A stretch of DNA of 64,000 nt from Antiquaquibacter soli (GTDB lineage: Bacteria; Actinomycetota; Actinomycetes; Actinomycetales; Microbacteriaceae): positions 310,001 to 374,000 of the forward strand of contig NZ_JAUQUB010000001.1 of the NCBI RefSeq assembly GCF_030580675.1, in the 5' to 3' direction. The notes beneath the pieces are model-generated. The model was given only the letters and a program-made list of their open reading frames with translations. It had not been told where the DNA came from and ran no database searches. Position numbers and translations under genes: made by a program. This document shows, in pieces, positions 1 through 64,000 of this stretch (the stretch's first letter is position 1; each line of letters opens with the position of its first letter).

Positions 1-1
1 T

Positions 2-283
2 CCGGCGACCTTCCCGGTCGTGATCCAGGAGGCGACGCTCGCGCAGCTGCTCGCCGAGCCGGATGCCGGCATCGACTTCTCGCGGGTGGTCCACGGCGAG
101 CAGCGCTTCAGCTACTCGCGGCCGATCGTCATCGGCGACGAACTGACCGCGACCCTGTCGGTCACCTCGGTGAAGACCCTCGGCGGCAACGCCATGGTCA
201 CGGCGGCGTCAGAGATGGTGGATGCCGGCGGCGAGCACGTCGTGACGGCGATCTCCACCCTCGTGGTGAGGGGGGACGAGTGA
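2..283 (+). CDS. MaoC-like/FAS1-type dehydratase N-terminal domain protein (5' truncated)
   Basis: The reading frame is open to the left window edge, so the start codon lies upstream; about 93 C-terminal residues are visible. They read as the back half of a hotdog fold of the FAS1-like dehydratase / MaoC N-terminal family, with the typical stretch FSYSRPIVIGDELTATL followed by two beta-strand-like segments. In this family the subunit pairs with a MaoC protein to form a (3R)-hydroxyacyl-ACP or -CoA dehydratase, as in mycobacterial HadAB. Its stop overlaps the GTG of the next dehydratase gene, which supports a heterodimer made from one operon. Substrate specificity cannot be read from the fragment. 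Confidence 0.8.
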   Translation, partial: PATFPVVIQEATLAQLLAEPDAGIDFSRVVHGEQRFSYSRPIVIGDELTATLSVTSVKTLGGNAMVTAASEMVDAGGEHVVTAISTLVVRGDE

Positions 284-684
284 GCGGCTACACGGTCGGC
301 GAGGTCGTCGCCGAGCACACCTACGGACTGACCCGCGACACGCTCGTTCGCTACGCCGGGGCATCCGGCGACTTCAACCCCATCCATTACCGCGACGACG
401 TCGCCGCCTCGGTGGGCCTGCCCGGTGTGCTCGCGCACGGCATGCTCACGATGGGCTTCGCCGTGCAGCCGGTGGTCGAGTGGATCGGCGACCGCGGCTG
501 GGTGAGCGACTACCAGACCCGGTTCACCCGACCTGTCGTCGTCGACCCGATCGAGGGCGCGTCGGTAACTGTCGTCGCGACGATCGGAGCGGTCGAGGAG
601 GGCGCCCTGCGGGTCGACCTCACCGTCACCTACGACTCGGCGACCGTGCTCGGCAAGGCGCAGGTGCGCGTCACCCTCTCCTGA
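280..684 (+). CDS. MaoC family (3R)-hydroxyacyl dehydratase subunit
   Basis: A 134-residue hotdog-fold protein. Near residues 25-45 it carries the hydratase-2 signature region YAGASGDFNPIHYRDD, which holds the catalytic Asp/His pair of MaoC-type enzymes. The family hydrates or dehydrates 2-enoyl/3-hydroxyacyl thioesters. The GTG start at 280 overlaps the upstream dehydratase stop (GTGA), and murB begins on the last base of this gene's stop codon, so the three are probably co-transcribed. HadB of fatty-acid elongation is the closest functional analogue. Gene order (dehydratase pair upstream of secE-nusG-rplKA) recalls mycobacteria, but the acyl chain length acted on is unknown. Confidence 0.85.
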   Translation: MSGYTVGEVVAEHTYGLTRDTLVRYAGASGDFNPIHYRDDVAASVGLPGVLAHGMLTMGFAVQPVVEWIGDRGWVSDYQTRFTRPVVVDPIEGASVTVVATIGAVEEGALRVDLTVTYDSATVLGKAQVRVTLS

Positions 685-1700
685 TGGACCTCTCCGAGCT
701 CACGACGATCCGCGTCGGCGGACCGGCCCGCGAGCTTGTGCGCGCCGGGTCGCAGCAGGAGCTCGTGGATGCCGCACTCACCGCCTGGGCGGGAGGCGAC
801 GAGTGGCTCGTGCTCGGCGGCGGGTCGAACGTGGTCGTCTCCGACGACGGGTTCGACGGCACGGTCATCCTCGCCGAGTCCCGCGGAATCGAGCGACTGC
901 CGGGCGACGGCGTCCGGCTGCGGGTGCAGGCGGGGGAGAACTGGGACGCCCTCGTCGCGCACACGGTCGCGAACGGGTGGTCGGGCATCGAGGCGCTCTC
1001 CGGCATCCCCGGTTCGAGCGGCGCCGCACCCATGCAGAACATCGGCGCATACGGGCAGGACCTCGCCCAGTCGCTCGTCGCGATCGACTTCCTCGACTAC
1101 CTCAGCGGCGACGTCGAGCGGGTGACCGCCGATGAGCTCGAGCTCGGCTACCGGACCTCGTCGCTCAAGCGCGGTCGACAGGGCGTCGTGCTCGCCATCG
1201 AGCTGCAGCTCGAGGAGTCCGACACCACCGTGGCCGGTTACGACCAGCTCGCCACCGCTCTCGGGGTCGCCGTCGGCGACCGCGTGCCCACCCGGGAGGT
1301 GCGGCGGCACGTGCTCGCCCTCCGGGCATCGAAGGGCATGGTGCTGGATGCTTCCGACACCGATTCTGTGAGCTGCGGGTCGTTCTTCACCAACCCCATC
1401 GTGCCCGAGAACGTCGGTCGCTCCCTGCCGATGGACGCCCCGCGCTGGCTCGAGCCGGACGACGTGAACGTGAAGCTGTCGGCCGCGTGGCTGATCGAGC
1501 GGGCGGGCATCCGTCGCGGCTTCTCCCTGCCGGGGTCGCGCGCCGCGATCTCCACCAAGCACACGCTCGCGATCACCAACCGCGGGGGAGCGACCGCCGC
1601 GGAGATCGCGGAGCTGTCGCGGTACGTGCGGTCGCGCGTGATGGCGGAGTTCGGCATCCTGCTCCACCCGGAGCCGGTCGCCGTCGACGTCGAGCTCTAG
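684..1700 (+). CDS. murB: UDP-N-acetylmuramate dehydrogenase MurB
   Basis: A 338-residue FAD-dependent reductase that converts UDP-GlcNAc-enolpyruvate to UDP-MurNAc with NADPH in cytoplasmic peptidoglycan synthesis. The start is the ATG at 684, which shares a base with the preceding TGA; the frame is open further upstream but that part overlaps the dehydratase gene. Family marks seen: RVGGPARELV near residue 10, FAD-binding LGGGSNVVVSDDGF near 45, GIPGSSGAAPMQNIGAYG near 107, and SCGSFFTNP, whose Ser (about 233) is the expected proton donor. Length is normal for type I MurB. It converges on the response regulator at 1714 with 13 bases between them. Confidence 0.97.
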   Translation: MDLSELTTIRVGGPARELVRAGSQQELVDAALTAWAGGDEWLVLGGGSNVVVSDDGFDGTVILAESRGIERLPGDGVRLRVQAGENWDALVAHTVANGWSGIEALSGIPGSSGAAPMQNIGAYGQDLAQSLVAIDFLDYLSGDVERVTADELELGYRTSSLKRGRQGVVLAIELQLEESDTTVAGYDQLATALGVAVGDRVPTREVRRHVLALRASKGMVLDASDTDSVSCGSFFTNPIVPENVGRSLPMDAPRWLEPDDVNVKLSAAWLIERAGIRRGFSLPGSRAAISTKHTLAITNRGGATAAEIAELSRYVRSRVMAEFGILLHPEPVAVDVEL

Positions 1701-1713
1701 CCCCGCCCCGCCG

Positions 1714-2328
1714 TTAGAGCAGTCCCAGCTCCATCGCCTTCGTGACCGCTCGCGTGCGGTCGTTCACGCCGAGTTTCTCGAACGCGTGCAGAAGGTGGGT
1801 CTTCACGGTCGCCTCGCTCACGAAGAGCGTCGCCGCGATCGCCGGGTTGCTCTGGCCCTGCGCCACGAGCCGCAGCACCTCCGTCTCGCGCGCGCTGAGC
1901 GAGACCGTCGGACGCGCCGAGCGACCCACGAGGAGCGCCGCGATCGACGGGGCCAGCACCACTTCGCCACCCGCGACCGACCGGATGCCCGCGAGGATCT
2001 CCTCGGGCGGCGCGGCCTTGAGCAGGTAGCCGCTCGCGCCCGCCTCAATGGCGGTCAGGATGCTCGTGTCCGACTCGTAGGTCGTGAGGATCACGACCTT
2101 GGTGGAGGGCCGGGCGGACAGGATGCGCGCGGTCGCCTCGTCGCCGTCGAGTCCGGGCATGCGGAGGTCGAGGAGCACCAGGTCGGGTTCGAGGCGCTCG
2201 GCGAGCTCGACCGCCGTGAGCCCGTCGGGTGCTTCGCCGATGACCTCGACGTCGTCGGCCGTGGCGAGCAGGGCGACGATACCGCCCCGCACGATCGGGT
2301 GGTCGTCGGCGACCAGTACGCGGATCAC
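1714..2328 (-). CDS. NarL/LuxR-type response regulator
   Basis: A 204-residue regulator. The receiver domain (about 1-120) has the acidic pocket ADDH and phospho-acceptor Asp54 in LLDLRMPG. The C-terminal LuxR helix-turn-helix (about 140-200) reads SLSARETEVLRLVAQGQSN then SEATVKTHLLHAFEKLGV. The GTG start overlaps the kinase stop (GTGA). The frame is open further upstream, but that sequence lies antiphase inside the kinase gene and is not protein-like. It is the last gene of an ABC ATPase - permease - kinase - regulator operon, the usual arrangement of DesKR/LnrJK-like systems controlling a linked exporter. The inducing signal is unknown. Confidence 0.95.
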   Translation of the reverse strand: MIRVLVADDHPIVRGGIVALLATADDVEVIGEAPDGLTAVELAERLEPDLVLLDLRMPGLDGDEATARILSARPSTKVVILTTYESDTSILTAIEAGASGYLLKAAPPEEILAGIRSVAGGEVVLAPSIAALLVGRSARPTVSLSARETEVLRLVAQGQSNPAIAATLFVSEATVKTHLLHAFEKLGVNDRTRAVTKAMELGLL

Positions 2329-3461
2329 GCGGTCACCGTTCGGGGGAGCGTGGCGATGAGCGTGGTGCCCGAGCCGGAGCTGGAGACATCGAGCGCGCCG
2401 CCGACGAGGGCGAGGCGGTCGCGCATCCCGCCGAGCCCGAATCCGTCGCTGCGAGTGGCGGGATCGAAGCCGTGGCCGTCGTCGGTGACGACGAGCCGCA
2501 CCGAGCCCTCCCGGGCGGACAGGGTGAGGGTCGCCGTGCGGGCGCCGGAGTGCTTGCGCACGTTGGCAAGGGACTCCTGAGCGCAACGCAGCAGCACGAC
2601 CTCGCCATCTCGGTCGAGGTCGGCAGTCGTGCCGGAGACGGTGACCGCGATGCCGGTCTCCCGAGAGAATCGACTCGCCAGGCGGTCGAGGGCTTCGGCG
2701 AGCCCGCCCGCAGACAGCGGCACCGGGGCGCTCGCGGCGACGAGGGCACGGGTCTCGGCGAGGGCGGTGCGGGCGTTCTCCTCGATCATGGCGAGCTGCT
2801 CCGCGGCCTCGGCACCGCGACCGCCGGCGAGGTCTCGGCGGGCTTGCTGCGCGAGCAGCACGAGCCCGGTGAGGTCCTGCGCGATGGTGTCGTGGATCTC
2901 GCGCGCCAGCCGCTCGCGCTCGCTCGCCACCCCCGCCTCCCGGTTGACCGATGCGAGCCGGTCCTGCGTCGAGTGCAGCTCGTCCAGGAGTCGCTGGCGC
3001 TCGTGACTGCGCTCGGCGATGTCCGTGATCCACAGCCCGAGCGCGAGGCTGAAAGCGAGCGAGAGACCGGCGGTGAGCGCCGTCTCCGGCAGGGAGCGGG
3101 TGGATGCCCAGTACCCGATGCCGACCGCGATCGACAGCGCGACGTTCGCGACGACGGCGTTCCGGGTGCGTGTCGACATCGTCCATACCAGCGGATAGGC
3201 GACGCACTGCAGGATCGCCATGAACGGGTGGAACCCGACCGCGACCCCCGTCGACACGACCACGATGGCCGTGAAGACGAGGCCCGCGATCGGGTTCTCG
3301 AAGCCCAGTCTGCCGATGAAGTACCAGCTGGCCACGAACACCGCGAGGGTCGTGATCGCGCCGATCTCCCGCCACAGCGGCAGGTTCGCGGCGAGCACCA
3401 TCGCGGTCAGCACGACCGCGGTCGCGGCGATCGCGATGTGCCACCAGCGGGGGTTGTCCAT
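2325..3461 (-). CDS. HisKA_3-type sensor histidine kinase
   Basis: A 378-residue membrane kinase. The N-terminal half (about 8-145) holds several hydrophobic membrane segments with no large extracellular domain, so sensing is probably within or at the membrane. The dimerisation helix carries the HisKA_3 box EIHDTIAQDLTGL with phospho-acceptor His about 190. The C-terminal HATPase domain shows ESLANVRKHSGA (N box) and VTDDGHGFDP (G1 box). The ATG at 3461 was chosen because it begins the first hydrophobic block and lies 11 bases past the permease stop, with AAGGA nearby. It overlaps its partner regulator by four bases. It probably senses the exporter substrate or membrane state; this is inference. 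Confidence 0.93.
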   Translation of the reverse strand: MDNPRWWHIAIAATAVVLTAMVLAANLPLWREIGAITTLAVFVASWYFIGRLGFENPIAGLVFTAIVVVSTGVAVGFHPFMAILQCVAYPLVWTMSTRTRNAVVANVALSIAVGIGYWASTRSLPETALTAGLSLAFSLALGLWITDIAERSHERQRLLDELHSTQDRLASVNREAGVASERERLAREIHDTIAQDLTGLVLLAQQARRDLAGGRGAEAAEQLAMIEENARTALAETRALVAASAPVPLSAGGLAEALDRLASRFSRETGIAVTVSGTTADLDRDGEVVLLRCAQESLANVRKHSGARTATLTLSAREGSVRLVVTDDGHGFDPATRSDGFGLGGMRDRLALVGGALDVSSSGSGTTLIATLPRTVTA

Positions 3462-3472
3462 GGAGAACGAAC

Positions 3473-4273
3473 CTAGCTGTCCTTGCGGATCCAGCGGAAC
3501 GTGAGCCTCGTCAGCACGAGACCGACGACCAGCCAGATACCGCACACGATCGCCACCCCCGCCAGATTCCAGCTCTCGCCCTGCTCGAGAACCTCGAAGG
3601 CCTCGGGGAGGAACACCGATCGCATTCCCTGCGCCATCCACTTGAGCGGGAAGACGCTCGCGACCTGCTGCAGCCACTCCGGCAGCATCGAGAACTGCAG
3701 GTAGACGCCCGAGATGAACTGCAGCACGAGGGCGATCGGGATGATCACCGCCGTGGCGCTCTTGCCCGAGCGCGGCAATCCGCTCACCGCGATGCCGAGC
3801 ACCGCCGAGGTCGTGACGCCGAGGAGGAACACCCACGCGAACGTGAGCCACTTCTCCGGATCGGCCGGCAGCTCCACGCCGAAGAGTACGGAGGCGACGA
3901 GGATGAGCAGTGCCGCCTGCATCAGGCCCGTGACGAGCACCTGGCCCATCTTCCCGATGAAGTAGCTGACGACGGGCAGCGGGGTTCCGGCGAAGCGCTT
4001 GAGCGTGCCATCCGACTTCTCCATCGCGATGTCGACACCGAGGTTCTGCAGTCCGGAGAGCAGGATGCCCGCGGCGAGCATCCCCGGAAGATAGAAGGCC
4101 GCGGCGCTGATCTCGTCACCGGGCGGGCCGAAGCTCGACTCGCTGAACGCGACCGAGAAGATCGACAGCATGACGACGGGGAACAGGAAGGTGAAGAACA
4201 CCGAATCCCCCTGCCGGAAGTAGGTCTTGACCTCGTAGCCGACGCGGCTCGCGCCGAGGGTGAGGGTGTTCAC
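3473..4273 (-). CDS. ABC-2 type transporter permease
   Basis: A 266-residue integral membrane protein with about six hydrophobic segments of the ABC-2 (NodJ/DrrB-like) type. The first membrane segment reads FFTFLFPVVMLSIF, followed by a short extracytoplasmic section and SGLQNLGVDIAMEKSDGTLKR, a coupling-helix region typical of exporters of this class. The GTG start overlaps the ATPase stop (GTGA), so ATPase and permease are translationally coupled. With the ATPase at 4270 it should form a homodimeric-permease exporter for a drug, lipid or antibiotic peptide; the substrate cannot be assigned. The downstream kinase/regulator pair probably controls this operon. Confidence 0.93.
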   Translation of the reverse strand: MNTLTLGASRVGYEVKTYFRQGDSVFFTFLFPVVMLSIFSVAFSESSFGPPGDEISAAAFYLPGMLAAGILLSGLQNLGVDIAMEKSDGTLKRFAGTPLPVVSYFIGKMGQVLVTGLMQAALLILVASVLFGVELPADPEKWLTFAWVFLLGVTTSAVLGIAVSGLPRSGKSATAVIIPIALVLQFISGVYLQFSMLPEWLQQVASVFPLKWMAQGMRSVFLPEAFEVLEQGESWNLAGVAIVCGIWLVVGLVLTRLTFRWIRKDS

Positions 4274-5148
4274 AGCGCTGCTCCTTCGATCACGGTGTCG
4301 GTGGCGGCGGCCGCGAGGCCGGCCTCGCCGACGAGCTCCAGGTAGATGTCCTCGAGGCTCGGGCGCACGACCTCGAGCCCGTCCGGTTCGCCGAGCCGCG
4401 CGACGAGCGCGCCCGGTGTGGTGGTGCGCTCCTCGCGGAGGACGCCGTTCTCGATCCAGCGGACGACGGGGATGCGGGCATCCGCGCCGCCGATCTCGTC
4501 GATGGCGCCGATGTCGACCATGCGTCCGCCCGCGATGACCCCGGCGCGGTCGCCCAGTTGGGCCGCCTCGTCGAGGTAGTGCGTCGTGAGCAGGATGCTC
4601 GTGCCCTCCGCCTTCAGGGAGCGGATGAGCTCCCAGAACTGCCGTCGGGCTTCCGGGTCGAACCCCGTCGTGGGCTCGTCGAGGAAGAGCAGCTCCGGCC
4701 GCCCGATGATGCCGAGCGCGACATCCACCCGCCGGCGCTGGCCGCCGGACAGCTTGCGGATGAGGGTCTTCTGCTTCTCCTCGAGCCCGACGGCGGCGAT
4801 CACCTCGTCGACGTCGCGCGGGTTCGGGTAGAACCTGGCGAAGTGCGCGAGCTGCTCGCGCACCGTGACGTTGCCGCTCTCGCCGGTGGACTGGAGGACG
4901 ATGCCGAGCTTCGCCTTCCAATCGAGGCCGCCGCGACCGGGGTCGGTGCCGAGCACGCTCACCTCTCCGGACGTGCGGTCGCGGTAGCCCTCGAGGATCT
5001 CGATGGTGGTGGACTTGCCGGCGCCGTTCGGGCCGAGCAGCGCGAACGTCTCGCCGCGTCGGATGTCGAAGGTCACGCCGTCGACGGCGGTGAAGGCGCC
5101 GTAGCTCTTGCGCAGGTCCTCGACCTGCACGACGTACTCAGTGGTCAT
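4270..5148 (-). CDS. ABC-2 exporter ATP-binding protein
   Basis: A 292-residue ATPase. Walker A GPNGAGKST is near residues 39-47, the signature LSGGQRRRVDVAL near 140, Walker B plus D-loop LFLDEPTTGFDP near 160, and the switch His in LLTTHYLDEAAQLGDR. A C-terminal extension of about 80 residues follows the NBD, as in CcmA/DrrA-type exporters. The ATG at 5148 is preceded by GGGAG at suitable spacing; an in-frame ATG further up lacks such a site. It is the first gene of a four-gene minus-strand operon. The substrate is unknown. Confidence 0.95.
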   Translation of the reverse strand: MTTEYVVQVEDLRKSYGAFTAVDGVTFDIRRGETFALLGPNGAGKSTTIEILEGYRDRTSGEVSVLGTDPGRGGLDWKAKLGIVLQSTGESGNVTVREQLAHFARFYPNPRDVDEVIAAVGLEEKQKTLIRKLSGGQRRRVDVALGIIGRPELLFLDEPTTGFDPEARRQFWELIRSLKAEGTSILLTTHYLDEAAQLGDRAGVIAGGRMVDIGAIDEIGGADARIPVVRWIENGVLREERTTTPGALVARLGEPDGLEVVRPSLEDIYLELVGEAGLAAAATDTVIEGAAL

Positions 5149-5251
5149 GCATCCATGCTCCCGGGGCCGCGCGTACCGCACCATTCCCAAACCGGCTGAA
5201 CCCGCCATCAACCGATCGGTGGATGCTCCCGCGCCCCGCCCACCGTTGAGT

Positions 5252-5307
5252 GGCGAGTTCCGCCCCTTCCGGGCCCGAACTGGGGACGGGGAAGGGGCGG
5301 AACTCGC
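5252..5307. repeat. Palindromic repeat copy A, 3' side of DUF559 gene 1
   Basis: An inverted repeat with 18-base perfect arms (5253-5270 and 5290-5307) around a 19-base loop; the arm core is GCGAGTTCCGCCCCTTCC. It ends four bases before the stop codon of the DUF559 gene. A near-identical element is found at 6282-6336. The left flanks (31 bases) and the right arms plus the following bases (36 bases, to about 5322) are identical between the two, forming direct repeats around the gene. Five more diverged members lie elsewhere in the window. It could also act as a transcription terminator. Confidence 0.9.
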
Positions 5308-5310
5308 TAG

Positions 5311-6195
5311 TCAGCGTCGCGCGATCGTGTTGCGGATGCGGGTGAGGAGCTCCCGGGGGTTCGCCAGGTCGTCCTTGCTCACCTCGATGACGGTCCAGCC
5401 GGAGGCCTGGAGCCGGGAGCGCCGGAGCATGTCGGCTCTCTGTTGAGCTGGGTCGAAGTGGTACTCACCCTGGTACTCGATCGCGATACGGGCCTCGCGG
5501 ATCGCGAAGTCGGTGCGGTACCGATGGCCGCTCACCGTGGTGATCCAGACATTGACCTCCACTTCGCCCAGGCCCGCTCGAGCGAGGATGAGACGGAGGT
5601 GCGACTCGCGCCTCGACTCCGACCGGTCGCTCAGGAGCGGAAGCGCGGCGCGCAGCCGCCGGACGCCACGATCCCCCGCCCGCCGATCGACCGCGGCGGC
5701 GAGGTCCGCGAAGGCGACGAGCGGGCTGGTTCTCCTGATGAGGAAGTCCCCCGCCGCCACGAGGTCGCGCATCGCAAGCCGCGGGGCCAGATCGACCCAC
5801 GTGCGAGCGGGGCTCGTGAGACGGATGCCCGCCCTGGTGGCGAGCTCATCGGCGCCCACTCCGAGCACCCGCCCGCGGATCCCTCGACCTGTGGGGGCCC
5901 TGCCCGAGTCGAGCGCGACGGTGATGGGCTCAGAGTCGCACCACAGGGGTAGAGGCACGCCCCACAGTCTCGCGGCGGTAGCGTCGCACGCGAAGCCCGC
6001 GGGGATCCGGGTCAATACGGAGCGGCACAGCATGTCGACGGTGACCTCGACATCCCTCGAGACCCAGACTCCGTGGGCGGGCGACACGAGATCGGGGCCG
6101 CCTAGCCGTCGACGTCCGAGTCCGTGCGCGACCGCCTCGGCGGTCGTGAAGGTGCGGTGGCGAAGCGGCGGGGGCAGGGGGATGCGAGGTGCCAT
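5311..6195 (-). CDS. DUF559 (VSR-like PD-(D/E)xK) protein, paralogue 1
   Basis: A 294-residue protein. The N-terminal part (about 1-190) resembles AbiEi-type winged-helix proteins (FTTAEAVAHGLGRRRL, then RLTSPARTWVDLAPRL). The C-terminal 100 residues are a DUF559 domain related to very-short-patch-repair and PD-(D/E)xK nucleases. Candidate catalytic residues are Asp229 in YRTDFAI and Glu240 in IAIEYQGEYHFD, with basic LRRSRLQ following. The ATG at 6195 gives the start MAPRIPLP, which matches the paralogue at 10052; an upstream in-frame ATG at 6270 is less likely. No AbiEii toxin gene is adjacent. The gene sits inside a unit bounded by two copies of one palindrome. Biochemical function is unproven for this family. 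Confidence 0.85.
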   Translation of the reverse strand: MAPRIPLPPPLRHRTFTTAEAVAHGLGRRRLGGPDLVSPAHGVWVSRDVEVTVDMLCRSVLTRIPAGFACDATAARLWGVPLPLWCDSEPITVALDSGRAPTGRGIRGRVLGVGADELATRAGIRLTSPARTWVDLAPRLAMRDLVAAGDFLIRRTSPLVAFADLAAAVDRRAGDRGVRRLRAALPLLSDRSESRRESHLRLILARAGLGEVEVNVWITTVSGHRYRTDFAIREARIAIEYQGEYHFDPAQQRADMLRRSRLQASGWTVIEVSKDDLANPRELLTRIRNTIARR

Positions 6196-6281
6196 GACCT
6201 CGATAGTCGGCGAGCCCGAGTCATCCCGGGCCGCGTCCCGCCCAACTGTGCACTCCTGCGGGCTGTGCACAGCACTGAGTG

Positions 6282-6336
6282 GCGAGTTCCGCCCCTTCCG
6301 GGCCCGGATTTGAGGCGGGGAAGGGGCGGAACTCGC
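6282..6336. repeat. Palindromic repeat copy B, 5' side of DUF559 gene 1
   Basis: The same 18-base arms as copy A (6282-6299 and 6319-6336) with a 19-base loop. The right arm runs into the last codons of the 72-residue membrane protein gene, whose stop (6336-6338) lies at its edge. The arm and the bases after it, to about 6351, are identical to those at the end of the DUF559 gene, so two unrelated genes share the same 3' end. Copies A and B are offset by 1029 bases, and the DUF559 gene fills the space between them. Confidence 0.9.
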
Positions 6337-6554
6337 TAGTCAGCGTCGCGCTGGGCAGGGGTGAGGGCGCGGGCTATCGCGCCGACGACGGCGGCGAGCA
6401 CCATGAGGCCGCCGAACGCGATCACCAGCCACACGGCCGAGGTCCACGACCATGAGCCGAGCAGTGCCGTCATCCCGGCCACGATCGCGATCAGCAGGAG
6501 CACCGCTCCCCAGAAGATCGTCCCGCCGCGGGGGGTGAGTCGGGTGGTGCTCAT
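6336..6554 (-). CDS. Small two-segment membrane protein
   Basis: A 72-residue protein. Two hydrophobic segments (about residues 13-32 and 38-60) are separated by a short turn containing SWSWTS; both ends are basic or polar. The ATG overlaps the stop of the PspC/toastrack gene (ATGA), so it is probably translated with it as part of an envelope-stress operon. I do not recognise a family with confidence; small membrane proteins of this size often accompany PspC/LiaF-type genes. Its last residues (QRDAD) are encoded within the repeat shared with the DUF559 gene, so the native C-terminus may have been altered by whatever event placed that unit here. Confidence 0.75.
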   Translation of the reverse strand: MSTTRLTPRGGTIFWGAVLLLIAIVAGMTALLGSWSWTSAVWLVIAFGGLMVLAAVVGAIARALTPAQRDAD

Positions 6555-8080
6555 CGACGTGCTCCTTCCTCGATCACGGCGACGCGACCGGCGCCGAGCT
6601 GAACCGACACCGAGACGACCGGGTCGCCGCTGCCGACGTCGCCGAACTCGGCGCTGACGTTCTCCACCGGGCCGACGCGAGACGACTCGGCGTCCGACCC
6701 CGCCTCGATGTCGCCGGCTCCCACCGTTCCGGTGAAGACCACGGCCATGCCCTCGGGCACGAGGACGGTGACGTCTCCGGCGCCGACGCGCAGCGAGACA
6801 TCCGCGCCGTCGATGCCCGAGGGGCGCTCGGCCGTCTCGACGTCCGTGAGGTCGAGGATGACCCGGCCCGCCCCCACCGCGAACTCCTCCGACCCGGTCG
6901 GCTCGAGGGTCCGCACCGGTCCCCACGCCACGGTCGGAGTGCCCCCCGCGGTCGCGATGCTCGTGAACAGCAGCGGTACGAGAAGTACCCACGCGAGACC
7001 GGACGCCCCGCCCGAGCGCTTGCCGCGCACCCCGTTGACGATGATGCCGAGCGCGAGCACGACGAGGGCGCTCGAAAGGCCCACGACGGCGGCGAGGGGG
7101 GTGGGCTGCCCGTTCGAGACGAGGACGGTCGCGAGCCCGCCGGCGACGAGCGCGAGTCCGATGACGGTGAGCGAGTACAGGGGGTGCGATCGCGTCGCCT
7201 GGAGATCGGCGAGGTCCCGCTGGCGCTGCTCGGCCCGGGCGGCGCGGGCGCGGTCTGCGGCGGCCCGGTTGGCCGCCGCGCGCTCGGCGCCCTGGTGGCG
7301 GCGGAACTCCGCCTGCTCCGCGCGGAGCCGCGCCTGCTGCTCGCGCCACGCGGCCACGTCAGGCGACGAGGTGCCGACGGGCGGGGCATCCGGGCCGCTC
7401 ACCGTGGACTCGCTCGCGACGAAGGACGCCGACGACGCGGTGCCGGGCGCCGCCGGGCCGTCAGCAGCATCCGTGCTGCGCGCTGTCGGCGTCGTCGACG
7501 AGCGCCGAGCGATCCACACGACGAACCAGATGAGGAGACCGATGAGCACCGCGGTCCACAGCGCTCGCCCGATGGAGCTGCCCCACGCGGGCTCGCCCCA
7601 GAAAGCGGCGCCGGTGAACCAGAAGCCCTGCGCGAGGGGAAGCATCGTCAGCACGACCATGGCGCCGATCCCCGCGATCGCGGGCTCGAAGCGGCCCTTG
7701 ACGACCTCCTCGAGGTGGATGCGGTCGTCGGAGTCGGGCAGCAGCAGCCACGCCGCCGCGTACAGCAGCAGTGCGGGCCCGCCGAGCACGGCGACCACGA
7801 CAGCGATGCCGCGCACGATGAGCGGGTCGATCCCGAGGCGCGCGGCGATGCCCGCGCACACGCCGCCGATCCAGCCGGGCTCGCGGCGCAGATCGAGGGT
7901 GCGCAGCCAGGAGAAGAAGCGGTGGCCGGGGGTGGCGCCGGCGGCCGCGGCGGACTCGGCGGCGGGTGGCTCGTCGGCGGACGGAGCGTCGGCGGTCGGA
8001 GCCTGGGTGGACTGCGCCTCGGGGGCGGTCGACTGGTCGTCGCTCGGCTCGGGCCGAGTCGTGGCAGGTTTGCGTGGCAT
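6551..8080 (-). CDS. PspC domain / LiaF-like toastrack membrane protein
   Basis: A 509-residue protein. An Ala/Pro/Glu-rich N-terminal tail (about 1-50) is followed by a PspC domain (about 58-115; REPGWIGGVCAGIAARLG and a membrane helix ending AAWLLLPDSDD). Then come further membrane segments, a charged Ala/Arg coiled-coil-like stretch (about 245-290), more membrane helices, and a C-terminal beta-rich toastrack/LiaF-like domain (about 400-509; repeated VGAGDVTV, VGAGDIEAG, LGAGRVAV). Such proteins are parts of Psp/Lia-type envelope-stress responses and usually modulate an adjacent kinase. The kinase gene is divergent, with a 104-base shared upstream region. The ATG at 8080 precedes the tail MPRKPATT; the frame is open upstream but overlaps the kinase promoter. 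Confidence 0.88.
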   Translation of the reverse strand: MPRKPATTRPEPSDDQSTAPEAQSTQAPTADAPSADEPPAAESAAAAGATPGHRFFSWLRTLDLRREPGWIGGVCAGIAARLGIDPLIVRGIAVVVAVLGGPALLLYAAAWLLLPDSDDRIHLEEVVKGRFEPAIAGIGAMVVLTMLPLAQGFWFTGAAFWGEPAWGSSIGRALWTAVLIGLLIWFVVWIARRSSTTPTARSTDAADGPAAPGTASSASFVASESTVSGPDAPPVGTSSPDVAAWREQQARLRAEQAEFRRHQGAERAAANRAAADRARAARAEQRQRDLADLQATRSHPLYSLTVIGLALVAGGLATVLVSNGQPTPLAAVVGLSSALVVLALGIIVNGVRGKRSGGASGLAWVLLVPLLFTSIATAGGTPTVAWGPVRTLEPTGSEEFAVGAGRVILDLTDVETAERPSGIDGADVSLRVGAGDVTVLVPEGMAVVFTGTVGAGDIEAGSDAESSRVGPVENVSAEFGDVGSGDPVVSVSVQLGAGRVAVIEEGARR

Positions 8081-8184
8081 GCTCCGATCGTGCCGGAGGG
8101 GCGGATGCCCGTGCCATGAGGTATCACCCTGATTCGACCCTGAGTTCCGACCCCGGGGGTGGCTCGACCTGGTTGGATTCCAGA

Positions 8185-9333
8185 GTGAGCACTCCCGTCC
8201 GCCCGCCGCTGTCGCGGCCCCGCGACGTCCTCGTGGGCGGCGTGTGCCTCGGGATGGCGCGGCACCTCGGCTGGAGTGTGCGCTCGGTGCGGGTGCTCGC
8301 CGTCGCGCTCGCCGTGGCGGGGGGAGCGGGCATCCTGCTGTACCTCTGGCTGTGGGCACTCGTGCCGCTCGACGAGCCGGTGCCGGGGGAGGAGCCGGGC
8401 ATCCGTCGCCGCGTGCCCGGGGCGGCCCTCGCCGTCGGAGTCGCCGGTGCTGGCGCGCTCGCCGCCGCGATCCTCGCCCCCGTCGATCAGAGGCCGCTCA
8501 CCTCCGCACTGCTCGTCGTCGCGCTCGGCGCCGGCGCCGCCGTCGCGTGGAGCCTCGGCCTCGACCGATCCGACCCGGGCCGCTCGGTGCGGTACGGGGT
8601 CTGGGTGCGGTCGATCGCGGTGGCCCTGCTCATCCTCACGGGCGTCGTCGCGCTCGTGTCGCGGCCGTCCGCGCTCAACGCGGTCCTCGGGGTCGGCATG
8701 GTCGTGCTCGCCGTCGGGGTGCTCGCGGCACCGCGGGCCGTCGCGCTCATGACCGACCTGCAGGATGCCCGCACCGCCCGGGTCCGGGAGGAGCAGCGCG
8801 CCGAGATCGCCGCTCACCTGCACGACTCGGTGCTGCAGACCCTGGCCCTCATCCAGAACCGGGCGGGGGCGTCGAGCGAGGTCGCCCGCATCGCCCGGGC
8901 CCAGGAGCGCGAGCTGCGCGAGTGGTTGTTCGCGGGAGATGACCCGCTCGTCGCCGACCTCGCCGCCGAGCTGCGGGAGGTCGCCGCCGCCATCGAGCTC
9001 GACTACCCCGCCCGCATCGAGGTCGTCGCGGCCGGCGAGTCGGTGAGCGCGTCGCCCGCGCTCGTCGCGGCCGCCCGTGAGGCGATGCTCAACGCGGCCC
9101 GCCACGCCGGAGGCGAGGTGTCCGTGTACGTCGAGACGTCGGACGCGGCGACGGACGTGTTCGTGCGCGACCGCGGGGCGGGCGTGGACCTCGACACCCT
9201 GCCGGGCGACCGGTTGGGCATCCGCGAATCCATCATCGGCCGGATGACGCGCGCCGGCGGCACCGCGACGGTGCGCCCCGGGGCGGGCGGCGGCACCGAG
9301 GTGCATCTGCATTTGGAGGAGACCAGTGACTAG
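8185..9333 (+). CDS. PspC-domain sensor histidine kinase (LiaS-like)
   Basis: A 382-residue kinase. A PspC domain occupies the N-terminus (about 8-65; RPRDVLVGGVCLGMARHLGW then a helix IL LYLWLWALVPL). Four or so additional membrane helices follow (about 78-182), then a HisKA_3 dimerisation helix HLHDSVLQTLALIQ (phospho-acceptor probably His213) and a HATPase domain (AREAMLNAARHAGG; VRDRGAGVDLD). The GTG at 8185 gives a start right before the PspC domain; an ATG at 8116 with GGAGGGG upstream is a plausible alternative. It overlaps the response regulator by eight bases and is divergent from the PspC/toastrack gene. It probably reports envelope or membrane stress. Confidence 0.9.
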   Translation: MSTPVRPPLSRPRDVLVGGVCLGMARHLGWSVRSVRVLAVALAVAGGAGILLYLWLWALVPLDEPVPGEEPGIRRRVPGAALAVGVAGAGALAAAILAPVDQRPLTSALLVVALGAGAAVAWSLGLDRSDPGRSVRYGVWVRSIAVALLILTGVVALVSRPSALNAVLGVGMVVLAVGVLAAPRAVALMTDLQDARTARVREEQRAEIAAHLHDSVLQTLALIQNRAGASSEVARIARAQERELREWLFAGDDPLVADLAAELREVAAAIELDYPARIEVVAAGESVSASPALVAAAREAMLNAARHAGGEVSVYVETSDAATDVFVRDRGAGVDLDTLPGDRLGIRESIIGRMTRAGGTATVRPGAGGGTEVHLHLEETSD

Positions 9334-9973
9334 CGTGCTCATCGTCGACGACCACTCCATCTTCCGATCGGGGCTGCGCGCCGACCTGGATGCCTCGCTC
9401 GATGTGCTCGGCGAGGCGGCGACGGTCGAGGAGGCGATCGCGCGCATCGCCGAGCTGCGGCCGCAGGTGGTGCTCCTCGACGTCCACCTGCCGGGCGGGT
9501 CGGGCGGCGGCGGTGCTGAAGTGATCCGCGGATCGAGCGGGATGCTCGACTCCGTGCGCTTCCTCGCCCTCAGTGTCTCCGACTCCGCCGAGGATGTGGT
9601 CGGGGTCATCCGCGCGGGCGCCCGCGGCTACATCACGAAGGGGTCATCCGGCGCGGAGGTCAGTCGCGCGGTGGAGGCGGTGGCCTCGGGCGACGCGGTG
9701 TTCTCGCCGCGGCTGGCCGGGTTCGTGCTCGACGCCTTCGGCGCAGTCGCGGGCGAGCAGGCGGAGAAGGACGACGAACTCGACCGGCTCTCGGCGCGGG
9801 AGCGCGAGGTGATGCGGCTCATCGCGCGCGGCTACGCGTACAAGGAGGTCGCCTCGGAGCTCTTCATCTCGGTGAAGACTGTCGAGACCCACGTCTCGGC
9901 GGTGCTGCGCAAGCTCCAGCTCTCGTCCCGCCACGAGCTCACGGCCTGGGCATCCGCGCGAAAGCTCCTGTAG
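9326..9973 (+). CDS. NarL/LuxR-type response regulator (LiaR-like)
   Basis: A 215-residue regulator. The receiver domain has the acidic pair in LIVDDHSIFRSG, phospho-acceptor Asp52 in LLDVHLPGG, and the switch lysine in GARGYITKGSS. The LuxR DNA-binding domain (about 150-210) reads LSAREREVMRLIARGYAYKEVA followed by SVKTVETHVSAVLRKL. The GTG at 9326 is preceded by GGAGGAG within the kinase gene, so the two are coupled. It is the partner of the PspC-domain kinase and probably regulates the divergent toastrack operon. A Gly/Ser-rich insertion (GGSGGGGAE) sits just after the phospho-site, longer than usual. Confidence 0.94.
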   Translation: MTSVLIVDDHSIFRSGLRADLDASLDVLGEAATVEEAIARIAELRPQVVLLDVHLPGGSGGGGAEVIRGSSGMLDSVRFLALSVSDSAEDVVGVIRAGARGYITKGSSGAEVSRAVEAVASGDAVFSPRLAGFVLDAFGAVAGEQAEKDDELDRLSAREREVMRLIARGYAYKEVASELFISVKTVETHVSAVLRKLQLSSRHELTAWASARKLL

Positions 9974-9988
9974 GGCCCTGGCTCTCGC

Positions 9989-10053
9989 GAGTTGCGACTT
10001 CCGCAGGTTCCCCGCCGGATCACACCGCGCCGAGGATGCGCAACTCGCAACTC
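9989..10053. repeat. Palindromic repeat copy C, 3' side of DUF559 gene 2
   Basis: Arms 9989-10005 and 10037-10053 (17 bases, two mismatches) around a loop of about 31 bases. The left arm core is GAGTTGCGACTTCCGCA. It separates the response regulator stop from the DUF559 stop, which overlaps the right arm. It belongs to the same family as copies D to G; 21 of 22 left-arm bases match copy D at 11026, so gene 2 is also bounded by a pair of related palindromes. Confidence 0.85.
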
Positions 10054-10939
10054 ACCGCCGTGCGAGCGTGCGTCGGATGCGATCAAGCAGGTCAGTCGCG
10101 TGGTCGAGGTCTCGTCGGCTCACCTCGATGACGATCCAGCCGTCTGCCTGCAATCGCGATCGGCGGACCATGTCCGCCTGCTGTCGCTGCGGATCATGGT
10201 GAAACGCACTCTGGTACTCAATGATGATCTTGCGCGCGGGATCGACCAGATCCCCTCGATATCGGTGACCGTCGCTCGTAGCGACCCAGACGTTCGACTG
10301 GAACTGCCCCAGTCCGTTGGAGACGAGAAGTACTCGGAGGTGCGACTCCCTGCGCGACTCCGACCCCTCATCGAGCAGGTCCCAGGCCGCACGAGCGCGC
10401 TTCACTCCTCGCTGCCCCGTGCGCGCCAGGATCTCGTCCTGCAACGCGGCTCGGCTCGTCAGCGGCCGTCCGCCAAAGATGAAGTGGTCCCCGACGGCGA
10501 CGAGATCGCGAAGCGATAACTCCGCCGCGATATCGACCCAGGTCGCGGCGGGGCTGGTCACGCGGATGCCGTGAATGGTCGTGATCATCGTCGGACGCTC
10601 ACGTCGTACGCTGCCCCGGAGCCCTCGCCCGGTCGGCGCAGTTCCCGCGGTCACCGCAACGTGGACGAGCCGGGATGCCGCCTGCTGGGGCAGTGGCGCA
10701 TTCCACAGCTCCGCCGCGGTGAGTCCCACGAAGAAGGCATCGGGGGGAACGCGCTTCGCGAGGGCAGCGCAGAGAACGTCGACCGATAAGTCTGACGCCG
10801 TCGCGAGGTGCACTCCGCGGAACGGTGACTCGAGGTCCGACCCGGCTAGCCGTCCGCGCCCGACCCCCTCCGCGCGTGCCTCGGCGGTCGTGAACGGAGC
10901 GGCCGCGAGAGCGGCGGGGAGAGGGATTCTAGGGCGCAC
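10052..10939 (-). CDS. DUF559 (VSR-like PD-(D/E)xK) protein, paralogue 2
   Basis: A 295-residue paralogue of the protein at 5311, roughly half identical over its length. It shares the N-terminal FTTAEARAEGVGRGRL region, the central VTSPAATWVDIAAELSLRDL and the C-terminal DUF559 domain. Candidate nuclease residues are Asp230 in YRGDLVDP and Glu241 in IIIEYQSAFHHD, followed by QQADMVRRSRLQADGW. The start MRPRIPLP aligns with the MAPRIPLP start of paralogue 1. It is flanked by palindromes C and D. The function of DUF559 proteins with an AbiEi-like N-terminus is not established; no partner toxin gene is seen here. Confidence 0.87.
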   Translation of the reverse strand: MRPRIPLPAALAAAPFTTAEARAEGVGRGRLAGSDLESPFRGVHLATASDLSVDVLCAALAKRVPPDAFFVGLTAAELWNAPLPQQAASRLVHVAVTAGTAPTGRGLRGSVRRERPTMITTIHGIRVTSPAATWVDIAAELSLRDLVAVGDHFIFGGRPLTSRAALQDEILARTGQRGVKRARAAWDLLDEGSESRRESHLRVLLVSNGLGQFQSNVWVATSDGHRYRGDLVDPARKIIIEYQSAFHHDPQRQQADMVRRSRLQADGWIVIEVSRRDLDHATDLLDRIRRTLARR

Positions 10940-11027
10940 TCCCAGACAGTGCGGGATCGACCCATCCGCTCACCGACGCTGGAGCGATTCCGGGGAAAAC
11001 CGTCACCCTGACCCAGTCATGGGGACT

Positions 11028-11098
11028 CGCGAGTTGCGAGTTCCGCACCTTCCGGCGCGGAATCGGCAGCGAGAAAGCTGCGAAACTCGCAACTCGCG
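11028..11098. repeat. Palindromic repeat copy D, 5' side of DUF559 gene 2
   Basis: Arms 11028-11047 and 11079-11098 (20 bases, one mismatch), with core CGCGAGTTGCGAGTTCCGCA and a 31-base loop. It lies between the DUF559 gene start and the aspC stop at 11107. With copy C it brackets the DUF559 gene, and it may also terminate aspC transcription. Confidence 0.9.
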
Positions 11099-11106
11099 GG
11101 CGGCTC

Positions 11107-12300
11107 CTACGAGAACAGGCGCTGCAGGCGCTGGATGCCCTCGAGCAGCGGTGCGTCGCCGAGAGCGTAGGAGAGCCGCAGGTAGCCGCTCGGACCGAAC
11201 GCCTCGCCCGGGATGACCGCGACCTCCGCCTGGTCGAGGATGAGGTCGGCGAGCTCGAGCGACGTGGTCGGAGTGACCCCGCCCCACGGCCGGTTCAGCA
11301 GACCGCGGACATCCGGGTACACGTAGAAGGCGCCCTGCGGCGTCGGGCACACCACGCCGTCGATCTTCGACAGCTCGGAGACGATCACGTTGCGGCGCTG
11401 CTCGAAGGCCTGCCGCATCCGCTCGACCTCGTCCTGCGGACCGGTGAGAGCCTCGATCGCGGCGCGCTGGGAGATGTTCGACACGTTCGATGTGAGGTGC
11501 GACTGCAGGTTCGACGCGCCCTTGATGACGGCGGCGGGCCCGACCATCCAACCGAGGCGCCAGCCCGTCATCGAGTACGACTTCGCAACGCCGTTGACGA
11601 GCACGGTGCTGTCGGCGAGCGCGGGCACGGCCTCCACGATCGACACCGCGCGGATGCCGTCGTAGACGAGGTTCTGGTAGATCTCATCGGTGAGCACCCA
11701 CAGGTCGTGCTCGAGCGCCCACTCGCCGATCGCCTTCGTCTGCTCGGGCGAGTACACGGCACCGGTCGGGTTGGACGGCGACACGAACAGCAGCACCTTC
11801 GTGTTCGGCGTGCGCGCGGCCTCGAGCTGCTCGACCGTGACGAGGTAGTCCTGGTCGGCGCCCGCGAACACCTCGACCGGGATGCCCCCCGCGAGCTTCA
11901 CCGCCTCCGGGTACGTCGTCCAGTACGGGGCGGGCATGAGCACCTCGTCGCCGGCGCCGACGATCGTCGCGAACGCCTCGTAGACGGCCTGCTTGCCGCC
12001 GTTGGTGACGATGACCTGGGACGCCGCGACCTCGAGCCCGGAGTCGCGCAGCGTCTTCGCGGCGATCGCCTCCCGGAGCTCGGGCAGTCCGGCGGCGGGC
12101 GTGTAGCGGTGGTTCTTGGGGTCCCTCACGGCCTTCGCGGCGGCCTCGACGATGTTCGCGGGGGTGGGGAAGTCGGGCTCGCCCGCGGCGTAGCTGATCA
12201 CGGGCCGGCCCTCGGCCTGCAGCGCCTTCGCCTTGGCGTCCACCTTGAGCGTGGCGGACTCGGCGATGGCAGCGATTCGAGGGGAGATGCTGGGGGTCAC
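11107..12300 (-). CDS. aspC: PLP-dependent aspartate aminotransferase family protein
   Basis: A 397-residue fold-type I aminotransferase. Marks include [15 protein letters not shown] near residue 36, the cofactor-ring region [13 protein letters not shown] near 98, [13 protein letters not shown] near 172, and the Schiff-base lysine in [15 protein letters not shown] near 234. The conserved Arg binding the substrate carboxylate is in GYLRLSYA near the C-terminus. It interconverts aspartate/oxaloacetate with glutamate/2-oxoglutarate in the cytoplasm; close relatives act on prephenate, so specificity is not certain. The GTG at 12300 starts [19 protein letters not shown], matching family N-termini. 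In related genomes this gene commonly lies between murB and secE. Confidence 0.92.
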
Positions 12301-12335
12301 GGCATCAAGTCTAGACGCGGGCCTCACGCACGAGA

Positions 12336-12364
12336 CCGGGTGGGGTTGACGTCCACCCACCCGG
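12336..12364 (-). terminator. Hairpin downstream of the surface-protein gene
   Basis: Nine-base perfect arms CCGGGTGGG and CCCACCCGG (12336-12344 and 12356-12364) with an 11-base loop. It lies 18 bases beyond the stop of the minus-strand surface-protein gene and upstream of aspC. No T run follows on the minus strand, so termination activity is only probable. Confidence 0.5.
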
Positions 12365-12381
12365 CCTCGTGGTCTATCCGG

Positions 12382-14373
12382 CTAGACCTCGGCGACTGCC
12401 GCCGGGTGCCGCCTCTTGTAGTCCGCGTACGCGAGGATCGCTCCCGCCACGAGGAGGGCCAGGACCAGCTGGATGAGCATCGCGACGCCCACCCCCGTCA
12501 TGGCCAGCGTGCCGGCGTTGCTGCCGCCCGGGAACGGGTTGCCCGGGGTGCAGTTGCTCGTGCACGGGTCCTCCGGACCGCCGGGGCCGCAGTTCACCTG
12601 GCAGCCCGGGTCGACGACGTCGGTGACGTTCGGTCCGACGGTCGCGGCCGCGATGTCGAGGGATGCTGCGCCCCCGAGCACCGTCACGCGCACGGCCGTC
12701 TGGGTGAACATCGAGCCCTCATCCGTCGTCGACAGCTCCTTGAGGTTGACCTTCACCGAGAGGATGTCGGTGAGCACGGTGTGCACGCTCGTGTCACCGA
12801 GCAGTCCCTCCGTCGCGGGGTCGACGAGTCCGGTGTTGAGGGCGTCGATCAGGTCGCTCACGGTGCCGTCGTGATCGAAGAGCCCGTCGGCGAGGCCGTC
12901 GGCGAGAGCATCCACCACCAGGTCGACGTCGAGGTCGGTGGTGACGGTGCCGCCCAGCAGCGAGAGGTTCGCGGTCGCGGTGGCCGCCGCCCCGTCGAGC
13001 AGCTCGTCCACGGTTCCGGCGACGTGCACGTCGACCGTCGACTGCAGGCTCGGCAGCAGGGTGTCGACGAGGTCGCACACCGTCTCCGTGGTCCACCCGA
13101 TGATGTCCTTGTGGATGGGCGGCGCGATGCTCTTGCCGAGCAGTCCGCCTCCACCGAGGAGCCCGCCGCCCCCGCCGAGCAGCCCGCCGTCCCCGAGGAG
13201 GCCGCCTCCGCCGAGGAGGTCGTCGATCACTCCGTCATCGCCGAGCAGGTCGCCCACGATCGGCACGTCGACGAGTCGGCACACCTCCTGCTGGGTGCTG
13301 CCCTGCGGGGTGAGCACATCGAGGGTGGCGCGCACGTCGACCGTCGCGTCGTTGAGCGCCTCCCGGACGCGGTCGACGATCTGGTCGGCGAGGGTCGAGA
13401 CGGTGTCGGTGATGCTGTGCAGCACCTGGCTGATCACCGCGTCCTGGAGGAGCTCGGTGCCCTCCGGGAGGTTGTTGAGGTGACCGCCGAGCAGCGCGTC
13501 GAGGTCGACGGTGACGGTGCCGCTCTCGAGGTTGAAGCGAACGGACCCGTCGCCGTAGGCGTCGGTGAGCAGGGCATCCACCGCTTCGTGGATGTCGGCG
13601 TCGATCGTCACGGAGACGTTCGCCGAGCTGCCGACGACCCCGAGGATCGGGTCGAGCACTCCGTCGACGGCGTTGCCCAGGATGCCGTCATCCGAGCTCA
13701 GATCGAGCAGCGACTGGTCCACTTGCGCGAGTGCCGCGTTCACCTTCTCCGTGAGCTGACCGATCGCGGGGCTCGAGAACGTGAGGTCGGCTCCCGCGAG
13801 GCGGTAGTCGCCGGTCGCGGTCGTGAGGTTCGCCTGCGCCTCGGCCGCGACGGCGTCGAGGCTGAGCGAGAGGTCGGTGAGGATGGAGGAGTAGCCGCTC
13901 GCGATGATCGAGTCGAGGTCGAGGCTGAGGTCGCCGCCGCCTCCCGTGCCGATCTCGCCCGCACCCACCGCGCCGTCGCTGCCGATGGCTCCGGCGGCGG
14001 CGTACGAGGTGCCGTCGGCGTTCGCCTGGGCGTACTGCCCGACGGCGCCCGCGTCGATCACCGACCCGAGGTCGAGCTGCACGCCGTCAGGGTCTTCGAT
14101 CGAGATCGAGTCGAGCACGGTCGCGCCGAGCGGGTCCTTGGCGGACTGGGTGGATTGGGTGCCGTCGTTGTAGGCGACGGCCGGGTCGAGCGCGACGACG
14201 CTCGCGAGGTCCGCCCCGGCGAGTGATCCGGAGAGGAACTGCGCCTCGGCGTACGAGCTGGTCACCTCGACGGCGCCTGCGGCGGTGGGGAGTACAAGGA
14301 TGCCCGCCGCCGTGAGGGCGACGGCGCCGAACGCGCTCCCGACGCGTCGACTCAGAGTTCTGCGGATGAACAC
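12382..14373 (-). CDS. Choice-of-anchor G family cell-surface protein
   Basis: A 663-residue secreted protein. The basic, hydrophobic N-terminus (about 1-35, ending PTAAGAVE) is a signal peptide. The body is Asp/Leu/Val-rich with repeated beta-type segments and matches the actinobacterial choice-of-anchor G family as I know it. A Gly/Leu low-complexity stretch (LLGGGG units, about 420-455) lies in the middle. The tail has a Cys/Pro-rich segment (CGPGGPEDPCTSNCTPGNP), then LAMTG, a hydrophobic helix and the basic end YADYKRRH, a sortase-type sorting signal of the LAXTG class. The GTG at 14373 is preceded by GGAAGGAAG. Its role on the cell surface is unknown. Confidence 0.85.
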   Translation of the reverse strand: MFIRRTLSRRVGSAFGAVALTAAGILVLPTAAGAVEVTSSYAEAQFLSGSLAGADLASVVALDPAVAYNDGTQSTQSAKDPLGATVLDSISIEDPDGVQLDLGSVIDAGAVGQYAQANADGTSYAAAGAIGSDGAVGAGEIGTGGGGDLSLDLDSIIASGYSSILTDLSLSLDAVAAEAQANLTTATGDYRLAGADLTFSSPAIGQLTEKVNAALAQVDQSLLDLSSDDGILGNAVDGVLDPILGVVGSSANVSVTIDADIHEAVDALLTDAYGDGSVRFNLESGTVTVDLDALLGGHLNNLPEGTELLQDAVISQVLHSITDTVSTLADQIVDRVREALNDATVDVRATLDVLTPQGSTQQEVCRLVDVPIVGDLLGDDGVIDDLLGGGGLLGDGGLLGGGGGLLGGGGLLGKSIAPPIHKDIIGWTTETVCDLVDTLLPSLQSTVDVHVAGTVDELLDGAAATATANLSLLGGTVTTDLDVDLVVDALADGLADGLFDHDGTVSDLIDALNTGLVDPATEGLLGDTSVHTVLTDILSVKVNLKELSTTDEGSMFTQTAVRVTVLGGAASLDIAAATVGPNVTDVVDPGCQVNCGPGGPEDPCTSNCTPGNPFPGGSNAGTLAMTGVGVAMLIQLVLALLVAGAILAYADYKRRHPAAVAEV

Positions 14374-14560
14374 GGTCTTCTTCCTTCCCGATCCTGTAGG
14401 GGAGTGGGGAAGCAAGGATCGCCAGTGATCTCAGTTCGGGTCTTGAGGCTTAGTGATTCCCAGCTTCACCTAACCTGCGGTGTATTGACTTGTGCGGCGG
14501 GTGGCCCCGTCACTGGTGAGACTGGACTTCGCGTCGCCTATGACGCGGCTCTCCGAGGAA

Positions 14561-14589
14561 TTTTTCGATCGCTCGGGATGCCGTACACT
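14561..14589 (+). promoter_or_regulatory. Putative promoter for the tRNA-Trp/secE/nusG unit
   Basis: TACACT at 14584-14589 fits an actinobacterial sigma-A -10 element. The T-rich stretch TTTTTCGATC at 14561 is the best -35 candidate at usable spacing. Transcription from here would give a short leader before the tRNA. The 289 bases between the surface-protein start (14373) and the tRNA (14663) otherwise show no gene and must also hold the minus-strand promoter. Confidence 0.4.
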
Positions 14590-14662
14590 GGGTCGAGGTA
14601 GTGGAAATCTGCCAAGCTTTAGCGCGCCTTCAGGGCGGTTGCGAGAGTGGTTTCCCCACCGA

Positions 14663-14735
14663 AGGGCGGTGGCTCAATTGGTAGAGCAGCGGTCTCCAAA
14701 ACCGCAGGTTGCAGGTTCGAGTCCTGTCCGCCCTG
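14663..14735 (+). tRNA. trnW: tRNA-Trp (anticodon CCA)
   Basis: A 73-base cloverleaf. The acceptor stem is AGGGCGG paired with CCGCCCT, the D arm GCTC/GAGC has the loop AATTGGTA, the anticodon arm GCGGT-CTCCAAA-ACCGC carries anticodon CCA, and the T arm GCAGG-TTCGAGT-CCTGT is canonical. The discriminator is G and the 3' CCA is not encoded. It sits just upstream of secE, a placement conserved in many actinobacteria, and is probably cut from the same transcript. Confidence 0.97.
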
Positions 14736-14781
14736 CAAGTCCCCCCGCGTGAGCGGGAGGCAGACCAGAAGGTAGTGACGA

Positions 14782-15066
14782 GTGGCGAGAAAAGTCATCG
14801 ACGAGCCGAGTGAGGATGTCGTCGCCAACGCCCGCAAGGAGCGTGCCGAGCGGCGTGGCCCCTTCAGCCGGTTCGCGCTGTTCATCCGCCAGGTCATCGC
14901 CGAGCTGCGCAAGGTGGTCACCCCGACTCGTCGGGAGCTGCTGAACTACACGCTCGTCGTGCTGGTGTTCGTGGTCATCATGATGGCGATCGTCACCGGC
15001 CTCGACACCGTGTTCAGCCTGCTGGTCAACTTCCTGTTCGGTGACCCGTCTGCCGTCACCGGCTAG
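14782..15066 (+). CDS. secE: Preprotein translocase subunit SecE
   Basis: A 94-residue protein that stabilises SecY in the SecYEG channel. After a charged N-terminus of about 35 residues comes the conserved amphipathic stretch FIRQVIAELRKVVTPTRREL, then a single membrane helix (about 55-80; YTLVVLVFVVIMMAIV). Length and one-helix topology are typical of Gram-positive SecE. The GTG at 14782 follows the tRNA-Trp by 46 bases. nusG follows after 53 bases, giving the classical secE-nusG pair. Confidence 0.96.
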   Translation: MARKVIDEPSEDVVANARKERAERRGPFSRFALFIRQVIAELRKVVTPTRRELLNYTLVVLVFVVIMMAIVTGLDTVFSLLVNFLFGDPSAVTG

Positions 15067-15119
15067 CAGTCTGACTCCGGCGGCCGAGCTGCCCGAGTAC
15101 CAACCGAAAGAGAATTCAC

Positions 15120-16139
15120 GTGACTGAGAACCCCCGCGACGACTTCGAGATCGCGACGGCCGCCGAGCAGTCCTCGGAGGACGACGAGGCGCAGACGGGC
15201 AACGTGCTCGCCGCCGCCGAGGTCTCCGAGGAGTCCGCCGAGCACCAGGCGATCCACGTCGTCGACGACGACGAGGACGACCAGGACCCCGACCTCGCCG
15301 GTCTGCTCGAGGCGCTCGACGCTGCCATCGACCCCGAGGCGGACGCGATCGTCGACGACGCGCTCGACATCGACTCGCTCGAGGAGGCCGACGCATCCGT
15401 CGCCGCGCTCGACGACGAGGCCGCCATCGAGGCGGAGCTCGAGGCCGAGGAGGAGCCGGAGGTCACGCCGTACGACGGACCGGAGCTCGGCGACGACGAC
15501 GACGACGAGGCCGACTCCGAGGTCGACCCGTACGAGGAGTTCAAGAACGAGCTGCGCGGCAAGCCCGGCAAGTGGTACGTCATCCACTCCTACGCCGGAT
15601 TCGAGAAGCGCGTGAAGCAGAACATCGAGAACCGCAAGGTGTCGATGGCGATGGAGGACTACGTCTTCCAGGTCGAGGTCCCGATGGAGGACGTCGTCGA
15701 GATCAAGAACGGCCAGCGCAAGCTCGTGAACCGCGTGCGCATCCCGGGCTACGTGCTCGTGCGCATGGACCTCAATGAGGACAGCTGGTCGGTCGTGCGT
15801 CACACGCCGGGCGTCACGGGCTTCGTCGGCAACTCGCACAACCCCGTTCCGCTGCGCTTCGACGAGGCGTTCAACATGCTCAAGAGCCTCGTGCAGATCG
15901 TCGAGGCGCCGGCAGCCAAGGGCTCGGCAACGAAGGGCAAGGCCGCGGCGCGAGTCATCCCCGCCGAGATCGACTTCGAGGTCGGCGAGACGATCACCAT
16001 CAAGGAGGGCTCGTTCCAGGGCCTCCCCGGCACGATCAGCGAGATCAAGCCCGAGAGCGGCAAGCTCACGGTGCTCGTTTCGCTCTTCGAGCGTGAGACT
16101 CCGGTCGAGCTGTCGTTCGACCAGGTCACAAAGCTGTAG
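15120..16139 (+). CDS. nusG: Transcription termination/antitermination factor NusG
   Basis: A 339-residue NusG. An Asp/Glu-rich, probably disordered N-terminal extension spans about 1-145; runs such as DDDDDE are visible. The NGN domain follows (about 150-265; [20 protein letters not shown], then [12 protein letters not shown] and [12 protein letters not shown]). The KOW domain is at the C-terminus (about 280-339; [19 protein letters not shown]). It binds RNA polymerase and influences pausing, Rho termination and coupling to ribosomes. Long acidic extensions are found in many actinobacterial NusG proteins, but this one nearly doubles the domain core. GTG start at 15120. Confidence 0.96.
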
Positions 16140-16150
16140 CTGCTTTTCCA

Positions 16151-16185
16151 CGAAGGGGCGCTCCGGATGACCGGGGCGCCCTTCG
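16151..16185 (+). terminator. Terminator-like hairpin after nusG
   Basis: CGAAGGG(G)CGC at 16151-16161 pairs with GCGCCCTTCG at 16176-16185, with one bulged G and a 14-base loop. It lies 12 bases past the nusG stop. The run TCGTCGT follows instead of a true T tract. Confidence 0.6.
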
Positions 16186-16256
16186 TCGTCGGTGCGGGCA
16201 TCCGGCCCCCCCCGTCCCTGCCGCCCTTCCCCGCCCCTGCTGCCCTTCCCCGTCGC

Positions 16257-16314
16257 GCGGGAGTTGCTGCGCTCCGCGGGTGCTCCAGCACCCGCGCGCC
16301 GCAGCATCTCCCGC
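16257..16314. repeat. Nested palindrome upstream of rplK promoter
   Basis: Outer arms 16257-16271 and 16300-16314 (15 bases, one mismatch) enclose a second perfect palindrome, GCGGGTGCT/AGCACCCGC (16276-16284 and 16287-16295), with only CC between. The whole could form a long cruciform or RNA hairpin. It occupies the middle of the 308-base nusG-rplK gap, after the nusG terminator and before the rplK -10 element. It does not match the GAGTTGCGAGTTCC repeat family. Confidence 0.75.
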
Positions 16315-16339
16315 GCTACCGGTGCGGCGCGATCTCGCG

Positions 16340-16447
16340 TACTATAGACAGGTTGTCTGCCCGGGTTCGGGCGGCAGCCACGAACCGCGCCCGACCGGGC
16401 GGCGGGAGAGTGGGGCATCCGGCCCCGTTCGACGAGAGAAGAGAATC
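16340..16447 (+). promoter_or_regulatory. rplK-rplA promoter -10 and mRNA leader
   Basis: TACTAT at 16340-16345 is a good -10 element; no strong -35 is evident. The following leader of about 95 bases contains GC-rich inverted segments (CCCGGGTTCGGGCGG) and ends with AGAGAAGAG before the ATG. Leaders of rplK-rplA operons usually carry the site where ribosomal protein L1 represses its own translation, so this is the expected place; I infer this by position and did not identify the site itself. Confidence 0.5.
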
Positions 16448-16879
16448 ATGGCACCCAAGAAGAAGGTGACGGGGCTCATCAAGCTCCAGATCCAGGCCGG
16501 CGCCGCCAACCCTGCGCCGCCCATCGGCCCCGCGCTCGGTCAGCACGGCGTCAACATCATGGAGTTCTGCAAGGCGTACAACGCGGCGACCGAGTCGCAG
16601 CGCGGCAACGTCATCCCGGTGGAGATCACCGTCTACGAGGACCGTTCGTTCACGTTCATCCTCAAGACGCCCCCGGCCGCCGAGCTCATCAAGAAGGCCG
16701 CCGGCGTGCAGAAGGGGTCGTCGACCCCGCACACCGTGAAGGTTGCGAAGCTCACCAAGGACCAGGTCCGCGCGATCGCGGAGCAGAAGATGGTCGACCT
16801 GAACGCCAACGACATCGAGGGCGCGGAGAAGATCATCGCGGGCACCGCCCGTTCGATGGGGATCACGGTGGAGGCGTAA
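16448..16879 (+). CDS. rplK: 50S ribosomal protein L11
   Basis: A 143-residue protein of normal length that binds the GTPase-associated region of 23S rRNA. The N-terminal domain includes [20 protein letters not shown], the proline-rich segment contacted by thiopeptide antibiotics. The C-terminal rRNA-binding domain shows [19 protein letters not shown] and ends [15 protein letters not shown]. The ATG at 16448 is preceded by GAGAAGAG. rplA follows after two bases, giving the standard rplKA pair. Confidence 0.98.
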
Positions 16880-16881
16880 TC

Positions 16882-17574
16882 ATGGCGACGAAGTCCAAGG
16901 CATACCGCGCCGCCGCGGAGAAGATCGAAGAGGGCAAGCTCTACACCCCGAGCGAGGCTGTCGCCGTCGCGAAGGAGACCGGCTCGAAGAAGTTCGACTC
17001 GACCGTCGAGGTCGCGCTCAAGCTCGGCGTCGACCCCCGCAAGGCCGACCAGATGGTGCGCGGCACCGTCATCCTCCCGCACGGCACGGGCAAGACCGCC
17101 CGAGTCATCGTGTTCGCGACCGGCCCCGCGGCCGAGGCGGCCATCGCGGCCGGCGCTGACGAGGTGGGCGGCACCGAGCTCATCGACAAGGTGGCCGGCG
17201 GCTACACCGCGTTCGACGCGGCCGTCTCCACCCCGGAGCTCATGGGCCAGGTCGGTCGACTCGGCAAGGTGCTCGGCCCCCGCGGCCTCATGCCCAACCC
17301 GAAGACCGGCACCGTGACGCAGGACACCGCGAAGGCCGTGTCCGACATCAAGGGCGGAAAGATCGAGTTCCGTGTCGACAAGCACGCCAACGTCCACTTC
17401 GTGGTCGGCAAGGCGGGCTTCTCGGCGGACCAGCTCACCGACAACATCAAGGCCGCGATCGACGAGATCGTGCGCGCCAAGCCGTCGAGCTCGAAGGGTC
17501 GCTACATCACGAAGGGCACCGTGTCGACGACGTTCGGCCCGGGCATCCCGCTCGACGTGAACAGCCTGGTCTAA
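16882..17574 (+). CDS. rplA: 50S ribosomal protein L1
   Basis: A 230-residue protein of normal length for the L1 stalk, and in most bacteria a translational repressor of its own operon. Recognisable blocks are [32 protein letters not shown], the signature GKLGPRG-type segment [16 protein letters not shown] near residues 128-145, and [15 protein letters not shown]. Codon use is strongly biased to C-ending codons, as in other highly expressed genes here. rplJL, which usually follows closely, is instead about 14 kb downstream. Confidence 0.98.
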
Positions 17575-17594
17575 CCAGCACGCACTGCAGAGGA

Positions 17595-17622
17595 GGGGGT
17601 CGACTTCGGTCGGCCCCCTTTT
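17595..17622 (+). terminator. Intrinsic terminator after rplA
   Basis: A ten-base stem (17595-17604 with 17609-17618, one T-G wobble) capped by a TTCG tetraloop and followed by TTTT. It lies 20 bases past the rplA stop and just before the acetyltransferase GTG. This is one of the clearest Rho-independent terminators in the window. Confidence 0.9.
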
Positions 17623-17630
17623 CGCGTACC

Positions 17631-18164
17631 GTGAGTTGCGTGCTGATCCGCCCTGCCCGGCCCGACGACGCGGCCGCCCTCTCCGAGCTCGCCGCCCTCA
17701 CCTTCCCGCTCGCGTGCCCGCCGGATGCCCTCCCCGAGTCGATCGCGGAGTTCATCGCCAGCACCCTCACGCAGGCCCACTTCGAGGGCTACCTCGCCGA
17801 CCCCGATCGTGAGCTCTTCGTTGCGGACGAGGAGGGTGCGCTCGTCGGCTACACGATGCTCGTCCACGGTGAGCCGTACGACTCGGACGTGCGGGCGGTC
17901 GTGACGGCGCGGCCCGCCACCGAGCTGAGCAAGGTGTACGTGCATCCCGACCATCACGGCGCGGGGCTCGCGGCGCAGCTCGTCGAGCGCTCCGTCGCTG
18001 CGGCGCGCGCTCGCGGTGCCGTCGTCGTCTGGCTCGGCGTCAACCAGCAGAACGAGCGAGCGAACCGCTTCTACGCGAAGCAGGGCTTCGAGCGCGTCGG
18101 CACGAAGCGCTTCAAGGTGGGCGCGCGCTTCGAGGACGACTTCGTGAGGGCGCTCGCCCTCTAG
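17631..18164 (+). CDS. GNAT family N-acetyltransferase
   Basis: A 177-residue GCN5-related acetyltransferase using acetyl-CoA. Motif A is seen as [20 protein letters not shown] (about 103-122), where the pyrophosphate-binding loop corresponds to HHGAGLA, and motif B as NERANRFYAKQGFERVG near 141-157. The substrate cannot be told; candidates include small amines, ribosomal protein N-termini or antibiotics. The GTG at 17631 begins only 8 bases past the rplA terminator, so it probably has a very short leader or its own weak promoter. Confidence 0.9.
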   Translation: MSCVLIRPARPDDAAALSELAALTFPLACPPDALPESIAEFIASTLTQAHFEGYLADPDRELFVADEEGALVGYTMLVHGEPYDSDVRAVVTARPATELSKVYVHPDHHGAGLAAQLVERSVAAARARGAVVVWLGVNQQNERANRFYAKQGFERVGTKRFKVGARFEDDFVRALAL

Positions 18165-18211
18165 CGCGCCGTGCGGCTAAGGTGAACCCGACTAACGTCT
18201 GGGGAGGAACC

Positions 18212-18817
18212 ATGCGCTCGCGACTCGCTCTCATTCCGGCGCTCGCCGTGGCGGCCGTCGTCACACTCGCAGGATGCTCGGCTCCCGCTCCCGACCCGGG
18301 TGCCGTCGACCTCGACCCCTCCGCGACGGAGGACCCCAGTGGCCCGGATGCCTCGGGCGGCGGCTGCCTCGTCGGCACCTGGGAGCTCGACGGCCAGCGC
18401 AACGCCGAGCAGCTGCAGGAGAACTTCGCCGCGAACGGCGCGGAGATCAGCGCGACGTCGGTCGAGGGCGGCGTGACGCTGACCATCGACGACGCCACGA
18501 TGACCTACGACTCGGACATCACATACACGATGACGGGCGACATGCAGGGCCTCGAGATCGTCATCGTGCAGAACCAAGCGGGTGTGAGCAGCGGGTCGTG
18601 GTCGGAGGCCGACGGCGTCGTGACCTTCTCCGACTGGTCGAACGGCATCGCGGTCGGAAACACGGTGACGATCGGCGGCGTCGCGACGGAGTTCCCGATC
18701 GAGATCCCCGAGGACCTCGGCTCGGGCACCGACATGGATGTGACGTGCTCTGGCGACTCGCTCGAGACGAAGCCGCAGCAGAGCCCCTTCACGGGGTACT
18801 GGTCGCGCGTCGGCTAG
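18212..18817 (+). CDS. Secreted lipoprotein, function unknown
   Basis: A 201-residue lipoprotein. The signal peptide MRSRLALIPALAVAAVVTL is followed by lipobox LAGC with the lipidated Cys at about residue 22, then an Asp/Pro/Ser-rich linker. The mature part has two Cys and beta-type strands (GTWELDGQRNAEQLQENF; VTLTIDDATMTYDSDITYT), reminiscent of lipocalin-like domains, but I do not recognise a named family. The ATG at 18212 has GGGGAGG at ideal spacing; an in-frame ATG at 18182 would place extra residues ahead of the signal. It is monocistronic and converges on the oxidoreductase gene. Confidence 0.85.
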   Translation: MRSRLALIPALAVAAVVTLAGCSAPAPDPGAVDLDPSATEDPSGPDASGGGCLVGTWELDGQRNAEQLQENFAANGAEISATSVEGGVTLTIDDATMTYDSDITYTMTGDMQGLEIVIVQNQAGVSSGSWSEADGVVTFSDWSNGIAVGNTVTIGGVATEFPIEIPEDLGSGTDMDVTCSGDSLETKPQQSPFTGYWSRVG

Positions 18818-18824
18818 TGCCGCG

Positions 18825-19790
18825 CTACCCGTCGGAGACCTTGAGCACGACCTTGCCGCGGGTGTGACCCGACTCGAGGGCGCGGTGGGCGGCCGCCGCA
18901 TCCTCGAGCTCGAAGACCTGGTCCACAAACACGCGTACGTCTCCCGAGTCGAGGAGCCGCGAGATCACGGCGAGAGTCGAGCCGTCGGGTGAGACCCGGA
19001 AACCGGTCGAGCGCATCCCGGCGGCGGTCGCCTCCTCCGTCATGGTCGGCCAGCTTCCGGTGGGCACGGTGACGATGAGGCCGCCGGGCTTGAGTGCGGC
19101 GAGGGAGCGCGAGCCCGTGTCATCCGCTGCGTTGCCGATCAGGTCGATGACGACGTCGGCATTCGAGACGACGTCCTCGAAGCGGGTCGCGGTGTAGTCG
19201 ACGAATTCGCGCGCGCCCAAGTCGCGCAGCCAGTCCTCGTTGCGCGGGCTGCCGGTCGCGATGACGTGGCCGCCGAAGAACGACGCGAACTGCACGGCGA
19301 AGTGGCCGACGCCCCCCGCGCCGGCGTGGATCAGGATGCGCTGGCCCTCGTGAGCCTTGGCGACGTCCACCACGGCACCCCAGGCGGTGAGCGCAGCAAG
19401 CGGCACCCCCGCCGCCTCGACGTGCGACAGGGCGCGGGGCTTGCGGGCGAGGAACATCGCCGGCACTGCCGCGTACTCGGCGTAGGCGCCCGCGATGCGC
19501 GGCACCATCGTCATGCCGTAGACCTCGTCGCCGGGCTTGAGCGGGTGCGACTCGAAGGGGGACTCGACGACGATGCCGCTGAGGTCGTTGCCCAGGATGG
19601 CCGGCCACGAGGGAATCTGGCTGGACACGCCCTTGCCCGAGCGGGTCTTGACGTCGATCGGGTTCACTCCTGCAGCCACGACCTTGACGACGAACTCGGC
19701 GTTGACGCGAGTGGGCCGCGCAACCTCGGCCAGGCGCAGGACATCTGCCTCGCCCGTCTCGTCGATGACGACGGCCTTCATGGTGCTCAT
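18825..19790 (-). CDS. MDR-superfamily NADP-dependent oxidoreductase (quinone reductase-like)
   Basis: A 321-residue medium-chain dehydrogenase/reductase. The GroES-like N-terminal domain has VAAGVNPIDVKTRSG and GNDLSGIVVE. The Rossmann domain (about 125-265) has the nucleotide-binding stretch ILIHAGAGGVGHFAVQFA. The zinc-binding Cys cluster of alcohol dehydrogenases is absent, pointing to the zinc-independent quinone/enone reductase branch. The start at 19790 (MSTMKAVV) has GGGGAGAG upstream on its strand. The 91-base gap to the Nudix gene must contain divergent promoters. The substrate is unknown. Confidence 0.9.
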   Translation of the reverse strand: MSTMKAVVIDETGEADVLRLAEVARPTRVNAEFVVKVVAAGVNPIDVKTRSGKGVSSQIPSWPAILGNDLSGIVVESPFESHPLKPGDEVYGMTMVPRIAGAYAEYAAVPAMFLARKPRALSHVEAAGVPLAALTAWGAVVDVAKAHEGQRILIHAGAGGVGHFAVQFASFFGGHVIATGSPRNEDWLRDLGAREFVDYTATRFEDVVSNADVVIDLIGNAADDTGSRSLAALKPGGLIVTVPTGSWPTMTEEATAAGMRSTGFRVSPDGSTLAVISRLLDSGDVRVFVDQVFELEDAAAAHRALESGHTRGKVVLKVSDG

Positions 19791-19881
19791 TGCTCTCCCC
19801 GCACGTGTTCCCCACACAGTAAATGGTGTGAATGATTCGGCGTTGTTACGGCAAGGTCACCGCGCTGCTAACTTTTGATTC

Positions 19882-20493
19882 GTGCCCGCCGAGTCCCCGC
19901 CCGACCGCAATCCCCGGGTGCGCGTCGAGGAGGTGCGACTCCTCAGCGACAACTGGTATCGACTGCACACGACGACCTTCGAGTACCTCGGCGACGACGG
20001 CGAGTGGTCGACCCAGAGCCGCGAAACCTACGACCGCGGCAACGGCGCGACGATCCTGCTCTACGACGCCCAGCGACGCACGGTGCTGCTCACCCAGCAG
20101 TTCCGGTACCCGGTGTATATCAACGACCACCCCGACGGCGTCATGCTCGAGACCGCGGCGGGGCTGCTCGACGACGACGATCCCGAGACGGCGATCCGCC
20201 GCGAGGCGATCGAGGAGACCGGGCATCAGGTCGGCGAGGTCACGCACGTCTTCGATGTGTACATGAGCCCGGGCTCCGTCACCGAGCGGCTCCACTTCTA
20301 CGCCGCGCCCTACGACAGCGCGACCCGTCGGCACGCCGGCGGTGGGCTCGCCGACGAGGGCGAGCACATCACGGTCGTCGAGCTCGGCATCGACGAGGCT
20401 CTCGGGATGATCGAGGACGGGCGGATCCAGGACGCGAAGACGATCATGCTGCTGCAGTGGTCGGTGTTGAGGGGCCTATTTGCGCAGGGCTGA
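19882..20493 (+). CDS. Nudix hydrolase (NudK/ADP-ribose pyrophosphatase-like)
   Basis: A 203-residue protein. The Nudix box spans about 94-116, reading GLLDDDDPETAIRREAIEET, so the REx2EE core is intact. Upstream, ATILLYDAQRRTVLLTQQFR and downstream MSPGSVTERLHFY resemble the GDP-mannose/ADP-ribose pyrophosphatase branch (NudK/NudF). It would hydrolyse a nucleoside diphosphate sugar to NMP plus sugar phosphate with a divalent metal. GTG start at 19882. Its last 14 bases overlap the DUF998 gene, suggesting coupling. Confidence 0.9.
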   Translation: MPAESPPDRNPRVRVEEVRLLSDNWYRLHTTTFEYLGDDGEWSTQSRETYDRGNGATILLYDAQRRTVLLTQQFRYPVYINDHPDGVMLETAAGLLDDDDPETAIRREAIEETGHQVGEVTHVFDVYMSPGSVTERLHFYAAPYDSATRRHAGGGLADEGEHITVVELGIDEALGMIEDGRIQDAKTIMLLQWSVLRGLFAQG

Positions 20494-21148
20494 GTTCGCC
20501 GCCGCCGTCGGCGGGAGCATCCTGGTTCTCGTCGCTCTCGCGCTCATCTGGGGAGCGCGGCTGACGATCCCGCGCGAGCTCTACGTGAGCGAGCTCGGTG
20601 CGGTGGGGATGCCCACCGCCGCCGTATTCGAGGTGGCCCTCCTCCTCATCGTCGCGGGCGGGAGCGCCGTCGCGTGGGCGGGGCGGAGCATCCGGTCGTC
20701 GGTTCGCGTACTGAGCGCGTGGACCCCCGCGATCTCGCTCTGGATCGGCTGCGCGCTGTTCCTCTTCGCGTCGCAGGTGACGTGCACGAGCGGGTGCCCG
20801 CTGCCGTACGGTCCGTCGTTCACGTGGCAGGACTTCCTGCACACCCTCGCTGCCGTGCTCGCGTTCGCGGCGGCGTGCTGGGCGATGCTGCAGACCTCGT
20901 TCGCGAGGTCGCACCCGCTGCTGGCCGGCCTGTCGATGGCGACGGGCATCCTGGTCGCGGTGATCGCGGCGACCGGCGGCCTGTTCTCGCTGTTCCGGTT
21001 CCAGGTGGAGCTCGGCAGCCGCTTGGAGTTCGTGGCGACGACCCTCGCGATCGCGTGGCTCGTGATCGTCGGGGTGGTGCTCGCGGTGCGCGCCGCGCGG
21101 GCGACTCCCGCCTCAGCGGCGCAGGAGGCCGAGCAGCTGGTCGGCTAG
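20480..21148 (+). CDS. DUF998-type integral membrane protein
   Basis: A 222-residue protein with about six hydrophobic segments, consistent with the DUF998 family. The first helix follows the start directly (AAAVGGSILVLVALALIWG). A Cys pair in VTCTSGCPLPYGPSF lies on a loop near 95-105, followed by TWQDFLHTLAAVLAF, a pattern I associate with DUF998. The TTG start at 20480 overlaps the Nudix gene by 14 bases and has GAGGGG upstream. The 3' end overlaps the convergent YqaJ gene by 36 bases. Function is unknown. Confidence 0.75.
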   Translation: MRRAEFAAAVGGSILVLVALALIWGARLTIPRELYVSELGAVGMPTAAVFEVALLLIVAGGSAVAWAGRSIRSSVRVLSAWTPAISLWIGCALFLFASQVTCTSGCPLPYGPSFTWQDFLHTLAAVLAFAAACWAMLQTSFARSHPLLAGLSMATGILVAVIAATGGLFSLFRFQVELGSRLEFVATTLAIAWLVIVGVVLAVRAARATPASAAQEAEQLVG

Positions 21149-21721
21149 CCCCACGAGCACGTGGATCTCGTTGTCGTCGCGTTCGACCCACTGCCAGCGC
21201 GGCTCGGCGGCGATCGGTACGAACCCCTCGTGCTGCTCCCACACGACGAGGGTGCGCTCGGCCCCGAGCACGTACTGCTGCCACCACACCTGCCGCAGAT
21301 AGGAGCGGGGGATGCTTCGCCACGGCTTTCCCGTGGTCTTGATCTCCGACAGCACGACCGCTCCGCCCTGCACCGCCACCCCGTCGGGGGTCGCGAGGTG
21401 CTGCGGGTTCCCGTCCGCGTGGAAGAGCGTGGTGCTCGGCGGGATGCCGTGGGTCGCGCGCACCCACCGGGCGATCTCCGGCTCGCGGGCTCGGCCGTGG
21501 TCGGTGAACGCGTTACCGGTGAAGCCGGAGCCGAGCAGCTTGTCCCGCGCGACCGACCGAACGGCGGCGAGGCTCGACAGCCGCGCCGCATCCGTCGCCG
21601 TCACCCCGCGACTGCGGGCGCGGATCCACGCGACGCGATCCTCGGCGTGCGCGACGACACGGTCGAGGTGGGTCGTGACGGGCCGCTCCCAGAGGTCGAG
21701 CTCGGGCTGGTAGGCGGTCAC
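21113..21721 (-). CDS. YqaJ-like recombinase/exonuclease family protein
   Basis: A 202-residue PD-(D/E)xK nuclease of the YqaJ/lambda-exonuclease type. The N-terminal part has FTDHGRAREPEIARWV, and the catalytic core has LATPDGVA (Asp) then VVLSEIKTTGKPW (Glu-x-Lys), followed by WWQQYVLGAERTLVVWE. Such enzymes degrade one strand of dsDNA from ends and act with single-strand annealing proteins in phages. No partner recombinase or phage gene is nearby, so a stand-alone chromosomal copy is likely. GTG start at 21721. Its 3' end overlaps DUF998 on the opposite strand. Confidence 0.85.
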   Translation of the reverse strand: MTAYQPELDLWERPVTTHLDRVVAHAEDRVAWIRARSRGVTATDAARLSSLAAVRSVARDKLLGSGFTGNAFTDHGRAREPEIARWVRATHGIPPSTTLFHADGNPQHLATPDGVAVQGGAVVLSEIKTTGKPWRSIPRSYLRQVWWQQYVLGAERTLVVWEQHEGFVPIAAEPRWQWVERDDNEIHVLVGLADQLLGLLRR

Positions 21722-21778
21722 CGGTCCATTGTGCCCCGGCGCACCGACGGTACCCTCCCCGGCGCACCGGAGGTGGTG

Positions 21779-22930
21779 TCAGCGGGCGAGGAGGGCCGTG
21801 ACGCCATCGGTGGACAGGGCCTCGTCGCGGGCGAGCACTCCGGCGCCGATGACGCCCGCGCGGTCGCCCGTGACGGATGCCTCGAGCCCCACCTGGCGCG
21901 CGGCCTCCGGCAACGCGGGGTCGTAGAGCACCGCGCGCACGCCGTCGACGAGCGGAGGCAGCGCGAGCGTGCTGCCGAGCACGACGGTCGCCGGGTTGAT
22001 GAGGCTCACGCACGACAGGAGCACTTCGCCGAGGTCGCGACCGGCCTGCTGGAGCGCGGCGGTGGCTCGGGCATCCCCGCTCCCGACGAGCGTCGCGACG
22101 TCTTCGGCGGTGGCGACTCCGAGCGCGCGAGCGAGCGCTCCGCCGGAGGCGAGCGCCTCGAGGCAGCCCTCCTTGCCGCACGAGCAGCGCACACCCGTGC
22201 CGCGCGCGACGCGCACGTGTCCGAGGTCGCCCGCGGTGCCGCGCGCCCCGCGCTGCAGTCGACCGCCCGAGACGATCCCCGCGCCGATACCGGTCGCGAT
22301 CTTGATGAACAGCACGTCGTCGGTGTCGGGCAGTGCGACGGTGCGCTCGCCGACGGCCATGATGTTGACGTCGTTGTCGACGAGCGCCGGGATGCCCAGC
22401 TCCCGCATCGACCAGGCGGGCACGTCGAAGCCGTCCCACCCGGGCATGATGGGAGGCTGCAGCGGGCGCCCGGTGGCGTGCTCGACGGGACCGGGCAGGC
22501 CGATGCCGAGGGCGATGAGGTCGGACTCGGCGCGACCGAGGCTGGAGAGCAGCGCGCGAGCGGTGGCCGCGACGTCCTCGAGCACGGCGTCGGGACCGTC
22601 GGCGATCGGCCGTACGTGCATCTCGAGGGCGAGGACGTTGGCGTCGAGGTCGAGCACGGCGACGCGCTGGTGGCGCGCTCCGCAGTCGACGGCGAGGATG
22701 AGCCGCGCCCCCGGGTCGATGGCGAACCGGTAGGCCGGTCGCCCGCCACTCGACACGGCGTCGCCCACGGGACGCACGAGTCCCACGCCCACGAGCTCGT
22801 CGACGCGCAAGCCGACGGTGGATCGGGCGAGCCCGGCGAGCTCCGCGAGCTCGGCACGGGTGCGCGGCACCCCGTCGCGCAGCAGCTGGAAGAGCTCGCT
22901 CGCGCCCGAGGGCGGGGCGGGAAGGGTCAT
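21779..22930 (-). CDS. ROK family transcriptional regulator
   Basis: A 383-residue protein. An N-terminal winged helix-turn-helix (about 10-65; RTRAELAELAGLARSTVGLRVDELV) is fused to a ROK sugar-kinase-like domain. The ATP/phosphate region LAVDCGARHQRVAVLDL and the ROK signature with zinc-site residues (GVRCSCGKEGCLEAL, about 255-270, preceded by GHVRV) are present, so the domain can probably bind metal and sugar. It is divergent from a xylose-isomerase-like gene and an MocA-like oxidoreductase and probably controls them in response to their sugar substrate. The ATG at 22930 lies 87 bases from the divergent start. Confidence 0.9.
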   Translation of the reverse strand: MTLPAPPSGASELFQLLRDGVPRTRAELAELAGLARSTVGLRVDELVGVGLVRPVGDAVSSGGRPAYRFAIDPGARLILAVDCGARHQRVAVLDLDANVLALEMHVRPIADGPDAVLEDVAATARALLSSLGRAESDLIALGIGLPGPVEHATGRPLQPPIMPGWDGFDVPAWSMRELGIPALVDNDVNIMAVGERTVALPDTDDVLFIKIATGIGAGIVSGGRLQRGARGTAGDLGHVRVARGTGVRCSCGKEGCLEALASGGALARALGVATAEDVATLVGSGDARATAALQQAGRDLGEVLLSCVSLINPATVVLGSTLALPPLVDGVRAVLYDPALPEAARQVGLEASVTGDRAGVIGAGVLARDEALSTDGVTALLAR

Positions 22931-22956
22931 TTCGTCAGTAAAGCAGAACTTTGTTT

Positions 22957-22977
22957 GGCCGTCGACCTAAGTCGGCC
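22957..22977. promoter_or_regulatory. Inverted repeat in ROK/sugar-gene divergent promoter
   Basis: GGCCGTC and GTCGGCC (one mismatch) with a 7-base spacer lie in the centre of the 87-base divergent gap. AAAGCAGAACTTT, another short dyad, lies just left. Either could be the ROK operator; assignment is by position only. Confidence 0.35.
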
Positions 22978-23017
22978 TAGAGTAAGCACGGCCGCAATTC
23001 GCTTCAAAGGAGACCTC

Positions 23018-23764
23018 GTGAGCGCCCAGCCCCTGTCCGTCCAGCTGTACTCGGTGCGCGACGCGTTCGCCGCCGACCCCGCGGCCGCCCTCGCCCGACT
23101 CGCGGAGATCGGATTCACCACCGTCGAGCTCTACGGCTTCGTGGACCGCGCTGACGAGTTCGCTGCACTCCTACCCCCAGCCGGACTGACCGCGTCGTCC
23201 GCTCACGCGAGCCTCGTCGGCCAGGACGTCGTGCCCGTCTTCGAGGCGGCGAAGAAGGTGGGCGTGACCAAGATCATCGACCCGTTCATCCCCGCCGAGC
23301 GCTGGCAGACCTCCGACGACGTCGTGGCGATCGCTACCGAGCTCAACCGGGTCTCCGCCATCGCCGCGGACATCGGTATCTCGGTCGGCTACCACAACCA
23401 CGCGTGGGAGCTGTCGACGAAGGTGGACGGCACGACGGCGCTCGAGGCGCTCGCCGACAACCTCGACCCGGCCGTCTTCCTCGAGGTCGACACCTACTGG
23501 AGCTTCGTCGGCGGCGTCGACCCCGTCGGACTCCTCGGCCGCCTCGGCGATCGCGTACAGTTCATCCACGTCAAGGATGGCGAGCCCACCGGCGACACGA
23601 AGGCCCAGCAGCCCGCCGGCTCGGGCGAGGTGCCCGTGCTCGACGTTCTCGCCGCCGCGCCCCAGGCCGTGCGCGTGGTCGAGTTCGACGACTACGCGGG
23701 CGACGTGTTCGACGGGCTCGCAGCATCCGTGTCCTTCCTCACCTCGAATGGAGAGTCCCTGTGA
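23018..23764 (+). CDS. Sugar phosphate isomerase/epimerase (xylose isomerase-like TIM barrel)
   Basis: A 248-residue AP-endonuclease-2-type TIM barrel. It starts LSVQLYSVRDAFAADPAAAL, as is typical of IolE/IolH-like isomerases. Probable metal ligands are the Glu in YHNHAWEL (with flanking His), VFLEVDTYWSF, FIHVKDGE and VVEFDDY. The GTG at 23018 has AAAGGAG at good spacing; the frame is open far upstream but that part is antiphase to the ROK gene. Its stop overlaps the MocA-like gene (GTGA). It should isomerise a keto-sugar or inositol derivative in a two-step pathway with that oxidoreductase. Confidence 0.9.
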   Translation: MSAQPLSVQLYSVRDAFAADPAAALARLAEIGFTTVELYGFVDRADEFAALLPPAGLTASSAHASLVGQDVVPVFEAAKKVGVTKIIDPFIPAERWQTSDDVVAIATELNRVSAIAADIGISVGYHNHAWELSTKVDGTTALEALADNLDPAVFLEVDTYWSFVGGVDPVGLLGRLGDRVQFIHVKDGEPTGDTKAQQPAGSGEVPVLDVLAAAPQAVRVVEFDDYAGDVFDGLAASVSFLTSNGESL

Positions 23765-24861
23765 CCGCAACCGGTCCCGTCGGAGTCGGCGTCATCGGCG
23801 CCGGAGTCATCAGCACCCAGTACCTCGACAACCTGACGACGTTCCCGGATGTCCGGGTGCTCTTCGTCTCGGACATCGACGTCTCCCGCGCTCAGGCCCA
23901 GGCGGAGAAGTACGGCGTCCCCGGATTCGGAACCACCGAGGAGCTCCTCGCGCACCCGGACATCGAGATCGTCGTCAACCTGACCATTCCGGCGGCGCAC
24001 GTCGAGGTCGCCCGGCAGGCTCTCGCGGCGGGGAAGAACGTGTGGACGGAGAAGCCGATCGCGCTCGACCGCGAGAGCGGCGCCGGGTTGCTCGCCGAGG
24101 CCCAGCGACTCGGTCTGCGCGTCGCGACCGCGCCCGACACCTTCCTCGGCGCGGGCCTCCAGGCGGGGCGCCGCCTCATCGAGGATGGACGCATCGGCAC
24201 GCCGCTGACCGCGCTGACCCTGTTCCAGGCGTCGGGGCCGGAGTCGTGGCATCCCAACCCCGACTTCCTCTACGCGAAGGGCGCCGGCCCGCTGTTCGAC
24301 ATGGGCCCGTACTACCTCACGACACTCGTGCAGAACCTCGGCCCCGTGAAGCGCGTGGCCGCGACCGCATCGCAGTCGCGCTCGACCCGCGTGATCGGCT
24401 CCGGCCCGCGAGCCGGCGAAGAGTTCACGGTGGAGGTGCCGACGCACATCAGCGCGCTGCTCGAGTTCGAGAGCGGGGCGTCCGCCCAGTCGGTCTTCAG
24501 CTTCCAGTCGCACCTGTCGCGCACCGGCTTCGTCGAGATCGCCGGCACCGAGGGCACGCTCGTCTTCCCCGACCCGAACATGTTCGACGGCGACCTCACG
24601 CTGTTCGGCGCGTCGGGCGACCCGGAGACCATCCCGACGACCAAGCTCGCCGAGCGCGGTACGGGAGTCGTCGATCTGGCGCGAGCGATCCGAGGCGGAG
24701 TGCCGGAGCGGGCGTCGGGCGAGCTCGCCTTCCACGTGCTCGACATCATGGTGTCGATCATCGAAGCAGCCGAGTCGGCGGCGTTCGTCGAGGTGGCCAG
24801 CACGGTCGAGGTGCAGCCGTCGCTCCCGACGGACTGGGACCCCCGCGCAGCCACGCTGTAG
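23761..24861 (+). CDS. Gfo/Idh/MocA family oxidoreductase
   Basis: A 366-residue NAD(P)-dependent sugar dehydrogenase. The Rossmann fingerprint is GVGVIGAGVISTQYLDNL near residues 6-24, the catalytic signature EKPIALDRESG (Lys of EKP) near 98, and the C-terminal barrel-like domain starts GRIGTPLTALTLFQ. The next conserved block is GPLFDMGPYYLTTLVQNLGPV, whose Asp/Tyr region normally supplies active-site residues. It is translationally coupled to the upstream isomerase. Together they probably oxidise and isomerise a glycoside-derived sugar or inositol; the exact substrate is unknown. Confidence 0.92.
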   Translation: MTATGPVGVGVIGAGVISTQYLDNLTTFPDVRVLFVSDIDVSRAQAQAEKYGVPGFGTTEELLAHPDIEIVVNLTIPAAHVEVARQALAAGKNVWTEKPIALDRESGAGLLAEAQRLGLRVATAPDTFLGAGLQAGRRLIEDGRIGTPLTALTLFQASGPESWHPNPDFLYAKGAGPLFDMGPYYLTTLVQNLGPVKRVAATASQSRSTRVIGSGPRAGEEFTVEVPTHISALLEFESGASAQSVFSFQSHLSRTGFVEIAGTEGTLVFPDPNMFDGDLTLFGASGDPETIPTTKLAERGTGVVDLARAIRGGVPERASGELAFHVLDIMVSIIEAAESAAFVEVASTVEVQPSLPTDWDPRAATL

Positions 24862-24911
24862 CCGATACTCTGGGCGGGTACCCGACATCCCCGACCCGAG
24901 CTGAGGTTGCC

Positions 24912-25922
24912 GTGACCCGAATCCCTGTTCTCGCCTGCCTGGGCGCCGCCGCCGTGGTCGCCCTCGGTGCCGCACCGGCATCCGCCGCCGACGTGACGCT
25001 GTACACCTACGGCACGAGCTCGGCGCCGGAGATGGCGTTCGCGACCCTGTCGACGACGGATGCCGCACTCGAGTTCCTGGCGACGAACATCGGCTACCTC
25101 GGTCTCGAGGTGACCGGTACCGAGGTGTGCGGCGGTGCGGGGATCGCCTTCGCCGAGCCCGGCGAGCCGGGCGCTCCGGTCATCGCGACGTGGAACACGT
25201 CGACGGGCGAGGTGACCGCGCAGTCCTCGCTGTGGATGGACCCGGAGAGCCTCCCCGAGCCCTCCGATGAGGCCACAGTGCTCGGCGCTCTGGAGGCAGA
25301 CTCGCTCTCGGACTGCTCGCCGCTGACGATCGTGACATACCGCGTGGAGGACGACCCCGAGACCATCACCGCGATCGCGTCCGTCGACCCTGGGTCGGGG
25401 GAGACGACGGTCATCGTCGACGTCCCCTCGACGGCTGTCGCGCTCGCCACCAACCCCATCAGTGGGCAGGTGACGCTACTCCTCACCGACGACTCGGGGG
25501 CCGCCGCCTATGCCGCGCCCGTCGACCTCGCCGCGAAGACGGTAGGCGCGCCCGTCGAGCTCACCGGCCTCGGAACTCTCGGCGGTCCGATCGTGCAGGG
25601 CGTCGACGTGGACGAGAGCGGCACGACCTGGATGATCGTGGCGACCACCGAGGCCATGCTGGTGGTCTCGTTCGCCCCCGGTGCGGCTCTCACGTCCACT
25701 CCCACCATCGTCGGCGACCTGCCGATCACGGGATCGCCGGTCGACGGCCCCACCGTGTTCGAGCCGGTGCCGCTCGCCGTCTCCGGCGGCTCGGGTGGCG
25801 GCCTCCCCGCCCCCGTCCCGCAGCTCGCGGCGACGGGTGCCGAGCTGCCGCTCGGAGTGGCGCTCGGGGCGGGTATCCTGCTGCTGCTCGGACTTGTCCT
25901 GACCCGCCGCCGCGCGGCCTGA
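24912..25922 (+). CDS. LAATG-anchored cell-surface protein (1 of a tandem pair)
   Basis: A 336-residue secreted protein. Signal peptide about 1-26 ending PASAA, then a beta-rich body with propeller-like phrases (VALATNPISGQVTLLL; IVQGVDVDESGTTWMIV). The tail PQLAATGAELPLG is followed by a hydrophobic helix and TRRRAA, a sorting signal of the LAXTG class used by class E sortases. The C-terminal 35 residues and their DNA are nearly identical to those of the next gene, pointing to duplication or gene conversion. GTG start at 24912. Its role is unknown. Confidence 0.8.
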   Translation: MTRIPVLACLGAAAVVALGAAPASAADVTLYTYGTSSAPEMAFATLSTTDAALEFLATNIGYLGLEVTGTEVCGGAGIAFAEPGEPGAPVIATWNTSTGEVTAQSSLWMDPESLPEPSDEATVLGALEADSLSDCSPLTIVTYRVEDDPETITAIASVDPGSGETTVIVDVPSTAVALATNPISGQVTLLLTDDSGAAAYAAPVDLAAKTVGAPVELTGLGTLGGPIVQGVDVDESGTTWMIVATTEAMLVVSFAPGAALTSTPTIVGDLPITGSPVDGPTVFEPVPLAVSGGSGGGLPAPVPQLAATGAELPLGVALGAGILLLLGLVLTRRRAA

Positions 25923-25936
25923 ATGAAAGAGGCACC

Positions 25937-26923
25937 ATGAGGCGCTCCATCCTCGCCGCGGGAGTAGCGGCCGCGGCCCTCGGGCTCGTCGTCCTTCCGT
26001 CAGCAGCCACTGCCCACACTGGGAATCTCTACACCTGGGCATACAACCCGCAGGTCACGCCCGACGTCAGTGGGTTCGCGACGACCTCCAAGACGGATGC
26101 CGCACTCGCGTTTCTCGGGGCTGACACGAGCTCCGAGATCGACAGCCCCAGCGGCGTCGAGATCTGCGCAGAGACGGCCTATGCCGTCTCGACGCAGGGC
26201 GACGCGTCGGTCATCGTCACGTGGAACCACGACACCGGTGCCCTCACGTCGGCGCCGATCGACATCACCATCGAGGACGGCGCGATCGACGGTGTCTTCG
26301 AGCTCGACACGCTGCTCGACTGCACCGTGCTGACCCTCGCTGGTCTTTCCGGCGATCTCCCGGGCCTCGCTGTGATCAGCGTCGACCCCGCCACGGGAGC
26401 CGCCGCGGTCGTCGCGGACCTCACCGAGGAACCCGCCGAGCCGACCGGCATTGCGACCAACCCGAGCGGAGCCACCTACCTCTTCGGCGACGTCGAGGGC
26501 ACACCAAGCGTTGCGACCTTCGACCCGTCGACCGGTGTCATCGGCGAGTGGGTGGAGCAGGCCGGCATCGGCGACGAGTTCGAGAGCACCGGTTTCACGC
26601 AGGGTGTGGACTTCGACGCTGCGGGCGGACTGTGGATCGTCGCGGGAATCAACAACGAGGAGCAGTACCACCTCCTCTCGTACGCCGCCGGCGCCGACCT
26701 CGCCACGAGCCCGGTGACCGACATCGGGATTCTGCCGTACTACTCGACTCCGCAGGAGCTGCAGATCCAGTCGCCGATCCCGCTCGCGACCGACGGGATC
26801 GCCGTGGTGGCCCCGCAGCTTGCGGCGACGGGGGCTGAGCTGCCGCTCGGAGTGGCGCTCGGGGCGGGCATCCTGCTGCTCTGCGGTCTCGCGCTCATCG
26901 CGGTCCGTCGCCGCACCGCTTAG
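25937..26923 (+). CDS. LAATG-anchored cell-surface protein (2 of a tandem pair)
   Basis: A 328-residue paralogue of the preceding gene, 14 bases downstream. The signal peptide is about 1-27 (ending SAATAH). The body shares TTSKTDAALAFLG, ATNPSGATYLFG and GVDFDAAGGLWIVAG type segments suggestive of a beta-propeller, inferred from pattern only. The C-terminus has LAATG, a hydrophobic helix and AVRRRTA. AAAGAGGCACC precedes the ATG at 25937. The 3' end faces a strong bidirectional terminator. Probable substrate of a class E sortase encoded elsewhere. Confidence 0.8.
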   Translation: MRRSILAAGVAAAALGLVVLPSAATAHTGNLYTWAYNPQVTPDVSGFATTSKTDAALAFLGADTSSEIDSPSGVEICAETAYAVSTQGDASVIVTWNHDTGALTSAPIDITIEDGAIDGVFELDTLLDCTVLTLAGLSGDLPGLAVISVDPATGAAAVVADLTEEPAEPTGIATNPSGATYLFGDVEGTPSVATFDPSTGVIGEWVEQAGIGDEFESTGFTQGVDFDAAGGLWIVAGINNEEQYHLLSYAAGADLATSPVTDIGILPYYSTPQELQIQSPIPLATDGIAVVAPQLAATGAELPLGVALGAGILLLCGLALIAVRRRTA

Positions 26924-26935
26924 AACCGCACGCAC

Positions 26936-26970
26936 GAAGGCCCCCGCGACCTCGGTCGACGGGGGCCTTC
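26936..26970. terminator. Bidirectional terminator between convergent genes
   Basis: An 11-base perfect stem, GAAGGCCCCCG/CGGGGGCCTTC (26936-26946 and 26960-26970), with a 13-base loop, lies between the surface-protein stop (26923) and the ABC ATPase stop (26982). It can serve both strands. Confidence 0.8.
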
Positions 26971-26981
26971 GGCGTTGCGGG

Positions 26982-27653
<672 letters not shown>

Positions 27654-27682
27654 GGTGTTCTCTTTTCCGGAGGGTCGATCGG

Positions 27683-29152
27683 TCAGGCCACGCTGCGGAG
27701 CGCTTCGGCGGGGCGGAGGCGGGCGGCGCGCCAGCCTCCGATGGCGCCGGCGAGCAGTCCGCCGACGATCGCGAGGCCGACGGCGATGAGGATGATCGGC
27801 AGCGTGATCGGCGCCTGGAGAGTCACCTCGCTCGTCGCGCTCGCCTGCTCGGCCATCGGGCCGCCGACGAAGCCGCCGCCCGGTCCGCCCCCGGGACCGA
27901 CGGCCGCGGTCGAGGCGGCTCCCGCCGAGAGCGTCGGCGCGACGCGGTTCACCACGAGCACCCCGAGGAGGCCGACGGCGACGCCGATCACGCCGCCGAT
28001 CGCGCCCTGGACGAGGCTCTCGCCGGCGACCTGCCCGACGATCCGGCCGTTGGTCCAGCCGATGGCCTTGAGCGTGCCGAACTCGCGGGTTCGGCGAGCG
28101 ACTCCGGAGATCGTGAAGAGGATGGCGATGAGGAACGCCGCCGCGAGGACGATCACCGACAGCCAGGTGCCGAGGCTCGAGATGAGGTCTCCGGCCGTGG
28201 ACAGCGAGCCGGAGACGCTCGACGCGAGGTCGGCCTGCGTGTTCACCGTCGCGTCGGGCAGCGCCTCCTCGAGGTCGGACTGGACCTGGGTGATCGCGTC
28301 CGCGGAGGTCGCCTGCACGTAGATCGTGGAGACCTGACCGTCGAGGTCGGCGAGGGCTTGAGCGGTGTCGAGGGGGATGTATGTGTTCGAGGCGGTCGTG
28401 GCATCCGCCGATGTGGAGGAGACGATGCCGATGACCTCGAAGTCCTCGCCGCCGATGTCGGTGGTGTCGCCGACTGCGAGCTCGGCGCTCGTCGCGTAGC
28501 TCTCGTCGAGGATCACGACGTTCGTTCCCGCGTCGTCGGCGGTGAAGGCGCGGCCGTCGCTGAGGGTCGCGGCCGTCAGGGGTCCGACGGCGGTGCCCGC
28601 GACGTCGACGCCCTCGACGGTGAAGCTGTTCACGTCGAACGCGCTGCCGCCGGCGCCATCCGCCCCGCCCGTCGGAGGCGCCTGCATGACGTCGCCGCCT
28701 TCTCCACCGCCCTGCATCTGGGTGAAGTCGGGGAGCTCGCCGCTGAAGGAGGTGTTGGTGAGCGAGAGGGTCGCCGTCGCGGCGGCGACGTTGTCGACAC
28801 CGAGTACGGTCTCGAGCGCCGAGGCGTCGAACGTGGTGCTTCCGAACCCGGCCATGAGGCGGGACTGGGAGATCTCGGTCGTGCCGTCCGTCGTCGTGCC
28901 GTCGTCGGCGCCGAACTCGAACCGGGGTCCGGCCATGTCGCCTTCGCCGGGCGCCGCAGCGGGCTGGCTGACGGTGATATCGGTGCCCACGCCGTAGATC
29001 GACTCGAGCACGCTCGCCTGGGCGTTGCGCACTCCCGCCGAGACGGCATTGACGACGATGACGAGGGCGATGGCGAGGGCCATCCCGATGGCGATGATGA
29101 CGGTCTGCTTGCGCCTGTTGCTGAGTTCTCGGACGAGGTAGGTGCCGAACAT
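27683..29152 (-). CDS. FtsX/MacB-type ABC permease
   Basis: A 489-residue permease. The first membrane helix is about 17-40, followed by a large extracytoplasmic MacB-PCD domain (about 45-325) with Gly/Met/Gln-rich loops. Three C-terminal FtsX helices follow (about 335-365, 385-420 and 445-475), with the cytoplasmic motif TREFGTLKAIGWTN between them. An extra Pro/Gly-rich loop (VGPGGGPGGGFVGG) lies in the last extracellular segment. The ATG at 29152 has AAGGAGAAGC immediately upstream. It is co-transcribed with the ATPase, 29 bases away, and divergent from an OmpR-type regulator that probably controls it. Confidence 0.92.
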   Translation of the reverse strand: MFGTYLVRELSNRRKQTVIIAIGMALAIALVIVVNAVSAGVRNAQASVLESIYGVGTDITVSQPAAAPGEGDMAGPRFEFGADDGTTTDGTTEISQSRLMAGFGSTTFDASALETVLGVDNVAAATATLSLTNTSFSGELPDFTQMQGGGEGGDVMQAPPTGGADGAGGSAFDVNSFTVEGVDVAGTAVGPLTAATLSDGRAFTADDAGTNVVILDESYATSAELAVGDTTDIGGEDFEVIGIVSSTSADATTASNTYIPLDTAQALADLDGQVSTIYVQATSADAITQVQSDLEEALPDATVNTQADLASSVSGSLSTAGDLISSLGTWLSVIVLAAAFLIAILFTISGVARRTREFGTLKAIGWTNGRIVGQVAGESLVQGAIGGVIGVAVGLLGVLVVNRVAPTLSAGAASTAAVGPGGGPGGGFVGGPMAEQASATSEVTLQAPITLPIILIAVGLAIVGGLLAGAIGGWRAARLRPAEALRSVA

Positions 29153-29217
29153 GCTTCTCCTTAGCTGGGGTCGTGCCGACGCTAGGGATGGTGGATATGC
29201 CCGGGCCAAGACGAACC

Positions 29218-29276
29218 TGGGAGTTGCTTATGGAGGCCCGCCTCTCACAGACGGCTCATAGAAAACTCCCAATACT
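29218..29276. promoter_or_regulatory. Divergent control region with OmpR-type direct repeat
   Basis: CTCACAG (29244-29250) and CTCATAG (29255-29261) form a direct repeat with an 11-base period, the usual half-site spacing for OmpR/PhoB regulators. They are enclosed by the inverted repeat TGGGAGTT/AACTCCCA (29218-29225 and 29264-29271). AATACT at 29271 could be a -10 element for the regulator gene. Confidence 0.45.
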
Positions 29277-29283
29277 GGGGAGC

Positions 29284-30036
29284 ATGACCGAATCGCGCCA
29301 TGCCCCCGCGGCCACCGCTCAGCCCCGCATCACCCGCGCGGACGGCAGCCCCATCCGGGCCGTCGTCGTCGACGACGAGGACTCCCTCACCGACCTGCTG
29401 TCGATGGCGCTCCGCTACGAGGGCTGGGATGTGCGGCTCGCGTCCGACGGTCAGCACGCGCTCTCCACCATCCGCGAGTTCCGGCCCGACGTCGTGGTGC
29501 TCGACATCATGCTCCCCGACATCGACGGACTCGCCGTGCTGTCACGGCTTCGCGCGGACGGCATCCAGGTGCCCATCCTCTTCCTGACGGCGAAGGACTC
29601 GGTGGATGACCGAGTCGCCGGTCTCACGGTCGGCGGGGACGACTACGTCACCAAGCCCTTCAGCCTCGAGGAGCTCGTCGCCCGCCTCAGGGCCCTCATC
29701 CGCCGCTCCGCGCTCGCGGTGACGGCGAGCGACGACTCCGTCCTCGAGGTCGGCGACCTCGTGCTCGATGAGGACAGCTACGAGGTCTCCCGCGGGGGAG
29801 TGTCCGTCGAGCTCACCGCGACCGAGTTCGAACTGCTGCGCTTCCTCATGCGCAACCCGCGGCGCGTGCTCAGCAAGGCGCAGATCCTCGACCGGGTGTG
29901 GAGCTACGACTTCGGCGGCCGGTCGAGCGTCGTCGAGATCTACATCTCCTACCTGCGCAAGAAGATCGACACGCTCGGCCCGCCCATGATCCACACCGTG
30001 AGGGGCTTCGGCTATGTGCTGAAGCCGGCCGGATGA
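29284..30036 (+). CDS. OmpR/PhoB-family response regulator
   Basis: A 250-residue regulator. After an N-terminal tail of about 23 residues comes the receiver domain with VVVDDEDSLTD, phospho-acceptor Asp74 in VLDIMLPDIDG, and Lys in YVTKPFSLEEL. The C-terminal winged helix (about 150-248) has ELTATEFELLRFLMRNPRRV and GRSSVVEIYISYLRKKID. The ATG at 29284 has GGGGAG close by; an upstream in-frame ATG lies within the control repeats and is less likely. It overlaps its kinase (ATGA). Divergent from the MacB-like ABC operon, its likely target. Confidence 0.94.
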   Translation: MTESRHAPAATAQPRITRADGSPIRAVVVDDEDSLTDLLSMALRYEGWDVRLASDGQHALSTIREFRPDVVVLDIMLPDIDGLAVLSRLRADGIQVPILFLTAKDSVDDRVAGLTVGGDDYVTKPFSLEELVARLRALIRRSALAVTASDDSVLEVGDLVLDEDSYEVSRGGVSVELTATEFELLRFLMRNPRRVLSKAQILDRVWSYDFGGRSSVVEIYISYLRKKIDTLGPPMIHTVRGFGYVLKPAG

Positions 30037-31496
30037 CCCGGCGCCTGACTCTCCGCCGCACCCTCGTCATCGGCATCGCGGCCCTCCTCGCCGCCGTCAC
30101 CGTGGTGATCGGCGTCGCGAGCGTGCTCGCGCTGCGCGGCTTCCTCGTCGACCGTCTCGACGACCAGCTCACCGCGGCGACCGGCCGCTCCGAGAACGCG
30201 TTCGACCAGGGCGCGGGGCAGGGGGAGGATCCGGGATCGAGGCCGCCCGCGACCCAGTTGCTCGGCGTCCCCGGTCAGCGCGAGGGCACCCTCGCCGGGG
30301 TCGTCGCGGGCGGAGTCGTGTACAACGCCGCCGTCATCTCGGAGTCGGGGGAGTTCCAGACCGTCGACCCCTCCGAGCTCCAGGGGCTCATCGGCCTGCA
30401 GGTGGGGGGCGAGCCGGCGACGGTGAACCTCGGTTCGCTCGGCGACTACCGCGTGGTCATCCGCGAGGTCGGACCGGCGGGGGATGCCCTGCTCGTCGGC
30501 CTCCCGCTCGCCGAGGTCGAGGCGACCGCCCTGCAGCTCACCCTCCTGATCGCCGGGATCGGCGTGCTCGGCGTGGCGGGCGCGGCAGCGGCCGGCGCCG
30601 TCGTCGTCCGCGTCGCGCTCCGGCCGCTCGAGCGGGTCGCCGCCGCAGCCACCCGCGTGGCGGAGCTTCCGCTCGACCGCGGCGAGGTCGCCCTCGCCGT
30701 TCGCGTCGAGGACGCCGATGCCGATCCCGCGACGGAGGCCGGCAAGGTCGGCGCCGCGTTCAACGTGATGCTCGAGCACGTGTCATCCGCCCTCTCGGCC
30801 CGCCAGGCGAGCGAGAACAAGGTGCGCACGTTCGTCGCCGACGCGAGCCACGAGCTGCGCACCCCGCTCGCGTCGATCCGGGGCTACGCCGAGCTCACCC
30901 GACGCGCCCACAGCGACCTGCCCGACGACGTCGCCCACGCGATCGGTCGTGTCGAGTCGGAGTCGGTGCGGATGACCGCGCTCGTCGAGGACCTCCTGCT
31001 CCTCGCGCGGCTCGACGAGGGCGCCGCGCTCGAGGGCACGGAGGTGGACCTCACCCGCATCCTCGTCGACGCCGTGAGTGACGCCCAGGCCGCCGGTCCC
31101 CAGCACGAGTGGCACCTCGACCTCCCCGAGGAGCCCGTGACGGTCCGCGGCGACCGTTCGAGACTGCACCAGGTGGTCGTGAATCTCCTCGCGAACGCGC
31201 GCACCCACACGCCCGCCGGAACCGTCGTGACCGCCTCCCTCGGACGACGGGGCGCGGATGCCGTGCTCGAGGTCCGTGACACCGGCCCGGGTATCGACCC
31301 CGGACTCGTTCCCACCATCTTCGAGCGCTTCGTGCGGGGCGACTCGTCGCGGGCGCGGGCGGGTGGCGCGTCCGGGCTCGGGAGCACCGGGCTCGGGCTC
31401 GCGATCGTGTCCGCGGTGGTCGAGGCGCACGGCGGCCGGGCCGAGGTGGAGAGCGAGCCGGGCCAGACGGTGTTCCGAGTCATCCTTCCCGCCTAG
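30033..31496 (+). CDS. OmpR-partner sensor histidine kinase
   Basis: A 487-residue kinase. Two membrane helices (about 10-38 and 168-193) bound an extracellular sensor region of about 130 residues. A HAMP domain follows (about 194-255), then HisKA with FVADASHELRTPLASIRGY (His273) and a HATPase domain with NLLANARTHTPAG, VRDTGPGIDP and GLGSTGLGLAIV. The extracellular segment is Gly/Glu-rich and matches no domain I can name. This CovS/MprB-like layout suits sensing of envelope-active molecules, and the adjacent MacB-type transporter fits that. Confidence 0.94.
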   Translation: MTRRLTLRRTLVIGIAALLAAVTVVIGVASVLALRGFLVDRLDDQLTAATGRSENAFDQGAGQGEDPGSRPPATQLLGVPGQREGTLAGVVAGGVVYNAAVISESGEFQTVDPSELQGLIGLQVGGEPATVNLGSLGDYRVVIREVGPAGDALLVGLPLAEVEATALQLTLLIAGIGVLGVAGAAAAGAVVVRVALRPLERVAAAATRVAELPLDRGEVALAVRVEDADADPATEAGKVGAAFNVMLEHVSSALSARQASENKVRTFVADASHELRTPLASIRGYAELTRRAHSDLPDDVAHAIGRVESESVRMTALVEDLLLLARLDEGAALEGTEVDLTRILVDAVSDAQAAGPQHEWHLDLPEEPVTVRGDRSRLHQVVVNLLANARTHTPAGTVVTASLGRRGADAVLEVRDTGPGIDPGLVPTIFERFVRGDSSRARAGGASGLGSTGLGLAIVSAVVEAHGGRAEVESEPGQTVFRVILPA

Positions 31497-31595
31497 GCGC
31501 GCCTTTCGGGACCCTGCGCGCCGCCGCGGCTCGACGAATGGTGCCGGAAAGCGCCCAGAGGCGGCGGCAGCGCGGGATGCCCGGCAGCCTGTGGT

Positions 31596-31624
31596 TTGCG
31601 GTCGGACGGGTCATCCCGTACCCT
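31596..31624 (+). promoter_or_regulatory. rplJ-rplL promoter
   Basis: TTGCGG at 31596-31601 and TACCCT at 31619-31624, with a 17-base spacer, match a sigma-A promoter. Transcription would start about 180 bases upstream of rplJ, giving the long leader described separately. Confidence 0.65.
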
Positions 31625-31629
31625 GGATA

Positions 31630-31811
31630 CCAGCCAAAGACCGCAGGTCTTCGTCGTGCGTGAAAGCAAACGTCGATCTAATCCCCGCGCAGGTGACCGA
31701 AGTAGCCCGTTCTCGGGCATCGCTCCGTGCGTCTGCGCTCCTGCAGAGCCGGAGCTTTTTTCTTGCCCCGGTGGTTTGCGGAGAAGAACAACCAACCACC
31801 AAAGGAGCACC
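31630..31811 (+). promoter_or_regulatory. L10 leader-like 5' UTR of rplJ
   Basis: A leader of about 180 bases with several dyads: AGACC-GCA-GGTCT (31638-31650), the attenuator-like hairpin at 31737-31761, and GGTGGTT/AACCACC (31770-31776 and 31794-31800), the last ending directly before the AAAGGAG ribosome site. In other bacteria the L10(L12)4 complex binds such leaders to repress rplJL; that this leader does so is inference. The 315-base gap from the kinase stop otherwise holds no gene. Confidence 0.55.
31737..31761 (+). terminator. Attenuator-like terminator in rplJ leader
   Basis: GCTCC (31737-31741) pairs with GGAGC (31751-31755) across a 9-base loop and is followed by six T residues. 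It lies within the transcribed leader, about 50 bases before the rplJ start, so it would act as a regulated attenuator if real. Confidence 0.5.
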
Positions 31812-32327
31812 ATGGCGAACAAGGAAGCATCGGTCGCCGAGCTCACGGACAAGTTCCGCGACTCGACCGCCGTTCTGCTGACCGAGTATCGCGGTCTCAC
31901 TGTCGCGCAGCTCAAGAGCCTGCGCAAGGAACTCAGTGAGCACGCCACCTACGCCGTGGTGAAGAACACGCTGACCAAGATCGCGGCGAACGCTGCGGGG
32001 ATCTCGTCCTTCGACGACTCCCTCGCCGGCCCGTCCGCGATCGCCTTCGTGCACGGCGACCCGGTCGCCGTCGCGAAGACGCTGCGTGACTTTGCCAAGG
32101 CAAACCCTCTGCTGGTCGTCAAGAACGGGTACTTCGACGGTAACCCGCTCTCGGCCGACGAGGTCAAGAAGCTTGCCGATCTCGAGTCCCGGGAGGTGCT
32201 GCTCGCGAAGTTCGCGGGTGCCGCCAAGGCCTCGCTGTTCGGCGCAGCGTACTTGTTCAACGCACCGCTCGCTCAGGCCGCTCGCACGGTCGACGCGTTG
32301 CGCGCGAAGCAGGACACCGCGGCGTAA
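31812..32327 (+). CDS. rplJ: 50S ribosomal protein L10
   Basis: A 171-residue L10 that anchors the L7/L12 stalk on 23S rRNA. The N-terminal rRNA-binding domain shows [20 protein letters not shown] and [30 protein letters not shown] follows. The C-terminal helix (about 135-165) that carries L12 dimers contains [26 protein letters not shown] precedes the ATG. rplL follows after 36 bases. The usual upstream rplKA pair is 14 kb away, an interrupted version of the standard cluster. Confidence 0.98.
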
Positions 32328-32363
32328 CGCGGCGAGAAACCAGAAAGCATAAAGGAGAAAATC

Positions 32364-32759
32364 ATGGCCAAGCTGACCAGCGACGAGCTGATCGAGGCGT
32401 TCAAGGAGCTCACCCTCATCGAGCTCTCCGAGTTCGTGAAGAAGTTCGAGGAGGTCTTCGAGGTCACCGCTGCGGCTCCCGTCGCGGTTGCCGCTGCGGC
32501 CCCCGCCGCGGGTGGCGCCGGTGGCGCTGCCGAGGAGGCCGAGGAGAAGGACTCGTTCGACGTCGTTCTCGAGAGCGCCGGTGACAAGAAGATCCAGGTC
32601 ATCAAGGAGGTGCGCACCCTCACGAGCCTCGGTCTCGGTGAGGCGAAGGCCCTCGTTGACGGCGCGCCGAGCACCGTGCTCGAGGGTGCCAACAAGGAGA
32701 CCGCGGACAAGGCGAAGGCCCTCCTCGAGGAGGCTGGCGCCACCGTCACGCTCAAGTAA
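32364..32759 (+). CDS. rplL: 50S ribosomal protein L7/L12
   Basis: A 131-residue stalk protein. The N-terminal dimerisation helices are about 1-33 ([18 protein letters not shown]), then an Ala/Val/Gly-rich flexible hinge (about 35-58). The globular C-terminal domain (about 62-131) shows [20 protein letters not shown] and [20 protein letters not shown] and recruits translation factors. AAAGGAG precedes the ATG. Codon use is highly biased. A strong terminator follows. Confidence 0.98.
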
Positions 32760-32789
32760 TCGCGCCCCCGCGAGGGGGTCGGATTGCGC

Positions 32790-32826
32790 GAGGAGCGCCG
32801 CTTTCGGGCGGCGCTCCTCGTCGTTT
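32790..32826 (+). terminator. Terminator after rplL
   Basis: A 12-base perfect stem GAGGAGCGCCGC/GCGGCGCTCCTC (32790-32801 and 32808-32819), six-base loop TTTCGG, followed by GTCGTTT. It lies 30 bases past the rplL stop. Confidence 0.8.
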
Positions 32827-33026
32827 AACGACCCGATATACAGGCTTGCGCAAAACGTGAGCGTGTCGGCATAATGGGGGACAGTCGCGCCTGTCCCCCC
32901 AGCGGGCGTGTTCAGTACCCGATCGAGCATCCCCCGACTCGACAAGGCAATCTAGACAGTCTTACCCTCTGGCTAGCGTGCATCGAGCGGGTGCGCTGCT
33001 CACCACTGAGAGCGCATTTACCCGAG

Positions 33027-33734
33027 ATGCAACTGGACCGTGGCCCGATGCGGGCCGCCCTGCCTGAGGCCGAACCCGACGGTCGCCTGGCGGGGCGGCC
33101 GCGCGGTCGCGCCCTCGTCCTCGGCCTCGTGGTGGCGGCTCTCGCCCTCTTCTCCGGCGTCGCCCCGGCGGCCGCGGACTCGGTGGCGCCCGAGCCCGAG
33201 ACCAGCGTCGCGCCCGAGCTGGCGTCCGCCGCCGAGCCCGCGCCGGAGCCCGAGGCCGAGCCCGCGGGTCGGGCGGTCGCCGCCGAAGCTCCGGGACTCG
33301 AGGCCTCGCTCATCGCGTGCGATCTGCTCGGGGCGAGCGACATCACCGTCTCGGCGAGCGGCCTCGGCTCGGGGGCGTACCCGGCGGGTGTCTCCGCCGG
33401 TGGTTCCCCCGTGCCTGGTGTGCCGAACGACGCGCTCACCGCCTCGAACAGCACGACCGTGTTCGCCGACTTGCCCAACGGCGGCGAGTACGTCGTCTGG
33501 CTCAAGGACTCGACGGGCCACACGGTCGCGACCACCTCGATCGCCCTCCCTGTCTGCGACCTTCCGACGCTCGACGACCCGGTCGTCGGAGCCGACGGGG
33601 ATGACGCCGCTCCCGGAACCCGCACTCTCGCCCCGACCGGTCTGCCCGCCGTGGGGCTCCTCCTCGTCGGCCTCGGCGCGCTGCAGGGCGGCGCCCTCGC
33701 GGCCGGCCTCGGCGCGCTCCGCCGCCGCCGCTAG
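33027..33734 (+). CDS. LAPTG-anchored cell-surface protein
   Basis: A protein of about 235 residues. A basic N-terminus precedes a hydrophobic signal helix (LVLGLVVAALALFSGVAPAA), then an Ala/Pro/Glu-rich spacer (APEPETSVAPEL style) typical of wall-spanning regions. A small beta-type domain follows (DLLGASDITVSASGLGSG to ATTSIALPVCDLP) with two Cys. The C-terminus has LAPTG, a hydrophobic helix and LRRRR, an LAXTG-type sorting signal. Start choice is uncertain: the ATG at 33027 has a weak ribosome site, and one at 33048 is also possible. No recognised function. Confidence 0.72.
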   Translation: MQLDRGPMRAALPEAEPDGRLAGRPRGRALVLGLVVAALALFSGVAPAAADSVAPEPETSVAPELASAAEPAPEPEAEPAGRAVAAEAPGLEASLIACDLLGASDITVSASGLGSGAYPAGVSAGGSPVPGVPNDALTASNSTTVFADLPNGGEYVVWLKDSTGHTVATTSIALPVCDLPTLDDPVVGADGDDAAPGTRTLAPTGLPAVGLLLVGLGALQGGALAAGLGALRRRR

Positions 33735-33786
33735 GCGTGTGGTCAGGCGTGCAGCTGAAGGCGCGCCTGCGCCCCTCTCGAACTCT

Positions 33787-33851
33787 GTTTCTCAGGAATA
33801 TGCCGCTTCCGAGGGGATAGTGCGCGCGGCGGCGGCATATTCCTGAGAAAC
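33787..33851. repeat. 20-base-arm palindrome, distinct from the GAGTTGCG family
   Basis: Perfect arms 33787-33806 and 33832-33851 around a 25-base loop; the arm is GTTTCTCAGGAATATGCCGC. The AT-rich centre of each arm is unusual for this genome. It lies between convergent genes, where it could terminate both, but length and base composition suggest a mobile or repetitive element. Confidence 0.85.
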
Positions 33852-33894
33852 GGGACGTGGCGCGGTGTTTGCTCGCCCCGGCGACCCAACGGAA

Positions 33895-34926
33895 CTACTG
33901 CGCCACGGCCGAGGCCGCAGGCGCCCGCGTGCTGCCCCGCACCTCGAGCCGCACGGGGAATGGCGTCCACGTGCGCGGCGCCGCGGGCTGCTGCCCCACG
34001 AGCTCCTCCATGACGCGGTGCACGGCGAGGCGCCCCTGCTCTCCCGGGTCCTGCGCGAGGGTCGTGAGGGAGAACATGTCGGCGAGCTCGTGGCCGTCGA
34101 TCCCGACGACGGAGAGCTGGTTCGGCACCTGGATGCCGAGCTGGCGGGCCGCGACGATCGTGCCGATCGCCACTTCGTCGCTGCCCGCGAAGACGGCGGT
34201 CGGCCGCGTCCGAGGATCGGCAAGCACCATGAGCCCGACCGAGTAGCCGCCGGGGATGGAGAGCACGGTCGTCCGGAATGCGTCGGGCCCGGCATCCAGG
34301 CCCGCTGCTGCCATCGCCTGCTGGAACCCGGCGAGGCGCTGCGAGTGCACGCGGAAGTCCATCTGCTCGGACTGGTCCCCGCCGAAGTGCATGATGCGGG
34401 TGTGTCCGAGGCTGATCAGGTGGTCGGTGACGAGCGCGGCGGCGGCGACGTCGTCGATGGAGAACGTCGCCATGCCGTCGATAGGGCCGCCGATGCCGAC
34501 GGTCGGCTTACCGAGCGCGTGCAGCATCCGCACCTCTGACTGGGCGAGCTCGATGCCGACCGCGATGACCGCGTCGACGCGCTTGCGCACGAGGAAGTAG
34601 TCGAACACCCTGCGGCGCTCGGCCGAGTCCGCGCTCAGCCGATAGAGCGTCAGGTCGTAGCCCGCGGCGATGAGAGCCGACTCGATTCCCTCGAGGACGT
34701 CGCCGAAGTACCAGCGGTTGATGAAGGGGATGACCACGCCCACGTTGCGGGAACTGCCGGTCACGAGGCTCTGTGCATTCGTCGACACGACGTAGCCGAT
34801 CTCCGCGGCGGCGGCGAGGACGCGGTCGCGCGCTTCGTCCGAGACGTAACCGCGACCGCTGAGGGCGCGGGATGCCGTGGCCTTCGACACTTGCGCGAGA
34901 CGGGCGACATCGCTGAGCGCGCTCAT
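33895..34926 (-). CDS. LacI family transcriptional regulator of the adjacent sugar importer
   Basis: A 343-residue repressor. The N-terminal helix-turn-helix and hinge are seen as SDVARLAQVSKATASRALSG and YVVSTNAQSLVTG. The periplasmic-binding-protein-like effector domain follows (VGVVIPFINRWYFGDVLEGI; TAVFAGSDEVAIG; LSVVGIDGHELADM). The start ATG at 34926 has AAGGGAG upstream; the frame is open to 34992 but that part overlaps a palindromic operator. It is divergent from an alpha-glucoside-like ABC importer, and perfect or near-perfect operators lie in front of both genes, so it should control itself and the importer. The inducer is probably a disaccharide. Confidence 0.93.
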   Translation of the reverse strand: MSALSDVARLAQVSKATASRALSGRGYVSDEARDRVLAAAAEIGYVVSTNAQSLVTGSSRNVGVVIPFINRWYFGDVLEGIESALIAAGYDLTLYRLSADSAERRRVFDYFLVRKRVDAVIAVGIELAQSEVRMLHALGKPTVGIGGPIDGMATFSIDDVAAAALVTDHLISLGHTRIMHFGGDQSEQMDFRVHSQRLAGFQQAMAAAGLDAGPDAFRTTVLSIPGGYSVGLMVLADPRTRPTAVFAGSDEVAIGTIVAARQLGIQVPNQLSVVGIDGHELADMFSLTTLAQDPGEQGRLAVHRVMEELVGQQPAAPRTWTPFPVRLEVRGSTRAPAASAVAQ

Positions 34927-34973
34927 GGATGCTCCCTTCTCGTCGTCGAGCGGACGGTCAGCAGCATAGCCAC

Positions 34974-34991
34974 TGTGGAACCGGTTCCACA
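34974..34991. promoter_or_regulatory. LacI operator O1 (repressor-gene side)
   Basis: A perfect 18-base palindrome, TGTGGAACCGGTTCCACA, 48 bases upstream of the LacI gene start. The central CG and AACCGGTT core are typical of LacI-family operators. Confidence 0.85.
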
Positions 34992-35084
34992 ATCGCGGGA
35001 GCGCTCTCTTACCCGGAATCCCGGGAAATCGCGCCGTTCGCGACTTCTGCAGGCAACGGTTCTGCAGCAGTTCATGCCAAGCGC

Positions 35085-35113
35085 TTGCATACTCGCATCC
35101 CGTGCCCTACCTT
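35085..35113 (+). promoter_or_regulatory. Sugar importer promoter
   Basis: TTGCAT (35085-35090) and TACCTT (35108-35113) with a 17-base spacer. The palindrome CAAGCGCTTG (35078-35087) overlaps the -35 element and could be another regulator site. Operator O2 begins 5 bases after the -10. Confidence 0.65.
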
Positions 35114-35117
35114 GTGA

Positions 35118-35152
35118 TGTGGAACCGGTTCCCGACGACGGAAACGGGTTCC
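35118..35152. promoter_or_regulatory. LacI operators O2 and partial O3 (importer side)
   Basis: TGTGGAACCGGTTCCCGA at 35118-35135 matches O1 at 16 of 18 positions and would cover the transcription start. A weaker copy, GGAAACGGGTTCC at 35140-35152, follows. Together with O1 they suggest looping repression over about 150 bases. Confidence 0.8.
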
Positions 35153-35218
35153 AGCTTGCAAATCACATCCGTTCGCCGCCTCCCGGCGCGCGTCGGACGA
35201 CCTCAATGAGGAGGAAGT

Positions 35219-36538
35219 ATGAGTTTCACCGTGCACCGCCGTTTCACAGCCCCGATCGCCGTGCTCGCCGTCGCTGGACTCGCGCTCTCCGCGTGCTCCA
35301 CGGGAGGCACCGATTCGGGCAGTGGCGAGGCCGATGGCGTCGTCACCGTCTACGGCACGATCAGCGACACCGAGGCGGAGCTGCTCGAGCAGTCGTGGGC
35401 CGACTTCGAGGAGGAGTCGGGCATCGACATCCAGTACGAGGCATCCAAGGAGTTCGAGGCCCAGATCGGCGTTCGCGCTCAGGGCGGCAACGCTCCTGAC
35501 ATCGCGATCTTCCCGCAGCCGGGTCTCCTCGCCGACCTCGCTTCGCGCGACTACATCAAGCCCGCCCCCGAGGGCGTGGCCAAGAACGTCGCCGAGTACT
35601 GGAGCGAGGACTGGGCCGGCTACGGCACCGTCGACGGCACGCTCTATGGCGCGCCGCTCATGGCCTCGGTCAAGGGCTTCATCTGGTACTCGCCGGCGAA
35701 GTTCGCCGAGTGGGGCGTCGAGGTTCCGACCACGTGGGACGAGCTCCTCACGCTGACGCAGACCATCCAGGAGAAGACGGGCGCCGCCCCGTGGTGCGCG
35801 GGCTTCGGCTCCGACGCCGCGACCGGGTGGCCGGGCACCGACTGGGTGGAGGACCTCGTCCTCCGTCAGTCCGGCCCCGAGGTCTACGACCAGTGGGTCA
35901 GCCACGAGATCCCCTTCACGGATGACGCGATCGCCTCGGCGTTCGACTCCGTCGGCGACATCCTCCTCAACCCGGAGTACGTCAACGCCGGCTTCGGCGA
36001 CGTGAAGTCGATCAACACCACGCCGTTCGGCGAGCCCGCTCGCGCGCTCGGCGAGGGCACGTGCGCCCTGCACCACCAGGCGTCGTTCTACGACGGCTTC
36101 ATCCAGGACCCGGCCAACGGCAACGCCACGGTCGGACCGGATGCTGACATCTGGGCCTTCATCACCCCGGGTGAGACCGCCGGCGCCCCGGCCGTGACGG
36201 GTGGTGGCGAGATCGTCGCCGCGTTCTCGGACGACGCCGACACCGTCAAGGTGCAGGAGTTCCTGTCGAGCCCGGAGTGGGCCAACGCCCGCGTCAGCCT
36301 CGGTGGTGTGATCTCCGCCAACAAGGGCCTCGACCCGGCCAACGCGTCGAGCCCGATCCTCCAGGAGGCCATCAAGATCCTGCAGGACCCGAACACCACG
36401 TTCCGCTTCGACGCTTCGGACCTCATGCCCGGCGTCGTGGGTGCTGGTTCCTTCTGGACCGGCATGGTCGACTGGATCAACGGCAAGCCGACGGCGGACG
36501 TCCTCGCGACGATCGACGCCTCGTGGCCCGCTGAGTAG
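35219..36538 (+). CDS. Alpha-glucoside-type ABC transporter substrate-binding lipoprotein
   Basis: A 439-residue extracellular binding protein. Signal peptide with lipobox LSAC (Cys about 26). The mature family-1 solute-binding fold includes VTVYGTISDTEAELLEQSW, NAPDIAIFPQPGLLADLA and EVPTTWDELLTLTQTIQEKT. The sequence style is closest to AglE-like alpha-glucoside binders. AGGAGGAAGT precedes the ATG at 35219. A terminator separates it from the permeases, the usual way of making excess binding protein. No glycosidase is nearby and the ATPase is missing, so a shared MsmK/UgpC-type ATPase elsewhere is likely. Confidence 0.92.
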   Translation: MSFTVHRRFTAPIAVLAVAGLALSACSTGGTDSGSGEADGVVTVYGTISDTEAELLEQSWADFEEESGIDIQYEASKEFEAQIGVRAQGGNAPDIAIFPQPGLLADLASRDYIKPAPEGVAKNVAEYWSEDWAGYGTVDGTLYGAPLMASVKGFIWYSPAKFAEWGVEVPTTWDELLTLTQTIQEKTGAAPWCAGFGSDAATGWPGTDWVEDLVLRQSGPEVYDQWVSHEIPFTDDAIASAFDSVGDILLNPEYVNAGFGDVKSINTTPFGEPARALGEGTCALHHQASFYDGFIQDPANGNATVGPDADIWAFITPGETAGAPAVTGGGEIVAAFSDDADTVKVQEFLSSPEWANARVSLGGVISANKGLDPANASSPILQEAIKILQDPNTTFRFDASDLMPGVVGAGSFWTGMVDWINGKPTADVLATIDASWPAE

Positions 36539-36555
36539 TACCGAGTAGTACCCCG

Positions 36556-36589
36556 GGAGGGCCGGCGGATCGTCTTCCGCCGGCCCTCC
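36556..36589 (+). terminator. Intercistronic hairpin after binding-protein gene
   Basis: A 14-base perfect stem (36556-36569 and 36576-36589; arm GGAGGGCCGGCGGA) with loop TCGTCT, in the 103-base gap before the permease genes. It probably reduces permease expression relative to the binding protein or protects the upstream mRNA. Confidence 0.8.
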
Positions 36590-36641
36590 TCCTACCCCTA
36601 CTGTTTCTCCTGAGTCCACCGTCGTACTCGAAAGGATCTCC

Positions 36642-37775
36642 ATGTCAGGTTTCCTGCAATGGATCGCCGGGCTTCCGCCACTCGCGCAGATACCACTCGT
36701 AGTCCTCGCCTTCCTCGCCGTCGTCGCGCTCGTTCTCTTCTTCATCGAGATCGCGCCGCGCAGCGGAAAGGTCTACACCGCCATCCGCCTGGCGGTCTGC
36801 ATTCTCGCGCCGGCCATCGTCTTCCTGGTCCTGGGGTCCGTCTGGTGGGCGGCAGCAGTCGCCGCTGTTCTCGGCGGAGTGTTCTTCATTCTCGACTACC
36901 GCTCGAAGGAGGGCAGCGGCTACCTCTTCCAGCTCATCGGCTTCCTGAGCCCAGCCGTGATCCTCCTGCTCGTGGGGCTCATCTACCCGACGATCAGCAC
37001 CTTCATCGCCGCGTTCATGAACAACCGCAGCGACCGCTTCGTCGGGTTCGACAACTTCGTGTGGATCTTCACGCAGGAGACGGGCATCCGCACGGTCATC
37101 AACACGATCATCTGGGTTCTCGTGGTGCCGACCGTCTCGACGATCTTCGGCCTCGCGTACGCGGTCTTCATCGACAAGTCGCGCGGCGAGAAGATCTTCA
37201 AGGTGCTCGTGTTCATGCCGATGGCGATCTCGTTCGTCGGCGCGAGCATCATCTGGCGGTTCGTGTACGACGCCAACCCGCCCGGGCAGGAGCAGATCGG
37301 CCTCCTCAACCAGATCGTGGTCTGGTTCGGCGGTCAGCCGGTCGAGTGGCTGTCGAACTCGCCGTGGAACACGTTCTTCCTGATCGTCGTGCTCATCTGG
37401 GTGCAGACCGGTTTCGCGATGGTCGTGCTCTCGGCGGCCATCAAGGGCGTTCCGACGGAGCAGCTCGAGGCCGCCTCGCTCGACGGCACGAACGCGTGGC
37501 AGCGGTTCATCAACGTCACGGTGCCGGGCATCCGCAGCTCCCTCGTGGTCGTCCTCACGACGATCTCGATCGCCAGCCTCAAGGTCTTCGACATCGTGCG
37601 GACCATGACCGCGGGCGCCAACCAGACGAGCGTCATCGCCAACGAGATGTACACGCAATGGAAGGGCTTCGAGCCGGGCCGCTCGGCCGCCTTCGCGGTC
37701 GTGCTGTTCATCCTCGTGCTGCCGATCGTCATCTACAACGCCCGCCAGATCAAGGCCCAGAGGGAGATCCGATGA
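36642..37775 (+). CDS. Alpha-glucoside-type ABC permease (AglF-like) with N-terminal membrane extension
   Basis: A 377-residue permease. The inner-membrane-component domain (about 90-375) has about six helices and the EAA loop QLEAASLDGTNAWQRFINV, which contacts the ATPase. Ahead of it lie about 85 residues with three additional hydrophobic segments (LVVLAFLAVVALVLFFIEI; LAVCILAPAIVFLVLG; AAVAAVLGGVFFILDY), an unusually long N-terminal membrane extension. The ATG at 36642 follows AAAGGA. It overlaps the second permease gene (ATGA). With that protein it forms the heterodimeric channel for the binding protein upstream. Confidence 0.92.
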   Translation: MSGFLQWIAGLPPLAQIPLVVLAFLAVVALVLFFIEIAPRSGKVYTAIRLAVCILAPAIVFLVLGSVWWAAAVAAVLGGVFFILDYRSKEGSGYLFQLIGFLSPAVILLLVGLIYPTISTFIAAFMNNRSDRFVGFDNFVWIFTQETGIRTVINTIIWVLVVPTVSTIFGLAYAVFIDKSRGEKIFKVLVFMPMAISFVGASIIWRFVYDANPPGQEQIGLLNQIVVWFGGQPVEWLSNSPWNTFFLIVVLIWVQTGFAMVVLSAAIKGVPTEQLEAASLDGTNAWQRFINVTVPGIRSSLVVVLTTISIASLKVFDIVRTMTAGANQTSVIANEMYTQWKGFEPGRSAAFAVVLFILVLPIVIYNARQIKAQREIR

Positions 37776-38749
37776 GCGCCGTACAACCCATCGACCTGCC
37801 GGTCGACGCCGCCACCGAGCGCCAGCTCAAGCGCGGCGCCCGAGCCGAGACCGAGACCGCCGTCAAGCGCACCAAGAAGCGGCTCACGAGCCGCGGTGCC
37901 ACGATCGCCGCACTCATCATCGCCATCCTGTGGACGACGCCGACCTTCGGCCTCTTCATCTCCTCCTTCCGTCCGAAGGAGCAGGTGGCGACGACCGGCT
38001 GGTGGACCGTGTTCTGGAACCCCGGCTTCACGCTCGACAACTACGCCGCGGTGCTTGAAGCCGGCAACACGCAGCTGACCTTGGCTGGCGCGTTCTTCAA
38101 CTCGGTCGCCATCACGGTTCCCGCGACGGTGTTCCCGCTCGTCATCGCGTCGCTCGCGGCGTACGCGTTCGCGTGGATCGACTTCAAGGGCAAGAACTGG
38201 ATGTTCATCGGCGTCTTCGCCCTGCAGATCGTTCCGCTGCAGATGGCGCTCGTTCCGCTGCTGAGCCTCTTCAGCCGAGGGCTCAACATCGGCGGGGTCC
38301 AGATCTTCGACGGACTGAACGCGGGTGGCTCCTACGCTCAGGTGTGGATCGCGCACACGATCTTCGCGCTGCCGCTGGCGATCTTCCTCCTCCACAACTT
38401 CGTCTCCGAGATCCCCCGGGAGCTCATCGAGGCGGCTCGCGTGGACGGGGCCGGTCACGGTCAGATCTTCTTCCGGATCGTGCTGCCGCTGACGATGCCG
38501 GCGATCGCGTCCTTCGCGATCTTCCAGTTCCTGTGGGTCTGGAACGACCTGCTCGTCGCCCTCGTCTTCGCCGACGGCCGAGTCGCGCCGATGACGAAGC
38601 TGCTCGCGGAGATCACCGGCAAGTACGGGCAGGAGTGGCACCTGCTCACGGCGGGCGCGTTCGTCTCGATCCTCGTTCCGCTCATCGTGTTCTTCGCACT
38701 CCAGCGCTTCTTCGTGCGCGGCCTGCTGGCCGGCTCGACGAAGGGCTAG
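37772..38749 (+). CDS. Alpha-glucoside-type ABC permease (AglG-like)
   Basis: A 325-residue permease. A polar N-terminus of about 45 residues is followed by six predicted helices. The EAA loop is ELIEAARVDGAGHGQIFFRI near 225-245. The large loop LSLFSRGLNIGGVQIFDGL and the C-terminal FFVRGLLAGSTKG are typical of MalG-type permeases. It is coupled to the first permease by a four-base overlap and followed by a strong terminator, closing the importer operon. Confidence 0.93.
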   Translation: MSAVQPIDLPVDAATERQLKRGARAETETAVKRTKKRLTSRGATIAALIIAILWTTPTFGLFISSFRPKEQVATTGWWTVFWNPGFTLDNYAAVLEAGNTQLTLAGAFFNSVAITVPATVFPLVIASLAAYAFAWIDFKGKNWMFIGVFALQIVPLQMALVPLLSLFSRGLNIGGVQIFDGLNAGGSYAQVWIAHTIFALPLAIFLLHNFVSEIPRELIEAARVDGAGHGQIFFRIVLPLTMPAIASFAIFQFLWVWNDLLVALVFADGRVAPMTKLLAEITGKYGQEWHLLTAGAFVSILVPLIVFFALQRFFVRGLLAGSTKG

Positions 38750-38769
38750 TCCGCCCCAGCAGTTCCCTT

Positions 38770-38820
38770 CGAGAGCCCCAGCGGCCGGGTCGAGACCGAC
38801 CTCGATCGCTGGGGCTCTCG
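38770..38820 (+). terminator. Terminator after sugar importer operon
   Basis: A 14-base perfect stem CGAGAGCCCCAGCG/CGCTGGGGCTCTCG (38770-38783 and 38807-38820). The loop contains a further short dyad, GGTCGAGACCGACC. It starts 21 bases after the permease stop. Confidence 0.85.
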
Positions 38821-38887
38821 GAGCAGGGCCGGGTGTGGCTAAAGTGAACTCCACGCAGCACCGCACGCCGTGTATCCAGGAGCGCCC

Positions 38888-41065
38888 ATGTCCCACGCCG
38901 GCCCGCCGCCGCCCCCCGCCGAGGGGTCGATCGTGCTGCCCAGCCCGAGTGTGAAACCGGGGCTGAGCATCCGGTCGATCCTCCTCATCATGCTGCTCCT
39001 CGTGAGCGTCGCGTCGAGCGTGGTGGTCGGCCTGATCGGTTACGTCAACGGCCGGGACTCGCTGCAGGACGCCGCGTTCGACCGCCTTACCGAGGTGCGC
39101 GACTCGAAGGCGCGCGAGGTCGTCTCGCTCTTCACGAACATCGAGAACGCACTCCTGCTGAGTGCGCGCGGCGAGACGGTCGCGCAGGCGATGCAGCAGT
39201 TCTCGGCCGCGTTCCAGCAACTCGAGTCCGTGCCGCTCACCGCCGACGAGCGCGCCCAGCTCGAGGCGTACTTCACCGACACGTTCGGACCGCAGCTCGA
39301 GGAGGCGACGGGCCAGCCGGTCGACGCCTCGACGTTCGTTCCGACGGACCCCGCGCAGAGCTACCTCGCCCTCAAGTACACCGCGCCCTTCACCGACCCG
39401 GCCGAGGCGATCACCGTCGACGACGCGGGGGACGGCAGCGCGTGGTCGGCGACGCACGCGCAGTACCACGACTTCTTCCGACGGATGACCCAGCTCCTCT
39501 CCTTCGAAGACGTGCTGCTCATCGACTCGGGCGGCAACATCGTCTACTCGGCCTACAAGGGCGTCGACCTCGGCTCCAACCTGGACTCGGGCCCGCTGCA
39601 GCGCACCAACCTCGCCGACGCGTACTCCCAGGCGATGACCGGCAACCTCGCGGACACCGTCGTGCTCACCGACTTCGCGCCGTACCCACCGTCGCTGGGC
39701 ATCCCGGCGGCCTGGGCCGTCACGCCCGTCGCGGTCGACGGCGTCATCGTCGGCGCGCTCGCGGTCGAGATGCCGATCGACCAGATCGACTTCGTCATGT
39801 CCGGCGGCGGCGACTGGGAGGGCAGCGGCCTCGGCGAGACCGGCGAGACCTACATCGTGGGCGCGAACGATAGCCTCATGCGCTCCATCTCCCGCGACCT
39901 CGTCGAGGACCCGGAGCGCTACCTCGAGCAGGCGGTGGCGGCGGGCACCCCGCCGAATGTCGCGAAGCGGGCCGTCGAGACCGGCAGCACCCTCCTGCTG
40001 CAGCCGGTGCGCACGGATGCTGTGACCTCCGCCGCGGCCGGCACCACCGGGACGACGCTCAACGTCGGCTACCTCGGGGGCGAGACGATTGCCGCCTACG
40101 CGCCCCTCGACATCCCGGGCCTGGACTGGGTGATCGTCGCCGAGCTCGACAGCGCGGAGGCCTTCGGTCCCGTCGACGACTTCACCCGCAACCTCGTGCT
40201 GTCGTCCGCCGTGATCGTGCTCGTCGTGTCTCTGCTGTCGCTCGTGATCGCGGGGGTGATCGTGCGGCCGCTGCGGCGGTTGCGGGATGCTGCGCGCCGC
40301 ATCGCCGCCGGCGAGGAGGGCGTGCAGGTCGACGCCGGTACAAGTGACGAGCTCGCCGACGTGGGTGCCGCGTTCAACGACATGAGCCGAAGCCTGCAGG
40401 TGAAGGCGGCGCTGCTCGAGCAGCAGCAGGAGGAGAACGAGCGCTTGCTCCACTCCCTCATGCCGGAGCCTCTCGCGAAGCGGTACCGCGAGGGCGCGCG
40501 GACCATCGCGCTCGACCATCAAGAGGTCACCGTCATGTTCGCGGACATCGTCGGGTTCGAGGCCTTCAGCCGCGGCAAGTCGAGCGAGGTGGCGCTGGAG
40601 CAGCTCAACGAGATCCTGCGCAGCTTCGATGAGGCGGCCGAGCGGCTCGGTATCGAGCGGGTGCGCACCACCCGGGCGGGATACCTCGCGAGCTGCGGGC
40701 TCATCGTGCCCCGAGTCGACAACGCGCGGCGAATGGTGGACTTCGCGATCGAGCTGCAGCGCATCCTGGAGCGCTTCGGGGGCAAGCACGGGGCGAGCCT
40801 CAGCGTGCGCGCGGGGCTCGACACCGGCACGGTCACGAGCGGTCTCATCGGCCAGACCCAGATCTCCTACGACCTGTGGGGCGACGCCGTGAACCTCGCG
40901 TTCCAGGTGCAGGGCACGCACTCGGACAGCGGCATCTTCCTCACCCAGGCGGTCGTCGATCGGATGCCCGACACGGTGCATGTGCGCGACTGGGGCATTG
41001 TGAACACCGCGACCGGCCCGCAGCGGGTGTGGCGCATCGACCCCGACGATACCCACGCGAACTGA
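38888..41065 (+). CDS. Membrane class III adenylate/guanylate cyclase homologue with divergent active site
   Basis: A 725-residue protein. Two membrane helices (about 30-55 and 435-460) flank a large extracellular sensor region (about 55-435, Cache-like in layout). A HAMP domain, a short coiled coil (QQQEENERLLHSLMP) and a class III cyclase domain (about 535-715) follow. First metal Asp is present in VMFADIVGF, and substrate Asp and the transition-state Asn are present in YDLWGDAVNLA. The KTxGD motif reads RTTRAG, so Lys and the second metal Asp are missing, and the NxxxR arginine is Gln. Activity is therefore doubtful. CAGGAG precedes the ATG at 38888. The MscS/CNB gene starts 9 bases downstream. 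Confidence 0.88.
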   Translation: MSHAGPPPPPAEGSIVLPSPSVKPGLSIRSILLIMLLLVSVASSVVVGLIGYVNGRDSLQDAAFDRLTEVRDSKAREVVSLFTNIENALLLSARGETVAQAMQQFSAAFQQLESVPLTADERAQLEAYFTDTFGPQLEEATGQPVDASTFVPTDPAQSYLALKYTAPFTDPAEAITVDDAGDGSAWSATHAQYHDFFRRMTQLLSFEDVLLIDSGGNIVYSAYKGVDLGSNLDSGPLQRTNLADAYSQAMTGNLADTVVLTDFAPYPPSLGIPAAWAVTPVAVDGVIVGALAVEMPIDQIDFVMSGGGDWEGSGLGETGETYIVGANDSLMRSISRDLVEDPERYLEQAVAAGTPPNVAKRAVETGSTLLLQPVRTDAVTSAAAGTTGTTLNVGYLGGETIAAYAPLDIPGLDWVIVAELDSAEAFGPVDDFTRNLVLSSAVIVLVVSLLSLVIAGVIVRPLRRLRDAARRIAAGEEGVQVDAGTSDELADVGAAFNDMSRSLQVKAALLEQQQEENERLLHSLMPEPLAKRYREGARTIALDHQEVTVMFADIVGFEAFSRGKSSEVALEQLNEILRSFDEAAERLGIERVRTTRAGYLASCGLIVPRVDNARRMVDFAIELQRILERFGGKHGASLSVRAGLDTGTVTSGLIGQTQISYDLWGDAVNLAFQVQGTHSDSGIFLTQAVVDRMPDTVHVRDWGIVNTATGPQRVWRIDPDDTHAN

Positions 41066-41073
41066 GTGCGCCC

Positions 41074-42507
41074 GTGATCGAGTTCTGGAACGAGCCCTGG
41101 TTTTGGCCCGCGGTCGGGGTCATCATCGGGCTGCCGGTGCTACTCCTGGTGCTCACCGAGGTGCACAGCGCGCTCGACCGCCGAGGCAATCGCGCCGCGC
41201 GGATCATCCTGCTCCTGCGCAACTATGTCGCGCCCGTCGGAGCCCTCCTGCTGCTGCTCAACCAGGCGGCCTACGCCGACATCGACCTCACGTGGACGCA
41301 GGTCACGGCGACGATCTTCGGCTTCCTGATCATCCTCGTGCTGCTCAACGGTCTCAACTTCGTCCTGTTCGTGACGGCGAAGCAGGGCACGTGGCGGTCG
41401 AAGGTGCCGTCGATCTTCGTGGACATCGTGCGGATCATCCTCATCGTCGTCTGCCTCGCCGTGCTCTTCTCGGTCGTGTGGAGCGCGGATGTCGGCGGCC
41501 TGTTCGCCGCGCTCGGCGTCGGGTCGATCGTCATCGGCCTGTCCCTGCAGAACGCCGTCGGCTCGGTGGTCTCGGGCCTGCTGCTGCTGTTCGAGCAGCC
41601 GTTCCAGCTCGGGGACTGGCTGCAGGTCGGCGACCTCCGCGGCCGCATCGTGGAGGTCAATTGGCGGGCCGTCCACATCAAGAACCCGAACGGCGTCTAC
41701 GTGCTGCCGACGGCCTCGTTGGCGGAGAGCACGTTCCTCAACATCAGCCGCAGTGACTCGCCGTTCGAGGCATCCCTCGTCGTGAAGTTCGCGACGGATG
41801 ACGCGCCCCAGGACGTCATCGACGTGTGCACGGCCGTGGCGGCCGACCTTCCCGCGGTGGTGCCGGGGGAGGGGGCATCCGTCAAGCCGATCGAGAAGGG
41901 CAAGTACGAGGTCGACATCCCGGTGCGCAGCCCCGCCGACAACTGGTCGACGCAGAAGGCGTTCCGCACGCGCCTCTGGTACGCGGCCCGGCGTGCCGAC
42001 CTGCACCTCGACGGCGACCTCACCGACAACTACAACACCCCGGAGCGCACGAAGGAGACGCTGCGCCGCTTCGCGCCCGCGCTCTACCTCTCGGCGGAGG
42101 ACGTGGAGGCGATCGCCCCCCAACTGCGGCTCGAGCGCTACGGCGCCGGCGAGGTCGTGCAGCGGCCGCTCGCGGTACCCGACGGCATGCGTTACGTCGT
42201 GAGTGGGACGGCGTCGATCTCGACACCGGTGGAGAGCGGCGGGGATGTCACGTTCGCCCTGATCGACCGCGACGACGTCGTGGGGCTCACCGCCCTCACC
42301 CGGCAGGGCGTCGCGGCGCGCATCACCGCCACCTCGGATCTCGCGGTGCTCTTCGTGCCGACCGCCGTGCTCGATCAGCTCGTGAAGACCCGACCTCGAC
42401 TGGCGCGTGACATCGGCATCGAGATGGACAACCGGCAGGCGCGGGCCCGCGAGGCGCTGCGCTCGGCGGGGGTCGAGGATCCGGGGTCGACGAGCCTGAT
42501 GGCGTAG
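41074..42507 (+). CDS. MscS-type channel with C-terminal cyclic-nucleotide-binding-like domain
   Basis: A 477-residue protein. About four membrane helices (10-145) are followed by the MscS pore and beta domain (GLFAALGVGSIVIGLSLQNA; LFEQPFQLGDWLQVGDLRG), the alpha/beta vestibule region, and a C-terminal CNB-like domain (about 345-460). This is the layout of bCNG channels, gated by cyclic nucleotide more than by tension. In the phosphate-binding cassette the usual GE is GL (VVGLTAL) and the conserved Arg is replaced by Val (RQGVAARITAT), so binding of cAMP/cGMP is uncertain. GTG start at 41074, 9 bases from the cyclase-like gene; they are probably one functional unit. Confidence 0.88.
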   Translation: MIEFWNEPWFWPAVGVIIGLPVLLLVLTEVHSALDRRGNRAARIILLLRNYVAPVGALLLLLNQAAYADIDLTWTQVTATIFGFLIILVLLNGLNFVLFVTAKQGTWRSKVPSIFVDIVRIILIVVCLAVLFSVVWSADVGGLFAALGVGSIVIGLSLQNAVGSVVSGLLLLFEQPFQLGDWLQVGDLRGRIVEVNWRAVHIKNPNGVYVLPTASLAESTFLNISRSDSPFEASLVVKFATDDAPQDVIDVCTAVAADLPAVVPGEGASVKPIEKGKYEVDIPVRSPADNWSTQKAFRTRLWYAARRADLHLDGDLTDNYNTPERTKETLRRFAPALYLSAEDVEAIAPQLRLERYGAGEVVQRPLAVPDGMRYVVSGTASISTPVESGGDVTFALIDRDDVVGLTALTRQGVAARITATSDLAVLFVPTAVLDQLVKTRPRLARDIGIEMDNRQARAREALRSAGVEDPGSTSLMA

Positions 42508-42519
42508 CGGCGCGGGCCG

Positions 42520-42586
42520 CGAGTTGCGAGTTCGGCACCTCCGCTAGCGCGCTGACGGCGCGCACGCATGCGGAACTCGCAACTCG
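42520..42586. repeat. Palindromic repeat copy E
   Basis: Arms 42520-42537 and 42569-42586 (18 bases, one mismatch), core CGAGTTGCGAGTTCGGCA. It lies between the convergent MscS and DUF305 genes, where it may also terminate. Same family as copies A-D but with no DUF559 gene beside it. Confidence 0.88.
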
Positions 42587-42601
42587 GCGACGGAGCTCTG
42601 A

Positions 42602-43282
42602 CTACTGCCGCTCGGCGAGCATGCTCTCCATGAGCTCGATCTCAGACGTCTGCGCCTTCACGATGCTCGACGCCAGGTCGACGACGACCGGGGTGTCGGT
42701 GCGGGCGAGCACCGCCTCGGCCATCTCGACCCCGCCCTTGTGGTGGGCGATCATGAGCTCGAGGTAGTAGCGCTCCGCCTCGACGCCGGTGAGGGATGCG
42801 AGTTCCGCGAGCTGCTCGTCGGTCGCGAGCCCGGGCATCGGGTCGCCCGGCTTGTGCGTCGACGTCGGACCGTCGTGACCGTGCTCGCTACCGTCGAGGA
42901 GGGGGCGGGACATCCACGTCATCGCGGGCTCGCCGAACTGCGGGAGGCCCCAGGTGGCGAGCCATCCGTACATCTGACCGGCCTGCTGGGCCTGGGAGGT
43001 GGCGATGTCGTAGGCGAGGAGTCGCACATCGGGGTCGTCGGTGAGGTCGCGAACGGTCATCGACATCTCGACGGCCTGGAGGTGGTGCACCTGCATGTCG
43101 CGGGCGAACCCGGCGTCCGCGCTCGTCGTCGACGGCGTCGCGCTGCTCGGCACGCTGAAGCGGCCGATCGCGAACGCGCCTACGGCGAGCACGAGTGCGG
43201 CGACGAGCAGCGCCGCGAGCAGGCGTCCGCCCCGGCGGGGTGCGGATACTGCGGCGCCCGCCTCAGGGCTGGTGTCAGCCAA
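42602..43282 (-). CDS. DUF305 domain protein, membrane-anchored
   Basis: A 226-residue protein. One N-terminal membrane helix (about 20-42) is followed by an exported DUF305 domain, a ferritin-like four-helix fold: FARDMQVHHLQAVEMSM and LELMIAHHKGGVEMAEAVL each contribute His/Met residues that suggest metal binding. A His-rich loop (SEHGHDGPTSTHK) lies between. DUF305 proteins often accompany copper or redox functions, but no enzyme activity is established. The TTG start at 43282 overlaps the DUF3105 stop by eight bases, so the two are coupled. Confidence 0.85.
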   Translation of the reverse strand: MADTSPEAGAAVSAPRRGGRLLAALLVAALVLAVGAFAIGRFSVPSSATPSTTSADAGFARDMQVHHLQAVEMSMTVRDLTDDPDVRLLAYDIATSQAQQAGQMYGWLATWGLPQFGEPAMTWMSRPLLDGSEHGHDGPTSTHKPGDPMPGLATDEQLAELASLTGVEAERYYLELMIAHHKGGVEMAEAVLARTDTPVVVDLASSIVKAQTSEIELMESMLAERQ

Positions 43283-43970
43283 CCTTGCCCTCGCCCGTCA
43301 GCGCGCCCGTGCAGAGCGCGCCCGGCTCGGGTGCGGACGGCGACTTCCAGTACTTCTGGAGGAACGCCTCAAGTCGCTCGTCGTCGGGTCCGTCGAGCTT
43401 GACCTGCGCGCCCCACGCGGACGCGACGACCGGGGCGTCGAGCCCCTCGTACGGCGACAGGATGATGTACGTCGACGGCAGGGCCGCGCGGAGGGTCTCG
43501 AGGCCCGCGGCATCCACCTCGTCCGCGTTGTAGGTGACCCACACCGCGCCGTGCTCGAGCGCGTGCACCGCGTTCTCGTTCGGCTGCGGGACGTTGTAGA
43601 CGCCGCAGTTGAGCCATACCGCGTTGTGGTCGCCGCCCGCCGGGGGAGTCATCTCGTAGTCCACTGTGCCCTCGACGTGCGTCGCGGTGAGGCCGGGCCA
43701 GGTCTCCAGCCCCTCGATCTCGATCGAGTCGCGGTCGCCGGATGCGACGGGGTCCTCACCGGTCGTCGGCGTCTTCGCCGGGTTGGTGACGACGAGCACC
43801 ACGATGAGCGCGAGCACGGCGACGCCCGCAGTCGCGCCGAGGATGATGCCGATGAGGCGGTTGCGCTTCTCGGTCGCCTGCTTCTTCTTCAGGGCGGCGA
43901 CCTTCGCGGCGCGCTGGGCCTCGCGCTGCTGCTTGACGGTCGGCTTGTTCGAGGAAGTTGACACGGGCAT
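43275..43970 (-). CDS. DUF3105 domain protein, membrane-anchored
   Basis: A 231-residue protein. A basic, coiled-coil-like N-terminus (about 1-37) precedes one membrane helix (about 38-62). The exported DUF3105 domain is marked by THVEGTVDYEMTPPAGGDHN, LNCGVYNVPQPNENAVHALE, HGAVWVTY and LSPYEGLDAPVVASAWG, with conserved His, Cys and Tyr. It is typically found next to DUF305 genes in actinobacteria, as here. Possible metal or thiol chemistry at the cell surface is inference from these residues. Confidence 0.88.
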   Translation of the reverse strand: MPVSTSSNKPTVKQQREAQRAAKVAALKKKQATEKRNRLIGIILGATAGVAVLALIVVLVVTNPAKTPTTGEDPVASGDRDSIEIEGLETWPGLTATHVEGTVDYEMTPPAGGDHNAVWLNCGVYNVPQPNENAVHALEHGAVWVTYNADEVDAAGLETLRAALPSTYIILSPYEGLDAPVVASAWGAQVKLDGPDDERLEAFLQKYWKSPSAPEPGALCTGALTGEGKVG

Positions 43971-44067
43971 CCTGTCGTTGCTGTGGGCAGGGGATCTGTC
44001 CGCCTATTCTGCTGGCTGGATGCTCGGAACACCATGTGAACGCATCGAGTGGCGGGCCGTGGCGCAA

Positions 44068-44134
44068 CGAGTTGCGAGTTCCGCACCTTCGTGCAGCGGT
44101 TTCGATGTCCGGAAGGTGCGGAAGTCGCAACTCG
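44068..44134. repeat. Palindromic repeat copy F
   Basis: Arms 44068-44089 and 44113-44134 (22 bases, one mismatch), core GAGTTGCGAGTTCCGCACC. It sits in the 227-base gap upstream of DUF3105, and so lies in a promoter region, unlike the copies placed at gene ends. Confidence 0.9.
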
Positions 44135-44197
44135 GTGGGCGATCAACACTAGGCTCGCCTCACCCACACCCCCACCCCCACACAGAGGAATGATCGG

Positions 44198-44491
44198 ATG
44201 CTGTTCCTCTTCGCCATGCTCCTGGCGCTGTGCCTGATGGCCGTCGCCGCCGTGGTCGGTCTCGTGTTGAGCATCGGGGGACCGAATGAGCGAACCGCGC
44301 TCGCAGGTGCCTCGCATCATCGCGTACGTAGGGATCCTCGTCGGTGTCGCCGCGGTGGCGTCCGTCGTGCTGCTGACCGCCGACGACAGTGTCAAGTGGT
44401 GGATGCTCGGAGCCGTCGGTCTCGTCGCCGCCGTCGGCCTACTGCTCTGGCCGCTCCACAACCTGCGTCGGTAGTCCTGGGCCGACGGTGA
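44198..44491 (+). CDS. Small reading frame with N-terminal membrane helix (doubtful)
   Basis: A 97-codon frame. The first 28 residues form a convincing hydrophobic segment (MLFLFAMLLALCLMAVAAVV) with AGAGGA upstream, but the rest is Arg-rich and overlaps a better small gene in another frame from 44286. Either only the first part is meaningful (a frameshift would join it to the second gene) or the frame is spurious. Confidence 0.25.
   Translation: MLFLFAMLLALCLMAVAAVVGLVLSIGGPNERTALAGASHHRVRRDPRRCRRGGVRRAADRRRQCQVVDARSRRSRRRRRPTALAAPQPASVVLGRR
44286..44474 (+). CDS. Small two-helix membrane protein
   Basis: A 62-residue protein. Polar start (MSEPRSQVPR) then two hydrophobic helices (about 11-31 and 38-57) separated by TADDSVKWW, ending PLHNLRR. 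GGGGG precedes the ATG at 44286. No family recognised. It lies between palindromes F and G and upstream of cbs. Confidence 0.55.
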   Translation: MSEPRSQVPRIIAYVGILVGVAAVASVVLLTADDSVKWWMLGAVGLVAAVGLLLWPLHNLRR

Positions 44492-44555
44492 GTTGCGAGT
44501 TCCGCCCCTTCCGGACCGCGTTCGGGCCCCGGGAAGGTGCATAAGTCGCCACTCA
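44489..44555. repeat. Palindromic repeat copy G (degenerate)
   Basis: The left arm GAGTTGCGAGTTCCGCCCC from about 44490 pairs imperfectly (about five mismatches in 23) with 44531-44555. It is recognisable as the same family by its left arm, which combines features of copies A/B (CCCC) and C-F (GAGTTG). Confidence 0.65.
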
Positions 44556-44615
44556 GGGCAGCCATACCCCGCGCCCCGTAACACCCCCGCTCCCCGCAAC
44601 TAAACTGGCCAGACC

Positions 44616-45977
44616 ATGAAGTACGCCAATACCGTCCTCGACACGATCGGCGACACGCCCCTCGTCAAGCTCAACAAGGTCACCGAGGGGATCGCCGCCA
44701 CGGTGCTCGTCAAGGTCGAGTACTTCAACCCGGGCGGGTCATCCAAGGACCGCATCGCGACGCGCATCATCGACGACGCCGAAGCGCAGGGGCTGCTGAA
44801 GCCCGGCGGCACGATCGTCGAGCCGACGAGCGGCAACACGGGTATCGGCCTGGCCCTCGTCGCTCAGCAGCGCGGATACCGCTGCATCTTCGTGCTGCCC
44901 GACAAGGTCGGCGAGGACAAGCGCAACGTGCTGCTCGCCTACGGTGCCGAGATCGTGGTGACGCCCACCGCGGTCGCGCCGGAGAGCCCGGAGTCCTATT
45001 ACTCCGTGAGCGACCGGCTCGCGCGCGAGATCCCCGGGGCCTACAAGCCGAACCAGTACTCCAACCTCAACGGACCGCGCAGCCACTACGAGACCACGGG
45101 TCCCGAGATCTGGCGCGATACCGAGGGGAAGATCACGCACTTCGTCGCGGGCGTCGGCACGGGCGGCACCATCTCCGGGGTGGGCAAGTACCTCAAGGAG
45201 CAGAATCCGAGCATCCAGGTCATCGGCGCCGACCCGGAGGGCAGCGTCTACTCGGGCGGCACCGGCCGGCCGTATCTCGTGGAGGGCGTCGGCGAGGACT
45301 TCTGGCCGACCGCCTACGACGGCTCCGTCGTCGACGAGATCATCGCGTCGAGCGACGCGGAGTCGTTCGAGTTCACGCGGCGGTTGGCGCGCGAGGAGGG
45401 GCTGCTCGTGGGCGGCTCGAGCGGGCTGGCCGTGGCATCCGGTCTCAAGGCGGCGCGCAACCTCGGGCCCGACGACGTCATGGTCATCCTGCTGCCCGAC
45501 GGCGGTCGCGGCTACCTCGGCAAGGTGTTCAGCGACAAATGGATGCGCTCCTACGGGTTCCTGCCGGCCGAGGAGGATCGCACGGTGGCCGACCTTGTGG
45601 GCACCAAGGACCCCGATCTCGCGGGACTCGTGCACGTGCATCCGTCGGACACGGTCCGCCACACGATCGACAAGATGCGCACGTTCGACATCTCGCAGAT
45701 GCCGGTGCTGACCGCTGAGCCGCCCGTGGTGATGGGCGAGGTCGTCGGCTCCATCGACGAGAAGACGCTCATCGACGCGGTGTTCAGCGGTCGTGCGCAG
45801 CTCACCGACGCGCTCGCGGAATTCGTCGGCCCGCCCCTCGGTTTGATCGGCATGCAGGACTCGGTCGCCGCCGCCCGCGAGGCGCTCACGAAGTCCGACG
45901 CCCTGTTGGTGACCGCCGACGGCAAGCCCGCCGCGGTCGTCACCCGCCACGATCTGCTCTCCTTCCTGAGCGCCTAG
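44616..45977 (+). CDS. cbs: Cystathionine beta-synthase
   Basis: A 453-residue enzyme. The PLP fold-type II catalytic domain (about 1-325) has NPGGSSKDRIA with the PLP lysine at residue 44, the substrate loop EPTSGNTGIGLAL, and the phosphate cup GVGTGGTISGVGKYL. Two C-terminal CBS domains follow (about 335-453; VHPSDTVRHTIDKM and ALTKSDALLVTADGKPAAV). It condenses serine or O-acetylserine with homocysteine to cystathionine, the first step of reverse transsulfuration. The haem-binding N-terminus of animal enzymes is absent. The gamma-synthase/lyase gene follows after 16 bases, so both halves of cystathionine metabolism are co-expressed. Confidence 0.95.
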   Translation: MKYANTVLDTIGDTPLVKLNKVTEGIAATVLVKVEYFNPGGSSKDRIATRIIDDAEAQGLLKPGGTIVEPTSGNTGIGLALVAQQRGYRCIFVLPDKVGEDKRNVLLAYGAEIVVTPTAVAPESPESYYSVSDRLAREIPGAYKPNQYSNLNGPRSHYETTGPEIWRDTEGKITHFVAGVGTGGTISGVGKYLKEQNPSIQVIGADPEGSVYSGGTGRPYLVEGVGEDFWPTAYDGSVVDEIIASSDAESFEFTRRLAREEGLLVGGSSGLAVASGLKAARNLGPDDVMVILLPDGGRGYLGKVFSDKWMRSYGFLPAEEDRTVADLVGTKDPDLAGLVHVHPSDTVRHTIDKMRTFDISQMPVLTAEPPVVMGEVVGSIDEKTLIDAVFSGRAQLTDALAEFVGPPLGLIGMQDSVAAAREALTKSDALLVTADGKPAAVVTRHDLLSFLSA

Positions 45978-45993
45978 TACTAGAGAGACCCCC

Positions 45994-47157
45994 GTGTCAG
46001 ACCAGAACGACCAGTACCACTTCGCCACTCGCGCCATCCGCGCCGGCCAGGACTTCGACCCGACCACCGGCGCCGTGGTGCCCCCGGTGTACCTCACGTC
46101 GACGTTCGTGCAGGACGGCATCGGCGGATTCCGCGGCGGCTACGAGTACGCCCGCGGTGGCAACCCGACGCGCGACTCCCTGCAGGAGCTGCTCGCCTCG
46201 CTCGAGAAGGGCGCGAGCGCGTACAGCTTCGCGTCGGGGCTCGCAGCGGAGGATGCCCTGCTGCGGGCCATCCTGAAGCCCGGCGACCACATCGTCATGG
46301 GTAACGACGTCTACGGCGGAACGCACCGCCTCGTGAGCCGCGTCTTCGTGCCGTGGGGCGTGTCCATCTCCACGGTCGAGATGAGCGACCTCGATGCGGT
46401 GCGGCACGCGATCAGGCCGGATGCGACGAAGATCCTCTGGGTCGAGACGCCGTCGAACCCGCTCATGAAGATCACCGACATCGCGGCGCTCGCCGAGCTG
46501 GGGCACGAGTTCGGCATCACCGTCGTTGTCGACAACACCTTCGCCTCGCCGTACCTGCAGCGCCCGCTCGAGCTCGGCGCCGACGTGGTGGTCCACTCGA
46601 CGACGAAGTACCTCGGCGGTCACTCCGATGTCCTCGGCGGCGCGGTCATCCTGAACGATGAGGAGCTGGCCTCGAAGGTGGGGTTCCTGCAATTCGGCGT
46701 TGGCGCGGTGTCGGGCCCGATGGATGCCTGGCTCACCGTCCGCGGAATCAAGACCCTCGCCGTGCGCATGGACCGCCACTCGTCCAACGCTCAGTCGATC
46801 GCGGCGTCGCTCGTCGGTCACCCGAAGCTCGAGCAGGTCTACTACCCGGGCCTGCCGCACCACCCCGGACACGACCTCGCGGCGAAGCAGATGAAGTCGT
46901 TCGGCGGCATGATCTCGGTCGCCGTCGCTGGCGGGGCAGCCCAGGCGAAGAAGTTCGCGGAGTCGACGACGCTCTTCCAGCTCGCGGAGTCGCTCGGCGG
47001 TGTCGAGTCGCTCATCGGCTACCCGTCGGAGATGACCCACGCATCGGTGAAGGGCACGGCCCTCGAAGTGCCCGACAACGTCGTGCGGCTGTCGGTGGGG
47101 ATCGAGGACGTGGATGATCTGACCGCCGACCTGCTCGGAGCGCTCGAGCGACTGTAG
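45994..47157 (+). CDS. metB: Cystathionine gamma-synthase / gamma-lyase
   Basis: A 387-residue Cys/Met-metabolism PLP enzyme. Marks: YEYARGGNPTRDSLQ, SFASGLAAEDALL, GNDVYGGTHRLV, ETPSNPLMKITDI, and the PLP lysine (about 205) in HSTTKYLGGHSD. Synthase and lyase cannot be separated by these motifs; next to a beta-synthase a lyase role (cystathionine to cysteine) is equally likely, though actinobacterial annotations usually favour MetB. GTG start at 45994, 16 bases after cbs. A perfect hairpin follows the stop. Confidence 0.93.
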   Translation: MSDQNDQYHFATRAIRAGQDFDPTTGAVVPPVYLTSTFVQDGIGGFRGGYEYARGGNPTRDSLQELLASLEKGASAYSFASGLAAEDALLRAILKPGDHIVMGNDVYGGTHRLVSRVFVPWGVSISTVEMSDLDAVRHAIRPDATKILWVETPSNPLMKITDIAALAELGHEFGITVVVDNTFASPYLQRPLELGADVVVHSTTKYLGGHSDVLGGAVILNDEELASKVGFLQFGVGAVSGPMDAWLTVRGIKTLAVRMDRHSSNAQSIAASLVGHPKLEQVYYPGLPHHPGHDLAAKQMKSFGGMISVAVAGGAAQAKKFAESTTLFQLAESLGGVESLIGYPSEMTHASVKGTALEVPDNVVRLSVGIEDVDDLTADLLGALERL

Positions 47158-47177
47158 GGTTTCGGCAGACCGAAACC
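47158..47177 (+). terminator. Hairpin directly after metB
   Basis: A perfect 8-base stem GGTTTCGG/CCGAAACC with a four-base loop CAGA, beginning on the base after the stop codon. No T tract follows. Confidence 0.55.
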
Positions 47178-47187
47178 TCCCAGCGTG

Positions 47188-47193
47188 TACTAA
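47188..47193 (+). promoter_or_regulatory. -10 element of first tandem LAATG gene
   Basis: TACTAA preceded by TG (extended -10 type). The same CAGC..TACTAAG context recurs upstream of the second tandem gene, supporting duplication of promoter plus gene. Confidence 0.4.
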
Positions 47194-47258
47194 GCTTCAC
47201 TAAACACGTCCGCCGACGCCGCGAGCCCGGGGTCGACGATCTTTGGGGATACAACTTC

Positions 47259-48149
47259 ATGACTCAGCGCATTCGCACCGCTGCGGTCGCCATCGCGGGG
47301 GCGCTCGGCCTCCTCGTCGCGCCCGTCGCCCTCGCCGCCCCCGCTGCGGCTGCTCCGCTTACCCAGGTCCTGTTCTTCTCGAACGACGCCTACACCGATG
47401 TGGACGAGGAGGACGCCTTCTGGATCGACGGCCTCGAGGCCGCTGGGGCAACCGTGACCGTCTTCGACGGAGGCGATGGTTCCGCCGCCGCCTGGACCGC
47501 TGCCCTGACGGGCCAGCAGGTCTTCGCGTTCCCGGAGCACGACGACGATCTCTACAACAATGCGATCACCGAGGAGGCCGCGTACGCCATCGCCGATTGG
47601 GTAAAGGCGGGCGGACTGATCCTCGCGTCGTCGGACTATGACTTCGTCCTCACGTCCGTGGTGACCGGCATCGACTACACCGAGGTCCCGGATTACTCAG
47701 CCGACTTCTTCGGGCCCTGGCCGCGGCTGACCGAGTTCTTCCCGGGCGCCCCGGACGCACTCGCCCCAGCCGACGGCACGACCGCCTACAACTCCTTCTT
47801 CTGGACGCCCGAGCAGCTGTCGGTGTACACGCCGCTCTACGCCGTCGATGACCCCGCTGACGAGGACAACAGCTGGGTGTCGGGCCTGTTCCGTGCCGGT
47901 GCCGGTGGAGTCATCTACCTCGGGTACGACTGGTACCCCAGCCCGGGCCAAGGTGAGCTCCAGGCCGCCTGGAACGCCTACGTCGAGGCGATCCTCGAGG
48001 CGGGCATCCCGCCTGTCGCCCCGCCGGCGCCGCAGCTCGCTGCGACCGGTTCGTCGGTCGAGCCCGGCCTGTACGTCGGTGGCGCCGCGCTCCTGCTCCT
48101 CGCGGGTGCTGCGGTGGTGATCGTCGCGCGTCGCAAGGCCGCTGCGTAA
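47259..48149 (+). CDS. LAATG-anchored surface protein, tandem paralogue 1
   Basis: A 296-residue protein. Signal peptide about 1-32 (ALAAPAAAA), then a domain of about 220 residues with alternating beta/alpha pattern (QVLFFSNDAYTDVD; AAGATVTVFDGGDGSAAAW; AIADWVKAGGLILASS) reminiscent of class I glutamine-amidotransferase-like or ThuA-like folds. No catalytic Cys triad is evident, so this is a fold guess only. The tail has PQLAATGSSVEPGLYVGG, a hydrophobic helix and ARRKAAA: an LAXTG-type sorting signal. It forms a tandem duplication with the gene at 48295. Confidence 0.82.
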   Translation: MTQRIRTAAVAIAGALGLLVAPVALAAPAAAAPLTQVLFFSNDAYTDVDEEDAFWIDGLEAAGATVTVFDGGDGSAAAWTAALTGQQVFAFPEHDDDLYNNAITEEAAYAIADWVKAGGLILASSDYDFVLTSVVTGIDYTEVPDYSADFFGPWPRLTEFFPGAPDALAPADGTTAYNSFFWTPEQLSVYTPLYAVDDPADEDNSWVSGLFRAGAGGVIYLGYDWYPSPGQGELQAAWNAYVEAILEAGIPPVAPPAPQLAATGSSVEPGLYVGGAALLLLAGAAVVIVARRKAAA

Positions 48150-48160
48150 GTACTTTTCCT

Positions 48161-48195
48161 GAAAGCGGCGTCCGGATCATTCGGGCGCCGCTTTC
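48161..48195 (+). terminator. Terminator after tandem paralogue 1
   Basis: A ten-base perfect stem GAAAGCGGCG/CGCCGCTTTC (48161-48170 and 48186-48195) with a 15-base loop. A closely related hairpin (49188-49224) follows the second paralogue, so the terminator was duplicated too. Confidence 0.75.
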
Positions 48196-48219
48196 GTCTG
48201 CCCGAATTTTCCCAGCATC

Positions 48220-48225
48220 TACTAA
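48220..48225 (+). promoter_or_regulatory. -10 element of second tandem LAATG gene
   Basis: TACTAA in the same CAGCATC-TACTAAGG context as at 47188. It lies 75 bases upstream of the gene start. Confidence 0.4.
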
Positions 48226-48294
48226 GGTGTGAAGCAAATACACGTCTGTCGACTCCGCGAGTACGGACTCGACGAACCACAAGGACTCACTTTG

Positions 48295-49173
48295 ATGACT
48301 CAGCGCATTCGCACCGCTGCGGTCGCCATCGCGGGGGCGCTCGGCCTCCTCGTTGCGCCCGTCGCCCTGGCCGCCCCTGCTGCGGCCGCATACCCGGCGA
48401 TCAACGTTCTTTTCTTCTCCAACGGGGACTTCACGAGCCCGACGTCGGAGGACGCAACGCAGATCGCCGCCCTCGAGGAAGTCGGCGCGACCGTGACCGT
48501 GTTCAACGGTGGCGACGGTCTACCCGCGACGTGGACGGCCGCTCTCGCGGGCAAGGATGCCTTGGTCATCCCCGAGAGCAGCCCGCTGCTCAACAGCATC
48601 GTGCTGCCCGTCGAATCCGCCGAGGTCATCGCCGACTGGGTTTCTGCCGGCGGCATCCTGCTGCTCCCGACGGTCGGTCAGGAGAACCTGCTCAGCCTCA
48701 TCACGGGCGTGGACTTCACCTCGGTGTGGTCCACGGTCGGAGGCGGCGGCCCTTGGCCGTTCCTCGGCGGCGACTCGAGCTTCCCCGCCCAGCTCAGCTA
48801 CTCGAACGGCACCTCGCCGATCAACATCTCGTCGTGGACGGACGTCCAGTACGAGGCGTCCGGTCCGGTGTACTTCGACGAGGACACCGATGAGCTCGCC
48901 GTGGGCGCCTTCCCCGTAGACGCGGGCATCATCTACACGCTCGCGTACGACTGGTACCCCGGCACGGAGCCGACCGACATCACCGCGCGGGCCGACTGGA
49001 ACATCGTCCAGGGTCTCCTCCTCGGACTCCCGGTCGACGCGCCCGCCCCGGCCCCGCAGCTCGCCGCGACCGGCTCCTCCGTCGAGCCGGGTCTGTACGT
49101 CGGCGGCGCCGCGCTCCTGCTCCTCGCGGGTGCTGCGGTCGTGATCGTCGCGCGCCGCAAGGCCGTTGCGTAA
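48295..49173 (+). CDS. LAATG-anchored surface protein, tandem paralogue 2
   Basis: A 292-residue paralogue. The first 30 residues and their DNA are almost identical to the first copy, as are the last 40 (PQLAATGSSVEPGLYVGGAA, helix, ARRKAVA). The central domain keeps the same strand pattern (INVLFFSNGDFTSP; VGATVTVFNGGDGLPATW; VIADWVSAGGILLLP) but has diverged strongly. Conserved ends with a variable middle suggest recombination or diversifying selection on the exposed domain. The ATG at 48295 was chosen to match paralogue 1; an upstream in-frame ATG at 48229 overlaps the promoter. AAGGA lies upstream. Confidence 0.82.
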   Translation: MTQRIRTAAVAIAGALGLLVAPVALAAPAAAAYPAINVLFFSNGDFTSPTSEDATQIAALEEVGATVTVFNGGDGLPATWTAALAGKDALVIPESSPLLNSIVLPVESAEVIADWVSAGGILLLPTVGQENLLSLITGVDFTSVWSTVGGGGPWPFLGGDSSFPAQLSYSNGTSPINISSWTDVQYEASGPVYFDEDTDELAVGAFPVDAGIIYTLAYDWYPGTEPTDITARADWNIVQGLLLGLPVDAPAPAPQLAATGSSVEPGLYVGGAALLLLAGAAVVIVARRKAVA

Positions 49174-49187
49174 GCGCTAAGCACCCT

Positions 49188-49224
49188 CAGAAGCGGCGGC
49201 CGGGTCATCCGGTCGCCGCTTCTG
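49188..49224 (+). terminator. Terminator after tandem paralogue 2
   Basis: An 11-base perfect stem CAGAAGCGGCG/CGCCGCTTCTG (49188-49198 and 49214-49224). It is similar in sequence to the hairpin at 48161. Confidence 0.75.
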
Positions 49225-49294
49225 GCATTAACCCCGCGAACCGTGGCGGCTTCTCGGCGGCAGGATGTCGCCCGGTCGCGCCACCATGGACTCC

Positions 49295-50584
49295 ATGAGC
49301 ACCACCGCGCCATCCGCCCCACCCGCAACCGCCGCCACCGGCGGCCGCCTCGGGCTCGTGCAGGCGTCGGCGCTCTACATCGCGGCGGTGCTCGGCACGG
49401 GCATCCTCGCGCTCCCGGGCCTCGCCGCGGATGCCGCCGGCCCCGCCTCGATCGTCGCCGTGCTCGCGGTGCTCGGGCTGTCGATCCCGCTCGCGGGCAC
49501 CTTCGCGGCGCTCGCGGCACGCTACCCCGACGCCGGGGGAGTGGCGACGTTCGTGCGCCTTGCGCTCGGCGATACGGCGGCGCGGATGGCCGGCTACTGG
49601 TTCCTGTTCGGCGTGCAGTTCGGGGCTCCCGTGGTGGCGACCCTGGGCGCCGAGTACCTCGTCGCCGCCCTCGGCGCGGACCGTTCGGTGGTGTGGATGA
49701 TCGCCCTCGCGTTCCTCGCCGTGCCGCTCGCCGTCAACTTCTTCGGCCTGCGGGTGAGCGGCAAGCTGCAGCTCGTGCTCACCGGGCTGCTCGTCGTCGT
49801 GGTGGTGGGCGTGGTCGCCGTGACCGCGCCGGTGGTCGAACCCGCGAACTTCGAGCCGTTCCTGCCGCATGGCTGGGTGGGCGTCGGCATCGCGATCAGC
49901 CTGTTCGTGTGGGCGTTCGCGGGATGGGAGGCGGTCACCCACATCGCGGGGGAGTTCCGAGACCCGCGCCGCGTCATCCCGCTCGCCACCGGCATCGCGA
50001 TCGTCGTCGTGGGGCTCGCGTACCTGGCGCTGCAGATCGTCACCGTCGGGGTGCTCGGCTCCGACAACGGGTTCAGCCAGGTGCCGCTCATCGACCTCGT
50101 CGCCGTGACCGTGCCCGGCATCGGGCCGATCGTCGTCGCCATGATCGCGGCCGTCGTCGCGGTCGGCGTGCTCAACGCGTACGTGCCCGCGTTCGGCAAC
50201 CTCGCCGCCTCCCTCGGCCGCGACGGACACCTGCCGCGCTGGTTCGCGCGCGGCGCCGAGCCGGGCAGCGTTCCGCGGCGGGCGCTCGTGCTCATCAGCG
50301 CGATCACGCTCGGCTACTTCGGCATCGCGCTCTCGCAGGGCCTCGTGCTGACGCCGTTCATCCTCATCCACACGTCGTCGATGGTCGCCGTCTACGCGCT
50401 CGGCATGGTCGCGGCGGTGCGCCTGCTCGAGCGGTTCACGGTCGGGTGGTGGATGGCCGTCGTCTCCGTCGTCCTCGTCGCGGGCCTGCTCGTGCTCGCC
50501 GGCGGAAACCTCCTCGTCCCCGCGATCCTCGCGGTGATCGCCCTGCTCGTCACCCTCGTGAAACGGAGAACCTCGCGTGCCTGA
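49295..50584 (+). CDS. APC-superfamily amino acid permease
   Basis: A 429-residue transporter with about 12 hydrophobic helices. The APC signature near the first helix is ALYIAAVLGTGILALPGLAA, with the conserved GTGI unwound segment that contacts the substrate amine; VWAFAGWEAVTHIAGEFRDP is the TM6 region typical of YjeH-like exporters and permeases. The ATG at 49295 is preferred, with one three codons earlier also possible. Its 3' end overlaps the cyclase-family hydrolase gene by eight bases, so the transporter may carry that enzyme's substrate or product. Confidence 0.88.
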   Translation: MSTTAPSAPPATAATGGRLGLVQASALYIAAVLGTGILALPGLAADAAGPASIVAVLAVLGLSIPLAGTFAALAARYPDAGGVATFVRLALGDTAARMAGYWFLFGVQFGAPVVATLGAEYLVAALGADRSVVWMIALAFLAVPLAVNFFGLRVSGKLQLVLTGLLVVVVVGVVAVTAPVVEPANFEPFLPHGWVGVGIAISLFVWAFAGWEAVTHIAGEFRDPRRVIPLATGIAIVVVGLAYLALQIVTVGVLGSDNGFSQVPLIDLVAVTVPGIGPIVVAMIAAVVAVGVLNAYVPAFGNLAASLGRDGHLPRWFARGAEPGSVPRRALVLISAITLGYFGIALSQGLVLTPFILIHTSSMVAVYALGMVAAVRLLERFTVGWWMAVVSVVLVAGLLVLAGGNLLVPAILAVIALLVTLVKRRTSRA

Positions 50585-51488
50585 GTACCGCGCCCATGTC
50601 GATGCCGTCATCCAGTTCGCCAACGGCGGCTCCCTCTCGACCGAGGGATTCCGCCTCGATCTGCCCAGCGCGGATGCCTCGGCCGACGACATCTCGCGCC
50701 TGCTCGTCCAGCACCTGGGGCTCACCCTCGTCGGCAGCGTCACGCTGTCGAACCTCGAGATCGTCGAGGAGCAGCACCGCGGTTCGCGCGGAATCGAGAC
50801 GGCACCCGCGCAGTCAGCAGCGCCGTCGCGGCGCGTGGTCGACCTGAGCCACGTCATCCGTGCGGGCCTCGTCACCTACCCGGGCCTGCCCGCACCGACT
50901 ATCACCCCGCACCTCACGCGCCAGGACTCCCGCGCGAAGTACGCGCCCGGCACCGAGTTCGCGATGGACATCATCACGATGATCGGCAACACCGGCACCT
51001 ACCTCGACAGCCCGTGGCACCGCTACGGCGACGGTGCCGACCTCGCCGGCCTCGACCTCGGCACGCTCGTCGACCTCCGCGCGGAGGTGTTCCACGTCAC
51101 CGACATCGCTTCGCGCGGGGTGCCCGCGAGCGTCTTCTGGGACCGCGACGTGACGGATGCCGCGGTGCTCATCCACACCGGCTGGGACCGCCACTTCGGT
51201 ACCCCCGCCTACGCCTCCGGCTCCCCGTACCTCGACACCGCGGCCGTCGAGTACCTCGTCGGTCAGGGCGCCGCGCTCGTCGGCATCGACGCCCTCAACA
51301 TCGACGACACCGAGAGCGGGGGCGAGCGGCCCGCGCACTCGGGGTTGCTTGCGGCGGGCATCCACGTCGTCGAGCACCTCACCAACCTCGGGGCGCTGCC
51401 GGCGCGCGGCGCGCGGTTCACGGCGGCGCCGCCCGCGGTGGAGGGCTTCGGCACGTTCCCCGTGCGGGCGTTCGCAATCGTCGAGTGA
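50577..51488 (+). CDS. Cyclase-family (kynurenine formamidase-like) hydrolase with N-terminal extension
   Basis: A 303-residue protein. A polar N-terminal domain of about 78 residues (AVIQFANGGSLSTEGFRLDL) is not part of the usual family. The cyclase/formamidase domain follows (about 85-303; VVDLSHVIRAGLVTYPGLP). The metal motif, normally HxGTHxDxPxH, reads NTGTYLDSPWH, so two His are Asn and Tyr while Asp and the last His remain. Later parts (GIDALNIDDTESGGERPAH) are normal. It may hydrolyse a cyclic amide or ester, or the metal site may differ. GTG start, coupled to the permease. Confidence 0.85.
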   Translation: MPEYRAHVDAVIQFANGGSLSTEGFRLDLPSADASADDISRLLVQHLGLTLVGSVTLSNLEIVEEQHRGSRGIETAPAQSAAPSRRVVDLSHVIRAGLVTYPGLPAPTITPHLTRQDSRAKYAPGTEFAMDIITMIGNTGTYLDSPWHRYGDGADLAGLDLGTLVDLRAEVFHVTDIASRGVPASVFWDRDVTDAAVLIHTGWDRHFGTPAYASGSPYLDTAAVEYLVGQGAALVGIDALNIDDTESGGERPAHSGLLAAGIHVVEHLTNLGALPARGARFTAAPPAVEGFGTFPVRAFAIVE

Positions 51489-51531
51489 CGCGGGCGCCCG
51501 GCGCGCAACCCGTGGGCTAGTGTCGGGAGGC

Positions 51532-52545
51532 ATGAGCACGGCCCCCGGCAGCCCGCAGGCGAACATCCGCCAGGTCGCCGCGCGCGCCGGCGTCTCGCAC
51601 ATGACCGTCTCGCGGGTGCTCAACGGGCACCCGAGTATCGCGCCCGCCACGCGTGAGCGGGTGCTCGAGGCGATCCGCGAGCTCGACTACCGGCCGAACA
51701 GCGCCGCTCGCGCCCTCGCGACGCGGCGGTCCAACCGGCTCGGCGTCATCGTTGAGAGCGTCGTCGAATTCGGGCCGGGCAGCACCGTGCGCGCGATCGA
51801 GGACGCCGCCCACGAGCGCGGCTACACCGTCTCCACGATCACCGTCGACCGCACGGTTACCGCGGACGACGCGATCGCCACCCTGCGCGCGATCGGCGTC
51901 GACGCCCTCTGCCTCATCACCCCGCGCTCCGAGTCCCTCGAGCTGCTGCGCGCGACCGCCGACGCCGTGCCGACCCTCGTCGTCGCGTCCGAGCCCGAGG
52001 CCGGGCTGTACACGGTCGCGGTGGATCAGCGCCTCGGCACGCGCCTCGCGCTCGAGCACCTCGTGGAGCTCGGGCACCGCAGCATCCTGCACCTCGCCGG
52101 CCCGCTGGACTGGCTGGATGCCCGCGCGCGCGACCGCGAGTACGCCGAGCACCTCGAGCGCTCCGGCATCCCGATCCGACCGGTCGTCGTGGGGGACTGG
52201 ACCTCCGACTCGGGCTACGCCTTCGGGCGCTCGCTCGGCGGTCGGCCGGACTTCACGGCGGTGTTCGCGGCGAACGACCAGATGGCGCTCGGGCTCGTGC
52301 ACGCGCTGCACGAGTCGGGCATCCGGGTTCCCGACGACGTGAGCGTCATCGGCTTCGACGACCTGCCGGACGCGCGCCACTTCCTGCCGCCCCTCACGAC
52401 AGTGCGCCAGGACTTCCGCGCGCTCGGGTCGCTCGCCGTGGATGCCCTGCTCGCCGGGCTCGAGGGCGGGGATGTCCCGTCCCGATCGCTCATCGAGCCG
52501 GAGCTGGTCGTGCGCGCCTCGACGGCACCCCCGCGCTCGGCGTAG
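51532..52545 (+). CDS. LacI family transcriptional regulator, arabinose locus
   Basis: A 337-residue repressor. The helix-turn-helix is ANIRQVAARAGVSHMTVSRV and the hinge YRPNSAARALATRRS. The effector domain ends with FAANDQMALGLVHAL, VIGFDDLPDARHFLPPLTTV and RQDF. It is closely similar in these parts to the LacI at 58922. GGGAGG precedes the ATG. It lies directly upstream of araD-araB-araA on the same strand, separated by 156 bases containing a TGTGACCGGTAACAT operator, and probably represses that operon in the absence of arabinose. Confidence 0.92.
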   Translation: MSTAPGSPQANIRQVAARAGVSHMTVSRVLNGHPSIAPATRERVLEAIRELDYRPNSAARALATRRSNRLGVIVESVVEFGPGSTVRAIEDAAHERGYTVSTITVDRTVTADDAIATLRAIGVDALCLITPRSESLELLRATADAVPTLVVASEPEAGLYTVAVDQRLGTRLALEHLVELGHRSILHLAGPLDWLDARARDREYAEHLERSGIPIRPVVVGDWTSDSGYAFGRSLGGRPDFTAVFAANDQMALGLVHALHESGIRVPDDVSVIGFDDLPDARHFLPPLTTVRQDFRALGSLAVDALLAGLEGGDVPSRSLIEPELVVRASTAPPRSA

Positions 52546-52569
52546 GGCATCCCGCCAGTCCGCCCCTCT

Positions 52570-52607
52570 CGGCGCGATCCGCACGCCGAGGCACTCGGAT
52601 TGCGCCG
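52570..52607. repeat. Inverted repeat between lacI-type gene and araD
   Basis: CGGCGCGATCCG (52570-52581) and CGGATTGCGCCG (52596-52607) pair with one mismatch around 14 bases. It probably terminates the regulator transcript, or forms an additional operator for the araDBA promoter. Confidence 0.55.
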
Positions 52608-52678
52608 AAAACCGCAGATAGAACCCGCGCGGTCCGCCGCCCCGAGTATCAGGATGCCCGGCGCTTGCTCCGACGCAG

Positions 52679-52693
52679 TGTGACCGGTAACAT
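52679..52693. promoter_or_regulatory. LacI-type operator upstream of araDBA
   Basis: TGTGACCGGTAACAT, 9 bases before the araD GTG. It shares TGTGACCG with operators at 59982 and 60016 and resembles the one at 58881, linking both arabinose loci. Confidence 0.6.
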
Positions 52694-52701
52694 CAACCCC
52701 C

Positions 52702-53409
52702 GTGAGCACCTTCAGCCTCGCCGTCGAGGCCGCCATCGCCGAGACCCGCCGCGACGTCGCCGAACTGCACGGGGAGCTCGTCCGCAATAACCTCATCGTC
52801 TGGACCGGGGGCAACGTGTCCGGCCGCGTCCCGGGCGCCGACCTCTTCGTCATCAAGCCGTCGGGCGTGAGCTACGACGACCTCGCCCCCGAGAACATGA
52901 TCCTGTGCGATCTCGACGGCGACGTCATCCCCGGCACCGAGGGAAGCGACCGCAGCCCGTCGAGCGACACCGCCGCCCACGCCTACGTCTACCGGCACAT
53001 GCCGACGGTCGGCGGCGTCGTGCACACCCACTCCACCTTCGCGACCGCGTGGGCCGCTCGCGGCGAGGAGATCCCGTGCGTCATCACCGCGATGGCGGAC
53101 GAGTTCGGCGGACCCATCCCCGTCGGTCCGTTCGCGATCATCGGGGATGACTCGATCGGCCGTGGCATCGTCGAGACCCTCGCCGGTCACCGCTCGCGCG
53201 CCGTGCTCATGCAAAACCACGGCCCCTTCACGATCGGCGTCTCCGCGCGCGACGCCGTGAAGGCCGCCGTCATGGTCGAGGATGTCGCGCGCACCGTGCA
53301 CCTCGCCCGCGAGGCCGGACCGCTCATCCCCATTCCCCAGGAGGCCATCGACCGCCTCTTCGACCGCTACCAGAACGTCTACGGACAGAGTGAGGACGAG
53401 CGCCGATGA
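52702..53409 (+). CDS. araD: L-ribulose-5-phosphate 4-epimerase (copy 1)
   Basis: A 235-residue class II aldolase/epimerase. It converts L-ribulose 5-phosphate to D-xylulose 5-phosphate. Phosphate-binding [22 protein letters not shown] and [13 protein letters not shown], zinc ligands HTHS (about 95-97) and the third His in MQNHGPFT (about 170) are all present. The GTG at 52702 lies just after the operator. It overlaps araB by four bases (ATGA), giving the order araD-araB-araA. A paralogue about 80% identical lies at 60074. Confidence 0.95.
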   Translation: MSTFSLAVEAAIAETRRDVAELHGELVRNNLIVWTGGNVSGRVPGADLFVIKPSGVSYDDLAPENMILCDLDGDVIPGTEGSDRSPSSDTAAHAYVYRHMPTVGGVVHTHSTFATAWAARGEEIPCVITAMADEFGGPIPVGPFAIIGDDSIGRGIVETLAGHRSRAVLMQNHGPFTIGVSARDAVKAAVMVEDVARTVHLAREAGPLIPIPQEAIDRLFDRYQNVYGQSEDERR

Positions 53410-55013
53410 ACGCCGCACCCGACACCTCCACGACCGCGGCCTGGATCCGCGACGGCCGCACGAGCCTCGGCATCGAGCTCGGCTCGACGCGCATCAAGGC
53501 GTGCCTGATCGGTGACGACCCGTCGGTCGTCCTCGCGGTCGGCGAGTTCGAGTGGGAGAACCAGCTCGTCGACGGGCTGTGGACGTACTCGCTCGACGAC
53601 GTGTGGTCGGGGCTGCAGGCGGCGTTCGCCGCCCTCGCCGCCGACGTCCAGCGCCGGCACGGGACCCCGCTCGAGACGATCGGCGCGATCGGCGTCTCCG
53701 CGATGATGCACGGCTACCTCGCCTTCGACGACGCCGACCAACTTCTCGTGCCGTTCCGCACGTGGCGCAACACGAACACCGGTCCGGCGGCAACCGAGCT
53801 CACTCGCGAGTTCGGAGTGAACATCCCGCTGCGCTGGTCGGTGGCCCACCTGTACCAGGCGGTCGTCGACTCCGAGGCCCACGTGCCGAGCATCCGCTTC
53901 GTCACCACCCTCGCCGGTTACGTGCACTGGCGCCTCACCGGCGAGAAGGTGCTCGGTATCGGCGACGCGTCCGGAATGTTCCCGATCGACGACGCGACCC
54001 GCGGCTACGACCCCGGGATGCTCGCCCGCCTCGACGAGCTCGTGGCGGGCCGGGGCATCCAGCGTCCGGTCGCCGAGCTGCTGCCGCGCGTGCTCCCCGC
54101 GGGGGCGGAGGCAGGCTCGCTCACCGAGGAGGGTGCGCGACTGCTCGACCCGACCGGCGCATTGGGTGCGGGCATCCCGCTCTGTCCGCCCGAGGGCGAC
54201 GCGGGCACCGGAATGGTCGCGACGAACTCGGTCGCGCCGCGCGCCGGCAACGTGAGCGCCGGCACGAGCATCTTCGCGATGGTCGTGCTCGAGAGGCCGC
54301 TGCAGAACGTCCACGAGGAGCTCGACCTCGTGACGACCCCGGCGGGCGACCCGGTGGCGATGGTGCACTGCAACAACGGCGCGAGCGAGCTCGCCGCGTG
54401 GGTGTCGCTCTTCCGGCGGTTCGCTGCCGCGGCCGGGGCCGATCTCGACGCGGATGCCGCCTACCGGGCCCTCTTCACGGAGGCGCTCGAGGGCGAGGCC
54501 GACGCGGGCGGGGTGTTCGCCTACAACCAGCTCTCCGGGGAACCGATCGCGGGACTCGAGGAGGGGCGCCCGCTCGTCGTGCGCACGGACGAGAGCCGCT
54601 TCACTCTCGCGAACTTCATGCGCGCCCAGCTCTACGGCGTGTTCGCGACCCTCAGCCTCGGCATGACGGTGCTCGACGACGAGGGCGTCGCCCTCGACCG
54701 CATGTTCGCGCACGGAGGCATCTTCCGCACCGCGGGAGTCGCCCAGCGGTTCCTCGCCGCGGCGCTCGGCGCCCCCGTCTCCGTCGCCGACACCGCGTCC
54801 GAGGGCGGGGCGTGGGGCGTCGCCGTGCTGGCCGCCTACCGCGCCTCAGGAGAGACGACCACCCTCGCGGAGTACCTGCGCGACCATGTCTTCCGCGGCG
54901 CGAGCCTCCACGTCATCGAGCCGTATCCCGACGACGTCGCCGGCTTCGCCGCCTACCTCGACCGATACCGCGCGGGCCTCGCCATCGAGCGCGCCGCCGC
55001 AGCCGCACTGTAA
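53406..55013 (+). CDS. araB: FGGY-family carbohydrate kinase, probable ribulokinase
   Basis: A 535-residue kinase. The N-terminal FGGY ATPase lobe has LGIELGSTRIKACLIG; the catalytic/substrate region has VSAMMHGYLAFD and VPFRTWRNTNT. The C-terminal lobe has AGNVSAGTSIFAMVVLERPL and MFAHGGIFRTAGVAQRFLAA, which corresponds to the usual GG-S/G nucleotide motif. By position between araD and araA it should phosphorylate L-ribulose with ATP. The sequence departs from the E. coli AraB type, so the assignment rests on context. The start overlaps the araD stop. Confidence 0.88.
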   Translation: MNAAPDTSTTAAWIRDGRTSLGIELGSTRIKACLIGDDPSVVLAVGEFEWENQLVDGLWTYSLDDVWSGLQAAFAALAADVQRRHGTPLETIGAIGVSAMMHGYLAFDDADQLLVPFRTWRNTNTGPAATELTREFGVNIPLRWSVAHLYQAVVDSEAHVPSIRFVTTLAGYVHWRLTGEKVLGIGDASGMFPIDDATRGYDPGMLARLDELVAGRGIQRPVAELLPRVLPAGAEAGSLTEEGARLLDPTGALGAGIPLCPPEGDAGTGMVATNSVAPRAGNVSAGTSIFAMVVLERPLQNVHEELDLVTTPAGDPVAMVHCNNGASELAAWVSLFRRFAAAAGADLDADAAYRALFTEALEGEADAGGVFAYNQLSGEPIAGLEEGRPLVVRTDESRFTLANFMRAQLYGVFATLSLGMTVLDDEGVALDRMFAHGGIFRTAGVAQRFLAAALGAPVSVADTASEGGAWGVAVLAAYRASGETTTLAEYLRDHVFRGASLHVIEPYPDDVAGFAAYLDRYRAGLAIERAAAAAL

Positions 55014-55043
55014 GCAGAAGCACTGTAAACAAAGGACACCAGC

Positions 55044-56561
55044 ATGGCCAGCATCATCCCCGACCTGAAGACCAAGACGGTCCGCTTCCTCACGGGCAGC
55101 CAGGACCTCTACGGCGAGGAGACCCTCCGCCAGGTCGCCGAGCAGTCGCAGGCCGTCGCCCGCGTGCTGCAGGAGTCGAGCGACATCCCCGTCACCGTCG
55201 AGTGGATGCCCGTGCTCAAGTCGAGCGACGCGATCCGTCGCGCCGTGCTCGACGCGAACTCCGACGACAGCGTCATCGGCGTCATCACGTGGGCGCACAC
55301 CTTCAGCCCGTCGAAGATGTGGATCCACGGGCTCTCCGTGCTCGAGAAGCCCCTGCTGCACCTGCACACCCAGGCGAACGTCGCACTGCCGTGGGAGGAG
55401 ATCGACTTCGACTTCATGAACCTGAACCAGGCCGCGCACGGCGACCGCGAGCACGCGTACATCCTCAGCCGCATGAACGTCGCCCGCAAGACGGTCGTCG
55501 GCCACGTCAGCAACCCCGCGGTGATCAAGCAGATCTCCGACTGGTCGCGCGCCGCCGCCGGGTGGGATGCCGCGCAGAACATGAAGCTCGCGCGCTTCGG
55601 TGACAACATGCGCTTCGTCGCCGTCACCGAGGGCGACAAGACGGAGGCGGAGATCCGCCTCGGCGTGCAGGTAAACACGTGGGGCGTCAACGAGCTCGCC
55701 GACGCCGTGCACGCGGCGTCCGAGTCGGACGTCGACGACCTCGTCGCCGTGTACGAGGAGACCTACGACGTCGTCCCCGAACTGAAGAAGGGCGGCGAGC
55801 GCCACGACTCCCTCCGCTACGGTGCGGCCATCGAGCTGGGCCTGCGGAGCTTCCTCGAAGCTGGCGGGTTCTCCGCTTTCACCACGAGTTTCGAGGACCT
55901 CGGCGCCCTGCGCCAGCTGCCCGGCCTCGCCGTGCAGCGCCTCATGGCCGACGGCTACGGCTTCGGCGCTGAGGGTGACTGGAAGACGGCCGTGCTCGTG
56001 CGCGTCGCCAACGTCATGGGCGCGGGGCTGCCGGGTGGGGCATCCCTCATGGAGGACTACACGTACCACCTCACGCCGGGGGAGGAGAAGATCCTCGGCG
56101 CGCACATGCTCGAGGTGAGCCCGTCGCTCACGACCTCGAAGCCGAGCCTCGAGATCCACCCGCTCGGCATCGGCGGCAAGGAGGACCCGGTGCGCCTGGT
56201 CTTCACCGCCGACAGCGGCCCCGCGGTCGTCGTCGCGATGAGCGACATGCGCGACCGGTTCCGCCTCGTCGCCAACGTCGTCGAGAATGTGCCCCTGGAT
56301 GCTCCGATGCCCAAGCTTCCCGTCGGGCGGGCCGTCTGGAAGCCGGCCCCGGACTTCGCGACCTCCGCCGCGGCCTGGCTCACCGCGGGAGCGGCGCACC
56401 ACACCGTCATGTCGACCGCGGTCGGCGTGGACGTGTTCCGCGACTTCGCCGAGATCGGCGGCCTCGAGCTGCTCGTCATCGACGAGGACACGACCCTGCG
56501 CGACTTCCAGCGCGAGGTCAAGTGGAACGCGGCGTACTACCGCCTCGCCCAGGGCATCTAG
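55044..56561 (+). CDS. araA: L-arabinose isomerase
   Basis: A 505-residue isomerase of normal length that converts L-arabinose to L-ribulose with Mn2+. Recognisable blocks: [17 protein letters not shown] near the start, [49 protein letters not shown], and a region with the conserved Glu/His metal ligands ([28 protein letters not shown]-like [17 protein letters not shown]). AAAGGACACC precedes the ATG at 55044. Last gene of araDBA. Confidence 0.96.
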
Positions 56562-56569
56562 CAACGGAA

Positions 56570-56599
56570 GGGGCTGGCCGGCTCGTGCCGACCAGCCCC
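56570..56599. terminator. Bidirectional terminator between araA and MFS gene
   Basis: GGGGCTGG (56570-56577) pairs with CCAGCCCC (56592-56599), with an inner CGGC-TCGT-GCCG stem. It lies between convergent stops at 56561 and 56607. Confidence 0.75.
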
Positions 56600-56606
56600 G
56601 TCCACC

Positions 56607-58100
56607 TCAGTGCGCGAGCACCGGCTCCGCGTCATCCGCCGCCCGGGGCGCGTGCGACAGCGACAGCCCGTCGCCGCGCCGACGGAAGAGCAGCGCCGAC
56701 ATGACGGCACCCACGGCGAAGAACCCGGCGCCCCACCAGTACGCGGTCGCGTAGCTCGCGAGGGCGGCCTTCGTCGCGACCTCGGCGGTCACCGGTGCGT
56801 GGGCGGCGAGGTAGTCGGTCGCGGCCGTCGCGGCGAGCGTGTTGAGCAGCGCGGTGCCGATCGATCCGCCGACCTGCTGGCTCGTGTTGACCATCGCGGA
56901 GGCGACTCCGGCGAACTGGCGGTCGACCCCGAGCGTGGCGGTCTGCATCGAGGCGGGCATCATCGTGCCCATCGCGGTGCCCATGATCATGAGCGGGATG
57001 AGTACGTTCGGCGCGTAGCTGCTCGACTCGTCGAGTCGCGTGAGCAGCACCATGGCGATGACGCCGAGGATCATGCCCGCGGGAACCATGATCTTGGGGC
57101 CGAGGCGCGGCACGAGGAAGTTCGTCCCGATCTGGGCGGCGAGCACGAGCATCCCGATCATGGGCAGGAAGGCGAGGCCGGTCTGGATGGGCGAGTAGCC
57201 GAGCGTCGCCTGCAGGTAGTAGGTGACGAACAGGAAGATGCCGAACATCCCGGCACCCGCGATGAGCACGGACAGGTACGCGGCGCCGCGGTTGCGGTCG
57301 AGCACGATCGCCAGCGGAAGGAGCGGGTGGGATGCCCGCAGCTGCCACAGCACGAACGCGACGAGTAGCACGCCCGAGCCGGCGAGCATCCCCCACGTGA
57401 GGGGAGCATCCCAGCCGTCGGTCTCGGCGTGCGAGAACCCGAAGACGAGGGCGAACAGCGCCGCCGAGACGAGCAGCGTGCCCGGGATGTCGAGGCGGGG
57501 GCGATCGCCGCTGCGCGCGATGGTGGGAACGAACACGAGCGCGCCGACGAGCGCGACGGCGGCGATGACGACGTTGATGTAGAGGTTCCAGCGCCAGTCG
57601 AGGGACTCGGTCAGCACCCCGCCGAGCAGGAGGCCCACGGCGCCCCCGGCTCCGGCGATGGCGCCGAAGACGCCGAACGCTCGGGCGCGCTCCTTCGGCA
57701 CGGTGAACGTCGTCGTGAGCACGGCGAGGGCGGTCGGTGCGAGGAGCGCGCCGAAGACGCCTTGAAGCGCGCGGGCCGCGACGAGCAGCTCGAAGGAGCC
57801 GGCGGCTCCGCCGAGGGCGGAGGCGATCGCGAATCCGATGAGGCCGATGATGAAGGTGCGCTTGCGGCCGATGAGGTCGGAGAGCCGCCCGCCGAGCAGC
57901 AGGAGGCTGCCGAAGGCCAGGGAGTAGGCGGTGATGATCCACTGGCGGTCGCCGTCGGAGAATCCGAGGTCGGCCTGCGCGGACGGCAGGGCGATGTTCA
58001 CGACGGTCGCGTCGAGCACGACCATGAGCTGGGCGAGCCCCACGACGACCAGCGTGAGCCAGCGGCGGTTGTCCACCGCGGGGATGATGGTTTCAGACAT
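56607..58100 (-). CDS. MFS drug exporter, DHA2 (EmrB/QacA-like) family
   Basis: A 497-residue transporter with about 14 hydrophobic helices. Motif A is LLLGGRLSDLIGRKRTF, after helix 2, and the motif C-like AIAGAGGAVGLLLGGVL is in helix 5. The N-terminal helix holds VVLDATVVNIALPSAQADL, diagnostic for DHA2 proton antiporters. It exports toxic organics or antibiotics. The ATG at 58100 is preferred; a GTG three codons upstream is possible. It is divergent from a TetR gene with a clear palindromic operator over its promoter. Confidence 0.93.
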   Translation of the reverse strand: MSETIIPAVDNRRWLTLVVVGLAQLMVVLDATVVNIALPSAQADLGFSDGDRQWIITAYSLAFGSLLLLGGRLSDLIGRKRTFIIGLIGFAIASALGGAAGSFELLVAARALQGVFGALLAPTALAVLTTTFTVPKERARAFGVFGAIAGAGGAVGLLLGGVLTESLDWRWNLYINVVIAAVALVGALVFVPTIARSGDRPRLDIPGTLLVSAALFALVFGFSHAETDGWDAPLTWGMLAGSGVLLVAFVLWQLRASHPLLPLAIVLDRNRGAAYLSVLIAGAGMFGIFLFVTYYLQATLGYSPIQTGLAFLPMIGMLVLAAQIGTNFLVPRLGPKIMVPAGMILGVIAMVLLTRLDESSSYAPNVLIPLMIMGTAMGTMMPASMQTATLGVDRQFAGVASAMVNTSQQVGGSIGTALLNTLAATAATDYLAAHAPVTAEVATKAALASYATAYWWGAGFFAVGAVMSALLFRRRGDGLSLSHAPRAADDAEPVLAH

Positions 58101-58110
58101 GCTGGACACT

Positions 58111-58138
58111 ATATACGGAACTCAATAGTTCCGGATAT
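58111..58138. promoter_or_regulatory. TetR operator between MFS gene and its regulator
   Basis: CGGAACT-CAAT-AGTTCCG (58116-58133) is perfect over 7-base arms and extends outward by ATAT/ATAT with one interruption. It lies 11 bases upstream of the MFS start, so repressor binding would block its promoter. Confidence 0.75.
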
Positions 58139-58198
58139 CATCGGTACAGGAATTAATGCGCTGGTAATGTTGACGACGGAGCAGGAAGGGGCGCGGCG

Positions 58199-58819
58199 AT
58201 GCGGCAGGCGGAACTCACCGACTCCAAGCCTCGGCTCGGTCGCAAGCGCGACGACTCCCGCGATCCGGAGATCCTCGATGCCACGCTCGACGTGCTGGCC
58301 GAGCACGGCTACGACGGCATGACCATCGACATGGTCGCCGCGCGCGCGAAGGCGGGCAAGGCGACGCTCTACCGGAGGTGGCCGTCGAAGCCGGAGCTCG
58401 TGCTCGATGCCGTCGCGTGCATGAAGGCGACGACCCTCGACCCGCAGAGCCTGCCCGACACCGGCACCCTGCGCGGTGACCTCATCGCCATGATCAAGGC
58501 GCCGACTCTGCGGGATGCCGAACGCAAGCTCAAGGTGATGGCGGGCATCGTGTCCATGATCGCCCGCAACCCCGAGCTCGCGGATGCCGCGCGGGACGCA
58601 CTGGTCGAGCCCCGGGCGGCGCTCAACCGCATCATCTTCCAGCGCGCGGTCGACCGCGGCGAGATCTCCGCCGACGTGGACATCGAGACGCTCATCGGCA
58701 TCGCTCCGGCGATCGTCGCCTACCGAACCCTTCTGCTGCAGAAGCCGGTGACGCGAGAGTTCATGATCTCGACGATCGACACCGTCGTGCTGCCTGCCGC
58801 CGGCGTTCGCCCGAGCTGA
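58199..58819 (+). CDS. TetR/AcrR family transcriptional regulator
   Basis: A 206-residue regulator. The N-terminal TetR helix-turn-helix (about 22-70) reads ILDATLDVLAEHGYDGMTID then AGKATLYRRWPSKPELV. The ligand-binding C-terminal domain is of the AcrR type (RDALVEPRAALNRIIFQRAV). GAAGGGGCGGCG precedes the ATG. It is divergent from the MFS exporter and probably represses it through the palindrome at 58111 until a drug binds. Confidence 0.93.
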   Translation: MRQAELTDSKPRLGRKRDDSRDPEILDATLDVLAEHGYDGMTIDMVAARAKAGKATLYRRWPSKPELVLDAVACMKATTLDPQSLPDTGTLRGDLIAMIKAPTLRDAERKLKVMAGIVSMIARNPELADAARDALVEPRAALNRIIFQRAVDRGEISADVDIETLIGIAPAIVAYRTLLLQKPVTREFMISTIDTVVLPAAGVRPS

Positions 58820-58880
58820 CTCCGGCGTCGGGTCCCGCAGGCCGGATGTCGGCTCTGCGCCCCCGACGGGCCATAATGAA

Positions 58881-58894
58881 TGTGAACGTACACA
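58881..58894. promoter_or_regulatory. LacI-type operator upstream of the second lacI-type gene
   Basis: TGTGAACGTACACA, a 14-base dyad with one mismatch, 28 bases before the regulator start. It fits autoregulation and resembles the araD operators. Confidence 0.6.
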
Positions 58895-58921
58895 CGAGCA
58901 ATGGAGCGCGGGACGAGCCAC

Positions 58922-59932
58922 ATGGAGCCAGAGAAGGTCCGCGCGCCGAACATCCGTGACGTCGCCCGCCTCGCGGGGGTCTCGTACCAGACAGTCTCGC
59001 GCGTCCTCAACGAGCACCCCAGCATCCGCGAGTCGACGAAGCAGCGCGTTCTCGATGTCATCCAGGAGATCGGCTACCGCCCCAATCAGGCCGCGCGAGC
59101 CCTCGTCACGAGTCGATCGCGAACCATCGGCGTGCTGACGACGCAGACCGTCAACTACGGGCCATCGACGAGCGTCTCCGCGATCGAGGTCGCGGCGCGC
59201 GAGGCGGGCTACCGCATCACGGTGACGAGCATCTCGTCGACCGACTACACCGCCATCCGCAGCGCCCTCGACTACCTCCTGACGCAAGCGGTCGAGGCGC
59301 TCGTCGTTATCGCGCCGCAAGTGCGCGTGCTCGACGCCATCCGCGAGATGGACTTCGGCGTGCCCTACGTGACTCTCCAGAACGCCGATGTCGGCGGCGG
59401 CGAGCACTCGATGTCCGTCGACCAGGTGGCCGGCGCCCGCATGGCGACGCGGCACCTCATCGAGCTCGGCCACACCGAGATCATGCACATCTCGGGCCCG
59501 CAGGACTGGATCGAGGCGGAGGCGAGGATGCAGGGCTACCTCGAGGCGATCAACGAGAAGGATCTACGCACTCGCGCCCCCATCCTCGGCGACTGGACGG
59601 CGCACTTCGGCTACTACGCGGGGCTCGAGCTGCTGCGCTTCCGCGACTTCACGGCTCTGTTCGCGAGCAACGACCAGATGGCGCTCGGCTTCATCCATGC
59701 CTGCTGGGATTCGGGGCTGGATGTCCCGGGCGACATCAGCGTCGTCGGCTTCGACGACATCCCGGAGGCGGCCCACTTCTACCCGCCGCTCACGACGGTG
59801 CGCCAGAATTTCGCGGAGATCGGCCGACGGGCGGTCTCGCTTCTCGTCTCGGAGCTCCAGGGCATCACCGTCGACCACGCCCAGATCGTGCCCGAACTGG
59901 TGGTGCGCCGGTCCACCGCCGCCCCGCGGTAA
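58922..59932 (+). CDS. LacI family transcriptional regulator, sugar-uptake locus
   Basis: A 336-residue repressor. The helix-turn-helix is PNIRDVARLAGVSYQTVSRV and the hinge YRPNQAARALVTSRS. The effector domain has MSVDQVAGARMATRHLIELG, FASNDQMALGFIHACW and VVGFDDIPEAAHFYPPLTTV. It closely resembles the regulator at 51532. The ATG at 58922 is chosen (GGGACGAG upstream); one at 58901 is possible. It precedes araD copy 2 and the ChvE-type importer, whose promoter has two TGTGACCGTTTC operators, and probably represses both itself and them. Confidence 0.92.
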   Translation: MEPEKVRAPNIRDVARLAGVSYQTVSRVLNEHPSIRESTKQRVLDVIQEIGYRPNQAARALVTSRSRTIGVLTTQTVNYGPSTSVSAIEVAAREAGYRITVTSISSTDYTAIRSALDYLLTQAVEALVVIAPQVRVLDAIREMDFGVPYVTLQNADVGGGEHSMSVDQVAGARMATRHLIELGHTEIMHISGPQDWIEAEARMQGYLEAINEKDLRTRAPILGDWTAHFGYYAGLELLRFRDFTALFASNDQMALGFIHACWDSGLDVPGDISVVGFDDIPEAAHFYPPLTTVRQNFAEIGRRAVSLLVSELQGITVDHAQIVPELVVRRSTAAPR

Positions 59933-59973
59933 GCCGGTTACCGAACCGTGACCGACCGGTATTCGCCGCCCGC

Positions 59974-60002
59974 TTGACAGATGTGACCGTTTCGCGTGTA
60001 AT
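59974..60002 (+). promoter_or_regulatory. Promoter of araD2-chvE-gguA-gguB
   Basis: TTGACA at 59974-59979 (consensus -35) and TGTAAT at 59997-60002 with a 17-base spacer. An operator copy fills the spacer and another lies just downstream of the start region. Confidence 0.7.
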
Positions 60003-60030
60003 CTGATGGTCGTCATGTGAAACGGTCACA
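59982..60030. promoter_or_regulatory. Paired LacI-type operators in araD2 promoter
   Basis: Site 1 (59982-59996) reads TGTGACCGTTTCGCG. Site 2 (60016-60030) reads TGTGAAACGGTCACA, whose reverse complement is TGTGACCGTTTCACA, so the two are the same 12-base core in opposite orientation, 34 bases apart. Site 1 overlaps the -35/-10 spacer and site 2 the early transcribed region, a standard repression layout. Confidence 0.75.
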
Positions 60031-60073
60031 TTGCGTCACATGATCAGTCGGAAACCTGAGACAACGGAGTCGC

Positions 60074-60784
60074 ATGAGCGCGTTCAGCCCGGAGATCGAG
60101 GTCGCCATCGCGCGCACTCGTGACGAGGTGTCGGCGCTCCACGCAGAGCTGGTCCGCAACGGACTCGTCGTCTGGACCGGCGGAAACGTGTCCGGCCGAG
60201 TCCCCGGTGCGGACGCCTTCGTGATCAAGCCGTCGGGAGTGAGCTACGACGAGCTGCGGCCGGAGAACATGATCGTCTGCGACCTCGAGGGGCGCGTCAT
60301 CCCCGACACCCCCGGCAGCGACCGCGAGCCGTCGAGCGACACCGCCGCCCACGCCTACGTCTACCGCCACATGGAGCACGTCGGCGGAGTCGTGCACACC
60401 CACTCGCCCTACGCAACCGCGTGGGCGGCCCGCGGCGAGGCGATCCCGTGCGTGATCACCGCCATGGCCGACGAGTTCGGCGGCGAGATCCCGGTGGGCC
60501 CGTTCGCGATCATCGGGGACGACTCGATCGGCCGCGGCATCGTCGAGACCCTCACCGGCCACCGCTCGCGTGCCGTGCTCATGCAGAACCACGGCCCCTT
60601 CACGATCGGCCGCAACGCGCGCGACGCCGTCAAGGCGGCCGTCATGGTCGAGGATGTCGCGCGCACCGTGCACCTCGCCCGCCAGGGCGGCGCGCTCCTG
60701 CCGATCCCGCAGGACGCCATCGACTCGCTCTTCGACCGCTACCAGAACGTCTACGGACAGGCCGCCCAGGGGGCCATGCCGTGA
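60074..60784 (+). CDS. araD: L-ribulose-5-phosphate 4-epimerase (copy 2)
   Basis: A 236-residue paralogue of the protein at 52702, about 80% identical by eye. All family marks are kept: [22 protein letters not shown], the zinc ligands HTHS and MQNHGPFT, and [13 protein letters not shown]. It is the first gene of an operon with a ChvE-GguAB-type sugar importer and lacks araA and araB neighbours, so it may serve a second pentose or simply supply extra epimerase when that importer is induced. ACAACGGAG precedes the ATG. Confidence 0.94.
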
Positions 60785-60820
60785 CCACACAGACTCGCCG
60801 GGCTGCGTCCCGGATCGAGA

Positions 60821-60845
60821 CCCGGCCTTCATGGACGAGGCCGGG
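60821..60845 (+). other. Hairpin between araD2 and chvE
   Basis: CCCGGCCT/AGGCCGGG (60821-60828 and 60838-60845) with a nine-base loop, in the 109-base gap. It could stabilise the downstream binding-protein mRNA or attenuate read-through. Confidence 0.5.
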
Positions 60846-60893
60846 GTTTGCACCACAAACGACAATGACGTCCATCAATCGAAAGGAAACACA

Positions 60894-62012
60894 GTGAAGA
60901 AGATGTCACTTCTTTCGCTCGTTGCGGCCGGTGCCATGGTCGTGGGCCTCGCAGCCTGCGCCCCCGCCGGTGACAGCGGTTCCGGCGGCGGTGAGGGCGG
61001 CCTCATCGGCGTCGCCATGCCGACGAAGTCGTCGGAGCGCTGGATCGCCGACGGCGACGCCCTCAAGGCCACGCTCGAGGAGCAGGGCTTCCAGGTCGAC
61101 CTCCAGTACGCCGAGGACGACATCCCCACGCAGGTCAGCCAGGTCGAGAACATGATCACCAAGGGCGCCAAGGCTCTGATCATCGCGGCGATCGACGGCA
61201 CCACGCTCACGAGCGTGCTGCAGGAGGCCGCTGACGGTGGCATCCCGGTCATCGCGTACGACCGCCTCATCCGCGACTCGGAGAACGTCGACTACTACGC
61301 GACGTTCGACAACTTCCTCGTCGGCCAGCAGCAGGCCTGGACCCTGCTCAACGGCCTCGGCCTGACCGAGCTCGACGGCACCCCGATCGCGGACGCGCCG
61401 GCTGGCCCGTTCAACATCGAGCTGTTCGCCGGCTCGCTCGACGACAACAACGCCTTCTTCTTCTTCAACGGCGCCATGGACGTGCTCCAGCCGCTGATCG
61501 ATGACGGCACCCTCGTCGTGAAGTCGGGTCAGACCGACATCGAGCAGGCCGCCACGCTCCGCTGGGACGGCGAGACCGCCCAGAGCCGCATGGAGGACCT
61601 CCTCACGGCGAACTACTCGGACGGCAGCAAGGTCAACGCGGTCCTGAGCCCCTACGACGGCATCTCGCGCGGCATCATCTCCGCGCTCACGGACGCCGGC
61701 TACACGGTGGGCGAGGGCTGGCCGATCATCTCCGGCCAGGACGCTGAGATCGACTCGGTCAAGGCCATCCTCGCGGGCGAGCAGTACGCCACGATCTTCA
61801 AGGACACTCGCGAGCTCGCGAAGGTCGCGGCTGGCATGGCCGTCGCGATCCTCAACGGCGAGGAGCCGGAGATCAACGACACCGAGACGTACGACAACGG
61901 CAAGAAGGTCGTCCCGTCGTACCTGCTCCAGCCGGTGCCGGTCGTCAAGGACAACGTCGAGTCCGCGCTCGTTGACACGGGCTACTGGACGGCGGAGGAG
62001 CTCGGCCTGTAA
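60894..62012 (+). CDS. chvE: ChvE-type sugar ABC transporter substrate-binding lipoprotein
   Basis: A 372-residue binding protein. Signal peptide with lipobox LAAC (Cys about 22), Gly/Ser linker, then a periplasmic-binding-protein type I fold: [71 protein letters not shown]. These match ChvE/multiple-monosaccharide binders, which take arabinose, galactose, xylose and glucose. The GTG at 60894 follows AAAGGAAA. With araD in the same operon, L-arabinose is the most probable ligand. Confidence 0.92.
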
Positions 62013-62038
62013 TCAGGCCGGACTCTGAGTCCACCTAG

Positions 62039-62076
62039 CCGGTGGTGGGGGAGAACCCGATCTTCCCCGCCACCGG
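62039..62076 (+). terminator. Hairpin after chvE
   Basis: CCGGTGGTGGGG (62039-62050) pairs with CCCCGCCACCGG (62065-62076), one T-G wobble, 14-base loop. It lies 26 bases after the binding-protein stop and before the ATPase gene, again favouring excess binding protein. Confidence 0.7.
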
Positions 62077-62127
62077 CATCCTCAGTACCCTCCCCCTAAC
62101 GGTCCCAACAAGGAAGTCGGCCACGAC

Positions 62128-63657
62128 GTGACACAGAACATCCTCGAGATGCGGTCCATCACGAAGACCTTCCCCGGCGTCAAGGCGCTCTCCGACGTCA
62201 CCCTCCAGGTGGCGCGCGGCGAGGTGCACGCCATCTGCGGCGAGAACGGCGCGGGAAAGTCCACCCTCATGAAGGTGCTCTCGGGCGTCTACCCGCACGG
62301 CAGCTACGAGGGCGACATCGTCTTCGAGAACGAGGTCGTCGAGTTCAAGGACATCCGTGACTCCGAGGCCAAGGGCATCGTGATCATCCACCAGGAGCTC
62401 GCACTCAGCCCCTACCTCTCGATCGCCGAGAACATCTTCCTCAACAACGAGGTCAAGGGCCGCTTCGGCCTCATCGACTGGGACAAGGCGAACAGCGAGG
62501 CCGCGAAGCTCCTCGCCCGAGTCGGCCTGCGCGAGAACCCGACGACGAAGATCCTCGACATCGGCGTGGGCAAGCAGCAGCTCGTGGAGATCGCCAAGGC
62601 GCTCTCGAAGCGAGTGAAGCTGCTCATCCTCGACGAGCCGACCGCGGCCCTCAACGACGAGGACTCGGATCACCTGCTCGACCTGATCCTGCACCTCAAG
62701 GAGCAGGGCATCACGTCGATCATCATCAGCCACAAGCTCAACGAGATCAAGAAGATCGCCGATTCGGTCACGATCATCCGTGACGGCAAGACGATCGAGA
62801 CGATCGCCAAGACGGACGTCACGGAAGAGCGCATCATCAAGGACATGGTCGGCCGCGACCTCGAGCACCGCTACCCCGATCACACGCCGCACATCGGTGA
62901 GGAGATCCTGCGCGTCGAGGACTGGACCGCCCACCACCCGCAGGACGTCAACCGCGTCGTCGTCGACAAGGTCAACCTCAACGTCCGCCGCGGTGAGATC
63001 GTCGGTATCGCCGGCCTCATGGGGGCCGGTCGCACCGAGTTCGCGATGAGTCTCTTCGGCCGCAGCTACGGCACCCGCATTTCGGGTCGCGTCTTCAAGG
63101 CGGGCGAGGAGATCCACACCCGCACCGTCGACGAGGCGATCCGCAACGGACTCGCTTACGCGACGGAGGACCGCAAGCAGTACGGCCTCAACCTCATCGA
63201 GGACATCAAGCGCAACATCTCGATGGCCTCGCTGAGCAAGCTCGCCACGGGCGGGCTCGTCAACGACAACGAGGAGTACAAGGTCGCCAACGAGTACCGC
63301 AAGTCGCTCAACATCAAGGCGCCGAACGTGCTCGTCAAGACGGGCAAGCTCTCGGGCGGCAACCAGCAGAAGGTCGTGCTGTCGAAGTGGATCTACTCCG
63401 ACCCCGACGTGCTGATCCTGGATGAACCGACCCGAGGCATCGACGTCGGCGCGAAGTACGAGATCTACACGATCATCAACCGCCTCGCCGCCGAGGGCAA
63501 GGGCATCATCGTGATCTCGTCCGAGCTGCCCGAGCTGCTTGGCATCTGCGACCGCATCTACGCGCTCTCGGAGGGACGGATCACCGGCGAGCTGCCGATC
63601 GAGGAGGCCAACCCCGAGGCCCTCCTCAAACTCATGACCATGGAAACGCCCCGCTAG
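62128..63657 (+). CDS. gguA: Multiple-monosaccharide ABC transporter ATP-binding protein (GguA/MmsA-like)
   Basis: A 509-residue tandem ATPase. The first domain has Walker [10 protein letters not shown] (about 37-45), signature [19 protein letters not shown] and Walker [14 protein letters not shown]. The second has a degenerate Walker A ([12 protein letters not shown]), as usual for CUT2 ATPases, signature [15 protein letters not shown] and Walker [16 protein letters not shown]. It powers uptake with ChvE and GguB. GTG start at 62128 with AAGGAAG a little upstream. The length is normal. Confidence 0.95.
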
Positions 63658-63692
63658 CGGGCTGGCGAACCACGCACAAGGAGCACACTTCA

Positions 63693-64000
63693 ATGACGGA
63701 CACCAGTACCAAGCAGCCGGGCGCGGCGTCGCGCGCGTCGTCGACGCTGAGCCACATCGTCAGCGACCTCGGCAAGAACGGCATCTTCATTGCCCTCATC
63801 GCGGTGGTCGTGCTGTTCTCGATCCTCACGCAGGGCATCCTGCTGCGGCCGCAGAACATCTCGAACCTCATCGTCCAGAACGGCTACATCCTCATCCTCG
63901 CCATCGGCATGGTGATGGTCATCGTCGCAGGCCACATCGACCTCTCCGTCGGATCGGTCGCGGCCTTCATCGGAGCCGTGTCGGGTGTGTTCGCGGTGAA
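63693..64000 (+). CDS. gguB: Multiple-monosaccharide ABC permease (GguB/MmsB-like), 3' truncated by window end
   Basis: The first 102 residues of a CUT2 permease. Polar N-terminus about 1-30, a helix (GIFIALIAVVVLFSILTQGI), then RPQNISNLIVQNGYILILAI and the conserved VIVAGHIDLSVGSVAAFIGA, which is diagnostic for the sugar BPD-type 2 permease family. AAGGAG precedes the ATG at 63693. The gene continues beyond the window. Confidence 0.93.
   Translation, partial: MTDTSTKQPGAASRASSTLSHIVSDLGKNGIFIALIAVVVLFSILTQGILLRPQNISNLIVQNGYILILAIGMVMVIVAGHIDLSVGSVAAFIGAVSGVFAV

Follow-up and report, generated by a model that had tools for sequence, protein, structure and literature searches.

A DUF559 gene and its private palindromes in Microbacteriaceae: a probable REPtron-like unit with an unrelated enzyme

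RAYT transposases are considered to be what mobilises REP sequences (PMC2817692). In the parts of that paper drawn on here (Nunvar 2010), RAYT genes are described as having two flanking palindromes with which they co-evolve, as evolving faster than their neighbours at conserved places, and as being followed by copies of the palindrome. The DUF559 genes analysed in this study resemble such REPtrons (RAYT/TnpA-REP plus REP) in their two flanking palindromes, in the joint change of protein and palindrome, in extragenic copies that follow the cognate gene, and in orthologues that keep their place yet evolve faster than the genes beside them. They differ in the enzyme, a predicted Vsr/EDxHD-fold nuclease joined to an AbiEi-like half instead of an HUH Y1 transposase. 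The palindromes are without the conserved GT(A/G)G head, and their order is not always inverted; the arms have at most 34 matches per genome, whereas REPs usually exceed 100 copies, and the units were found here in actinobacteria. The four RAYT traits are thus present in the main and, by analogy, the DUF559 unit works like a REPtron; it is no member of that group, since it lacks the enzyme that defines REPtrons, their head motif and their abundance.

Other described systems share single features. TIRtrons are RAYT genes flanked by TIRs (PMC3733652, in the part drawn on), and in Curtobacterium the flanks of the DUF559 gene are likewise mutual inverted repeats, but the DUF559 enzyme is unrelated to RAYT. 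Unlike EDxHD homing endonucleases (I-Bth0305I, 3R3P), the DUF559 gene was seen with no intron or intein, the other half of its product is AbiEi-like, and its candidate target both flanks the gene and is dispersed. AbiEi and Rv2827c are described as binding inverted repeats in their own promoters (PMC7319586, in the part drawn on), and the N-terminal 190 residues of the DUF559 protein match that fold; the protein is, however, a fusion with a predicted nuclease, and no nucleotidyltransferase gene was recognised beside genes 1 and 2. A nuclease domain is also shared with Vsr and short DUF559 proteins such as VsrA of Caulobacter, a predicted mismatch-repair nuclease with a DUF559 domain (PMC12907096, in whose main text 'palindrom' has 0 occurrences). 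Among the matches listed for open-licence PMC papers, a search that other names would escape, none joins DUF559 to such palindromes. VsrA itself is presumably without an AbiEi-like half.

The palindrome pairs of genes 1 and 2

The window is a stretch of 64,000 nucleotides from Antiquaquibacter soli. DUF559 gene 1 lies on its minus strand (5311..6195, with an ATG at 6195 and the frame open from a GTG at 6270). Repeat comparison and folding place one palindrome on its 3' side, at 5247-5314, and one on its 5' side, at 6276-6343 (no strand is assigned to these or to the repeats below); the right flank of the latter is the end of a gene for a 72-residue membrane protein (6336..6554, minus strand). 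The offset is exactly 1029 bases, as the sequence-only reading had stated; the pair is real, and the limits given there (5252-5307 and 6282-6336) prove slightly too narrow. Alignment confirmed the claimed identity over 31 bases on the left (5247-5277 and 6276-6306) and 36 on the right (5287-5322 and 6316-6351), while the middle (5278-5286) is not identical between the copies. The 36-base repeat contains the right arm and, in its first copy, the final 12 coding bases of gene 1, counting the stop (...CGACGC TGA, stop at 5311-5313); in its second copy it contains the final bases of the 72-residue gene (...GAC GCT GAC TAG, stop at 6336-6338). As had been claimed, two unrelated genes have their ends encoded in the right part that the copies share. 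Each copy forms a single long hairpin, far better than those of 200 shuffles (z -8.4 and -8.9), and the arm GAGTTCCGCCCCTTCC, allowing up to three mismatches, has 9 matches in the window against 1.24 expected, a count reached by 0 of 100 shuffles. At gene 1 both arms lack a T tract after them, neither palindrome was called by a terminator scan limited to loops of 3-8, and Rfam at its own thresholds found one tRNA and nothing else in the whole window.

Gene 2 (10052..10939, minus strand) proved to be arranged in the same manner, as also proposed, with related palindromes at 9989-10053 on its 3' side (hairpin z -3.1) and at 11028-11098 on its 5' side (z -5.8), the latter adjoining the end of an aminotransferase gene. 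On the phylogenetic tree genes 1 and 2 are sisters (100/97), and the pair stands beside the two genes that occupy the same aminotransferase site as gene 2 in G021 and G017 (100/96). The simplest reading of the tree is that gene 2 was copied in this lineage and that the copy, gene 1, settled at a distance of 5 kb.

In the protein model, the N-terminal 190 residues match the AbiEi fold (6Y8Q; Rv2827c, 1ZEL) with an rmsd of 6.6, and the C-terminal half is a predicted Vsr/EDxHD-fold nuclease (I-Bth0305I, PDB 3R3P); a Foldseek search of the PDB gave no match at E 0.001 or better, the best being Rv2827c at 1.8e-3. Invariant residues include E197, R201, D229, Y241 and D255, with H246 conserved at a level of at least 90%. 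Of 46 proteins searched at E 0.01, which between them matched 6 families, none matched the HUH Y1 transposase family PF01797, and neither did any of 5 proteins at E 1. A fold search of viral proteins returned 18 matches at E 0.001, several of them named DUF559, Vsr or endonuclease, and a plasmid search returned 4 distant records.

The AbiEi models of PADLOC match all three proteins scanned (genes 1 and 2 weakly, the third at 1.8e-8), which would suit a restriction-like or addiction system whose palindromes mark self DNA or titrate the nuclease. Such a system is improbable, given that a Pfam scan of the five neighbours of genes 1 and 2 (an ABC ATPase, the 72-residue protein with no match, a PspC-domain protein, a LuxR regulator and the aminotransferase) matched no methylase or nucleotidyltransferase; the ABC ATPase also matches PF13304, an AAA model described as 'putative AbiEii toxin'.

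Matching flanks and dispersed copies

At E 0.001, a profile built from three proteins of the window's genome had matches in 18 of the 27 congeneric genomes, and in 15 of these the match reached 1e-15 or better. The profile also matched 45 loci in named genomes, mostly of Microbacteriaceae. Across the phylum, DUF559/AbiEi-like proteins were found in 92 of 296 sampled genomes (E 1e-15, with at most 7 candidates scored per genome). From 95 loci taken to a gene model, two gave no match (L044, L045) and seven were dropped as distant (L043, L098, L100, L101, L105, L106, L107), leaving a sample of 86 genes from Microbacteriaceae and a few other actinobacteria. For each gene the 350 bases upstream were compared with the 350 downstream, and a score of at least 17 was taken as a match.

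The mean own-flank score of the 86 genes was 28.2, the best of 10000 permutations reaching 19.0; matching flanks were present in 67 genes, and a gene's own flank ranked top in 51. At the named loci 34 of 42 genes scored at least 17, against 0 of 115 control frames, which were chosen within the 45 loci by length and composition with annotation not used. Outside the family the signal persists at a lower level, with a mean of 20.3 where permutation reached at most 15.9, and 11 of 26 genes match their own flank best; permutation within 30 Rathayibacter loci (own mean 32.9, permuted mean 27.7, maximum 54.3) is uninformative because orthologues there share one palindrome. Flank sequences vary from gene to gene, even within the set of six that the window's genome carries. 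Two of these six (L103, L104) belong to the 19 genes scoring below 17, the other four scoring 17 or more; L103 nonetheless has the arm CGAGGTGAG on both sides.

Among the 67 matches, 40 are clear hairpins on both sides and 16 on a single side, leaving 11 with no clear hairpin. Six of these 11 are from Curtobacterium, in whose loci (L059-L095) the cassette flanks are often inverted repeats of each other and not clear palindromes. The order of the two palindromes is inverted in 43 genes and direct in 22, with 2 ties. A distant homologue left out of the counts (L107, G000:C1:648801) has similar hairpins, TTCCGGCGGATTCCG and TTTCGGCGGAATCCG, on its two sides. The window also holds, at 16249-16322, a palindrome of the form CGCGGGAG...CTCCCGCG, similar to those at a distant AbiEi-like gene (L105, G000:C7:329 kb); judging by sequence, these are perhaps a further family of the same kind. 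Two more strong inverted repeats, at 33787-33851 and 59981-60031, are of other sequence.

From the end of the upstream repeat to the point where the profile match begins, the median distance is 71 bases. This position agrees with palindromes that are operators, the role of inverted repeats reported for AbiEi and Rv2827c (PMC7319586, in the part drawn on), both of whose folds match: the AbiEi-like half would repress its own and other genes, ordinary recombination would spread the copies, and the nuclease would have another job, such as repair. The downstream repeat, however, starts a median of 9 bases past the stop codon, which is no promoter position. Elements with readable context, gene flanks included, lie between divergent genes in 0 of 12 and 0 of 8 cases in two families (4 of 12 in the third), and the inversions and empty sites at palindrome edges described below would be left unexplained, all of which makes operators an unlikely account.

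Three arms were searched for dispersed copies. Arm A, of genes 1 and 2, has 20 matches in the window's genome, 5 of which are gene flanks, and 11 in total in the other 26 congeners, with at most 2 per genome (reversed control, 5). Solitary palindromes of this family stand in the window at 42520-42586, 44062-44140 and 44489-44555, the last with a degenerate right arm; the first is missing at the corresponding place in G009, the other two in both G009 and G003. Arm B, of the gene at C1:189 kb and its G009 orthologue (L030), has 12 and 34 matches in the two genomes, each count including 4 at gene flanks, and none in the remaining 25 of the 27 congeners; G003, with 0 arm-B matches, has an orthologue (L029) with an altered palindrome. 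The count of 34 is the highest in one genome for any of the three arms.

Arm C, from Rathayibacter, is matched in 30 genomes of a 249-genome family sample, with more than two matches in three only, all Rathayibacter. Fifteen Rathayibacter genomes were compared. Ten of them have this palindrome at the gene and show 4-23 matches each, which in 9 of the ten extend beyond the gene's own; the two further matches in G274 are unpaired, have one mismatch and resemble background. G271, G281 and G278, which have the gene with other palindromes, give 1, 1 and 0 matches, and G141 and G279, in which nothing matches the Rathayibacter gene above 155 bits, give 0. Solitary copies are thus found where the cognate gene is present, and genomes without it have almost none, so that the occurrence of copies follows the cognate gene as anticipated; equal abundance of palindromes in genomes lacking DUF559 genes was looked for and did not appear.

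In arm-B elements the second arm is in register and gap-free in 26 of 27, and pairing starts a few bases beyond the core and reaches 18 bases into it; the middle varies and the outer flanks look unique. Where both arms are matched, their start-to-start spacing is 40 bases in B, 35 in A and 28 in C. None of 39 elements lies in a coding-like frame, so they are extragenic; these counts exclude L226, an arm-B family match with no second arm (left out of both the 26 and the 39), and the arm-A matches L014, L015 and L022 (no second arm; L022 coding), and the two-mismatch arm-A matches L018-L020 fall outside the elements examined. The GT(A/G)G head is found in 0 of 17, 0 of 9 and 6 of 13 elements of the three families. 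Elements often lie between convergent or tandem genes, as ordinary terminators might; that the palindromes are such terminators, or chance hairpins in GC-rich DNA, is nevertheless hardly credible in view of the missing T tracts and the negative scan at gene 1, and it is contradicted by the sequence-specific matching of flanks, with no control frame scoring, and by the restriction of copies to genomes with the cognate gene.

Empty, inverted and diverging loci

At gene 1 the two relatives in which both flanks were found, G009 and G003, are empty, with 101 and 38 bases at the site (G020 was excluded, its right flank not being found). The sequence-only reading had suggested comparing relatives for an empty site with a single palindrome: the site is indeed empty, and the palindrome is absent, the best hairpin scores of the two stretches (8 and 5) not rising above background. 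With no palindrome at the corresponding place in either genome, the idea that the unit of gene 1 entered a palindrome already present there is not supported and was set aside. The opposite case, relatives that all carry the gene here with unrelated flanks, was considered and did not occur. In G009 and G003 the frame of the 72-residue orthologue crosses the insertion point and continues for 29 and 18 codons beyond the match; the insertion therefore shortened the gene and supplied a new 3' end, unlike that of either orthologue, in agreement with the proposed re-forming of the neighbouring gene's end.

The aminotransferase gene beside gene 2 is present in 26 genomes and is followed by a DUF559 gene in 4 (G000, G021, G017 and, in part, G018). 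In G020 the flanks of the gene 2 unit lie 2 bases apart, while the site holds 206 bases in G009 and 98 in G003, the latter with a single palindrome of other sequence. Different short inserts occupy the gap between the aminotransferase and LuxR-regulator genes in each relative (L124 in G009, L125 in G003), a pattern that makes it a possible insertion hotspot. Elsewhere in the window, a palindrome pair at 44055-44558 encloses about 350 bases with a 62-residue membrane-like frame, in place of which G009 has 22 bases and G003 has 13. Where the window has its solitary palindrome at 42520-42586, a stretch of 5.3 kb occupies the place in G003.

Between Rathayibacter species the whole unit, the gene with both its palindromes, is inverted in place, four loci against three. 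The breakpoints fall at the palindromes, and the flanks of L066 and L102 share 89 and 91% identity. Other cargo, about 3.4 kb with two secreted-looking frames, lies between palindromes with near-identical spacers in G195 (L299:2072-5701); the same place has one palindrome in G277 and G275, and two close together in G071. A single-palindrome 'empty' site is thus found in Rathayibacter for other cargo. At L297 the comparison of cargo gives a less clear picture than at L299: G071 keeps a regulator gene there with one palindrome.

The occurrence of other cargo in one Rathayibacter genome, together with the presumed mobilisation of REPs by transposases noted above (PMC2817692, in the part drawn on), would fit another enzyme, for example an unseen transposase, moving the palindromes with the DUF559 gene as a passenger. 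That has a low probability, because palindrome type tracks DUF559 type gene by gene and genome by genome, and a passenger would not match in sequence.

Many pairs of loci whose proteins share 50-75% identity occupy one and the same place, as flanks of about 70-97% identity over about 1 kb show, yet differ in their palindromes. Across eight Curtobacterium loci, mean identity falls from mostly 0.85-0.95 near the unit to 0.32-0.75 inside it and is lowest around the flanking repeats; in two Rathayibacter groups it falls within the unit to 0.31-0.85 and 0.64-0.82. In 55 Curtobacterium pairs, which are not independent, median identity is 0.58 for the cassette protein and 0.38 at its fourfold sites, against 0.89 and 0.60 for the neighbouring gene. 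The cassette protein therefore evolves faster than its neighbours at conserved places. Palindrome similarity is 0.80 for proteins above 70% identity, 0.23 at 50-70% and near background below that; the correlation between protein and palindrome is weak (Mantel 0.12, a value reached by 7 of 2000 permutations). Since many cassettes stay at fixed places, spreading must be rare.

Proposed mechanism and implications

The architecture, the private palindrome families, the link between copies and gene, the joint change, the fast evolution and the empty and inverted sites were observed directly in the loci compared, and the AbiEi-like and nuclease folds are predicted. The RAYT-like idea of the sequence-only reading is well supported by the palindrome-bounded unit, the empty sites in relatives and the copies that follow the cognate gene, whereas a palindrome already in place at gene 1 is not supported. 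The DUF559 gene and its palindromes probably form one co-evolving unit, REPtron-like with an unrelated enzyme, in which the nuclease would recognise and cut the palindrome belonging to it, with the copies made by repair.

According to this proposal, the AbiEi-like half would recognise the cognate palindrome, either as a double-strand site of fixed length, about 60 bases, or as an extruded hairpin, and the Vsr/EDxHD-like half would cut or nick it. Host repair of the break may then seed palindromes at new extragenic places, and repair from other copies would make both flanking palindromes one sequence. The repeat extends 12 bases into gene 1 and recurs beyond the right palindrome, as would be expected of a conversion tract. 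Repair would also let palindrome-bounded segments, holding the DUF559 gene or sometimes other cargo, be gained, lost or inverted. A hydrolytic nuclease alone cannot join DNA, and this counts against the proposal, as do the 19 genes scoring below 17, the 11 matches with no clear hairpin, the weak protein-palindrome correlation, the low copy numbers, the rarity of spreading, the lack of a PDB match at the Foldseek threshold and the rmsd of the AbiEi match.

More tentatively, these units might represent an independently evolved palindrome-mobilising class in Actinomycetota. A homing-type hydrolytic nuclease with an antitoxin-like reader would keep, copy and rewrite private palindromes by cut-and-repair, creating cassettes that are captured, lost and flipped, and the specificities of protein and palindrome would shift together at a fixed chromosomal place. 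By this analogy the logic of the DUF559 unit is that of REPtrons and already known; the unrelated enzyme is what would be new.

REP and RAYT are the textbook partnership of a gene with dispersed palindromes. If the proposal is true, the DUF559 unit would be a second case with an unrelated hydrolytic enzyme, so that the partnership evolves repeatedly, and its essential part would be the palindrome-reading protein, with HUH chemistry dispensable. It would offer a testable function for a large group of DUF559/AbiEi-like proteins, and natural pairs of a protein and a candidate 60-base site, shifted together, for study.
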